Shown: piece after piece, positions 1 to 31,967 of the stretch
Layout of the letters: each line of letters begins with the position of its first letter
How positions within the stretch are numbered: the stretch's first letter is position 1
Virus record (IMG/VR): IMGVR_UViG_3300045453_000088
Coordinates: 1 to 31,967 of that record
DNA length: 31,967 bases
Strand: one strand, 5' to 3'
Source of the DNA: a virus
The notes under the pieces: model-generated
What the model was told of the DNA's origin: nothing
Database searches by the model: none
Seen by the model: only the letters and a program-made list of their open reading frames with translations
Made by a program: the position numbers and the translations under genes

Positions 1-120
1 CCCTTATATACTAGAACTGATTTTACCGATGCTTTACATGAAGCATTTAGCTTTCGTACTGATTATCAGATCGTTACAACAAGTATGATGAAAAAAATTT
101 TTAAAGATACAAAAAAATAA
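1..120 (+). CDS. Insertion-sequence transposase, C-terminal fragment (cut by window edge)
   Basis: The frame is open from base 1 and stops at TAA 118-120, giving about 39 residues that include HEAFSFRTDYQIV and a basic end KKIFKDTKK. The LHEAF-FRTDYQI pattern and lysine-rich tail resemble the C-termini of DDE transposases of clostridial insertion sequences, but I cannot fix the family; IS1634-like and IS1202-like are both possible. Context supports a mobile element: three direct repeats of CTCAC-N7-GACAAA follow the stop within 90 bases. It probably belongs to an element left of the prophage, not to the prophage itself. Confidence 0.4.
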   Translation, partial: PLYTRTDFTDALHEAFSFRTDYQIVTTSMMKKIFKDTKK

Positions 121-127
121 AAACATT

Positions 128-210
128 ACTCACTTTTTACGACAAACATTAAAGCCTGTGTGAAGCGTCTCACAGCGGATGACAAAATTTCTCACGCTTT
201 TTGACAAAAG
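128..210. repeat. Three direct repeats CTCAC-N7-GACAAA (probable transposase-binding sites at an element end)
   Basis: Imperfect 21-base copies lie at 128-148, 168-188 and 190-210. In each, CTCAC and GACAAA are exact and 12 bases apart start to start. The copies are offset by 40 and 22 bases. On the minus strand each reads TTTGTC-N7-GTGAG, so an element ending near 206 would begin 5'-TGTCAAAAAGCGTGAG. Two adjacent 22-base sites plus one separated site is the layout of Mu- and Tn7-class ends. Orientation favours ownership by the element to the left. Right-end sites of the prophage are the alternative. Confidence 0.5.
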
Positions 211-246
211 TAGTTTACAGTAGTAGTTGCATAAAAATGCAGAAAC

Positions 247-263
247 ACCCCTCTAAGAGGGGT
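247..263 (-). terminator. Hairpin at the end of the lysis genes
   Basis: ACCCCTCTAAGAGGGGT is a perfect inverted repeat with a stem of 7-8 pairs. The holin stop codon (253-255) lies within it. On the minus strand it is followed by gtttctgcattttt, a weak and delayed T-tract. It probably ends late transcription or protects the 3' end of the late mRNA. Confidence 0.55.
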
Positions 264-594
264 TAGTTTCTTTATTCATAGAATTCACCTTGTTGATTGT
301 CTCATCTAGTATAGTATCATGAATCTTTTGTGCTGCCAATGCAACTAAAAAACCATTTATAATCCCAAGAAAGACTGATAGCCCACTAATATTTTGCTGA
401 AAAAAAGCTACCGCAATTAGCAAAAACACCGCAACAAAATAGCTCCAAGTTTCTGTTTTAGGGTGAATGTTAAAAGCTTTTTGTGCTACCCAATCAACCC
501 AATCTTTTGTGAATTGAGTAATCATCCATGTGACTACTACTAAACCTGGAAATGCTGCTAAGGTCTCAAGTGTGAATAATTCCTGTCCATTCAT
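253..594 (-). CDS. Holin-like small membrane protein
   Basis: The 113-residue product has three hydrophobic stretches at about residues 14-30, 49-65 and 72-90, and a polar, charged C-terminus. That is the size and topology of class I phage holins, which permeabilise the membrane so that the endolysin can act. Its start overlaps the endolysin stop by four bases (ATGA), so the two are translationally coupled. It is the last gene of the late operon. The role rests on topology and position; no family-specific motif was recognised. Confidence 0.7.
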   Translation of the reverse strand: MNGQELFTLETLAAFPGLVVVTWMITQFTKDWVDWVAQKAFNIHPKTETWSYFVAVFLLIAVAFFQQNISGLSVFLGIINGFLVALAAQKIHDTILDETINKVNSMNKETNPS

Positions 595-1217
595 TTCGTT
601 AAAACCTCCTTTTCAAAATCTATTGATATGGTGTTTTTACCCTTAAGCTCCCATCCAACTTGTCCACCTAGCAGCGTGCCTAATTCCCTTGCAACTACTT
701 GAACAAAACCATTTTTCCCAGGCACGGATATATAGACTTTACCATCTATATTTTCCATAGGAACACCAATTTCCTTATCGTTAATTAAAAGCCTAAGAGG
801 AGGTTTGTTTTCTTGGGCAGCCAAGTATTTAGAAGGATCAACATGAGTGCCCCAGCCTTGCCTGCGAATTTCATAATGCAAATGACTTCCAGTAACTTGG
901 CCAGTAGCTCCTTGCCTACCAATTTTCTGCCCAACTTCTACAAACTCTCCCTCTTGAACACAAATACTATCTAAATGAGCATAGACATGAGTATAGCCTT
1001 GTAAATCTTTTATAGCAACAACATTTCCGTAATTGCCATAGCCACTTCCTTTAGTACCAAATTTCGCCCAAGTTACTTTCCCGGCAACAAAAGCAAAAAT
1101 CGGGGCACGATGCGACTTAACCATATCAATTCCAGTGTGCATTTGTTTGTTCCCTGTTATTGGGTGCTTTCTCATTCCATAAGGAGATGTGATCCTATAA
1201 CCAAAATTCTCAAACAC
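591..1217 (-). CDS. Endolysin: M23 (LytM-type) peptidase with C-terminal copper-amine-oxidase-N-like domain
   Basis: This is the peptidoglycan-cutting enzyme for host lysis. The 208-residue product carries the M23 zinc signature: H27-x3-D31 (HTGID), H81 (YAHLD) and H112-x-H114 (SHLHYE). Residues about 137-205 (LRLLINDKEI...VARELGTLLGG...W) resemble the small beta domain known from copper amine oxidase N-terminal repeats, common in clostridial secreted proteins; here it may bind the cell wall. No signal peptide is visible, as expected for a holin-released lysin. The start codon is GTG, preceded by GGCGGTGG. The holin follows with a four-base overlap; a recombinase fragment lies just upstream. 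Confidence 0.9.
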   Translation of the reverse strand: MFENFGYRITSPYGMRKHPITGNKQMHTGIDMVKSHRAPIFAFVAGKVTWAKFGTKGSGYGNYGNVVAIKDLQGYTHVYAHLDSICVQEGEFVEVGQKIGRQGATGQVTGSHLHYEIRRQGWGTHVDPSKYLAAQENKPPLRLLINDKEIGVPMENIDGKVYISVPGKNGFVQVVARELGTLLGGQVGWELKGKNTISIDFEKEVLTK

Positions 1218-1250
1218 TACACCACCGCCTAATAAATTATTTTTATCTTC

Positions 1251-1562
1251 CTAGTTTCTATATGCAGCCTTAAAACTCAAATAAACTTCTCTTTCTTTGT
1301 TCCCTTTACCGATTACATTTGTAGCCAAAGCAGTCCAATTTATGTCATTGATATTCAGATGCTGAAGCTCACTCAATCTACCGCCAGTGGCATAAAAGAC
1401 TTCAACCATTGACCTTTCCCTAAAAGTAACGCAAGCTTCACGAATCATCTCTAATTCTTCAATCGTTAACGCTTTGGGTAATCTTTTTTCTTTTTTTGGG
1501 AGATTTAATTTTAGCCGTAGGGTCCCTCTTCTAAAGTTAACCGACCTACTGCACAGCATCAT
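1251..1562 (-). pseudogene. Tyrosine recombinase (XerC/D-like) fragment
   Basis: Residues 25-100 match the start of the catalytic domain of tyrosine recombinases. KRLPKALTIEELEMI is the domain linker, TGGRLSEL holds the first catalytic arginine (usually TGLRxSEL), and GKGNKER holds the catalytic lysine loop. The N-terminal core-binding domain, the HxxR box and the tyrosine nucleophile are missing, and no ribosome site precedes the first ATG. The recognisable part starts just after the XkdX stop, and the nominal start overlaps XkdX out of frame. It is a broken piece of an integrase gene inserted between tail and lysis genes and has no expected activity. Confidence 0.75.
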
Positions 1563-1686
1563 AAGCCTCGCTGACTATCTCCTGATATTGATCGGCTGTT
1601 ATTACGCTCTTAACTACTGCGTTTTTTACCATTGCCTTATTCCACAGCTTCCTGTCATAATTCCGCTTCACTATTTCGAATGTCAT
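1546..1686 (-). CDS. XkdX-like small tail protein
   Basis: The 46-residue product begins MTFEIVKRNYDRKLW and contains VKSVITADQYQEIV. This matches the XkdX family of Bacillota phages (a short protein with a ITxEQYxEI motif), which is encoded right after the fibre genes; its molecular role is unknown. A strong ribosome site (AAGGAGG, 8 bases before the ATG) sits between it and the preceding gene. The stop is TAG at 1546-1548. Confidence 0.75.
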   Translation of the reverse strand: MTFEIVKRNYDRKLWNKAMVKNAVVKSVITADQYQEIVSEAYDAVQ

Positions 1687-1699
1687 AATAATATCCTCC

Positions 1700-2035
1700 T
1701 TAATATTTCATCATGTTATCATATTCCATTGCCGCTGCTATTCTTTCCTCCGCTGTCGGCTCTGGTGGTTTGTTGGCTTGCTCATATTCCCACTGAGAAA
1801 TTGCATCCAATATTTCCTGGTCTGTCAAGCCAACAGCAAATGGTACTCCTAGGTTGGCATAATGTTCTTTCGTTGCTGTAAACTCCATGAAAACCCCCAT
1901 GTTGATGGGAGCATCACAGATAATATACTTCAGATGTAAAGCTGCTGGCATCTTCTCGAAAACCTTTTCTGGAGATAATACTTCTCCGATTGGTGTTATT
2001 AAATTTTCCTTCTTATCCCATATTTTATATTTCAT
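1700..2035 (-). CDS. Unknown fibre-linked protein (possible tail-fibre assembly protein)
   Basis: This is a 111-residue protein with no membrane segment or signal peptide. It starts MKYKIWDKKENLITPIGEV and ends in an acidic, alanine-rich helix (PTAEERIAAAMEYDNMM). I do not recognise a defined family. The gene directly follows the fibre and its ATG shares one base with the fibre stop (TAATG), so the two are co-translated. This is where phages usually encode a fibre chaperone or accessory protein. The role is inferred from position only. Confidence 0.6.
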   Translation of the reverse strand: MKYKIWDKKENLITPIGEVLSPEKVFEKMPAALHLKYIICDAPINMGVFMEFTATKEHYANLGVPFAVGLTDQEILDAISQWEYEQANKPPEPTAEERIAAAMEYDNMMKY

Positions 2036-4065
2036 TATACAATCGTCCCCCTTTTATATTTAACATAACCTGTTACCCTTTGAACATAAATCAAAGTTGT
2101 GCTGGTGGCAGCTGTTTGCTCGTTTTCTTCTGTGAAACGATACCTGCTTCCTGCCGTGACGGGTATATAAGTTACGACATCGCTTTGGTACGCATCAACT
2201 ACTGTACTAATAGGACTTCCGCCGCAGAATAAGGCGTTAGTACCTACAGTGGTAGCTGTTAAGTTGCTTCTTGCTGCTGATAGTGCTGTTGGAGTTGAGC
2301 GCACCAAGGAAGTATTATACGCATCAACTACTGCATTAGCAGCACCCATAGCATTAACACCCCCGCCGAACAAGGCGTTAGTACCTACGGTGGTAGCTGT
2401 TAAGCTGTGTCTTGCTGCTGATAGTGCTGTTGGAGTTGAGCGCACCAAGGAAGTATTATACGCATCAACTACTGCACTAGCAGAACCTGTATCACCCCCG
2501 CCGAACAAGGCGTTAGTACCTACAGTGGTAGCTGTTAAGTGGCTTCTTGCTGCTGATAGTGCTGTTGGAGTTGAGCGCACCAAGGAAGTATTATACGCAT
2601 CAACTACTGCACTAACAGCACCTGTAGCACCCCCGCCGAACAAGGCGTTAGTACCTACGGTGGTAGCTGTTAAGCTGTGTCTTGCTGCTGATAGTGCTGT
2701 TGGAGTTGAGCGCACCAAGGAAGTATTATACGCATCAACTACTGCACTAGCAGAACCTGTATCACCCCCGCCGAACAAGGCGTTAGTACCTACAGTGGTA
2801 GCTGTTAAGTGGCTTCTTGCTGCTGATAGTGCTGTTGGAGTTGAGCGCACCAAGGAAGTATTATACGCATCAACTACTGCACTAACAGCACCTGTAGCAC
2901 CCCCGCCGAACAAGGCGTTAGTACCTACGGTGGTAGCTGTTAAGCTGTGTCTTGCTGCTGATAGTGCTGTTGGAGTTGAGCGCACCAAGGAAGTATTATA
3001 CGCATCAACTACTGCACTAGCAGAACCTGTATCACCCCCGCCGAACAAGGCGTTAGTACCTACAGTGGTAGCTGTTAAGCTGTGTCTTGCTGCTGATAGT
3101 TCTGTTGGAGTTGAGCGAATTAAAAACGGGTATGTTTGCGTAGCGTAATTAGTAAAATCTACATGTACCAGACCACCTCCTTCACCCTGTAAGATAAAAT
3201 TTGTACCATTAAACCTCACTGTGTATACGCTATTTGCTGCCAAATCCCCTGACTCCAAGGCTTCTCCGTTAGCTCTCAAGACTGTCCTTGCTCCTAGACT
3301 GTTTATGTTTAGCGTTACTGCTCCTGTGTTTGCAGTTACATTACGAAAAGCTATTGGCAATCCTGCTGTGTACGAAGCTGGCGCAGGCGATACTGTTATT
3401 GTTTTGTCATTAGTACCAGAAGCATCTGCGTACCTTATATGGTGCGTAGCGTCGTTTGCATGGTCATCTACCGTTTGTCGTATAGCAATATCATCTGTTG
3501 CACTTGGCGCAGCCACCTTCGCCCTACCTGCAGCGTCTCGCAATACTATCCTGTTTGCTGTAGCTGCGGATGTTGCGGAATGTGACGAAGTTTCAGCCAA
3601 ATGCGACATAACAGCTGTGGCCACTCCTGAAATTTGTGCCCGTCGTTCCGTAGAGGTAAGCTCTTCAACCTGCTGTCCGGTGCCAACAGACCATAACACT
3701 ATTGAACCTGCCGCAATAATTCCGGTAGTGTTATGACTAAAATTACCATCACTTTGCAGAAACAGATAATATGTTGTTTCTATAGCCGGGTCGGTGATAT
3801 AGTAGGTGGTGTCCTCGGGTATATCAACCATAATTATGGCATTGGAACTATTAATGAATTCTGCACGCCCCGGGCTGATCGTCAGTTCAATCCTATTGTT
3901 TGCTAGGTCGTATGATGCCGATTTTAAGAAAAAAGGTTTATCGGCTTGAGCCTCGGAAGCTGCATTCTTTTCAATGGCGTTAAGTATTTCAAGGAAATTC
4001 TCACGGTTTACTTTTTCAGTGCCCAGTGGCATAGGTATTTTAAGCTTATCTGATAGTTCAGGCAT
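2035..4065 (-). CDS. Tail fibre with seven Kelch-like repeats (receptor-binding protein)
   Basis: The 676-residue product has an N-terminal region of about 150 residues (attachment/baseplate side). A stalk-like middle follows, with TANRIVLRDAAGRAKVAAPS and a beta-rich section. Then come seven tandem units of about 45 residues carrying RSTPTALSAAR, TNALFGGG and VVDAYNTSL. A GGG turn, a V-D-x-Y strand and a conserved Arg are the marks of Kelch beta-propeller blades, and seven blades would close one propeller. A short unique C-terminus follows; in the last blade the GGG is CGG. It is expected to bind a cell-surface sugar or protein. The DNA repeats are nearly exact, so blades have been copied recently. 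It follows tail protein I and precedes a possible assembly factor. Confidence 0.85.
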   Translation of the reverse strand: MPELSDKLKIPMPLGTEKVNRENFLEILNAIEKNAASEAQADKPFFLKSASYDLANNRIELTISPGRAEFINSSNAIIMVDIPEDTTYYITDPAIETTYYLFLQSDGNFSHNTTGIIAAGSIVLWSVGTGQQVEELTSTERRAQISGVATAVMSHLAETSSHSATSAATANRIVLRDAAGRAKVAAPSATDDIAIRQTVDDHANDATHHIRYADASGTNDKTITVSPAPASYTAGLPIAFRNVTANTGAVTLNINSLGARTVLRANGEALESGDLAANSVYTVRFNGTNFILQGEGGGLVHVDFTNYATQTYPFLIRSTPTELSAARHSLTATTVGTNALFGGGDTGSASAVVDAYNTSLVRSTPTALSAARHSLTATTVGTNALFGGGATGAVSAVVDAYNTSLVRSTPTALSAARSHLTATTVGTNALFGGGDTGSASAVVDAYNTSLVRSTPTALSAARHSLTATTVGTNALFGGGATGAVSAVVDAYNTSLVRSTPTALSAARSHLTATTVGTNALFGGGDTGSASAVVDAYNTSLVRSTPTALSAARHSLTATTVGTNALFGGGVNAMGAANAVVDAYNTSLVRSTPTALSAARSNLTATTVGTNALFCGGSPISTVVDAYQSDVVTYIPVTAGSRYRFTEENEQTAATSTTLIYVQRVTGYVKYKRGTIV
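2231..3117 (-). repeat. 135-bp tandem repeat array (exact 270-bp dimers) encoding Kelch blades
   Basis: The marker AAGGCGTTAG recurs at 2231, 2372, 2507, 2642, 2777, 2912 and 3047: one 141-base interval and five of 135. Units alternate between two versions (one coding GDTGSASA, one GATGAVSA), so the true period in 2372-3080 is 270 bases. Within it the copies look base-for-base identical. This indicates a very recent tandem duplication of a two-blade unit. The count could vary between isolates or be miscounted by short-read assembly. Confidence 0.9.
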
Positions 4066-4077
4066 ATCTTACACCCC

Positions 4078-4695
4078 TTATATCTCGAAATTATTCCAGG
4101 TTAACTCCAGTTTGTCTAGCTGGTTCCAAGTCCAGTCCTGGGCGTCCAGTTCGTCCCAAATTAGCGGGAAGACAATTGCATGTAGTTTAGATTCTCCTGG
4201 TTTTGCATCATTGATCACTTGCTTCAGAATCTTGTAATGTTGGAAGAATAACGCTCGCTCTGAAGCTGATAATCTAATAATGAATTCAGCCCACAAGCCA
4301 AGATATTCCGGATTTGGATCAGCAACATACTTTTCCTTATACAAAGGATAAATTTCTATTTCAGTGTATCCCAGCGCCGTTAGGAGCCTCATCATTCCGT
4401 CTTCACTACCGCCTTCCCGGTAGATATCGTAGGCACTCATCAGCCTCCAGCGATAATCATCATCGGTTTCACCGGCATAACGTGGCAGTTTTCGATCTTC
4501 ACCACATAAGTCTAAGGCTGGTCCTTTGGCAGTGGCCACCAGGGCTTTCTCCCGGATAGAATAAATTTTAGCCCTAACCTCATCGTAAGCTTGGCCAATC
4601 GCTTTAAAAAACTTCCAGATATCACTCTTTTCCCTATCAATTACCCGGTTGAATACCCTAGTTGCAAGTCTCCAGAAATACTCTGCAAATATCAT
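4078..4695 (-). CDS. Phage tail protein I / YmfQ-like baseplate protein (Mu gp48-like)
   Basis: The 205-residue product links the baseplate wedge to the fibres. It contains LPRYAGETDDDYRWRLMSAYDIYREGGS, split here as the motif LPRYAGETDDDYRWRL followed by a Gly-Gly turn, typical of the YmfQ (DUF2313) and tail protein I group. The C-terminus is aromatic (W-rich, WDELDAQDWTWNQL). The start overlaps the stop of baseplate J by four bases (ATGA). The order J, I, fibre is the standard one for contractile phages. Confidence 0.8.
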   Translation of the reverse strand: MIFAEYFWRLATRVFNRVIDREKSDIWKFFKAIGQAYDEVRAKIYSIREKALVATAKGPALDLCGEDRKLPRYAGETDDDYRWRLMSAYDIYREGGSEDGMMRLLTALGYTEIEIYPLYKEKYVADPNPEYLGLWAEFIIRLSASERALFFQHYKILKQVINDAKPGESKLHAIVFPLIWDELDAQDWTWNQLDKLELTWNNFEI

Positions 4696-5843
4696 AACTG
4701 ACCAGCCCTTTGAACAGTAAAATTAACTGTACCTAAAACATGGATTTGGGATGCTGTTATACCAGGCTCCTCAGGGGGAGATATTAAATCCACCCGAACC
4801 ATATGAGCTATAGTCCGCAAGTTGGCAATGATCATGGAGCGGTCTACCCCGAAGTCTGGATGCACCCGGATGATTGCATCATTTTTTTTAACTCCGTATT
4901 TAAACATCTCACTTATAATATATTCACCCATAGCCTGGGTTACCGCCTCATCACCATAATCTGGTTCAATGTATCCTATTGCTTCAACATTCACCGCGAC
5001 CGGCTCAGCACCCGTCACCAAGACATCTGCAATAAGGGACTTATACTTGTTCACGTGTTCCTGGACTTGAACAATTAGATTTTGGGTAGGCACGCCATTG
5101 GTACCGGTGATAATAATATCAATAGTGCCTTGACCACGAGGATGCTGGCCGTTTACCCTGACAGATACGACTCCTGTTATTTCTTGAACCAAGGACGCAT
5201 AAGAAACTTTGTTACCTCCCAGGGAAAGCTGCTGCCATTTTGCCTCTGCCCTTGAACGCAATGTTTCATCGTCTTCCCGGTCGACCCCTTCCTGAGTGAT
5301 CCAGTCGGCCTCATTTATAACGTAGTCAATCCCTGGGTAAAAGGCGGAGAGCTGCTTGATCTGCCCACCAGGGACGTTGTATTGTGAACCGGCTAATTCG
5401 GCCTCAACCAGGGCAAGCCCTTCAGCTACACCATCCTCAAGTGAAAAATCATCTAATAAGATGTACTTAAGCTCTTTGCCTGTGATATCTACTTCCGTCT
5501 TAACCACATAACCGGCAGGTAAGAAAGCCGTCCCGGAGGAATCATACCGCCCTATCTTAACATTGCCCCTGGTTTTTTGAGCTTCTCTTCTAAAAACACT
5601 GTATTCAGCTGCCTTTAAATCTAACCAGCCACCGGTAGCGGAGTGTAGATAAGCTTGCTTCATTACCTTGGGTAGAAGAGAGTAGAGAGCTGCCAGCCCT
5701 TGCATGGCAAACTCAAGCAGTGTTTTAAATATCCGGCCAGGGCGAAAGTTTTTTATACGAAAGCCTGTTGACTCAAGTCTTTGCTCTGTCTCTGCGGTGA
5801 GCTCTTCTGCAGTTTTAGGTTGAATTAAATTTTCCGGTTTAAT
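4692..5843 (-). CDS. Baseplate J-like wedge protein (Mu gp47-like), probable ATT start
   Basis: This is a baseplate wedge component. The region from the first ATG (5705) encodes 337 residues of the J family (SATGGWLDLKAAE, NVPGG, REDDETLRSRAE). The frame stays open upstream to 5849 and encodes 46 more residues that complete the family N-terminus, including PKTAEEL and FRPGRIFKTLLEFA. No ATG, GTG, TTG or CTG is available there. The best start is ATT at 5841-5843, with AAGGGGG nine bases upstream; this gives 383 residues. Either a rare ATT start is used, a former ATG has mutated, or there is a base error. It follows the gp25-like gene and precedes tail protein I. Confidence 0.85.
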   Translation of the reverse strand: MKPENLIQPKTAEELTAETEQRLESTGFRIKNFRPGRIFKTLLEFAMQGLAALYSLLPKVMKQAYLHSATGGWLDLKAAEYSVFRREAQKTRGNVKIGRYDSSGTAFLPAGYVVKTEVDITGKELKYILLDDFSLEDGVAEGLALVEAELAGSQYNVPGGQIKQLSAFYPGIDYVINEADWITQEGVDREDDETLRSRAEAKWQQLSLGGNKVSYASLVQEITGVVSVRVNGQHPRGQGTIDIIITGTNGVPTQNLIVQVQEHVNKYKSLIADVLVTGAEPVAVNVEAIGYIEPDYGDEAVTQAMGEYIISEMFKYGVKKNDAIIRVHPDFGVDRSMIIANLRTIAHMVRVDLISPPEEPGITASQIHVLGTVNFTVQRAGQL

Positions 5844-5849
5844 TGTTGT

Positions 5850-6269
5850 TTACCCCCTTAAAACCCGTATACCATCCTGGTCCATTACAATCACAAGTGC
5901 AACTCTTTCCTGGGTTTGTGTGGCTGAATTCTGAGCCAAAAAACTCCCTATTAAATTAATTGCATGGCTGGTCCAGTCTTCAACAATCACTTCGATACTG
6001 GCTGCATCCACATTAGGGTGGCGCTGGATCACCAGCTTTACTTCCTGTATTAATTCCTGCCTGTTTATGGCCGTATTTTCGGCCTGTCTAAACCTTTGTA
6101 CCCTCGATCCATAATCCGGATGTAACCAGAGGCTTCTCAACTCGGTTATCAGTTCATGTTTAACATCTTGAAAGATGACATCAACTCCAGTTATCGTCTT
6201 GACATCTCCGTCTGCAGTGGCCACAAAGTTACCTTCATCATCTAAATAAATATCTTCCAGCTCATCCAT
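5850..6269 (-). CDS. Baseplate wedge protein, gpW/gp25-like (Mu gp46 / XkdS type)
   Basis: The 139-residue product has the gp25 fold signature: DVIFQDVKHELITEL early, then LWLHPDYGSRV, then a second half with VDAASIEVIVEDW. Proteins of this family join the wedge to the central hub. The start is ATG with AGGTG upstream. The gene ends three bases after the oligo-G stretch that serves as ribosome site for baseplate J. The small OB-fold gene lies three bases upstream. Confidence 0.8.
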   Translation of the reverse strand: MDELEDIYLDDEGNFVATADGDVKTITGVDVIFQDVKHELITELRSLWLHPDYGSRVQRFRQAENTAINRQELIQEVKLVIQRHPNVDAASIEVIVEDWTSHAINLIGSFLAQNSATQTQERVALVIVMDQDGIRVLRG

Positions 6270-6272
6270 GCG

Positions 6273-6578
6273 CTACACCTCACCATCTATAAAAGGCTGG
6301 GTTGGGTCATTGTAATAAAAACCTACCCGGACAAAGCTCCCTTGCTGAAGCTGTTGAGACAAACTGTTAGGCACCGGTACTTTAGGGAAGGGTGGCACCA
6401 GCTGATCAGGCTTACCTTCGGCATCATATACTTGCAAGTCAGCATATCCTTCCAGGTAAATCTTCAGTACCTTTGCTTTGACCAGGTACCGGTACCGGCC
6501 AACCAAATCCGGAAACTCGTTAGCGATAACTGTTTTGACACTGTCAACAAAAGTCTGGATTCTTTTTTCCTCTCCCAT
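6273..6578 (-). CDS. Small gpV-like baseplate/spike protein (OB-fold)
   Basis: The 101-residue product has a helical N-terminus (RIQTFVDSVKTVIANEF) followed by a beta barrel: RYLVKAKVLKI, DLQVYDAEGKPD, FVRVGFYYNDPTQPFIDGEV. The last motif (Y-x-DP-x-PFI-x-G) is typical of gpV and gp45-type OB domains at the base of the tail spike. It lacks the long triple-helical spike of full gpV, so the tip may come from elsewhere or be very short. It lies between the gpD-like hub gene and the gp25-like gene, as expected. Confidence 0.65.
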   Translation of the reverse strand: MGEEKRIQTFVDSVKTVIANEFPDLVGRYRYLVKAKVLKIYLEGYADLQVYDAEGKPDQLVPPFPKVPVPNSLSQQLQQGSFVRVGFYYNDPTQPFIDGEV

Positions 6579-6588
6579 ATCTCACCGC

Positions 6589-7326
6589 CTAAACTAAGCT
6601 AAAAATTAATTCTGTCCTTAAGTTGCCGTTTTCATCAGTAAAATGATGTGCTGTATCAACCAGCACCTCAGCTGCAGGTACCTTGGGATGCTCTAAACTT
6701 ATTAACTGTGAGTGATCAGCTGTAGGTACCCCAATTGTCAGCAAAGAGCCTTGCTGGGATTCACCATCAAAATCCAAATTGATAATATTCTCACCATATT
6801 TGAAGACTAACAATGAATCCTGCTCAACTTTTGGGTGCCAGTGGAACACCTCATTTACATCAAAATACGGATCATAATCTAATTGCCATTTACGATTAAC
6901 TTTTTTGATAAGGTTATATCCATCATCCCCGCTAGCTACAAAAGGGTAGCAGGGAAAGGAAGCAAGTGTGATCTCATACTTTTTGACATCTGCTTTGCGC
7001 ATCACCTGGCTGATAATCTCTTGCGGGGTTGCCCTCATGAAATTCTGGACCAGTTTTGCCTCGATAACATCGGTCATTTTGTCCCTAGCCCTGGCTGCCA
7101 GGCCATCCACTAAATCAAGCTTACCGGAAAAAGCTTTAGCAGTTTCTTCCGGATCATAGCCAAAAAACAGTTCCACCTGCAGCCCTTTTGTCAGAGTCAA
7201 GTTTTGAACGTCATCTTTAAGCTGGAACTTTAAAACACCAATAGGGTCTTTCCTGGACCGCCACAGGTCCATATGAGAAAGACCGTTAACTATCATTGCA
7301 TTGCCGATATATAGCTCGCTGTACAT
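6589..7326 (-). CDS. Baseplate hub / late control gpD-like protein (Mu gp44-like)
   Basis: The 245-residue product starts MYSELYIGNAMIVNGLSHM and contains the tube-like domain FFGYDPEETAKAFSGKL, then a helical part (LIKKVNRKWQLDYDPYFD) and a C-terminal beta section (LLTIGVPTADHSQLISLEHP). Length and order match hub proteins of the gpD/gp27 type, which adapt the tube to the spike. It is preceded by AAGGAGG. Neighbours are the LysM protein upstream and the OB-fold protein downstream. Confidence 0.75.
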   Translation of the reverse strand: MYSELYIGNAMIVNGLSHMDLWRSRKDPIGVLKFQLKDDVQNLTLTKGLQVELFFGYDPEETAKAFSGKLDLVDGLAARARDKMTDVIEAKLVQNFMRATPQEIISQVMRKADVKKYEITLASFPCYPFVASGDDGYNLIKKVNRKWQLDYDPYFDVNEVFHWHPKVEQDSLLVFKYGENIINLDFDGESQQGSLLTIGVPTADHSQLISLEHPKVPAAEVLVDTAHHFTDENGNLRTELIFSLV

Positions 7327-7342
7327 TTAAGACCTCCTTGTT

Positions 7343-8071
7343 CTACCTAAGTTGGCTCAGCTTTGGAGGACTAACGCTATCAGGCATGTTAACCTTAGCG
7401 CCGATATCCGGATCACGCCAGGAGCGCGAGTCGGCAATGTTGCTGGCAACCATAGGAGCTGCGCTAGACCCGCCGGTAGGTATAGTCAGCTGCTGGCCAA
7501 CAACTATCTTATTAGCATCAACTATCCCATTGGCAGCCACCAGGGCTTGGACAGTAGTATTAAACTTCCTAGCGATTGCACCCAGGGTGTCACCCCTCAC
7601 AACAGTATAGTTTGTTGTAGCAGAAGAGGGAGTCTTGGTTTGCACAGCAATAGTAATTCCTTCATGCTCCATAAATTCCAGAGATAAATAAATGGTATCC
7701 GATAGATTAGTCCCCCGGCTTTTTACTTTGGTAAAGATAACCTCATCAATTCCGTGAGCTTGGGCCTGGGCGCAAACAATTCGGTATCTCTGAGGCTTTT
7801 TCTGCTGCTTTGATGAACGGTAAAGACTGCGGATTGATGCCAACTTTTCTTCAGCTGTACTAACCTCATCATTTAAGAGCTGAAGATTAACCTTAACCCT
7901 GGGTAACTCGTAGCCAGTGGCCTGAGTTGTTTTCTTTTGCTTCTGGCGCCCCTCAATCTCCACATCATCCAGTTGGGCCTCATCTTCAATTTCAATACTT
8001 TCATATATGCCGGGCAGGATAGTGTTACCCAGTTTGACCTGCCCTATATCTGCATCAATGTTTAAGTCCAT
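7343..8071 (-). CDS. LysM-domain tail/baseplate protein
   Basis: In the 242-residue product, residues 1-140 are a beta-rich domain found in tail-tube-associated baseplate proteins (XkdP/gp53-like role). Residues 153-198 are a LysM domain (YTVVRGDTLGAIARKFN, ending GQQLTIP), which binds N-acetylglucosamine polymers. The domain may hold the tail tip on peptidoglycan during injection. The C-terminus (DSRSWRDPDIGAKVNMPDS) is typical of this phage family. It starts 12 bases after the tape measure stop, with AAGGTGG upstream. Confidence 0.8.
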   Translation of the reverse strand: MDLNIDADIGQVKLGNTILPGIYESIEIEDEAQLDDVEIEGRQKQKKTTQATGYELPRVKVNLQLLNDEVSTAEEKLASIRSLYRSSKQQKKPQRYRIVCAQAQAHGIDEVIFTKVKSRGTNLSDTIYLSLEFMEHEGITIAVQTKTPSSATTNYTVVRGDTLGAIARKFNTTVQALVAANGIVDANKIVVGQQLTIPTGGSSAAPMVASNIADSRSWRDPDIGAKVNMPDSVSPPKLSQLR

Positions 8072-8083
8072 CCTGCCACCACC

Positions 8084-10318
8084 TTAAGCTTTATATCTTT
8101 CCAGGAAGCTTTCTAAGTCTCTAGTAAACTGGTCTGCTTCCCTACGGCTTCCGCCATGATAGTGGAGTTCAACCAGTGGGCCTTGCTTGCTTTCCCGCCG
8201 GATTTCCCGTTGGCTAATCTCGGTTTTCTCACGGAAAATCTCACGCAGGCTGATAGATTTCTGTGACCGGCTAAAACCTACTGATGGTGCCTTGTAGCTA
8301 TCAAAGGCGTTTTGAGCATCAACATCAGAAGTATTGAGAGTTAAGAGCATAGATAGTGCAGCTCCGGCCAGAGCTGCTGCAGTAACTTGTTTAAGCAGAC
8401 CGCTGCGCTGGCTAATGCCATTGGCAAAGGTTTCAATCATGGCCCGGCCTGATCGGGTTAATGTAGATAAGGGACCTTCTTTGGCGTCGGAGAAGGGAAG
8501 GAGTCTTCTTAGTTTTACCAAGCCTTTTTCAACAACTTCATAAGGTTTATTGATCAAGCTGGTGACCCCGTCCACAAATGCTTGAATGAGATCAGATCCT
8601 GACTGTCTAAAGTCGGCAATCTTACCCATAAGGAAGTTGTCAAATAGCCGGAATGAGTGCCTAAAAAATTCTAGCCCCAGGATAAACATGAGCTTTAATC
8701 TATCCCAGCCATTGCCTATGCTAGCGGTTACTTTATCCCAGTTTCTCCAGAGCAGGTAGAGCACTGCAATCAATGCAATAATCCCTAAGACGATCCAGGT
8801 AATTGGGTTGGCCAACAAGGCAGCGGTGAATCCCCATACTGAGGCTATTAACCCTGGCAGAGCTGCAACTGCTGTTCTGATGGCCGCAGCGCTCATGCGT
8901 CCTAGGTTAACAGCCATCGTCCTGGCGGTACCGGCACCAGATCTGAGTGCATCCATGGCGTATAGGCTGCGTATTTGTAATGTCATAAAAGCATCTTTCG
9001 CAAAGCTAGCCCCTTTGCTAAGATAAAATAATGACGTAGAAGTATTACCAATTATCCAGCCCATAGCTCCCAGACCAGTAATAACTCCCCCAATGCCGAC
9101 CAGTAGTGCAGATATCGATGCGCCTACATAAAAGATAGTCTTAGCTGCACGTGGGTTTTCTTCTGCTAATTGCATTATTCTCAGTATAAATCCGCTTACA
9201 GCAGTAGTTAGTAAGTTAAAATCATCAGTTAGCAGATTACCAACAGTTTCTTTTAGATTTTGCATTTGCTGGCCAACAATTTCCCATCTAGAACCGGGAT
9301 CAATATTCATCAACTGGGCCATTTCCTCAGTAATCCCCGTGCCACCTTTCATGGCAGTTTGGACACTAAGAACACTATCCCTCAGTAAATCTATCTTGGG
9401 ATAAAGAAGCTCTATTACACGTACAGCTTCTTTGGTACCGAATGCCTTTTCAAGTTCTTGCTTTTGTATAGCATCCAGAGTATCACCATATTTACCCCGG
9501 AGCTTTAACAAGATTTCTTCCATCCCCAATAGCTGATTATTAGCGTCTACAAAGCTTAAGCCTAGTGCATCACCTGCTTTGGCTGCCGATGAGATAAAGG
9601 CAGCATATCTAGTCCCTGATTCGCCCCCTGTCATAGTAGCCTGCAACATCCCTAAGATTGCCAACTGCTCCTCCAGGGGGCGATTTGCACTGGTGGCTGA
9701 AGCTCCAAGGCTGCTTATCGCCTGAGACATTTGAGAACCTGTTGTTTTGAATTGCTGTACCGAAGCCGCTATTCCTCCGGAAAACATTTCTCCAAAAGCG
9801 AAATCACTTAACTGCCCATACATATCCTTGTAGATTCCATACCCAGTTGCAAAAAGACTGGTCATTTCAGCTGTTGTTGATTTCGTTGCCTTTGCCGTCA
9901 AAGCTGCCAACCTGGTGTACTCGGCAACTCCAGCATCGGAGAGGGAAGATATACCTGACTTAATGTCATAGGCAGCGGACAGAAATTGTGATTTTACAGT
10001 TCCTGAGTAGGCATTGCTAAAGTTTGTTGCTGCAGTCTCTAAAGCACTAAAGTCTCGGATACCTACAGAAGCTAACTCACCGATGGCTTTTTGCGATGCA
10101 AATGTAGCTTTAACCGGCATGGCTGCAGCAATGCCTGTTGCAATTCCGGTTGCGACCATCTTGGCGCCGGCACTCATCATTTGATTTGATTTATCGATGA
10201 AAGCCTGCATATTGCCTTCTAGTTGCTTAACTTCTTTCCCGGCTAATCTTGCAGGACCAGACAATCTGTCCACCATTGCCAAGATTACACTTAATTTAAA
10301 AATTGTTTCTAAACTCAC
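8084..10318 (-). CDS. Tail tape measure protein
   Basis: This 744-residue protein is the largest tail protein and sets tail length. Residues 1-300 have the PhageMin-tail/TP901 pattern (helical, Ala/Ser-rich, with SRYAAF-like TRYAAFISSAAKAG). Hydrophobic spans lie at about 400-430 (TIFYVGASISALLVGIGGVI) and 500-530 (NPITWIVLGIIALIAVLYLL). The C-terminus is charged (RREADQFTRDLESFLERYK). The start is GTG at 10316-10318 with GGGAGTGA upstream. The chaperone should lie directly upstream, but a 365-base interval holding a plus-strand gene intervenes. Confidence 0.9.
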   Translation of the reverse strand: MSLETIFKLSVILAMVDRLSGPARLAGKEVKQLEGNMQAFIDKSNQMMSAGAKMVATGIATGIAAAMPVKATFASQKAIGELASVGIRDFSALETAATNFSNAYSGTVKSQFLSAAYDIKSGISSLSDAGVAEYTRLAALTAKATKSTTAEMTSLFATGYGIYKDMYGQLSDFAFGEMFSGGIAASVQQFKTTGSQMSQAISSLGASATSANRPLEEQLAILGMLQATMTGGESGTRYAAFISSAAKAGDALGLSFVDANNQLLGMEEILLKLRGKYGDTLDAIQKQELEKAFGTKEAVRVIELLYPKIDLLRDSVLSVQTAMKGGTGITEEMAQLMNIDPGSRWEIVGQQMQNLKETVGNLLTDDFNLLTTAVSGFILRIMQLAEENPRAAKTIFYVGASISALLVGIGGVITGLGAMGWIIGNTSTSLFYLSKGASFAKDAFMTLQIRSLYAMDALRSGAGTARTMAVNLGRMSAAAIRTAVAALPGLIASVWGFTAALLANPITWIVLGIIALIAVLYLLWRNWDKVTASIGNGWDRLKLMFILGLEFFRHSFRLFDNFLMGKIADFRQSGSDLIQAFVDGVTSLINKPYEVVEKGLVKLRRLLPFSDAKEGPLSTLTRSGRAMIETFANGISQRSGLLKQVTAAALAGAALSMLLTLNTSDVDAQNAFDSYKAPSVGFSRSQKSISLREIFREKTEISQREIRRESKQGPLVELHYHGGSRREADQFTRDLESFLERYKA

Positions 10319-10319
10319 C

Positions 10320-10348
10320 TTGAATCACTCCCAGCCATGGTTTATGAT
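10320..10348 (+). promoter_or_regulatory. Sigma-A type promoter of the reverse-oriented membrane gene
   Basis: TTGAAT (10320-10325) is followed by a 17-base spacer and TATGAT (10343-10348), giving four of six and five of six matches to the -35 and -10 consensus. The next feature downstream is an ideal AAGGAGG site and the ATG at 10374. The -35 overlaps the start region of the tape measure gene on the other strand. Confidence 0.6.
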
Positions 10349-10373
10349 GGTAAATAAGAAGGAGGTCGGTATT

Positions 10374-10643
10374 ATGGAAGAGTTTATCTTGAATTTTTTA
10401 GTCTATAGCATATTTGCAGTGATAATAGGCATCCCGATAATTTTGCTCTTATATGGAACCGGTTTCATTATTCGTTATTTGCTACCAATATTGCTTTTCC
10501 CATTTATGCTACCCTTTGCTTTTTATCTCTCGTGTGAGACACCAAGAATTAAAACAGATAATTTGTCCGGCTGGGATATGCTTAAGAAGATGTTTATTTT
10601 TTATGGTAGACTTCTTACTTGGCGAAGGCCATTCTTACCTTAA
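10374..10643 (+). CDS. Reverse-oriented small membrane protein (candidate moron / exclusion gene)
   Basis: The 89-residue product starts MEEFILNFLVYSIFAVII after AAGGAGGT (7 bases spacing). Two or three hydrophobic spans cover residues 5-28, 32-44 and about 45-52; the C-terminus is basic (FYGRLLTWRRPFLP). No family was recognised. It is the only plus-strand gene in the structural region. It has its own promoter and a strong terminator and sits between the tail chaperone and the tape measure, where phages normally have nothing. These are marks of a moron: an added gene transcribed from the prophage, often for host fitness or superinfection exclusion. The function is not shown by the sequence. 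Confidence 0.75.
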   Translation: MEEFILNFLVYSIFAVIIGIPIILLLYGTGFIIRYLLPILLFPFMLPFAFYLSCETPRIKTDNLSGWDMLKKMFIFYGRLLTWRRPFLP

Positions 10644-10651
10644 CATTTTGG

Positions 10652-10690
10652 AAGCCCTTTCTCCCATAGAGGAGGAAGGGCTTTATTCTT
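10652..10690 (+). terminator. Intrinsic terminator behind the reverse-oriented gene
   Basis: The 13-pair stem (10652-10664 with 10671-10683, one G-T pair) has a 6-base loop and is followed by TATTCTT on the plus strand. The last stem bases contain the stop codon of the frameshifted tail chaperone on the other strand. There is no T-run on the minus side, so late transcription should pass. Confidence 0.75.
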
Positions 10691-11215
10691 CCTCCTTTCC
10701 TCCGCCAAGTGCTTTTACTATAGCTGCAGCCGTAATGTCGACCTCACGTCTTTCATACCATAAAGCCTGGGCGTACAGCTCTGCAAATTCCTCCAGTTCA
10801 AACCCACCTTCTTTACCGAAGTACTTCCAGATCAGCAGGTGGCCGTTAGTGAAGAAATTGTCTTCAATCTCACTGATCCGGCTCTCAACCTGCTCTACAA
10901 CTTTTTTATAGTGACCATGGCATTGACGCCGATTTTGTCATTTAGCTTATCGGTCAATCCAACAACTGCACCAGGATGTTCAACTAAGGTTTGCTCCAGG
11001 GTTTCCCGGTCCCGGTCATCAACCAAGCTGAAGAGGTAATTTCTCATGGCAGCTGTCGGTTTGCTGCTCATTTCTTTGATCATCCTGTCAAAGTGAGTGG
11101 ACTGAGGCTTTTTAAACCTAAACTCCTTTGCACTGATAGAACCATCTTCATTCTCAAGTTCTGCCTTGACTATATACCGCTTTTCATTTTGGATAACTTC
11201 TTTTTCTCCATCCAC
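10683..11215 (-). CDS. Tail assembly chaperone, -1 frameshift product (177 aa)
   Basis: This would be the long form of the tail chaperone that coats the tape measure before tube assembly. Translation in frame 0 runs from GTG 11215 to the slippery heptamer A AAA AAG (plus-strand 10901-10907, in codons ATA AAA AAG), just before the frame-0 end TTG TAG. After a -1 slip the frame stays open for 72 residues (VVEQVESRISEIEDNFF..., ending LGGGKEEE) to TAA 10683-10685. The downstream part is helical and acidic and has no good start of its own. The position before the tape measure matches gpG/gpGT-type chaperones. The frameshift is inferred from motif and frame. Confidence 0.75.
10895..11215 (-). CDS. 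Tail assembly chaperone, frame-0 product (106 aa)
   Basis: This is the short form of the tail chaperone. It starts at GTG with AGGAGGTTACAATT in front. The protein contains KRYIVKAELENEDGSISAKEF, split as a beta strand pair, then KEMSSKPTAAMRNYLFSLVDD and a C-terminal helix region. The pattern of a YxxKAEL strand followed by a helical domain is typical of tail chaperones of Bacillota contractile phages (XkdN-like role). It ends in ATA AAA AAG TTG TAG, where the first three codons form the slippery site. Confidence 0.75.
   Translation of the reverse strand: MDGEKEVIQNEKRYIVKAELENEDGSISAKEFRFKKPQSTHFDRMIKEMSSKPTAAMRNYLFSLVDDRDRETLEQTLVEHPGAVVGLTDKLNDKIGVNAMVTIKKL
10901..10907 (-). promoter_or_regulatory. 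-1 ribosomal frameshift slippery site A AAA AAG
   Basis: On the minus strand the heptamer AAAAAAG is in the NNX XXY YYZ phase (ATA AAA AAG), two codons before the stop TAG. It is the same heptamer as the well-known dnaX site. The -1 frame is open for 72 codons beyond it. Confidence 0.75.
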
Positions 11216-11243
11216 AATTGTAACCTCCTGTGAGAATTTTTGT

Positions 11244-11675
11244 TTACACTGCAGCTAATCCATCCCGGACAATTTGATCTACCACCAACAAGTCTAAGTC
11301 AACAGTCAGCTTTTTAGCGTTTTGGGCTGCCTTATGAGCTGTCTTGGTGAGTTTGCAGCCCTTAATAATGTCCGTCTTGGTCCTTTGCCCGTCATTGGCG
11401 TAGGAAACGGTGACAGGGAAGGGAGGAATCCGGTACAACGGCTTGCCAATGGATTTAGCGTAACCCATTAACTTTTCCAGTTCCTCACGCATGATAGTTA
11501 TTTTTGTGCTGGCTTTATAGTTGCCGTTTCCATACCCTAGCGCCTTGCTTCCCTTGCCATAGGCCAGCTCTGATTCCAGTTCATCCTCATAGTCGATATT
11601 TTCAATACCGATGAGGATTCCATGGGGCAGGCCGATAGTAATACTCTCCCAGTCGTACACCTTGCCATTAATCAA
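11244..11675 (-). CDS. Tail tube protein (XkdM-like)
   Basis: The 143-residue product forms the inner tube of the contractile tail. It has the all-beta pattern of XkdM-type tube proteins: NGKVYDWESITIGL, then IENIDYEDELESELAYGKG, then KITIMREELEKLM and a C-terminal KKLTVDLDLLVV strand. The start codon is TTG at 11673-11675 (TTG ATT AAT GGC), chosen because AGGTGA lies six bases upstream. Sheath then tube is the standard order; the gap to the sheath gene is 10 bases. Confidence 0.8.
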   Translation of the reverse strand: MINGKVYDWESITIGLPHGILIGIENIDYEDELESELAYGKGSKALGYGNGNYKASTKITIMREELEKLMGYAKSIGKPLYRIPPFPVTVSYANDGQRTKTDIIKGCKLTKTAHKAAQNAKKLTVDLDLLVVDQIVRDGLAAV

Positions 11676-11685
11676 TTTTGTTCAC

Positions 11686-13089
11686 CTACCTTCTAAACGG
11701 ATTAGCCATGCGCAGCTTGATATTAATCCAGCGCATAATCGGAATAGGGAAGATCGCTAGATCAACATCCAGTGTCTTGCTGGTAATGATGTCCTGTTCG
11801 GGGTCAATAATCAATTCATAGTCCATGATTTCCTTAACCCCTGGCGCTTTCATGCCATCCAGGGGAGCTTCCATGTGACCCTGTAGATTTGCAATGCCGT
11901 CCTCATCACCTTCACTTTGGACATAAAACAAAGCTGCTTGTCTTGTTAACCTGGTTGCTTTGTCTGCCACCCGGCGAGTTTCCACAAATTCATAGTCAGA
12001 GCCGGGAGGAGCCATCATCCGGCCATTGGTGACATAGATGCCAGGCATTCCCACATATGTTCTAAAGGTGACATAACCAACTTCATCAAGCGCTTTGATA
12101 TGGCCGTCATTCAGTCCCTTAGGCTTAAGTCCAACAGCATTAGATACCCGGTAGGACATTACCTTGCCCGGTGACTCATGTACTCTGGACCGGCTTAAAA
12201 TTCCGTTATATACACCGCCACCGTTAGTATCTCTGATTAATCCATCAAGGCTGGTCACATCCAACCGACCGGCTACAACCGCCACTCTAGTACTGGCAAG
12301 GCTAGCTCTTTCAGTAATGAGTGCCTGGACGTACTGGTCCACGGTTTCACCTGGAGCGATATTCCTTGCCTCCAGGACAAAAAAAGTAGGGACATGTTCC
12401 TGCTCCAGAGTATCCGCTTCAGTCGCACATACTGCCCAGAGAGCTGCACTTGATTCTCCGACCACATGAATAAACTCGTAATTAAATTTCTGGTCTTTTA
12501 CAATTTCAAGGGCTGCCAAAAAGTCTGCATTACTCATGGCCGGGGCGGTGGTAGAGAAGGAATAAGTGTCGTTTTCAACAAAGCTGCTTGCTGCTGGCTC
12601 TCCGGCAGTAAAAGTGATTGTTACTCCAGTACCTGTTATAATGATCGCTCCATTTACAGGTACCGTCTTTGGCGGAAGCCAGTTATCACCGCCGTCTATA
12701 GAGAGCACATACTGAGCTTCATTTAACCCGCCACCCTTAACAATTTCGATGACTATTTCATATTCGTTGTTAGGTGAGCCAGTGGCAGCAAATGTTGCGG
12801 TGCCGGTACCAACATGATCAATATCGCCAATGCTTCCGGCTACACTTGCTGCAGCTACTACCGCAATTATGCTTTGTACTGGCAGGCTGTCCAGGCAAGC
12901 ATTGGCCAACGGACCGGCCCCTAGCTTTTCTTTTACCTGAACAGGTTTATTAAGGTAGAAGAACTGCCCCGGATCAGCAGCGGTACAACTGCCAATTTTA
13001 ACGTGCACCCCAGTGGCGGAATATCCGGTTAAACCAAGTCCGCCGTCTTGAATAGTTACATCAACATCTGGTAAAGCACTTTTAACCAT
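11686..13089 (-). CDS. Tail sheath protein (DUF2586-like)
   Basis: The 467-residue contractile sheath subunit starts MVKSALPDVDVTIQDGGLG. It has an inserted beta domain (about residues 85-185, with EYEIVIEIVKGGG and LSIDGGDNW), then the conserved sheath core (RVAVVAGRLDV, GIYVTNGRMMAPPGSDYEF, RLTRQAALFYVQSEGDEDG) and a C-terminus AIFPIPIMRWINIKLRMANPF. These match the DUF2586 group of sheath proteins in Mu-like phages of Bacillota. It is preceded by AGTGAGGTG. Confidence 0.88.
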   Translation of the reverse strand: MVKSALPDVDVTIQDGGLGLTGYSATGVHVKIGSCTAADPGQFFYLNKPVQVKEKLGAGPLANACLDSLPVQSIIAVVAAASVAGSIGDIDHVGTGTATFAATGSPNNEYEIVIEIVKGGGLNEAQYVLSIDGGDNWLPPKTVPVNGAIIITGTGVTITFTAGEPAASSFVENDTYSFSTTAPAMSNADFLAALEIVKDQKFNYEFIHVVGESSAALWAVCATEADTLEQEHVPTFFVLEARNIAPGETVDQYVQALITERASLASTRVAVVAGRLDVTSLDGLIRDTNGGGVYNGILSRSRVHESPGKVMSYRVSNAVGLKPKGLNDGHIKALDEVGYVTFRTYVGMPGIYVTNGRMMAPPGSDYEFVETRRVADKATRLTRQAALFYVQSEGDEDGIANLQGHMEAPLDGMKAPGVKEIMDYELIIDPEQDIITSKTLDVDLAIFPIPIMRWINIKLRMANPFRR

Positions 13090-13100
13090 TACATTTCACC

Positions 13101-13328
13101 TCACTTCTTAACTGATTTATTGAGTGTTTTCGGTTTAGGGCCGACAGGACTTTTTAACCAGTTATCAACTGCCTTTTTAAACTCATCTTCAGTCATTTCC
13201 AGTCCTTCAGCCCAGCCATTTGCTTTCATGACTCCTGCAAACACCGAATCCTTAACCCCGGTCAATTTCTTTAACTTTTCAATAGGAAGAAGGCCGGAAG
13301 GGGAATCCTCAGATTTCTTTTTGCTCAT
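13101..13328 (-). CDS. Small unknown protein upstream of sheath
   Basis: The 75-residue product has a basic N-terminus, a compact helical core with GVKDSVFAGVMKANGWAEG and MTEDEFKKAVDNWLKSP, and a lysine-rich end. Similar short proteins sit before the sheath gene in Mu-like phages (the gp38 position), but no function is known. The core looks like a small helix-bundle or whole-protein motif, not an enzyme. An excellent ribosome site (AAAGGAGG) precedes the ATG. Confidence 0.65.
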   Translation of the reverse strand: MSKKKSEDSPSGLLPIEKLKKLTGVKDSVFAGVMKANGWAEGLEMTEDEFKKAVDNWLKSPVGPKPKTLNKSVKK

Positions 13329-13341
13329 GATTAACCTCCTT

Positions 13342-13827
13342 TTAATGAGCTATTGTTTGGTTGATATTGACTTCTTCAATTGTGGCCAACGGCTGATCAC
13401 GGTAAATGCCCCCTACAAATAGGATGAATAACACTCCTAAAGAACGGTTTTTCTGTTCAGGTGGCCATTCGATTCCGGAAGGAGCAATCTCAACCCAGTT
13501 GCCCTTGCCATCATACATTCCCTTGGGGAGCCTCGTGAGCAGGTTGACCAAAATTTGATCAACTGCTTCTTCAGTAGAGTGGAACAGGTTTATTTCAAGC
13601 GGCAGCATCCTTTGGAACATTTGATACCGGATAAACTTTTGTCCGGAATCATCTGTCCATTTAGCAACTTTCCGGCGCCGTTCGTCAAGCTTTTCCTTGT
13701 GAGCTAAAATTACAGCTGTTGGGTTGGACTTGATTCGCTCTAGATCGGCTTCTTCCGTAAATACCTGCTTAACACCCAGTTCACTGAGAATATCTGTTAT
13801 GAGTTCCTTGGCTAACTTAATTATCAT
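13342..13827 (-). CDS. Mu gp37-like tail/connector protein (DUF1834 position)
   Basis: The 161-residue product starts MIIKLAKELITDILSELG. The start at 13827 is chosen over an upstream ATG at 13845 because AGGAGAGG precedes it. The protein is mixed alpha/beta with RYQMFQRMLPLEINLFH, resembling phage tail-completion proteins with an LPL-x-I-x-L strand. The position between the virion morphogenesis gene and the sheath is that of Mu gp37. It overlaps the upstream gene by 11 bases. Family assignment is mainly by gene order. Confidence 0.6.
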   Translation of the reverse strand: MIIKLAKELITDILSELGVKQVFTEEADLERIKSNPTAVILAHKEKLDERRRKVAKWTDDSGQKFIRYQMFQRMLPLEINLFHSTEEAVDQILVNLLTRLPKGMYDGKGNWVEIAPSGIEWPPEQKNRSLGVLFILFVGGIYRDQPLATIEEVNINQTIAH

Positions 13828-14344
13828 TTCCGGACCTCTCCTCAATGAATTCTACCAGGACATTTTGAATGTCTTCTTTGTCTGGGGTGGATATCCCCAG
13901 GTAGGGGCGGGCAGGGATTTCAACCTTCTTGCCCCGGCCAGCTTTTCCGCCAAACTGGTGAATCCCGCCTTGAACTAAGTTAGTTCCCACAGCCACACCT
14001 TCCGGCCTAGCTTTATGGGTGATTGAACGCATCATCCTGCCGGTATCTTTCAAAATAGCAGCTTGCTCCATGATCCGCCGGGCACGGGCAGATATCTGAC
14101 CCCGCTTAGTTTTATACCGGCCTTTAGTCCGTCTTTTTGCCCTGGCCTCTACAGTTGAAGCTGCTAGAGGTTCCCATGCTCCGCCGTCAGGGTCTTTTTC
14201 TTCCTCGAATCGTTCTTTGGTGGACTGTTCCAAGACCATGCCCAGCCTGCTGTTTAGAGTCTTTAAATCCTGGTGAGATGGTTCGAGATTGCGGATTGCC
14301 CTGGAAAGAGATACCCAATTCCCGTCAAGTCTTGACCCTGGCAT
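13817..14344 (-). CDS. Phage virion morphogenesis / tail completion protein (gpG- and P2 gpS-like)
   Basis: In the 175-residue product the motif LEQSTKERFEEEKDPDGGAW followed by PLAASTVEARAKR is the hallmark of the Phage_tail_S family, in which an F-x-x-E-x-dPdG-x-W-x-pL pattern is conserved. The later ILKDTGRMMRSIT, HQFGG and IPARPYLG motifs also fit. The protein completes head or tail ends before joining. The start shares one base with the upstream stop (TGATG), so translation is coupled; no separate ribosome site is visible. Confidence 0.85.
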   Translation of the reverse strand: MPGSRLDGNWVSLSRAIRNLEPSHQDLKTLNSRLGMVLEQSTKERFEEEKDPDGGAWEPLAASTVEARAKRRTKGRYKTKRGQISARARRIMEQAAILKDTGRMMRSITHKARPEGVAVGTNLVQGGIHQFGGKAGRGKKVEIPARPYLGISTPDKEDIQNVLVEFIEERSGNDN

Positions 14345-14775
14345 CAGTCATACTGCTGCCGGAATTTATCACCGAAGATTTTGCCGGGAGAATGGAAGTG
14401 GATTTTTTCTTCAGGCACTCCCAGCATAATTGTTCCTTCGGCTATTTTCTCCAGCATCTTGACAGCGTTTTTGTACCGCCTGATGATATTGTCCTCTTCA
14501 TCCCCGGTCCATTTGCGGGAGAAGAGGTTATACAAGGCGATGTCTACTGCCAGCTTGCGGATGATAGGGGGTACCGGGTTGAAGGGTACTTTGTTTCTCA
14601 CAGAAGCATAGGAATCAATCTCGGATGCAGCATTGTCGATAGCCCGCTGGACGTTCTCTAAATTGATAATCGGATTTTCATCTTCGTCTACAACAGGCTC
14701 TTCGTTGTCGTTTGATAGGTCGATTAACTTTTGCTTGTCAACTTGACCTAAAAGATCATCTAAAGAGCAATACAT
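14344..14775 (-). CDS. Head-tail connector, DUF1320-like (Mu gp36)
   Basis: The 143-residue product starts MYCSLDDLLGQVDKQKLIDLS and contains NVQRAIDNAASEIDSYAS, then FNPVPPIIRKLAVDIALYNLF. These are the D-x-A-x-x-E-I-D-x-Y and P-x-x-I/L-x-x-x-A-x-D-I-A-x-Y-x-L signatures of DUF1320, the adaptor below the portal. GGGGTGG precedes the ATG. A 15-base palindrome and four phased GTTA repeats lie directly upstream. Confidence 0.85.
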   Translation of the reverse strand: MYCSLDDLLGQVDKQKLIDLSNDNEEPVVDEDENPIINLENVQRAIDNAASEIDSYASVRNKVPFNPVPPIIRKLAVDIALYNLFSRKWTGDEEDNIIRRYKNAVKMLEKIAEGTIMLGVPEEKIHFHSPGKIFGDKFRQQYD

Positions 14776-14792
14776 TTAAACCACCCCAAAAT

Positions 14793-14854
14793 GGTGTTAA
14801 TAACACCTATTCGAATATTGTTAAAACCCCGTTAATCCCCGTTATTTTCCGTTA
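14793..14854. promoter_or_regulatory. Operator-like region: 15-bp palindrome and four phased GTTA repeats
   Basis: The 135-base gap 14776-14910 has no ORF. It holds a perfect inverted repeat GGTGTTA-A-TAACACC (14793-14807). GTTA motifs start at 14820, 14831, 14841 and 14851, the last three inside CCGTTA spaced exactly 10 bases. Helical phasing plus a dyad suggests a protein-binding control region. No convincing -35/-10 pair was found on the minus strand, so the role is open. Confidence 0.4.
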
Positions 14855-14910
14855 ACTTTTTTTGCCGAATACCTAGACAAGCGCAAAAGCCAAACAGGCC
14901 ATTTTAAAGC

Positions 14911-15123
14911 TTACTTCTTTTTGCCTTTCCCAGCTGTTTTTTGGTCCGGCTGTTCATCCTGCCCATCCGCTTTTTTCTCCTCAGGTTCCGGATTCTCCGG
15001 TTTGATCGCCTTGATCTTAAGGAGAGGGGCAGCCTCCTTGGTATCTAGCTCAAGCAAGCTGCCTTTCGGATATTTCTTTCCATCGTGGTTTATCCTTATT
15101 TCTGCAATATATTTGTTACTCAA
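14911..15123 (-). CDS. Small unknown structural-region protein
   Basis: In the 70-residue product, the first 40 residues form a probable small beta domain (YIAEIRINHDGKKYPKG, LELDTKEAAPLLKIKAI) of the kind found in short head-decoration or joining proteins. The C-terminal 30 are a charged, disordered tail (PEEKKADGQDEQ... KGKKK). The start is TTG with AGGAGGTG six bases before it. It lies directly behind the major capsid gene; Mu gp35 has a similar place. No function is assigned. Confidence 0.65.
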   Translation of the reverse strand: MSNKYIAEIRINHDGKKYPKGSLLELDTKEAAPLLKIKAIKPENPEPEEKKADGQDEQPDQKTAGKGKKK

Positions 15124-15135
15124 TTACTCCACCTC

Positions 15136-16059
15136 CTACAGGGCTACAGCAGTTTGAAAGAGGAAACCGGCAATCTTACCAGTGACTTTTACTGTATACA
15201 CATCGGAAACCTTAATAACAGTACTCTCAGCCTTCTCGTCACGATACTTGCTGGTAAAAGGCCGACCTTGTTTTCGGAGAGTGTAGCCATAAGCAGGAGT
15301 ACCCATATCCGCATCTCTCTCATCTGGTACATATGCAAGGATAGCCACGTTGCCCCAGCAGTCTACAAAGTCTCCAGCCTTACCGGCATACACACACTTG
15401 CCTACTTCAACATTTTTAATGTTAAAGACCTCCGCCATCAATGCAGGAGTAAGGACACCCTTCATGCTGTATTTGATCTTGTCAATTAACTTTGGATGCT
15501 CACTCAAAACATTAAAAGTGCTGGCCCCAAGTATTAACGTGTTAGGATAGTTGCCTATTTTGCCCCTGATATGTTCTCTGGCATCCTTAATGGCCTTGAC
15601 CGGATTGGAGTTTTCATAATCACTCCATTGGGAAGTGCCAGAAAGTCCCTCCACGTTGTCCGCATCATAACTGACAGCCTTTTGAGCTAAGATAGCCTGG
15701 TCATATTCCATTTTCAAACGGATGATGTCTGTCAATGTCCTGGTAGCTCTAATCATTGGCCTGTTGGGAGCAGTAGCTTCTTCAATTTCCCGATCGTCAA
15801 CTGCAGACTCCAGGGACTCTTCTTCCAAGGTGTATGGAATAGTAGCTTCACTTAAATCAATGCGAGCTGTATTGCTCCGGATTGCTCTCCTGGTGTTATA
15901 AAGCTTAAAAGCCTCTTTGCCATATTCGATGATATGGCCTCCTTCTTTAGTTACCGTAACGATTGGAAACAGTTTTGTCCCGATATGCTCTTCATTTCGA
16001 TATCCCTGAGCAATGCTGGTCAGCACAGGATCGACTATTCGAAGCGTCTCAAGTTTCAT
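15136..16059 (-). CDS. Major capsid protein
   Basis: The 307-residue shell protein starts MKLETLRIVDPVLTSIAQGY and has the motif HIGTKLFPIVTVTKEGG, then FKLYNTRRAIRSN, then a long helix with TLTDIIRLKMEYDQAILAQ. The C-terminal half has the beta strands and GYTLRKQGRPFTSKYRDEK typical of HK97-fold capsid proteins of this Mu-like group. AGAGGAGG precedes the ATG. It lies directly behind the cement protein and protease/scaffold genes, the usual head-gene order. Confidence 0.85.
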   Translation of the reverse strand: MKLETLRIVDPVLTSIAQGYRNEEHIGTKLFPIVTVTKEGGHIIEYGKEAFKLYNTRRAIRSNTARIDLSEATIPYTLEEESLESAVDDREIEEATAPNRPMIRATRTLTDIIRLKMEYDQAILAQKAVSYDADNVEGLSGTSQWSDYENSNPVKAIKDAREHIRGKIGNYPNTLILGASTFNVLSEHPKLIDKIKYSMKGVLTPALMAEVFNIKNVEVGKCVYAGKAGDFVDCWGNVAILAYVPDERDADMGTPAYGYTLRKQGRPFTSKYRDEKAESTVIKVSDVYTVKVTGKIAGFLFQTAVAL

Positions 16060-16092
16060 AATGTTTCTTAACCTCCTCTAATCTAAATTAAT

Positions 16093-16452
16093 TTAAGCAG
16101 CTGTTACCGGAGAAACTAGCAGCACCTCAACTAAATCGCCGTCACCAGTTGATTCTTCCAGTGCAATTGCATTGATGATATCCCCGGATGCAGCGACCGG
16201 TGCCGCAGCCTTACCATCAGCATCACTGGCCAGGCGTGCACCCTTATCAAAAGCCCCGCCAGCCTCCACTACCGCTGTTCCCAAAGTGACTACTTCACAA
16301 GCTTTGCCGGCAGCGGATGCACCAAACTGGGTAACCCCTAGGGCAGCATCACCTTTGTCAGCTTGAGCATCGGCAAAGTTAACAAACCGGTGACCTCCTA
16401 TAGCTCCTGCTGCCACTACAGTCAAAATTAAGCAAGGTTTATATTGGCTCAT
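16093..16452 (-). CDS. Capsid cement/decoration protein (DUF2190-like)
   Basis: The 119-residue product is rich in Ala, Gly and Val (VVAAGAIGGHRFV, GDAALGVTQFGASAAG, VVTLGTAVVEAGGAFDKGA, ASGDIINAIALEE). This is the compositional and motif pattern of DUF2190 proteins, which stabilise the expanded capsid from outside. It is preceded by GGAGGAGG. Position between protease/scaffold and major capsid gene agrees. Confidence 0.8.
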   Translation of the reverse strand: MSQYKPCLILTVVAAGAIGGHRFVNFADAQADKGDAALGVTQFGASAAGKACEVVTLGTAVVEAGGAFDKGARLASDADGKAAAPVAASGDIINAIALEESTGDGDLVEVLLVSPVTAA

Positions 16453-16488
16453 AATTTAATCCTCCTCCGATTAATCTTTTATTACTTA

Positions 16489-17400
16489 TTAGGAAATTGC
16501 CAGGACAGCTTCCTCATAAGAGACTTTGTTCTTTTCAGCAAAATCTAATGCTTTCTTATGCAGCTGGGCAGCCTCCTCATCTACCGGCATTCCATAGTCA
16601 AAGTCTTTGGTTTTCCTATTTGCACTGCCACCTTTGTCCTGGCTGCCAGGTGCAATTTCCTTAAATTCCACCTGGTCAGGCAGCTTGGCAATAAACCTTT
16701 TGAAGAATTCCAGCGGGGAAGCTTTAACTTCTTTCTTCTGATCCTTCTCGCCCTCGGAGAATTCAACTGTAACCTCTTCAGAAAGGGTACTCATAAACTC
16801 TACCAGTCCAATCCTTACCGCTGGAGGTAGTTTCTCCTTGTGCTCATCAATAAAACTCTTAAACCCTGCCTCTTTAATCTTCCGGTTGGCCTTCTCCAAA
16901 TCTTGCTCTAACTTAGTCTTATCGGCAGAAAACTCTACCACTAATTCTTTGCGGATTTGTTCCCGCAGTTGTTCCACATCCACCTTGTCAACCTCCTTAA
17001 AATCAATTTCAAAATTAATGTCACTGTCATCTTCACTGAACTGCACCGGCTTCAGGCCCTTTACTTCCGGAATAGCTGCACCTAGAAAGCCAACATGCAT
17101 AAGGTTCCAGCCATCCTCGCTTTTTCTCAAGCGGACAGATACTTTTTTGTAGCGCCCCTGGTTAACAGCTTCGGAAAACTCCGGCACCACCTGCTTAAAC
17201 CTAGCCAGCAGTTTATTGCCTTCCCGCTTGACAGCATCTACCCACCCAAAAGCAGGATCATCTTTTTTCGGGTGACCAATTACAAGAGGGGCTTCATGAT
17301 CAGCCGGTTTGTAGTTGGCCACTACCTGGTCCAAATCGCTTTCATTAAAATCACCCTGGGGATAGCTGCCTGCCTTGAATATTTCATGCCATTTACTCAC
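16489..17400 (-). CDS. Capsid maturation protease/scaffold (Mu gpI-like)
   Basis: The 303-residue product begins SKWHEIFKAGSYPQGDF. Residues 1-140 form the Mu I-protein type protease domain (APLVIGHPKKDDPAFGWVD, RYKKVSVRLR, HVGFLGAAIPEVKGL); H and S positions in GHPK and KVSV may belong to the catalytic set, although I cannot prove which residues act. Residues 140-240 are helical, charged and coiled-coil-like, as expected for a scaffold. The start is GTG at 17398-17400, because GAGGTG lies five bases upstream; an ATG 18 bases further up lacks a ribosome site. Confidence 0.8.
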   Translation of the reverse strand: MSKWHEIFKAGSYPQGDFNESDLDQVVANYKPADHEAPLVIGHPKKDDPAFGWVDAVKREGNKLLARFKQVVPEFSEAVNQGRYKKVSVRLRKSEDGWNLMHVGFLGAAIPEVKGLKPVQFSEDDSDINFEIDFKEVDKVDVEQLREQIRKELVVEFSADKTKLEQDLEKANRKIKEAGFKSFIDEHKEKLPPAVRIGLVEFMSTLSEEVTVEFSEGEKDQKKEVKASPLEFFKRFIAKLPDQVEFKEIAPGSQDKGGSANRKTKDFDYGMPVDEEAAQLHKKALDFAEKNKVSYEEAVLAIS

Positions 17401-17445
17401 GTTTTCACCTCGTTTCAATTTGGCTTAGAGTAGGGGAGAGGGGAT

Positions 17446-19635
17446 TTATCTCATTGATTCTGGCACCTCCCTTAAAGCTTGACCTGGGTTATTGACAAAA
17501 CCTTTATCAGGCAGCAGGTCCATAGGCTTTGATACTTTGATACCTTCACGTTTTGCCCGGTATTTGTTGATGGCGATTACTCCGCACCGGCACCGGTACC
17601 CGTTAGGTGGCCACCACTGTTCCCAAATAGGATCATCCCGGTGAGCTATAAAGCCGTGCATTGCCCGGTGGGCAGGGCGGGTCTGGCTGTCTAACACCGA
17701 TGAGTATCTATAGTAGGGGAACATATCTACAAATTCCGGCTCTTGCATCTTCTCCCAGTTTCCAGCGTTATAGGCAGTCTGGATATTGGTCCTGAAGACT
17801 GTTTCTAAATGCCATGGGTCTGATGGGCCAAAACCAAGCCTTTCAAATAGCTCATCAACGTTTTTCCTGAATTCCTGAAAAGGAGTGCCTTTTTCCAAGG
17901 ATTCCTCAATGAATCCTTTTATCTTGGTAACAATGTCTTCACCTTCCACCCTGGAGATAGTGAAGTACTTAGGCTTTAACTCTTCCTCCAGCTTTCGGTA
18001 TTGCTCCATCTCCACCGGCATAATCTGCTTAAAGCGTTTTACTGCTTCCACTAGGGTAAGGGGTTCCGGCTTGATGGTGTATTCAGGCTTCTTGGCAAAG
18101 TTCTTGATCACTTCTTCCAGCCCATCTTCATAATCTTGCCAGGCATCGGCTTCACCCAGCATATACCCGACAAGGACAGTATTGAGCAGCACTTCCTGGA
18201 TTCCGTCCATGGCCGTTGAGTCCGGCTTTAAAGAGGTAGCTTGATTATAGTCGTCCCAGCTGTTGATCTGCTGCTTGATGTCTGCCAAAAGCTTCCCGTA
18301 AGTAGTGGCTCCTTTGTTCATTGCAGCTTCGAAGAGCTGGTCCAGGTAATCTCCTCGGCTTGAAATCTTCTCTTCAAAGTCCAGGACAACACCTTTGTAT
18401 TGGGCAGCAAACTCAGGAGTGGGGGATTTGCTGGTATCAGACTTATTGATTAACGGTTCATCTTCAGCTGGCTTAGGAATGTTATAGCGTTCGTAGAAGT
18501 AGTTAACTCCAATTGGAACACCAATCTCCACCAGTGTTTTATCTCGCTCAGCTTGCTCCTTTTTAATATCTTCTTCTTCGTAGAAGATGGTGAACCTGGG
18601 ATAGTCCTCCTGGGGGCCAAAGTTGAAATCCACCAACCACTTGACCAGTTGATTATTCATGGCTGCCATGATCATTTTGGCATCAGCTTCAATAATGTCT
18701 TGCTTCACGTCAGCATGGACAGATGCAGCGGAGTAACTTCCTCTTTCACCAATTTCCGTGGTCAGCGTCTGCCCCAGGATACCTTTGCTGATCTCCTGGT
18801 TACTGAAGACCAGGAAAAGGCGGTGAGTTTCTGATTTATCCCCGCTGGTTTCTTTGAAATCCAATTCAGAGTTAGAGGGGATAGCCACAGCAGCATCTTG
18901 AACCAGGTCAACTAGCGCCTGAAGTAATTCCCTTTTATCTCGATCGCTGGCTCCTGGATGATATTTCCCTACAGCAGTGGGCATCCCGTATTTCTCAACA
19001 AAGATAGCCCAAAACTTATATCCATGTTTCTTGAACATCCAGGGCCAGAAGCAAGTGGAATATAGCCTGGTGCCATAGGGATTATCATCGTCTTCGTCCT
19101 CGTGCTGCACTAGCAGGAACTTGGCAGGGGGTACCGGTTCTCCATAGAAATCGTTTAAAGTTATTAACCGCAGCTCCCCACTGGTACCAAAATTAAAACG
19201 TCGCTGCGGGCGGGATTTAATATCCTTGACCCACCATTGGTCTTTCCGTTCTTCCCAGAGAACTTCCATAGCTCTGAATCCTTCAAAAGGGGCATCAAGC
19301 ATCTGGCGCAAATCCTGGTCAAAGTTTAAGCCCTCCAGGTTCCTTTTTACAAAGGTTGCTATTTCTTCACCTTTATCACCGCTTTCTTCTGCCGGGAGTA
19401 CATCCCACCTCTTGGAAAGCACCCCAGCTTTCCGGGCAGTCAGGCAAGCACGGATATGGCCGTCTGTTCTCATCTCGGCATATATCTCAGAGCCTTTGCC
19501 TGTCTTTTGGATAATCGGATCAGGGTTAGGTAATATCTTTAGGAAGTGAATCCAAGAGCCAAACTCTTTTTCCAGGGTAGCTATCTCGCTGGTATTAGGT
19601 TTTTTTAACGGCTTTCCATCAGAACCTAGTATCAT
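17446..19635 (-). CDS. Portal (DUF935, Mu gp29) fused to MuF head morphogenesis protein (gp30)
   Basis: The 729-residue product joins two proteins that Mu encodes separately. Residues about 1-430 are a DUF935 portal (EMRTDGHIRACLTARKAGVL, FVEKYGMPTAVGKYHPGAS, SYSAASVHADVKQDIIEADA). Residues about 430-729 are a MuF domain, with RTNIQTAYNAGNW, RYSSVLDSQTRPAHRAMHG and the cysteine motif NGYRCRCGVIAI. The portal is the DNA gate of the head; MuF proteins are packed minor head proteins. There is no stop or frameshift at the junction. The start overlaps the TerL stop by four bases (ATGA). Confidence 0.9.
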   Translation of the reverse strand: MILGSDGKPLKKPNTSEIATLEKEFGSWIHFLKILPNPDPIIQKTGKGSEIYAEMRTDGHIRACLTARKAGVLSKRWDVLPAEESGDKGEEIATFVKRNLEGLNFDQDLRQMLDAPFEGFRAMEVLWEERKDQWWVKDIKSRPQRRFNFGTSGELRLITLNDFYGEPVPPAKFLLVQHEDEDDDNPYGTRLYSTCFWPWMFKKHGYKFWAIFVEKYGMPTAVGKYHPGASDRDKRELLQALVDLVQDAAVAIPSNSELDFKETSGDKSETHRLFLVFSNQEISKGILGQTLTTEIGERGSYSAASVHADVKQDIIEADAKMIMAAMNNQLVKWLVDFNFGPQEDYPRFTIFYEEEDIKKEQAERDKTLVEIGVPIGVNYFYERYNIPKPAEDEPLINKSDTSKSPTPEFAAQYKGVVLDFEEKISSRGDYLDQLFEAAMNKGATTYGKLLADIKQQINSWDDYNQATSLKPDSTAMDGIQEVLLNTVLVGYMLGEADAWQDYEDGLEEVIKNFAKKPEYTIKPEPLTLVEAVKRFKQIMPVEMEQYRKLEEELKPKYFTISRVEGEDIVTKIKGFIEESLEKGTPFQEFRKNVDELFERLGFGPSDPWHLETVFRTNIQTAYNAGNWEKMQEPEFVDMFPYYRYSSVLDSQTRPAHRAMHGFIAHRDDPIWEQWWPPNGYRCRCGVIAINKYRAKREGIKVSKPMDLLPDKGFVNNPGQALREVPESMR

Positions 19636-21281
19636 AAGTCATCATATCCCCTTAGCAGTTGATTCATTTTCCTTTTAGCAGCAGTCAAGATATTTCCAGG
19701 CGTGAGAGTTACTTGGTACTTAGTTAGTTCTAAAGCAATCCTGGCTGAATTGAGGGCCATGCCAAAGTGGTTGTCCACATTCTTTTTATACCGGATTTGC
19801 TTTTCCCCACCTTCGCCAACAATTTCTTCTTTAACGAGCTTCAGCAGGTGAGACTTAACCATTTTAATAATTTCTTCTTCCTGAATTGTCCTCGGCTTGG
19901 GCAGAAGGGCTAGAGGTGGTTCAACAGCAAATAAGTCGGTTGTTTCATCTAGGGATTCATCTCTTTCAACAGTAACTTTCCTCACCATCCGGTCATCTTC
20001 TCCCTCGGTGCCTTCCTTAAGCTCCGTGCCTTTGAAGTACTGGATGTAACCGGTAGCTTTTTTGAGGTTCCGGACAATCTTTTTACTTTCGGTCTTATAG
20101 GGCATGGCGTCAATTACTAGGCCACCGGCGTTGTATTCTATTTCTATCCTGGCCACCAGCTCATCTAGGTCTTCTACCTCAACCTCCCAAAAGGCTAATG
20201 GTCTGATACCACCATCTTTATATGGAGCGACAACAGCCACGTGGGCCTTATCACCCATGTCTATGCCGATGCCGGTTGTTTCCTCGGAGTAGTCTGCAAA
20301 GTAGTAGCCACTGGCTGCTTCCAACCTCCGGAGCACTTCCGGGCTGACCGGCTGCATGTTGCCGCTGTCCGGAAGGGAGAGGACACTGCGCCGGAATCTA
20401 GCTCTTTTGCTGGGTTTATCCCTGGCAGTTTCCCAACGTGACCAAATCAGGTTTAGGTTAGCATCGGGAATAATGAGCTGCGGTACCCGGTAGCCTCGCC
20501 GGTCAATCCTGTCTGGCTGCTCCGGTACCCATTGGCCGGTGCCTACATCTAACACCTTCCCGCATTTGGGACAAACAAGCTTCATTCCGTCAGCTGTTTT
20601 GGCCATGTTCTCCGGAAAGTCTTCTTCAATGGGAGCTTCATAACGGCAGCCTGCGCACTTGACCAGCCATTTCCGTTTGTCGCTGCGTTCAAATAGTTCA
20701 TCTATGCCGTCTTCCGGAAACAAAGCCACTGAAAAGTACTTCTGCCAGCCAAGTGATCCAGGGGCAGAGATACGATCCTGGGCTAGCTCCATGTTCTCCG
20801 GGTTGATCAGTGCCACCTCATCAAATTTAATCTCATCAGCCGGGATTGAAATAGCACCGGCTTTGCCAAATAGACCTAAAACATAGAGGAAGTGGGTGCC
20901 AATTTGTTTAAGCCCGGCCTGATCAGTCCCTTGGAGACGTTCTTTTAGATAAGTGCTTCGGTCGATATATGGGTCAAAGCGAGTAGGGCCGAACATTTTT
21001 GCCATCTTGTCTGTAGGCAAGTAATAGATAATGTTTTTTTCTTTGATGTCAACCATATACAGACTATGAGCAATGGCAAGAGTAGAAAAACCAGTCTGAG
21101 CGCCTTTTTCAATGGTTAAGTGGGGGTGGCTGTCGTATGTTTCAACTATCTCTCTCATGAAAGGACGGCTTAAAGGGTCATAGATTGCGCCGTCATCTAA
21201 AACAAAATATTCCCGGCAGTAATCCACAAACGAGATGTCTTTGCGCCTGGAAGTCCCTATTAAATCCTTTACAACTGACAT
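19632..21281 (-). CDS. Terminase large subunit (DNA packaging motor)
   Basis: This is the ATP-driven packaging motor with nuclease domain, 549 residues from the chosen ATG. The N-terminal ATPase region holds a P-loop-like GAQTGFST (about 60-67) and IIYYLPT. KFDEVALINPENME follows at the Walker B position. A zinc-ribbon-like insert has CAGC and CPKC at about 208-240. The nuclease domain contains GIGIDMGDKAHVAVVAPY and GGLVIDAMPY, with aspartates fit for metal binding. The ATG at 21279-21281 is preferred because GGTGA precedes it; a GTG 18 bases upstream overlaps the small-subunit stop but lacks a ribosome site. Confidence 0.9.
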   Translation of the reverse strand: MSVVKDLIGTSRRKDISFVDYCREYFVLDDGAIYDPLSRPFMREIVETYDSHPHLTIEKGAQTGFSTLAIAHSLYMVDIKEKNIIYYLPTDKMAKMFGPTRFDPYIDRSTYLKERLQGTDQAGLKQIGTHFLYVLGLFGKAGAISIPADEIKFDEVALINPENMELAQDRISAPGSLGWQKYFSVALFPEDGIDELFERSDKRKWLVKCAGCRYEAPIEEDFPENMAKTADGMKLVCPKCGKVLDVGTGQWVPEQPDRIDRRGYRVPQLIIPDANLNLIWSRWETARDKPSKRARFRRSVLSLPDSGNMQPVSPEVLRRLEAASGYYFADYSEETTGIGIDMGDKAHVAVVAPYKDGGIRPLAFWEVEVEDLDELVARIEIEYNAGGLVIDAMPYKTESKKIVRNLKKATGYIQYFKGTELKEGTEGEDDRMVRKVTVERDESLDETTDLFAVEPPLALLPKPRTIQEEEIIKMVKSHLLKLVKEEIVGEGGEKQIRYKKNVDNHFGMALNSARIALELTKYQVTLTPGNILTAAKRKMNQLLRGYDDL

Positions 21282-21295
21282 TATTTCACCATCTT

Positions 21296-21877
21296 TCACC
21301 GATGGGATGAGGATACATTTTCTTTTGTTGCATCAACCAATGCTTCTAACCGCCTTAGCAGCTCAGGGTCTTGGTTCAACTCCCGCTTTAATTCATCTTT
21401 AAGCTTTTCTGCAGCAGCTTGCACTCCCCGGTCAAACTCCATTTTGAACTTTTCTTTGAAGATGGCCGTCCTTTCTAGCTGGACTGCTATTCTGGCAGCC
21501 TTGTCCAGCGGGAGCATTTCAAATTCCTCTTGGGCAGTTGCAAACTTCTTGATTAGAGCATCTATCACCAGCGTGTTGGCAGCTCCAGCTGCATCGATAT
21601 TTCGGTTTTCTTTGACCGTTTCAATGATAGCCCTGGTCTGTTCGGCAGCTTCTTTAAGTCTCCGGGCAACGGCATTTTGTCTTAAAGCATACCGGCCAAC
21701 TGCCGACTTGCTAATGGTGTATCCTTTTTGGGTTAGCTCCTGAGATATTTCTTGATAAGTGATATTGACATCAGCCAGCATTTTATCAAGCTCTTGCCTG
21801 ATTTCTTCCGGCAGCTCATCAACCCGTGATTTTATGCGGTTCCGGCTTCTTTGACGGGGTTTTTCTGTTTTTGCCAT
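21296..21877 (-). CDS. Terminase small subunit-like protein (DUF3486, Mu gp27)
   Basis: In the 193-residue product the motif SRVDELPEEIRQELDKML followed by TYQEISQELTQKGYTISKSAVGRY is the DUF3486 N-terminal helix-turn-helix (H-x-x-I-S-K-S-A-V-x-R-Y type). The rest is a long helical region ending in a charged coiled coil. It should recognise phage DNA and load the large subunit. The ATG shares one base with the upstream stop (TAATG). Confidence 0.85.
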   Translation of the reverse strand: MAKTEKPRQRSRNRIKSRVDELPEEIRQELDKMLADVNITYQEISQELTQKGYTISKSAVGRYALRQNAVARRLKEAAEQTRAIIETVKENRNIDAAGAANTLVIDALIKKFATAQEEFEMLPLDKAARIAVQLERTAIFKEKFKMEFDRGVQAAAEKLKDELKRELNQDPELLRRLEALVDATKENVSSSHR

Positions 21878-22182
21878 TAGACGTCAACTCCTGGATCATC
21901 AATGGTGCCTTCCAGCAGGTCTACACCCTTAGCGGTGAGCCGGATAGCTCCATCATCCCGGAATACGTTGTATGTTTTGGTCTTAGCATTGCAAATTTCT
22001 ATATAGCCTTTTTCTCTAAGATACTCAATGTGCTGTGAAATTTCCGGAGAGATGATCAGCCCGTCTGCTTGCAGCGCATTAGAAATTTGCCTAACTAAAA
22101 TCGTTTGATTGGTAACCCGCCCAAGAGATCGCAAAATATATCCTCTGATTGCTTTGTTTTTACTAACATTTGTCTGCTCCAT
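21877..22182 (-). CDS. Winged-helix protein, Mu gp26-like
   Basis: The 101-residue product has a winged-helix pattern: IRGYILRSLGRVTNQTILVR, split as a first helix pair, then ISPEISQHIEYLREKGYIEI as recognition helix and YNVFRDDGAIRLTAKGVDLL as wing and last helix. Small ArsR-like proteins in this place before DUF3486 are a constant of Mu-like phages. Their role, perhaps in packaging or regulation, is not settled. Its ribosome site lies in the end of the upstream gene. Confidence 0.75.
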   Translation of the reverse strand: MEQTNVSKNKAIRGYILRSLGRVTNQTILVRQISNALQADGLIISPEISQHIEYLREKGYIEICNAKTKTYNVFRDDGAIRLTAKGVDLLEGTIDDPGVDV

Positions 22183-22185
22183 CTC

Positions 22186-22455
22186 TTACGTTCCTCTCCT
22201 AGTTATGAACTCATAAATCTTATCTAGCTTTTTCTCGATGTTATTGGTGAATCTGATAAAGTCTTCCCTGGTGGTGTAAATGAAGGGGAGGTCTGATTTT
22301 AAATCATTAAGCTCCCGTTTGACTTGGGCAATTTCCGTTTCATTTTTCTCGAATCTCACGTCAATGCTTTTCTTTAGCTCTTTGAGAAAATATGCAACGG
22401 CTCCAACTGCAATAGTTGTTGCTAGTTGAAAAAGCCATGCGTACTGACCGTTCAT
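22186..22455 (-). CDS. Membrane-anchored coiled-coil protein (Mu gp25 / DUF2730-like)
   Basis: The 89-residue product has an N-terminal hydrophobic span at residues 7-25 (WLFQLATTIAVGAVAYFL), followed by a heptad-like coiled coil (FEKNETEIAQVKRELNDLKS). This topology matches the gp25-type protein that opens the head-gene operon of Mu-like phages; the function is unknown. AAAGGAGG precedes the ATG. It is the first gene after the early terminator and so probably the first late gene. Confidence 0.65.
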   Translation of the reverse strand: MNGQYAWLFQLATTIAVGAVAYFLKELKKSIDVRFEKNETEIAQVKRELNDLKSDLPFIYTTREDFIRFTNNIEKKLDKIYEFITRRGT

Positions 22456-22473
22456 AAATACCTCCTTTGCAAA

Positions 22474-22499
22474 AGAAAAAAACCCAACCTATAGTTGGG
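22474..22499 (-). terminator. Intrinsic terminator at the early/late boundary
   Basis: On the minus strand CCCAAC-TATAG-GTTGGG is followed by TTTTTTTC: a six-pair GC-rich stem and a run of seven T. It ends transcription coming from the mor side. The loop contains TATAGG, which could be the -10 of a late promoter. Confidence 0.8.
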
Positions 22500-22533
22500 A
22501 TTTTACCTGTTATTGCTATTTATTTCGAATAAA
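22481..22533 (-). promoter_or_regulatory. Candidate Mor-dependent late promoter
   Basis: A dyad TTTATT-TCG-AATAAA (22519-22533, centre 22526) lies between mor and the first late gene. A -10-like TATAGG occupies 22493-22488 on the minus strand, which would set the start near 22481. The dyad centre then lies near -45. Mor-type activators bind a dyad centred close to -43 and need no -35. This is inference from geometry. Confidence 0.4.
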
Positions 22534-22546
22534 GTGCTTCAGAAAA

Positions 22547-22873
22547 TTACTTTCCTGAGGAAGCAGTGGGGAGATCAAAAAGGGTTGCCTGGTTCTCGTT
22601 ATGACAGTCACCTGTAATTTGCCTTACCCAAACCTCCGTGAGGCCATATTTCCTAGCCAGCTCCCGGTAGTTGCCCCCGTTAAATTCTTTCTTAATCTTT
22701 TCATCCCTAATCTTGCGGATCACCCCGTCAAGCTTGGGAAGGTAGATACCTGTCCCCTGGTATCTATCAGCCAGCTTTAGGGTATTTTCCAGTCCGATTA
22801 GCTTGCTAATTTCGAAATACGGCTCCGGTAAATCTTCCGGATTAATATCTTGCATCCACTCCTCTGCAACCAT
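22547..22873 (-). CDS. mor: Mor/C-family transcription activator of late genes
   Basis: The 108-residue product starts MVAEEWMQDINPEDLPEPYF. The dimerisation part (EISKLIGLENTLKLADRYQGTGIYLPKL) and the DNA-binding helix-turn-helix (GNYRELARKYGLTEVWVRQIT) match the Mor/C family closely. It should turn on the head, tail and lysis operon that begins 90 bases downstream. A consensus promoter lies just before it and would start transcription at about 22881, leaving only 7 bases before the first ATG. A second in-frame ATG at 22855, preceded by GAGGAG, may therefore be the true start. Confidence 0.88.
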   Translation of the reverse strand: MVAEEWMQDINPEDLPEPYFEISKLIGLENTLKLADRYQGTGIYLPKLDGVIRKIRDEKIKKEFNGGNYRELARKYGLTEVWVRQITGDCHNENQATLFDLPTASSGK

Positions 22874-22887
22874 AGGGTGTCACCACC

Positions 22888-22917
22888 TTTATACACTATT
22901 TTTAGGTCTTTTGTCAA
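22888..22917 (-). promoter_or_regulatory. Consensus sigma-A promoter of mor
   Basis: On the minus strand a perfect TTGACA (22917-22912) is followed by an 18-base spacer and TATAAA (22893-22888). It lies in the 54-base gap between gemA and mor. A start near 22881 would nearly remove the ribosome site of the first mor ATG. Nearby AGACAATATAG and GACAAAAGAC may be regulator half-sites. Confidence 0.7.
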
Positions 22918-22927
22918 ACTATATTGT

Positions 22928-23338
22928 CTAGTTGTGAGAAATTCTATTAGTCATTTCCCGTTCTTTAACTTTTTTCAAGGCTTCTATAATGCGCCATGCC
23001 TGGTCAGTTGTGAGCCAGTTGATGTTTTCTACTCCGGCATATTTCTTCAAAAACCCTTTTAGACGTTTTGGATCGTCCCAACCCATTTCTTTTGTCATGT
23101 GATTAATCTTCCATTTTTGCTTTTCTGTAAGCCTATTCGTTGCAGTGGAAGGAGCTGCTTGCTTTCCTGATAGAGAGTCAATTACTTTGTTGGCCCAAGT
23201 AGGGGAGAGGGTGGAGATACTTCTTTGTCCGGTAACGTTTTCCACCCGTGTCCTGAGTATATCTTCGTCAATCTCAAGCTCCCTCGCCAGCGCCCAAATC
23301 TTTTTCAGCTGCCCCGGTGAAAGTTTCTGTTTTGCCAT
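22928..23338 (-). CDS. gemA: GemA-like regulatory protein (DUF1018, Mu gp16)
   Basis: The 136-residue product starts MAKQKLSPGQLKKIWALARE. The motifs LSPGQLKKIWALARELEID, TGQRSISTLS and the C-terminal helical repeat TEKQKWKINHMTKEMGW with RRLKGFLKKYAG-like and AWRIIEALKK segments define the DUF1018/GemA group. In Mu, GemA changes host gene expression and DNA supercoiling; its role in Bacillota phages is not tested. The ATG at 23338 is chosen because AAGGTG precedes it. It sits directly before mor, the usual order. Confidence 0.85.
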   Translation of the reverse strand: MAKQKLSPGQLKKIWALARELEIDEDILRTRVENVTGQRSISTLSPTWANKVIDSLSGKQAAPSTATNRLTEKQKWKINHMTKEMGWDDPKRLKGFLKKYAGVENINWLTTDQAWRIIEALKKVKEREMTNRISHN

Positions 23339-23513
23339 TAGTCTCACACCTTTCTGTATTAGTGGTTTCAGGAAGGATTAGAATAGCCTCATGGGACCAA
23401 TCCCATGTTTCTGAACCACACACTGAACAGCAGTGTGGCTCAACTCCATCAGCAACTACAAACATTTTTTTGCATTCCCAACAAATATAAACGTCTACCG
23501 GTTGACCTGACAT
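23274..23513 (-). CDS. Small zinc-ribbon protein
   Basis: The 79-residue product starts MSGQPVDVYICWECKKMF. Two CxxC-type knuckles, CWEC (residues 11-14) and CCSVC (28-32), form a zinc ribbon; the rest is acidic and probably disordered. It may bind nucleic acid or a protein partner. The start at 23513 follows GAGGTGA; a longer reading from 23588 overlaps the upstream gene and lacks a ribosome site. Its last 65 bases overlap gemA in another frame, so the C-terminal 20 residues may be weakly constrained. Confidence 0.6.
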   Translation of the reverse strand: MSGQPVDVYICWECKKMFVVADGVEPHCCSVCGSETWDWSHEAILILPETTNTERCETNGKTETFTGAAEKDLGAGEGA

Positions 23514-23551
23514 ATTTTTCACCTCGCTTGTTAGTATCTTATTATTGTGCA

Positions 23552-24085
23552 CTAACTGGATAATGTTTTTAATGCTTTGGCATACCAAACATTTTCGATG
23601 TCGTTGTTAGTTATTTCTTTCATATCCTCTTCGTTTTGAATTACACCCCACCAGCTCTCCATACCAAAGATGATTTTATTTAAGTCGAAGATAAATATAG
23701 CCGGATTAGTATGAAAACTAATATTTAGCTCCTTGGTTTCTGGATTATGCGAAATGTAATTACTCACAGGCAGATCACCCAAATAAAGTCCTAAATAGGT
23801 CTTTTTTTGGTATTCTTCTTTGCATGGTCTAATTTTGACAAATTTACCTATTCTTGAAGTGCCAAGACTATGAACTTCGGTATCTTGATTTATCTTTGAT
23901 ACTTCGATAGGATATTCGATATACATGCTCTTGTACTTGTCACAGATAAATTTATCCCTGAATTTAAACTTCTTCATATCGAAGAATCCCGTTTCGATTA
24001 TACTTTGATATTCCTCATTTGCTTTCAATGCTTCACATTCTCCCCACATTGAACTTCTGCATGAATTACAATTTCTTTCTCGCAT
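23552..24085 (-). CDS. Unknown early protein with N-terminal cysteine cluster
   Basis: In the 177-residue product, residues 5-50 hold CNSC, GEC and FICDKY, a likely zinc-binding knuckle. The rest is a conserved-looking domain with RIGKFVKIRPC, KTYLGLYLGDLP, NPAIFIFDLNKIIFGMESWWG and NDIENVWYAKALK. I recall similar early-phage proteins in Bacillota but know no function. The ATG at 24085 follows AAGGGAG; the longer frame to 24154 begins inside the dnaC-like gene without a ribosome site. Confidence 0.6.
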   Translation of the reverse strand: MRERNCNSCRSSMWGECEALKANEEYQSIIETGFFDMKKFKFRDKFICDKYKSMYIEYPIEVSKINQDTEVHSLGTSRIGKFVKIRPCKEEYQKKTYLGLYLGDLPVSNYISHNPETKELNISFHTNPAIFIFDLNKIIFGMESWWGVIQNEEDMKEITNNDIENVWYAKALKTLSS

Positions 24086-24128
24086 TATTAACGCTCCCTT
24101 GTACACTATTAGCTGCAGCCATTCTTCG

Positions 24129-24923
24129 TCATCTTTTTCGGTAATCTTCACCATCCATAGGAATCAAATAACACATCTCCATGATCCTGGAGGTGATCCG
24201 CTCCCAGGAGCGGACCGGTTTGCCCGATTCATCAATTTCTAATCCTTCGAGAGGAATGTTTGATGTAATAACTGTCGGCAGCTGTTCGATATACCTGGCA
24301 TTGATTATTAAGAATAATTTCTCCATTACCCAGGGTGAGCTGCGCTCAGCCCCTAGGTCATCCAGGATGATTAGTTCAGCATCTTTTAATAACTCTAACC
24401 GTTTCTCAGCTTCGGTATTTCTCTGTTTAGCTTCAGCTTCAGTCTTAGCCGACTTAGGCCGGAGCAAGTCCAGCAGTTCCGGTACCACCCCAGCCACCAC
24501 AGATACCTGGCCCAGCACATTATTGAGGATAGCAAAGGCCAGGTGGCTTTTCCCCGTCCCGGAAGGTCCAAATAAGAATAAACCATTTTTCCCCTGGCTG
24601 CTTATAGACTCAAATTGCTCTGTATATCGTTTGCACACCTGCAGCGCTTTAGGCTGCAGTTTTTGTTCAAAGTTGTCAAAGTTTTTGTTTCTAAACCGGC
24701 GGGGTACTCTGGCTGCATTAAATAGTTCCTCAATTAGGATTTGTTCCCGCTTTTTATGCGTGCATTCGCATTGTTTGTATTTAAAATCGCCAGTAATTAG
24801 GTACCCGGAGCCGTCACACTGTTTAAAAGGGCATGTCTTTTTCTCCGGTAAAGTAGCGGTCGCTGTATTTGCCGTTTTTATAGCTGCCACGTTGTACACC
24901 AGGTCGCTGATTGACTTTCCCAT
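24129..24923 (-). CDS. DnaC-like helicase loader (IstB/DnaC AAA+ ATPase)
   Basis: In the 264-residue product, residues 31-54 have CPFKQC and CEC, a zinc site seen in phage helicase loaders. GPSGTGKS (119-126) is the Walker A and LIILDDLGAE (184-193) the Walker B motif; VITSNIPLE is sensor 1 and RITSRIMEM carries the arginine finger region. It should load host replicative helicase on phage DNA. The ATG at 24923 follows GGTGGTGA. Its start overlaps the gene upstream by 101 bases. Having a loader besides MuB is not the classical Mu set. Confidence 0.8.
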   Translation of the reverse strand: MGKSISDLVYNVAAIKTANTATATLPEKKTCPFKQCDGSGYLITGDFKYKQCECTHKKREQILIEELFNAARVPRRFRNKNFDNFEQKLQPKALQVCKRYTEQFESISSQGKNGLFLFGPSGTGKSHLAFAILNNVLGQVSVVAGVVPELLDLLRPKSAKTEAEAKQRNTEAEKRLELLKDAELIILDDLGAERSSPWVMEKLFLIINARYIEQLPTVITSNIPLEGLEIDESGKPVRSWERITSRIMEMCYLIPMDGEDYRKR

Positions 24924-25218
24924 TTTGGTCACCACCGGTTGCCAGTTTGTATTTAGGCCATAATCTTTCGACCACAGCCAAGTGATCAGCTTTGTCTTGC
25001 CAGTATTCATTTTGAAAGGTCCAGTCTATGCATGTCTTCCAATCTTGAAGAGATGGGGCACTGTCACCGGCCAGCATTGCTCTTGCTGTAGATAGCTGCT
25101 TTAAGTGCCAGTCACGGGGGAATTTTGTAATCCCCCGTGAAACCAGCTTTTCCTTCAGGTAATTGACTAGAGCTTTTTCCTGATCAGAGTATCCAGTTCC
25201 GGTTCTTTTACTTTTCAT
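24823..25218 (-). CDS. Putative replication-associated protein
   Basis: The 131-residue product starts MKSKRTGTGYSDQEKALVNYLKE. The core FPRDWHLKQLSTARAML and LQDWKTCIDWTFQNEYW-x-x-K resembles the C-terminal helical part of phage replication proteins found before DnaC loaders. The tail is basic, Gly/Asn-rich and unstructured. The start overlaps the upstream stop by 11 bases, with no clear ribosome site. It probably works with the loader encoded next to it. The assignment rests on this pairing. Confidence 0.5.
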   Translation of the reverse strand: MKSKRTGTGYSDQEKALVNYLKEKLVSRGITKFPRDWHLKQLSTARAMLAGDSAPSLQDWKTCIDWTFQNEYWQDKADHLAVVERLWPKYKLATGGDQNGKVNQRPGVQRGSYKNGKYSDRYFTGEKDMPF

Positions 25219-25828
25219 ATTCAAGCCCGACCGCAAGGCTTTCTTCAACCCACACAGCCTTTTTTATTGCTTCAATCTCTTCATCGGTGGGCTTGCCAAA
25301 ATACCTGGATACCAACTCATAGTTTTTGATAAGCCTGATTTCATCTAACTCTTCCTCAACGTCACCTTTTATACCAAGGCTCTCTAAAACTTGCTTGTCG
25401 TTTACATATTCTCCCTTTAGCTTCTTTTTAGCTGTTTTGAGAGCCTTGTCACTCAGGCCGTACCCGTCTAGTACTTGGTCAATGGTATACTCATTGCTAA
25501 ATTCAGATTTGAAAATGGCGATTAACGCTTTTTTAAACTTATTCTCGACATCAAACTTTACTTCAACCTTCCTGGTAACCTTATCTTCTACCAGGTCACC
25601 AATCGCTTGCTTCAAGGCATTGAAATTATCTATTTCAAACTTTTCCTTGTAGGCAGCGTTGAAAATGCCTTGGCTGCCAAATAGCTGCTTAAATTTAATG
25701 TTCTTGTTTTCCATTTCAACTAGAGCACTATTTGTGAGCTTAGCCTTAATTTCATCAAGTTGCGCCTTGTCTTCCTTCATCCGCTTTTCAATTTCGATAG
25801 CTTGATCCACCAGAGTCTTTGTATCCAT
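25208..25828 (-). CDS. Unknown early protein with coiled-coil N-terminus
   Basis: The 206-residue product starts MDTKTLVDQAIEIEKRMKED. The first 40 residues are a highly charged coiled coil; the rest is lysine- and glutamate-rich and helical (FKKALIAIFKSEFSNEYT, LKTAKKKLKGEYV). It has some look of Gam-type host-nuclease inhibitors (charged, helical, early) but I do not see their specific motifs. The ATG at 25828 follows AAAGGAG. It lies between the AbrB regulator and the replication genes. Confidence 0.55.
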   Translation of the reverse strand: MDTKTLVDQAIEIEKRMKEDKAQLDEIKAKLTNSALVEMENKNIKFKQLFGSQGIFNAAYKEKFEIDNFNALKQAIGDLVEDKVTRKVEVKFDVENKFKKALIAIFKSEFSNEYTIDQVLDGYGLSDKALKTAKKKLKGEYVNDKQVLESLGIKGDVEEELDEIRLIKNYELVSRYFGKPTDEEIEAIKKAVWVEESLAVGLEYEK

Positions 25829-25845
25829 GCGTGTTTCTCCTTTCT

Positions 25846-26082
25846 TTACAGGGCAGCTATTTTCTCTCCACAATTGGAGCAGATGAATTTTCCTTGATAC
25901 ACCTTCAAGTTTTCATCAGATTTACAAAAAATACATTGTCCAGCAATCCGCTTCAGGATAAGCCGACCATCATTTTGCACTTCAATATTCATCCGTTCTC
26001 CAGTTTCGATACCTAAACTTCTTCTGAGGCTTGCCGGGATGGTTATTGAACCACTTTTGTTGATTTTTTTGTTATGGTCCAT
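25846..26082 (-). CDS. AbrB/SpoVT-type regulator with C-terminal zinc ribbon
   Basis: In the 78-residue product, residues 5-46 are a SpoVT-AbrB swapped-hairpin DNA-binding domain: KINKSGSITIPASLRRSLGI, then GERMNIEVQNDGRLILKR. Residues 49-73 carry CIFC and CSNC, a zinc ribbon. The fusion is common in clostridial mobile elements and suggests a small DNA-binding regulator of early genes. The ATG at 26082 follows AAAGGAG; the longer frame to 26148 overlaps the upstream gene. Confidence 0.8.
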   Translation of the reverse strand: MDHNKKINKSGSITIPASLRRSLGIETGERMNIEVQNDGRLILKRIAGQCIFCKSDENLKVYQGKFICSNCGEKIAAL

Positions 26083-26110
26083 TAACTGATTTTCTCCTTT
26101 CAATATTATT

Positions 26111-26320
26111 TCACTCTGTAATTTCTGCGCCTGCAACTTCGTCCACATACAGTTCTAGGGTCTGTAAAGCTACTTTCAAATCCTGTTTAATGCTGCAATT
26201 AACGCAATTTCTCTCAATAGCATTAAGAACTTTAATTACCGCTTCATCTCTAGTAAGGGCATCTTCTTTATAGCCATTCAAAGAAACCTTGATGATATTA
26301 ACAGTAGATAAATGCTCCAA
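26111..26320 (-). CDS. Small unknown early protein
   Basis: The 69-residue product is helical and acidic, with a single CVNC pair (residues 39-42) in AIERNCVNCSIKQDL. No known family was recognised. It lies in the middle of the early operon, three bases behind the TGA-interrupted gene, with the ribosome site AAAGGAGGAG in that gene's last codons. Confidence 0.55.
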   Translation of the reverse strand: MEHLSTVNIIKVSLNGYKEDALTRDEAVIKVLNAIERNCVNCSIKQDLKVALQTLELYVDEVAGAEITE

Positions 26321-26323
26321 TTA

Positions 26324-26767
26324 TTACTCCTCCTTTCCTGGCTTTTTGACAACCAGCATATTGTTCTTGCTGTCTACTTGGCAGAAAAGCCGGGAGGGCA
26401 CAGGCCAGCCAGCTTCGATTAGTTTGTTGATCAGACTTTTTGAATTAATTATTGCAGATTTCGGCGAATTGGTTTCTACCTTGGAAATTATGCCATCATC
26501 AGCTTTTCTAATAGCCAGGTAGTGGTTATTAATGCCAACCTTGAACATTTCCCCATGCTTAAATCCTACTGCTTGAGCTGCAACCTTTGATATTCTGATT
26601 GAATGCTTGCTGATATAGATAGATTGCCTTGATGAGACAGAAGCTATCTCGGCACCATGTCAGGTAAATGAGTCTACATCCCAATATTTCATAATTTGGC
26701 TGGCAGGCCCGTCAACTCTTAAATCTGCTGGAGTTGCGCTTCTGTTGACTTTTCCTTTTACAACCAT
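26324..26767 (-). pseudogene. Early gene interrupted by an in-frame TGA (147 codons)
   Basis: A perfect ribosome site (AAAGGAGGT, 7 bases spacing) precedes ATG 26765-26767. The frame runs MVVKGKVNRSATPADLRV... to codon 36, which is TGA (26660-26662), then continues open to the normal end. The part after TGA (HGAEIASVSSRQSIYISK, then the 74 residues from ATG 26548) has the same style and no ribosome site. A CGA-to-TGA change is the simplest cause, so Arg is the likely original. A read-through or selenocysteine codon is less likely; I see no obvious SECIS hairpin. Product function unknown. Confidence 0.65.
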
Positions 26768-26889
26768 TTGCAGAACCTCCTTTCATATAATTTGGCTTGC
26801 CGCCGGTTATCCGGCCCATTCACATGGTCATCAGGCGAGAGGTAGCCACCCTCTGCACGAACCCTGGATTCCTCCAGGGTTTTCGGCAT
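26758..26889 (-). CDS. Possible 43-residue early protein
   Basis: This short frame starts two bases after the MuB stop: MPKTLEESRVRAEGGYLSPD, with the rest HVNGPDNRRQAKLYERRFCKWL. Composition looks protein-like and the ATG is placed for translational coupling with MuB. It overlaps the next gene start by 10 bases. The same DNA holds two hairpins (AACCCTGGA/TCCAGGGTT near 26860-26880 and GCCGG/CCGGC near 26803-26816), so an RNA role is also possible. Confidence 0.4.
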   Translation of the reverse strand: MPKTLEESRVRAEGGYLSPDDHVNGPDNRRQAKLYERRFCKWL

Positions 26890-26890
26890 A

Positions 26891-27880
26891 TCACGCTTTG
26901 AAACTTAATACTATTGCACCCAGTTCTTCAACCAGGGTTTCTGTGATCAGTTCACCCTGGGTAACATCCAGTAACCGCCCAATTGCCTTCACCAGTTGCC
27001 TGATTCCACGCTTCCGGCCAATCTCCATTAGCATTTTCTTTGCTCCTAATGTCGCGTTTAATCTGGTAATAAACCTCTCCGCCTCATCGTAGCTCAAGCC
27101 TGAAAGTTTAGTGTAATAACCGATTCTGTCTCTTAATCTGGCCATTTCTGGTCTGTCTTCGGCAACCACTAAAATTCTCTCTGCCAGTACATCATTGCCG
27201 CATAAGACTATGCCAACTTTTGTTTTATCATAGATAGTCCGGATAGTTTCGTATACTTCAAAAGCCATAGGCAATTTTGGCAGGTCTGCTTCATCGTAAA
27301 TTAGCAGCATTTCTTTCTTTTTTAAGTGCTTTACAATACGCCTTAGCAATGTTGCAGAAGTTCCTTTGGTTTGTAGATCCAGAGCATCAGCTGTATCAAC
27401 TAATAAGCTTTTTACCGATGTGGTCTTGTCCAGTGTAATTATCGCAGTTTTAGTGGTTACGATACCCTGGTAAGCTTCTAAAGAGTATGTTTTACCCAGC
27501 CCCGGTGCACCGGTTATCATGCCAAATTCATTATTATTCAAGCAAGCTCTGCATACGCCCCAAACACGTTCACGGTCCTTTGTCTGAATCACATTGAGAT
27601 TTCTGACATTCGTTAACCAGCCTCCCTCTGGATGAGCTTCAGCAATTTCTTCTTCTTGCCATTTTCCGATACTTATGAGATAATTCCTTATGGATGTTTC
27701 AAAGTCTTCATTTGCGGGGTAAGTGCCCTTCAAGTAAAGACTAATAGTACTGTGTGACTTGCCAACTGCCTGTGCAACGTCACCAACCTTGGTACCCTCC
27801 TCCTTGACCAGTTTATGGAGGAGGGTTCTTTCTTTTGTCAAATCCTTTTTTACCACTTCTTTTTCAATCATTGCCATCAT
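26891..27880 (-). CDS. MuB-like transposition ATPase / target DNA binder
   Basis: In the 329-residue product, residues 10-60 form a helix-turn-helix (VGDVAQAVGKSHSTISLYL) as in MuB. GAPGLGKT (124-131) is Walker A and LLIYDEADL (about 192-200) Walker B. VLCGND is sensor 1 and RDRIGYYTKL the arginine finger region. MuB coats target DNA, stimulates MuA and gives target immunity. The ATG at 27880 or the TTG one codon upstream both fit AAGGAG. It directly follows MuA. Confidence 0.88.
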   Translation of the reverse strand: MMAMIEKEVVKKDLTKERTLLHKLVKEEGTKVGDVAQAVGKSHSTISLYLKGTYPANEDFETSIRNYLISIGKWQEEEIAEAHPEGGWLTNVRNLNVIQTKDRERVWGVCRACLNNNEFGMITGAPGLGKTYSLEAYQGIVTTKTAIITLDKTTSVKSLLVDTADALDLQTKGTSATLLRRIVKHLKKKEMLLIYDEADLPKLPMAFEVYETIRTIYDKTKVGIVLCGNDVLAERILVVAEDRPEMARLRDRIGYYTKLSGLSYDEAERFITRLNATLGAKKMLMEIGRKRGIRQLVKAIGRLLDVTQGELITETLVEELGAIVLSFKA

Positions 27881-27909
27881 CAATCACACTCCTTAAATTT
27901 TTTAATATT

Positions 27910-30009
27910 TTAATTCTCATTGCCTACTCGGCGAAGATAATCGTCAAATCTGTTGCTATTAACCACTTTTTTAGTTTCGGTTTGAATCTTTTCAGCTTGC
28001 TTTGCTTTAGATGTTCTCTCCATGCCGGTGATCATTCTCATGTCTCCAGGAACTTGAACATTTTTACCAGTGGTCATTACCGGACCATGTTCCTGGCGTT
28101 CATTTACTATTTCTTCTAAGCTAACTTCCTGATAGCCACGCAATCTTTCCTTTAGCTCTTTTTTGCGTGTGGCGCGTTTTTTAAGGAATTGCTTAATATC
28201 GTCTTTTGAAGCATCCCAGTCCATCAATTCTTTGTTTGTTGCTGTGCAGATGTAATTGCCGTTCTTTGGATTGAATATTAATAACTCACCAATTCGATTT
28301 GGATCGTATCGAATGACCAAACTTTGCCCTACATATTTTTCAAGCAACGGGTGGCTGTACCACCGGCGCTGGCTTTGGGTACCAAATCGCTGGATGCCGG
28401 TTGCGGTAACCTTGGCCTTTTCCACATCCATCAGGCAGATATCCAGCGTCCGATCGTCAGGCATTTCCTTTCGGGCTTTAGGTGTCATTTGATACTTTTC
28501 ATAAGGCGTCATGCCTAAAGTGCTATGAACAAAATTATGATATTGATATATATACATCTCTAAAAGCAGACAGGCTTCTTCCAGTAAGAGCAGTTCTCCA
28601 CGGTCACACATCACTTTTTCATCAAGTCCAAATGGTCGGTCTTTATTGTCACTTCCGCAATACCCAGGAATGTAGCGTGAGAATTGGTCTGTCATGGTGC
28701 CAAACCAGCGTTCTGCATGTCCTTTGGCCCAAGGAGAATACTTGGTGCAAAACTTAGCTTCAATATTTAACAATTCGCATGAGCTGCGTACTTCTTTTGA
28801 ATACTCCCAATCATCTGCTTTAATACCCTTACGTACTTTGGCCTTATAATCTTCGCCGTTATCGATATATAAAGTCTTGGGCAGTCCGTAATCAGGCAGC
28901 TTCTGACCGGCGCATTCTTTAAACATTTCTAAATCCCACCCAAGAGATTGTAGAGAGTTAGCCATAGCTTTACTCATATGACTATCTAGTCCAGCGGGCA
29001 TCTTTTTAGCCAGAATTCCGTGTCGAAGTGCTAATGCAATAGTTCTACCATTTGCCTGGATACTTAACGACCATCCAGTGATCACTCTTGAAGCAACATC
29101 TTCCCATACTGTTAACCATGGCCGGTGCGGCTTGCCTTTGTAACTGATGAAGAAGTCCATACGGTGGTGGTCACCTTCCCACACCTGGTTTACAAATTCC
29201 GGTTCCTTTCTAAGGACTTTTTCTGCAAATCGTTTCATGTATTCTTCTTCACCTTCCCTAGCCAAACACACTAGGTCTGATTCATATCTTTTTAGATCGT
29301 CTATAACCCGGTAGGTGGTCGCTCTACTAGGAATATCAAAACCATTCAGCTTGCAGAATTTTTCAACCCGCTTATGCACATGAGATACTTTTGGTTGGTT
29401 GCGCTTCAGGTATTCAGCCCTGGCAAACCGTTCAACTTCTTCAGTGACCGACCGGCGCACTGTGCCGGTGCCTAAAGTTGGCGTACGTTTCATTAATGCT
29501 GCAATTCCTCCTTCCTGATAAAGTTCTACTCTGCGGTAGAGCGTCTTGAGAGAAATACTATGTCGCCTTGCAATAATCTTTGCTTTTACAGTTTTGCCGG
29601 TACAGTCCCCCAAGTCTAAATACTCTAGTACCGGCTTAGCCTTTTCATCAGCTTCTTCAAGCAACTGGTTAAATCTCTGGTCTCCAACGAGAGCTTTCAC
29701 CTCTGCCAAATTGAGACTTTTTGTTATACCGGACGTAGGTTCTTCGATTGAATCCGGCTCATTTATTACTTCTTCAGTAACAGCAACATCTTCAACAGCG
29801 TTTTGTTCGTACCATCGGCGGCGGGCTATAGTGGAGAGAGAAGATAGTGCAACGAGATATCCGCTGCCACCATTCCCGCCACGACCAATTTTTTCTTTCT
29901 TTACATCCCAATCTCCGCCGTAAACCTTATTGAGTGCCGCCTGTCTTGAGACGCCTTCAAGGGCAGCAGCCTGGCTTGTTGTTAACCAAATCTCTTTCAT
30001 CAATTGCAC
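27910..30009 (-). CDS. MuA-like transposase (DDE)
   Basis: The 699-residue product cuts and joins the phage ends. Residues 4-65 are the Mu N-terminal winged helix (IWLTTSQAAALEGVSRQAAL). Helix-turn-helix regions for end binding follow (about 130-240, with ARRHSISLKTLYRRV). The RNase H-like core has D280 (WEGDHH), D383 (YIDNGEDY) and E433 (GHAERWFG). The Mu-type C-terminal barrel is at about 535-620 (YSHPLLEKYVGQSLVIRYDP), followed by a basic tail that contacts MuB. The start is GTG with GGTGGTGA eight bases upstream. The first 12 codons and leader are duplicated at 31587-31638. Confidence 0.92.
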   Translation of the reverse strand: MQLMKEIWLTTSQAAALEGVSRQAALNKVYGGDWDVKKEKIGRGGNGGSGYLVALSSLSTIARRRWYEQNAVEDVAVTEEVINEPDSIEEPTSGITKSLNLAEVKALVGDQRFNQLLEEADEKAKPVLEYLDLGDCTGKTVKAKIIARRHSISLKTLYRRVELYQEGGIAALMKRTPTLGTGTVRRSVTEEVERFARAEYLKRNQPKVSHVHKRVEKFCKLNGFDIPSRATTYRVIDDLKRYESDLVCLAREGEEEYMKRFAEKVLRKEPEFVNQVWEGDHHRMDFFISYKGKPHRPWLTVWEDVASRVITGWSLSIQANGRTIALALRHGILAKKMPAGLDSHMSKAMANSLQSLGWDLEMFKECAGQKLPDYGLPKTLYIDNGEDYKAKVRKGIKADDWEYSKEVRSSCELLNIEAKFCTKYSPWAKGHAERWFGTMTDQFSRYIPGYCGSDNKDRPFGLDEKVMCDRGELLLLEEACLLLEMYIYQYHNFVHSTLGMTPYEKYQMTPKARKEMPDDRTLDICLMDVEKAKVTATGIQRFGTQSQRRWYSHPLLEKYVGQSLVIRYDPNRIGELLIFNPKNGNYICTATNKELMDWDASKDDIKQFLKKRATRKKELKERLRGYQEVSLEEIVNERQEHGPVMTTGKNVQVPGDMRMITGMERTSKAKQAEKIQTETKKVVNSNRFDDYLRRVGNEN

Positions 30010-30027
30010 TTATTCAATCACCACCTT
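29976..30027. repeat. Copy A of 52-bp repeat: MuA start and leader
   Basis: It matches 31587-31638 with one base difference. It covers the ribosome site, the GTG start and about the first 12 codons of MuA. In copy A it is separated from the operator repeat by about 207 bases holding a 58-residue gene. Confidence 0.9.
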
Positions 30028-30038
30028 TAACTAACTTT

Positions 30039-30215
30039 TTACTGCTCCGGGATGTAATAATCCACACGTTCGTGGAGTATATCCCAGTAAACTACCATGT
30101 GAACACCGGTATGGTCTATGATGCGCTTGCCACCCGGAAAAACCGGAAAGTCCTCTACTTTTATTTGGTTTATACTAAAATGTTGATTTATCCAGGCTAA
30201 AACTTTTTGTGACAT
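30039..30215 (-). CDS. Small unknown protein, first gene of MuA operon
   Basis: The 58-residue product starts MSQKVLAWINQHFSINQIKV and ends VHMVVYWDILHERVDYYIPEQ. No helix-turn-helix is evident, so it is not an obvious Ner-type repressor, although it has the Ner position before A. The ATG at 30215 follows AGGTGAGG; an upstream GTG at 30224 lacks a ribosome site. The gene is missing from the second copy of the control module. Confidence 0.65.
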   Translation of the reverse strand: MSQKVLAWINQHFSINQIKVEDFPVFPGGKRIIDHTGVHMVVYWDILHERVDYYIPEQ

Positions 30216-30234
30216 TTTCCTCACCTCTTGATTG

Positions 30235-30299
30235 ACAGGATTTTCCCACCCTCTGACGAATTATGTTAGTGCCGCTAACTAATCCAGGAGAGGGGGTGA
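30235..30299. promoter_or_regulatory. Divergent control module, copy A (operator palindrome)
   Basis: This 65-base segment is repeated at 31652-31716 with four differences. It centres on GTTAG-TGCCG-CTAAC (30265-30279), flanked by ATTAT and TAAT, giving an extended dyad. On the minus strand CATAAT (30265-30260) is a good -10 for the MuA operon, with the dyad directly upstream of it. TTGACA (30232-30237) may be a plus-strand -35, but no good -10 fits. A repressor bound here could control both directions. Confidence 0.65.
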
Positions 30300-30304
30300 A
30301 ATAA

Positions 30305-30853
30305 ATGATCCGAAAAGAAGAAAAAATATTTGACGAATTTTCAAATACGCTTCTTGGTAAACAAGATTTTGAGCACTTTTACGAAAAAGCTATGTCCTAT
30401 TTAAAAAATGACCGGTATATAAAAGTAAATGTTTATATCTCTATTAAAGATCGACCTCAAGAATTGGTTATTAACGATTTCGGAGAATTTAAGGAGTTTG
30501 TCCATCGAAAAGATGTTATTGCCAATATCTCATTTATTATTGGTGCCTATTTCGATAATGATGAAGCTCATCAGTTTACTTTCCTTTATAATCCAATTTC
30601 AGGATTAAGATTGAAGATATCTTCTCATGACAACGTATGGCTACAGGAAACTATTACAAATATGGAAGATTATCTTACTGAATACCTCAGTTCCAAGGCT
30701 ATTCCAGAGAAAATAGATTCTAAGGAAACTATGCAGCACATAAATATAACTATTGAAAATAATACTTCAGGTAAAACTAAGAACCCACTGGATATTGTCC
30801 AAAAAATTTTTTCTATTATCACGATGGGTCGCAATTTCTTTCGAAGTCTATAA
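30305..30853 (+). CDS. Unknown plus-strand protein next to control module A
   Basis: The 182-residue product starts MIRKEEKIFDEFSNTLLGKQ after AGGAGAGGGGGTG. It is charged and mixed alpha/beta (YIKVNVYISIKDRPQELVI, FIIGAYFDNDEAHQFTFLYNP), without a signal peptide. The C-terminus has a weakly hydrophobic basic end (IFSIITMGRNFFRSL). No helix-turn-helix and no known family were recognised. Transcribed away from MuA like the Mu c repressor, it is a candidate for lysogenic expression. Its end overlaps the convergent gene by 35 bases. Confidence 0.6.
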   Translation: MIRKEEKIFDEFSNTLLGKQDFEHFYEKAMSYLKNDRYIKVNVYISIKDRPQELVINDFGEFKEFVHRKDVIANISFIIGAYFDNDEAHQFTFLYNPISGLRLKISSHDNVWLQETITNMEDYLTEYLSSKAIPEKIDSKETMQHINITIENNTSGKTKNPLDIVQKIFSIITMGRNFFRSL

Positions 30854-31373
30854 CAGCCGGTATAGTAGCGACTAATTTATCGCCGTCAAAAATCAAAAAC
30901 TGCTCTGTAGACGGCCTGAACACCACCTCAACTGTTTTACCTATTAATGCTTGTATTTCTGGCCTTGATGCGTTATATCCAAAACCGTCTAATTCAAGCC
31001 CGTTACGAGTCACTTTGGCTAACTTGGCAAAAGTAGCGAAAGGGTCTTTCTTTAACTTCTTTAATCGTGCTTCCCATATGCCTGTTAATCGTGCATACTC
31101 TTCTCTGGAGATAAGCAATAAATGTAGCAGGCTAAAAGGGTCAAAATCAAACTCAACGGTAAATTTCTGCTGCTCATCCTGAGCGGCTGTTTTTTTGCCC
31201 TCCATTTTCTGGCTTGAGATCATTTCTTCTAGCAATTCACATTCTTCTTTCGCCTGTTTCCACTCAAGTTCAAAACCTTCTTTAGCTTCAGTCATTGCGT
31301 AATTTTTCGAGTAGCACAGTAAATTGTGGCAAGCCTGATCATAATATGTTTGAAGCAGTTCTTGTTTTCCCAT
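30819..31373 (-). CDS. Unknown protein with MuA C-terminal barrel-like tail
   Basis: In the 184-residue product, residues 1-120 are helical and charged with no known motif. Residues about 122-170 (KVTRNGLELDGFGYNASRPE, then IGKTVEVVFRP, FLIFDGDKLVATI) resemble the C-terminal barrel of the MuA in this window (GQSLVIRYDP, ELLIFNPKNGNYICTA). No DDE residues are present, so it is not a transposase. It could bind MuA or DNA as a regulator, or be a recombined remnant. The ribosome site AAAGGAG lies 8 bases before the ATG. The start overlaps the 3D gene by 35 bases. Confidence 0.5.
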   Translation of the reverse strand: MGKQELLQTYYDQACHNLLCYSKNYAMTEAKEGFELEWKQAKEECELLEEMISSQKMEGKKTAAQDEQQKFTVEFDFDPFSLLHLLLISREEYARLTGIWEARLKKLKKDPFATFAKLAKVTRNGLELDGFGYNASRPEIQALIGKTVEVVFRPSTEQFLIFDGDKLVATIPAVIDFERNCDPS

Positions 31374-31620
31374 CTTCTAAACTCCTTTCATAAAGAATTA
31401 TTGCTTTCCTAACTCCGTGTCTAATGGCTTCTTCATGGGTCTGGCGAAACACATCAATCTTTTTTACTCCAGTTTTTCTCATGGCCCCGCCGGTGTCCAG
31501 GGCTTGTCCAACTTCAATGGTCCCGTCCGGGTAGAGAATATGAATCTCACTACCGTACGGAATTAGCTCCGGGTTGACAGCGATTGTTGTTGTTAACCAA
31601 ATCTCTTGCATCAATTGCAC
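31339..31620 (-). CDS. 3D-domain protein carrying MuA-derived first codons (chimera)
   Basis: In the 93-residue product, residues 13-80 are the second half of a 3D domain: AVNPELIPYGSEIHI, then GQALDTGGAM, KKIDVFRQTHEEAIRHG and KAIILYER. The aspartates of DTGG and IDVF are kept; the first one (usually AVDP) is Asn. 3D proteins are MltA-fold peptidoglycan enzymes and normally have a longer N-terminus. Here the first 12 residues (MQLMQEIWLTTT) are the MuA start. The ORF looks like a recombination product; whether it is functional is uncertain. Confidence 0.65.
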   Translation of the reverse strand: MQLMQEIWLTTTIAVNPELIPYGSEIHILYPDGTIEVGQALDTGGAMRKTGVKKIDVFRQTHEEAIRHGVRKAIILYERSLEDGKTRTASNIL

Positions 31621-31638
31621 TTATTCAATCACCACCTT
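31587..31638. repeat. Copy B of 52-bp repeat: MuA start and leader
   Basis: It is identical to 29976-30027 except for one base (MKEIWL becomes MQEIWL). It now supplies ribosome site, GTG start and first codons to the 3D-domain ORF. The operator repeat follows after only 13 bases. Confidence 0.9.
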
Positions 31639-31651
31639 GTTGCTAATTTTT

Positions 31652-31716
31652 ACAGGATTTTCCCACTTTCTAACGAATTATGTTAGTGCCGCTAACTAAT
31701 CCAAGAGAGGGGGTGA
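31652..31716. promoter_or_regulatory. Divergent control module, copy B (operator palindrome)
   Basis: This is the second copy of the 65-base segment at 30235-30299. The palindrome GTTAGTGCCGCTAAC (31682-31696), the CATAAT minus-strand -10 and the plus-strand ribosome site AGAGAGGGGGTGA are conserved; TTGACA is TTTACA. It lies between the 3D ORF and the 81-residue plus-strand gene. Confidence 0.65.
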
Positions 31717-31721
31717 GAATT

Positions 31722-31967
31722 ATGGATAGCTTAATGTTTGATGAACTTTATCAAGAGGTTTTACAGGAAGCTGAAAAGAAATTGATTAGGAAATTGCAAC
31801 TCGAAATTAGACAAATTCAAAGGTTGGAGCTTCCTGAAAAAATTCCTACAAGTAAACTTCTTGAACTAATTTACGATTTCACTATTCATGCAAGTAGAGA
31901 AGCTTTAAAGGAATCAGTACGGGCATCCGTAACCATCCTGCAAAAGTACCACGAATCTAAAGGGTAG
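31722..31967 (+). CDS. Small unknown plus-strand protein next to control module B
   Basis: The 81-residue product starts MDSLMFDELYQEVLQEAEKK and ends HESKG with TAG at the last window bases. It is helical and amphipathic (LIRKLQLEIRQIQRLELPEK, LLELIYDFTIHASREALKES), perhaps a small coiled-coil or helix-bundle protein. The ATG at 31722 follows AGAGAGGGGGTGA; the earlier in-frame ATG at 31680 lies inside the operator. Not homologous to the 182-residue gene by eye. No function recognised. Confidence 0.6.
   Translation: MDSLMFDELYQEVLQEAEKKLIRKLQLEIRQIQRLELPEKIPTSKLLELIYDFTIHASREALKESVRASVTILQKYHESKG

What the first reader, a model, noticed from the sequence alone, without database searches (positions are those of the whole stretch)
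10320..10690. Reverse-oriented self-contained gene inside the tail operon (moron-like)
Promoter TTGAAT-N17-TATGAT, ribosome site AAGGAGGT, an 89-residue membrane protein and a 13-pair terminator form a complete plus-strand cassette between tail chaperone and tape measure. Such cassettes often carry superinfection exclusion or host-modifying functions, and this protein has no recognised family.
Basis: partly seen in the sequence, partly recalled or inferred. Interest (0 to 1): 0.7.

Follow-up and report, generated by a model that had tools for sequence, protein, structure and literature searches.

The report
Hidden antisense membrane-protein gene in phages
Inside the tail-building gene block of a family of dormant viruses of bacteria there is a small, backwards-running gene for a membrane protein; it has its own start and stop signals, is kept in the same spot across many relatives, appears in none of the protein-family databases searched, and may shield the infected cell against rival viruses.

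Summary
[quoted passage not shown] It is not a one-off moron. Of 131 distinct TMP loci, 47 carry a homologous antisense gene ("family A", 46 distinct proteins), two unrelated groups of antisense small membrane proteins (B, 15; C, 7) fill the same slot, and 62 have none. Family A is under purifying selection (median dN/dS 0.15). Its start codon lies 53-99 bp from the TMP start. It has an extended -10 promoter (34/44, 3.6 expected) and an intrinsic terminator, usually folding over the stop codon (41/44, 1.7 expected). Loci without a gene show no promoter signal; sister phages differ by a clean ~260-bp block. It evolves with the tail genes. No Pfam, NCBIfam, PHROG or PADLOC family matches. Best reading: a lysogen-expressed membrane gene, probably superinfection exclusion at the TMP/membrane step of DNA entry, working like HK97 gp15, which occupies the same slot in sense orientation. 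Expression and exclusion are inferred, not shown.

The parts
10320..10348 (+). sigma-70/A type promoter of the antisense gene (TTGAAT-N17-TATGAT), lying over the complement of the tape measure ribosome site
   Evidence: nearest relative L021 has the same -35 and spacing with TATAAT; promoter signal enriched in groups A, B and C and absent in 62 gene-less loci
10359..10366 (+). Shine-Dalgarno AAGGAGGT, 7 nt before ATG
   Evidence: SD in nearly every family member
10374..10643 (+). 89-aa membrane protein of family A: 1-2 TM helices, positively charged C-terminal amphipathic helix ending LLTWRRPFLP
10651..10684 (+). intrinsic terminator hairpin (14 pairs, T-rich tail)
8084..10318 (-). tape measure protein, next tail gene and proposed functional partner
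   Evidence: PHROG 28, E 5e-75
10895..11215 (-). tail assembly chaperone, first frame (a -1 frameshift at AAAAAAG would extend it to a stop at 10683-10685, by sequence reading)
   Evidence: Pfam Phage_TAC_10 and DUF6848; PHROG 20303
27910..30009 (-). MuA-type transposase, identifies the phage as Mu-like
   Evidence: Pfam Mu-transpos_C, HTH_Tnp_Mu_2

Best explanation
The cassette is a conserved antisense gene for a small cytoplasmic-membrane protein, transcribed by host RNA polymerase from its own sigma-A type promoter in the otherwise silent tail region of the prophage, and stopped by its own terminator before it runs into the chaperone gene. [Gene, selection, promoter and terminator: shown by comparison. 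Transcription in the lysogen: inferred.] The protein sits in the membrane by one or two helices with a positively charged amphipathic C-terminal helix on the cytoplasmic side [inferred from sequence and model]. Its most likely job is superinfection exclusion: in the lysogen it interferes with the step at which an incoming related phage's tape measure protein opens the way for DNA through the membrane [inferred from location beside the TMP gene, membrane nature, antisense lysogenic-type expression, and the parallel with HK97 gp15 and TP-J34 Ltp].
For: Real gene: 46 distinct homologues, always on the strand opposite the tail operon; dN/dS median 0.15. Window protein to Pelotomaculum homologue E 2e-14, which joins the family at 7e-7 in a model built without it. 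Own control signals: extended -10 in 34 of 44 (3.6 expected); promoter scores above shuffles in groups A, B and C but not in 62 gene-less loci; terminator in 41 of 44 (1.7 expected), its stem usually made of the last codons and stop. Slot: searching with the small protein alone, every copy lies 46-118 bp from a TMP start except relics in one genome. Three groups of antisense membrane proteins without detectable mutual homology fill the same slot, which argues that a membrane protein expressed there is what is selected. Topology: net charge near 0 before and about +6 after the hydrophobic stretch, C more positive in 43 of 44. HK97 gp15, an exclusion protein, lies between chaperone and TMP; exclusion by gp15 and by Ltp is overcome by changing tail genes including the TMP (PMC10883804).
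Against: No expression or exclusion data. No sequence similarity to HK97 gp15 or Imm_superinfect, and no PADLOC match. The protein's divergence tracks sheath and tube as well as TMP, so there is no TMP-specific co-evolution. Known exclusion proteins tend to be variable and sporadic; this one is conserved and slowly evolving, which would also fit a function for the phage or the host. Contractile Mu-like phages may cross the membrane differently from the siphophages in which TMP-directed exclusion is known.
Confidence: 0.5

Rival explanations
1. Lysogenic conversion gene with another target: the small membrane protein is expressed from the prophage and alters a host envelope process (transporter, cell wall, stress), helping the lysogen; the position beside the TMP is only a tolerated landing site.
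For: Strong conservation and own promoter and terminator; one genome keeps two intact tandem copies with promoters in a decayed prophage that has lost its TMP (L248).
Against: Three unrelated groups at one and the same slot and no copies elsewhere in 27 genomes apart from relics suggest a link with the tail genes.
Confidence: 0.2
2. Cis-acting control of the tail operon: the antisense promoter and the hairpin pause or attenuate late transcription so that less tape measure protein than tube or chaperone is made; the ORF is secondary.
For: In 23 of 44 members the hairpin also reads as a terminator on the late strand; it sits just before the TMP gene.
Against: Purifying selection acts on the protein; the window's own hairpin has no T-run on the late strand; by anatomy the antisense RNA covers only the interval between chaperone and TMP and neither coding region; phages without the cassette lack both the promoter signal and the block.
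Confidence: 0.1
3. Assembly blocker or helper: the protein binds tape measure protein (its own or an invader's) during tail assembly, like Pseudomonas Tab, rather than at entry.
For: Tab is a small prophage-expressed protein whose activity depends on the TMP (PMC10884400); location beside chaperone and TMP.
Against: Tab lies between terminase genes in its own phage (PMC10884400); the present protein looks like an integral membrane protein, an odd place for blocking cytoplasmic assembly; no partner like anti-Tab was looked for.
Confidence: 0.1
4. Lysis-related membrane protein (holin or antiholin) expressed in antisense.
For: Small size with 1-2 TM segments; very weak sub-threshold holin matches.
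Against: Late lysis genes would be on the late strand; all matches are far below the cut-offs; a conserved host-type promoter implies expression outside the late programme.
Confidence: 0.05

Closest known systems
HK97 gp15 superinfection-exclusion moron
   Same: Small membrane protein gene placed between the frameshifted tail chaperone and the tape measure gene, terminator annotated behind it; prophage-expressed exclusion escaped by hybrids with other tail tube and TMP genes (PMC10883804).
   Different: gp15 runs in the same direction as the tail genes, has 62 aa, no detectable sequence similarity, and belongs to a lambdoid siphophage; a mosaic addition rather than fixed across a lineage.
TP-J34 Ltp and Tuc2009 Sie2009 exclusion proteins
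   Same: Prophage-expressed membrane-associated proteins that block DNA injection; the TMP is the known target of Ltp (PMC3952083, PMC10883804).
   Different: Ltp is a lipoprotein encoded in the lysogeny module; different location and sequence type.
Fc02 olg1 (B3-like transposable phage)
   Same: Small exclusion gene of a Mu-like phage transcribed in the lysogen, on the strand opposite lytic genes (PMC9936078).
   Different: Lies upstream of the repressor, not in the tail operon; overlaps a lytic gene.
Tab (phage JBD26)
   Same: Short moron of 83 aa expressed from the prophage, activity linked to TMP (PMC10884400).
   Different: Between terminase genes; blocks tail assembly.

Membership tests
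Moron (phage accessory cassette) | own promoter and own terminator around a single ORF | tested here: met
Moron (phage accessory cassette) | present in one phage, cleanly absent between the same two genes in a relative | tested here: met
   L143 305 bp against L167 46 bp; FP_Mushu 60 bp
Moron (phage accessory cassette) | deviating base composition | tested here: met
   G+C 0.35 against about 0.45
Moron (phage accessory cassette) | sporadic, mobile, evolving independently of neighbours | tested here: not met
   Clustered on the TMP tree, co-evolves with tail genes, one slot only
Moron (phage accessory cassette) | transcribed in the lysogen | not testable with these tools
   no RNA data
HK97 gp15 family | sequence homology to gp15 | tested here: not met
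   hhalign probability 11%, 7 columns
HK97 gp15 family | slot between tail chaperone and TMP | tested here: met
   and window map
HK97 gp15 family | same transcriptional direction as tail genes | tested here: not met
   antisense in all copies
Superinfection exclusion protein (function) | blocks infection of a cell expressing it | not testable with these tools
   needs a plating assay
Imm_superinfect (PF14373) | match to the profile | tested here: not met
Known anti-phage systems (PADLOC-DB) | match to any model | tested here: not met
   0 of 38 members

The most novel reading that the evidence does not exclude
The interval between tail chaperone and tape measure is a dedicated, long-conserved antisense 'lysogeny window' in the tail operon of transposable myophages: unrelated membrane proteins, each with its own antisense promoter set against the TMP start, have replaced one another there, forming TMP-linked immunity modules that travel with the entry protein they guard against.
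Probability: 0.35. Interest if true: 0.8.

Novelty: new variant of a known kind. Interest (0 to 1): 0.62.

Why it matters
It adds a protein family that Pfam, NCBIfam, PHROGs and PADLOC do not hold, in Mu-like prophages of many Bacillota, and shows that part of the 'silent' structural region of these prophages is built to be transcribed in the opposite direction. If the exclusion reading is right, the gene is physically tied to the tape measure gene whose product it would act on, which makes the idea that entry proteins and immunity to them are inherited together directly testable by comparing phages of different TMP types.

Tried and rejected
Chance ORF: rejected by homologues, dN/dS and conserved signals. 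Direct similarity to named families: nothing in Pfam, PHROGs, NCBIfam or PADLOC, nothing in phage or plasmid records by tblastn, no fold match in the PDB for a mostly two-helix model. One homologous superfamily across groups A, B and C: not supported (hhalign probabilities 33, 0.6 and 2 percent; the A-C value is not nil). TMP-specific co-evolution: not seen, tube and sheath correlate as well. Search of 113 genomes of the class of Desulforamulus: only the two known prophage copies. The full alignment A2 was too divergent for a pattern scan and was replaced by A3. The first terminator scan started at the stop codon and missed stems made of the last codons, corrected. T4 imm was looked for at the wrong place in T4 and not pursued. 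The HK97 gp15 paper itself is not in the library, so its content is taken from papers that cite it.

Full report
What is there. The window is most of a Mu-like myophage: MuA-type transposase and an AAA ATPase at the right, then terminase, portal, protease, capsid, sheath, tube, chaperone and tape measure (TMP) towards the left, all on the minus strand. Between the chaperone and the TMP a plus-strand cassette holds TTGAAT-N17-TATGAT (10320-10348), AAGGAGGT (10359-10366), an 89-residue ORF (10374-10643) and a 14-pair hairpin with a T-rich tail (10651-10684). In this sequence alone the promoter and terminator are no better than chance, so the case rests on relatives.

Relatives. The TMP and its N-terminus were used to collect loci from viral contigs and genomes, with a few more from the tube protein. 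An iterated profile search of the region in front of the TMP found one coherent family ('A'): 64 copies, 46 distinct proteins, all antisense to the tail genes, start codons 53-99 bp from the TMP start, nearly all with a Shine-Dalgarno. Hosts named in the genome records include Pelotomaculum, Desulforamulus, Thermincola, Paenibacillus, Ruminiclostridium, Lutispora, Maledivibacter and Clostridium. The window protein is a divergent member: 42% identical over 66 aa to the Pelotomaculum one (E 2e-14), which joins the family at 7e-7 in a model that leaves out these close relatives; the window protein itself scores only 0.013 in that model. Two searches with the small protein instead of the TMP gave the same picture: in 27 whole genomes and in viral contigs every copy lies 46-118 bp from a TMP start in antisense, except a tandem pair and a fragment in one genome where no TMP is left (and a further short fragment beside a damaged TMP). 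No copies were found in phage or plasmid records.

It is a gene with its own signals. Synonymous changes exceed replacements: dN/dS median 0.15 over 112 pairs, mostly 0.03-0.17 for the closest pairs; one very close pair with few changes (L073/L076) gives 0.83. An extended -10 (TGnTAnnnT) occurs upstream in 34 of 44 distinct members against 3.6 expected (mononucleotide shuffles), and the best -35/-10 score beats dinucleotide shuffles (P 5e-8, members not independent). The 62 distinct loci that have no gene show no such signal in the same window (6.71 against 6.76 in shuffles), whereas groups A, B and C all do. A terminator on the antisense strand is found in 41 of 44 against 1.7 expected; in most members the 5' arm is made of the last codons (AAACCGACCTTT-TAA...AGGTCGGTTTTTT), so part of the conserved KPTF C-terminus doubles as a hairpin. 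In the window and four others the hairpin follows the stop codon.

Other occupants of the slot. In Desulfotomaculum-type phages (group C, 7) and in phages of Desulfobacterota and others (group B, 15) different antisense membrane ORFs sit at the same place, with TTGACA-like boxes beside the TMP start codon; six of the seven in group C also have terminators over the stop codon, and group B has its -10 only about 6-7 nt before the ATG in several cases, as in leaderless genes. Both show fewer replacement than synonymous changes (89 of 91 and 21 of 21 pairs). Profile comparison does not join the groups. Groups B and C were picked by eye from the ORF lists, so their counts are approximate and their selection could favour hydrophobic ORFs; the promoter and pN/pS results are the check on that. 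Under a stricter automatic rule (good SD, hydrophobic) only 6 of 91 non-family loci qualify, against a background rate of 0.6%.

Evolution. On a TMP tree of 131 distinct sequences (A 47, B 15, C 7, none 62) the states need 14 changes against 56 in shuffles (FastTree). Distances of the small protein follow sheath, tube and TMP alike (0.79-0.88): it is inherited with the tail genes. It is lost, or was never gained, in many gut Lachnospiraceae and Oscillospiraceae phages, and sister phages differ by a clean block (305 against 46 bp). This is moron anatomy without moron mobility.

Mechanism. An antisense gene cannot be served by the late promoters, so a conserved host-type promoter points to expression in the prophage; the terminator keeps the transcript out of the chaperone gene. 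The protein has one or two membrane helices and a C-terminus with a net charge of about +6 (model helices 2-54 and 66-81, mean pLDDT 81, pTM 0.48). The closest parallel is HK97 gp15 in the very same slot but in sense orientation; gp15 and Ltp exclusion are escaped by changes in tail genes including the TMP (PMC10883804), and the TMP is contacted by other membrane defences such as SNIPE (PMC13190303). I therefore favour superinfection exclusion at DNA entry (0.5), with lysogenic conversion, cis control of the operon, and an assembly effect as rivals. Lysogen transcription, membrane topology and exclusion are all inferred.

Noticed in passing
L002, L003, L004, L005, L006, L067, L173: within about 450 bp upstream of the TMP start: Group C: antisense ORFs of 68-123 aa ('GIGxxLG') with TTGACA promoters; six of seven have a terminator over the stop codon; no homology to family A detected.
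   Followed up: partly
L007, L009, L013, L015, L048, L057, L063, L140, L178, L180: start codon about 28-47 bp before the TMP start: Group B: antisense 38-59 aa single-TM ORFs ('METLLGI') whose -10 lies only about 6-7 nt before ATG, as if the mRNA were leaderless; -35 TTGAC touches the TMP start codon.
   Followed up: partly
L150, L042, L030 and most family A loci, last codons of the small gene: The terminator stem is built from the last codons plus stop, so protein and RNA constraints overlap; in about half the members the hairpin also looks like a terminator on the late (tail) strand, just before the TMP gene.
   Followed up: partly
L248:5188-5952 (minus strand): A decayed Mu-like prophage in Ruminococcaceae bacterium D5 keeps two intact tandem copies of the small gene with promoters beside a chaperone remnant, while the TMP gene is gone; L249 holds a broken copy.
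   Followed up: partly
L038/L130 about 3547-3969: The Paenibacillus alvei copy is split over several frames: a decayed family A gene beside a TMP frame that is open over its N-terminal part.
   Followed up: no
window 10683-10911 (minus strand): The chaperone has AAAAAAG followed by an overlapping -1 frame with a typical chaperone-extension end (ALGGGKEEE), the usual frameshift pair.
   Followed up: no

Follow-up and report, generated by a model that had tools for sequence, protein, structure and literature searches.

A duplicated module in a Mu-like prophage: candidate sigma-H-type promoters within hairpins predicted to hide a ribosome-binding site

Described systems and the prophage compared with them

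The early control region of phage Mu comprises operators, the repressor c, ner and pE. In IS10 and IS50, the transposase genes enjoy fold-back protection, in which an inverted repeat hides the ribosome-binding site (RBS) only in read-through RNA. For e, soc, 49 and I-TevI of phage T4, a late promoter has been described within the 5' arm of an RBS-hiding hairpin; RNA initiated upstream is locked, whereas RNA from the gene's own start is translated (PMC3014915, PMC2988022). In Staphylococcus aureus, the int promoter of a prophage is read by the host sigma-H and promotes lysogeny, and the authors did not find this promoter region in other Firmicutes phages (PMC2869324).

Here we describe a repeated module in a virus record of 31,967 bases, analysed over its whole length and referred to below as the window. 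MuA, MuB, Mor, GemA and Gp27-type genes occur in it together, identifying the carrier as a Mu-like transposable prophage. The window contains two near-identical control modules, A and B, each flanked by a different divergent gene pair, as the original prediction had recognized. We consider it moderately probable that each copy heads a self-contained cassette and that in it a sigma-H-type promoter sits inside the 5' arm of an RBS-hiding hairpin. Such a module would resemble the T4 genes in having its promoter where the 5' arm is encoded and in a predicted hiding of the RBS only in upstream-initiated RNA. However, the T4 genes belong to a lytic programme and depend on a late sigma factor of the phage itself, whereas here the putative promoter is of a host sigma-H type and the phage is temperate, with repeated cassettes whose genes are exchangeable. 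Like the S. aureus int promoter, the module is a short conserved prophage region preceding a Shine-Dalgarno sequence and, judged by consensus, read by host sigma-H. The int region differs in being read by the staphylococcal sigma-H, in sequence and in its position before int; the modules have sporulation-type AGGA..GAAT boxes, precede small orphan genes and contain a spacer that pairs with the Shine-Dalgarno sequence. The likeness to IS10 and IS50 is the inverted repeat predicted to hide the RBS in read-through RNA only, but here it stands before accessory phage genes and has a sigma-H-type promoter inside it. With Mu the prophage shares its phage class and the location of the modules in the early region. 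In contrast to the Mu control region, the modules lack a repressor or ner, the repressor/cro region of relatives is located elsewhere, and the module genes oppose the early operon.

Layout of the repeats and their neighbouring genes

The two 65-base segments of the repeat (30235-30299 and 31652-31716), located exactly as originally reported, are identical at 61 of 65 positions, and the four differences are CC>TT, G>A and G>A (copy A versus copy B). A second pair, of 52 bases (29976-30027 and 31587-31638), has a single difference (51/52 identical) and had been said to hold the start of the leftward gene; it does: the MuA transposase gene contributes its RBS and its first 11 codons. Extended alignment lengthened the repeats to 68 bases (93% identity) and 67 bases (88%), respectively. 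In copy B both parts are contiguous and form one block of ~130 bases; in copy A they are separated by ~190 bases with a 61-codon minus-strand ORF. The only repeats of at least 30 bases in the window are these two, which are far beyond chance expectation, and a tail-fibre tandem array. The array consists of six tandem 135-bp units at 2220-3194, within a tail-fibre-like ORF of 676 aa (2035-4065, minus strand).

Table 1. Positions of the modules, their predicted elements and the adjoining genes in the window.
Feature	Coordinates	Strand	Basis or remark
MuA transposase, 699 aa, early operon	27910..30009	-	homology
muA RBS and first 11 codons (repeat D3, copy A)	29976..30042	-	repeat comparison
61-codon early ORF between the repeat parts, copy A only, missing from copy B	30039..30224	-	
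Module A putative sigma-H-type promoter, AGGA-N17-GAAT (AGGATTTTCCCACCCTCTGACGAAT)	30237..30261	+	exact match; boxes kept in relatives
Module A predicted hairpin, 5' arm, inside promoter spacer	30242..30254	+	fold -21.8 kcal/mol, z -2.5
Palindrome GTTAGTGCCGCTAAC, copy A	30265..30279	.	straddles predicted start site ~30269, inferred from promoter spacing
Module A predicted hairpin, 3' arm, includes Shine-Dalgarno of 182-aa gene	30289..30301	+	
182-aa orphan gene behind module A, antiparallel to early operon	30305..30853	+	
184-aa mosaic-looking ORF	30819..31373	-	two-part homology
Terminator-like hairpin and T run, 3' of 182-aa gene	31169..31187	+	consensus scan only
93-aa chimeric ORF	31339..31620	-	muA start in frame with C-terminal part of 3D-domain protein
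Copied muA RBS and first 11 codons (repeat D3, copy B)	31587..31653	-	repeat comparison
Module B putative sigma-H-type promoter, AGGA-N17-GAAT (AGGATTTTCCCACTTTCTAACGAAT)	31654..31678	+	exact match
Module B predicted hairpin, 5' arm	31659..31671	+	fold -19.8 kcal/mol, z -1.9
Palindrome GTTAGTGCCGCTAAC, copy B	31682..31696	.	predicted start site ~31686
Module B predicted hairpin, 3' arm, includes Shine-Dalgarno of 81-aa gene	31706..31718	+	
81-aa gene behind module B	31722..31967	+	homologues behind modules in L034 and L032

On the left side of copy B, the 93-aa ORF matches the Pfam 3D domain (8.5e-8) and can be aligned to the 3D protein of L005, the closest relative of the prophage (MuA 65-66%). 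The neighbouring 184-aa ORF looks mosaic: its N-terminus is 71% identical over 48 aa to an early protein of L034, and its C-terminus gives a weak Mu-transpos_C match. Because one of these ORFs is chimeric and the other mosaic-looking, we take the left side of copy B to be a recombination relic, and not evidence for a second transposase-like switch. No homologues of the 182- and 184-aa proteins were found in viral contigs. The structure model of the 182-aa protein was too poor to use; that of the 81-aa protein is a predicted two-helix hairpin with no significant PDB match. PADLOC gave no match for the cassette genes, which were accordingly rejected as defence genes. The consensus scan for terminator-like hairpins returned 2, against 1.6 expected. 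Near the left end of the window, a short tyrosine-recombinase ORF (1251-1562; Phage_integrase, 2.3e-11) is probably truncated.

It had been noted that the window encodes no known repressor, and the early ORFs that were tested indeed included none of cI type; this absence is probably explained by trimming of the record. Its last position coincides exactly with a stop codon, indicating that the record was probably trimmed at a gene boundary. In L005 the repressor and cro sit upstream of the early operon, and cro is separated from muA by a longer 3D gene. By this layout, the cro/repressor genes of the window would be expected beyond 31967. In another locus, L031 (reverse complement, ~790-4560), a CRISPR-like repeat array adjoins a Mu-like prophage repressor gene, and its repeat translates as FQILIGRLVT.

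Related modules, putative promoter boxes and the predicted ribosome-site hairpin

Modules related to those of the window were found via the loci around MuA relatives and by motif search. They are present in L006/L004, L007, L016/L017, L034 and L035, each adjoining a small gene oriented opposite to the early operon, and L017 and L035 each have two, as does the window. A covariance model built from nine modules added one in L032, beside a 36% MuA relative, and one in L056, next to an early regulator of a phage. MuA searches of phage and plasmid collections yielded distant relatives only. When one such unit was used in BLAST, the Geobacillus phages phiOH2 and GBSV1 and the Parageobacillus phage NIIg3.2 were recovered. 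Behind the phiOH2 unit is a 105-aa gene, which opposes the early genes in direction and is located between antirepressor and recombination genes. In NIIg3.2 (OP341623) the unit precedes an unannotated 99-aa ORF (L186, 4056-4355; phrog_3675, 8e-16), which is antiparallel, on the strand opposite the annotated gp31; the ORF behind the GBSV1 unit is unconvincing. The antiparallel layout is common to L006, L007, L017 (two modules), L034, L035 (two modules), L056, phiOH2 and NIIg3.2.

The genes behind the modules differ, encoding proteins of 182, 81, 127, 151, ~149, 79, 84, 131, 88, 82 and 83 aa, among which two cassette families recur (81/84/82 aa and 151/180 aa). A known function was found for none of the module-gene proteins, and nearly all of the cassette genes encountered are orphans or DUFs, one of them being the gene left unannotated in the published NIIg3.2 genome. 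By eye, the proteins of L017 (127 aa), L006/L017 (149-151 aa) and L035 (131 aa) share a distant C-terminal motif, FLxERL..P..A..REAI, and may constitute one diverged family. Two or more module-like units before small genes were also seen in the phage contigs L115, L121, L092 and L136. In bacterial genomes, the covariance model additionally matched ahead of a few genes for IS transposases and S-layer-homology proteins (L042, L046, L044, L049), the two transposase genes preceded by module-like matches being those of L042 and L046. The device may therefore extend beyond phages.

The strongest conserved feature of the modules in relatives is AGGA-N17/18-GAAT, present in exact form in 9 of 11 Mu-like phage modules, the exceptions being L006 and L007. 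SigH-type start sites in Sporomusa (n=322) have AGGA at -35, GAAT at -10 and spacers of 17-18 nt, and the same motif has been reported for Moorella, Carboxydothermus and Thermacetogenium (PMC12456013). Both copies in the window have these boxes at a spacing within this range. In copy B, a G>A change at the first -10 position retains a purine. In six genomes, those of the relatives' hosts and their kin, AGGAWWTT-N8-13-GTCGAAT occurred 20 times, compared with 3 for the reversed control, and only spacings of N9-N11 were found although N8-N13 was permitted. This excess and the restricted spacing support the view that AGGA..GAAT marks a real promoter class in host-type genomes. In the window alone, a relaxed promoter pattern was not significant (2 found versus 3.0 expected). 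From the consensus we infer that the modules carry host sigma-H-type promoters.

The spacers of the modules are 72% C, compared with 19% in host promoters, and are complementary to the downstream Shine-Dalgarno sequence. The CC>TT difference in the copy B spacer preserves pairing as G-U. In predicted folding, the Shine-Dalgarno sequence of module A was unpaired at 0.00 in read-through RNA and at 0.21 in own-start RNA, the latter set to begin ~8 bases after GAAT. The same behaviour was predicted for 11/11 Mu-like modules (0.00-0.06 in spacer-containing RNA versus 0.19-0.54 in own-start RNA), so that the predicted folding reproduces the T4-type arrangement, in which read-through RNA has its Shine-Dalgarno sequence paired and own-start RNA leaves it more accessible. 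The strongest hairpins were those of L006 and L007, though these modules lack exact promoter boxes.

Specific pairing was separated from composition by combining the spacer of one module with the Shine-Dalgarno region of another. An independent set of 28 unique modules was taken from viral contigs and chosen by promoter boxes and then by RBS and ORF; in it, own pairs were stronger than swapped pairs (p=0.0017). This was also true of 14 Mu-like and Geobacillus modules (p=0.0001). For all 42 modules the test gave z=-5.8, and a control with the Shine-Dalgarno region read backwards gave z=-1.9. By these swap tests, the two arms have been kept complementary in evolution, as expected of a T4-type hairpin. 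Covarying pairs include CTCCTTTTTGTC/GACAAAAAGGAG (L111, L169) and CTTAATT/AATTAAG (L132). The evidence for pairing is collective, because composition-matched spacer shuffles equal the own pairing in most single modules, A and B included. Covariation of the inner stem is not claimed, as only 3/11 modules beat shuffles at ~0.03 or better.

In the mechanism that we propose, transcription from a host sigma-H-type promoter would proceed rightward into a small accessory gene that is oriented opposite to the Mu-like early operon. Read-through RNA started upstream would fold into the hairpin, and with its ribosome site hidden it would not be translated. RNA from the module's own promoter would start inside the hairpin, lack the 5' arm and be translated. 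Expression would then be tied to sigma-H activity, at stationary phase or the onset of sporulation, and insulated from other transcription. Given the orientation of the cassette genes opposite to the early operon, early transcription would run counter to them, and this would suit expression in the lysogen. The two cassettes may have arisen when a block comprising the module and the adjoining muA start was either duplicated or acquired a second time and became linked to other early genes.

Alternative readings and significance

The original prediction treated the locus as a pair of divergent switch points that one regulator could read through a shared palindrome. In this reading GTTAGTGCCGCTAAC is a DNA operator whose two copies are bound by a prophage repressor or a cassette product, which thereby switches divergent promoters; we regard the reading as unlikely. 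The palindrome occurs exactly twice in the window, once per module and identical in both, and it straddles the predicted start site, a usual place for an operator. However, 15 identical bases are unsurprising within a 93% repeat: by hand calculation, ~27% of random placements of 5 differences in 68 positions spare 15 given bases, which makes the identity weak evidence of selection. Nine modules of other Mu-like phages do without the palindrome, which had been put forward as the operator, and palindrome plus flanks has no exact match in viral contigs, so a widely shared operator was rejected. At neither module does either strand carry a sigma-70 promoter matching at 9/12 or better. The minus-strand CATAAT proposed as a -10 box is present as a sequence but is not borne out as a leftward promoter, and the leftward early promoter of a Mu-type switch was not seen at the modules; the ribosome sites proposed for the plus strand are present and good. 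The likely repressor operator of L006 has three copies, all of them between repressor and cro and none in the module, and the L006 repressor therefore probably does not read the module. The suggestion that the 182- and 81-aa proteins read the operator is improbable, as they have no recognizable DNA-binding domain and the gene behind the module varies among phages. One factor could nevertheless read both modules. L017 and L035 likewise have two. Because the predicted start falls within it, the palindrome could be a stem-loop of the initial transcript or an operator specific to the window.

Quite unlikely, in our estimation, is a leader that acts as an RNA regulatory element (a riboswitch or protein-binding RNA), transcribed whole from an upstream promoter, with AGGA and GAAT as parts of the RNA. 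Several modules do fold, over the whole strand, more stably than their shuffled versions (z -2.5, -1.9, -2.5, -3.1 and -3.3), and L007 retains the hairpin without the boxes. Yet AGGA-N17/18-GAAT fits the SigH spacing, and host genomes contain promoters with the same boxes and no hairpin; the riboswitch-like interpretation was dropped once this motif emerged. The loop lacks strong conservation across the wider module set, and no known Rfam cis-regulatory RNA matched above its gathering score, the matches being at chance level only. Least probable of the alternatives is that copy B is debris, a neutral duplication from recombination, with copy A alone active. The chimeric 93-aa ORF, with its muA start and 3D C-terminus, the mosaic look of the 184-aa ORF and the weaker hairpin of copy B are what such debris might leave, but its boxes and RBS are intact, as is the 81-aa gene behind it, which has homologues behind modules in two other phages, and the paired modules of L017 and L035 also speak against it.

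We therefore return to the sigma-H-type promoter inside an RBS-hiding hairpin. Comparable units are found in further phages of Gram-positive bacteria, so that the repeat probably represents a common device rather than a repressor switch unique to this prophage. The reading of prophage promoters by host sigma-H is already known, so far for staphylococcal int genes. The joint sigma-H/hairpin arrangement was not found in the subset of open-access literature searched, and earlier descriptions may exist. If our reading is correct, it joins prophage use of host sigma-H with promoter-in-hairpin locking in the style of T4. Isolated Geobacillus phages carry the unit, so the reading is testable now. More tentatively, and with somewhat less confidence than we place in the reading of the two copies themselves, the module may be a portable cassette head common to temperate phages of spore-formers. 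It would serve exchangeable small genes antiparallel to the lytic early operon, several could stack in one prophage, and their products would be made only in stationary phase or sporulation and not from lytic or read-through RNA. If true, the unit would provide a simple sequence marker for lysogeny-expressed accessory genes in the phages of spore-formers.
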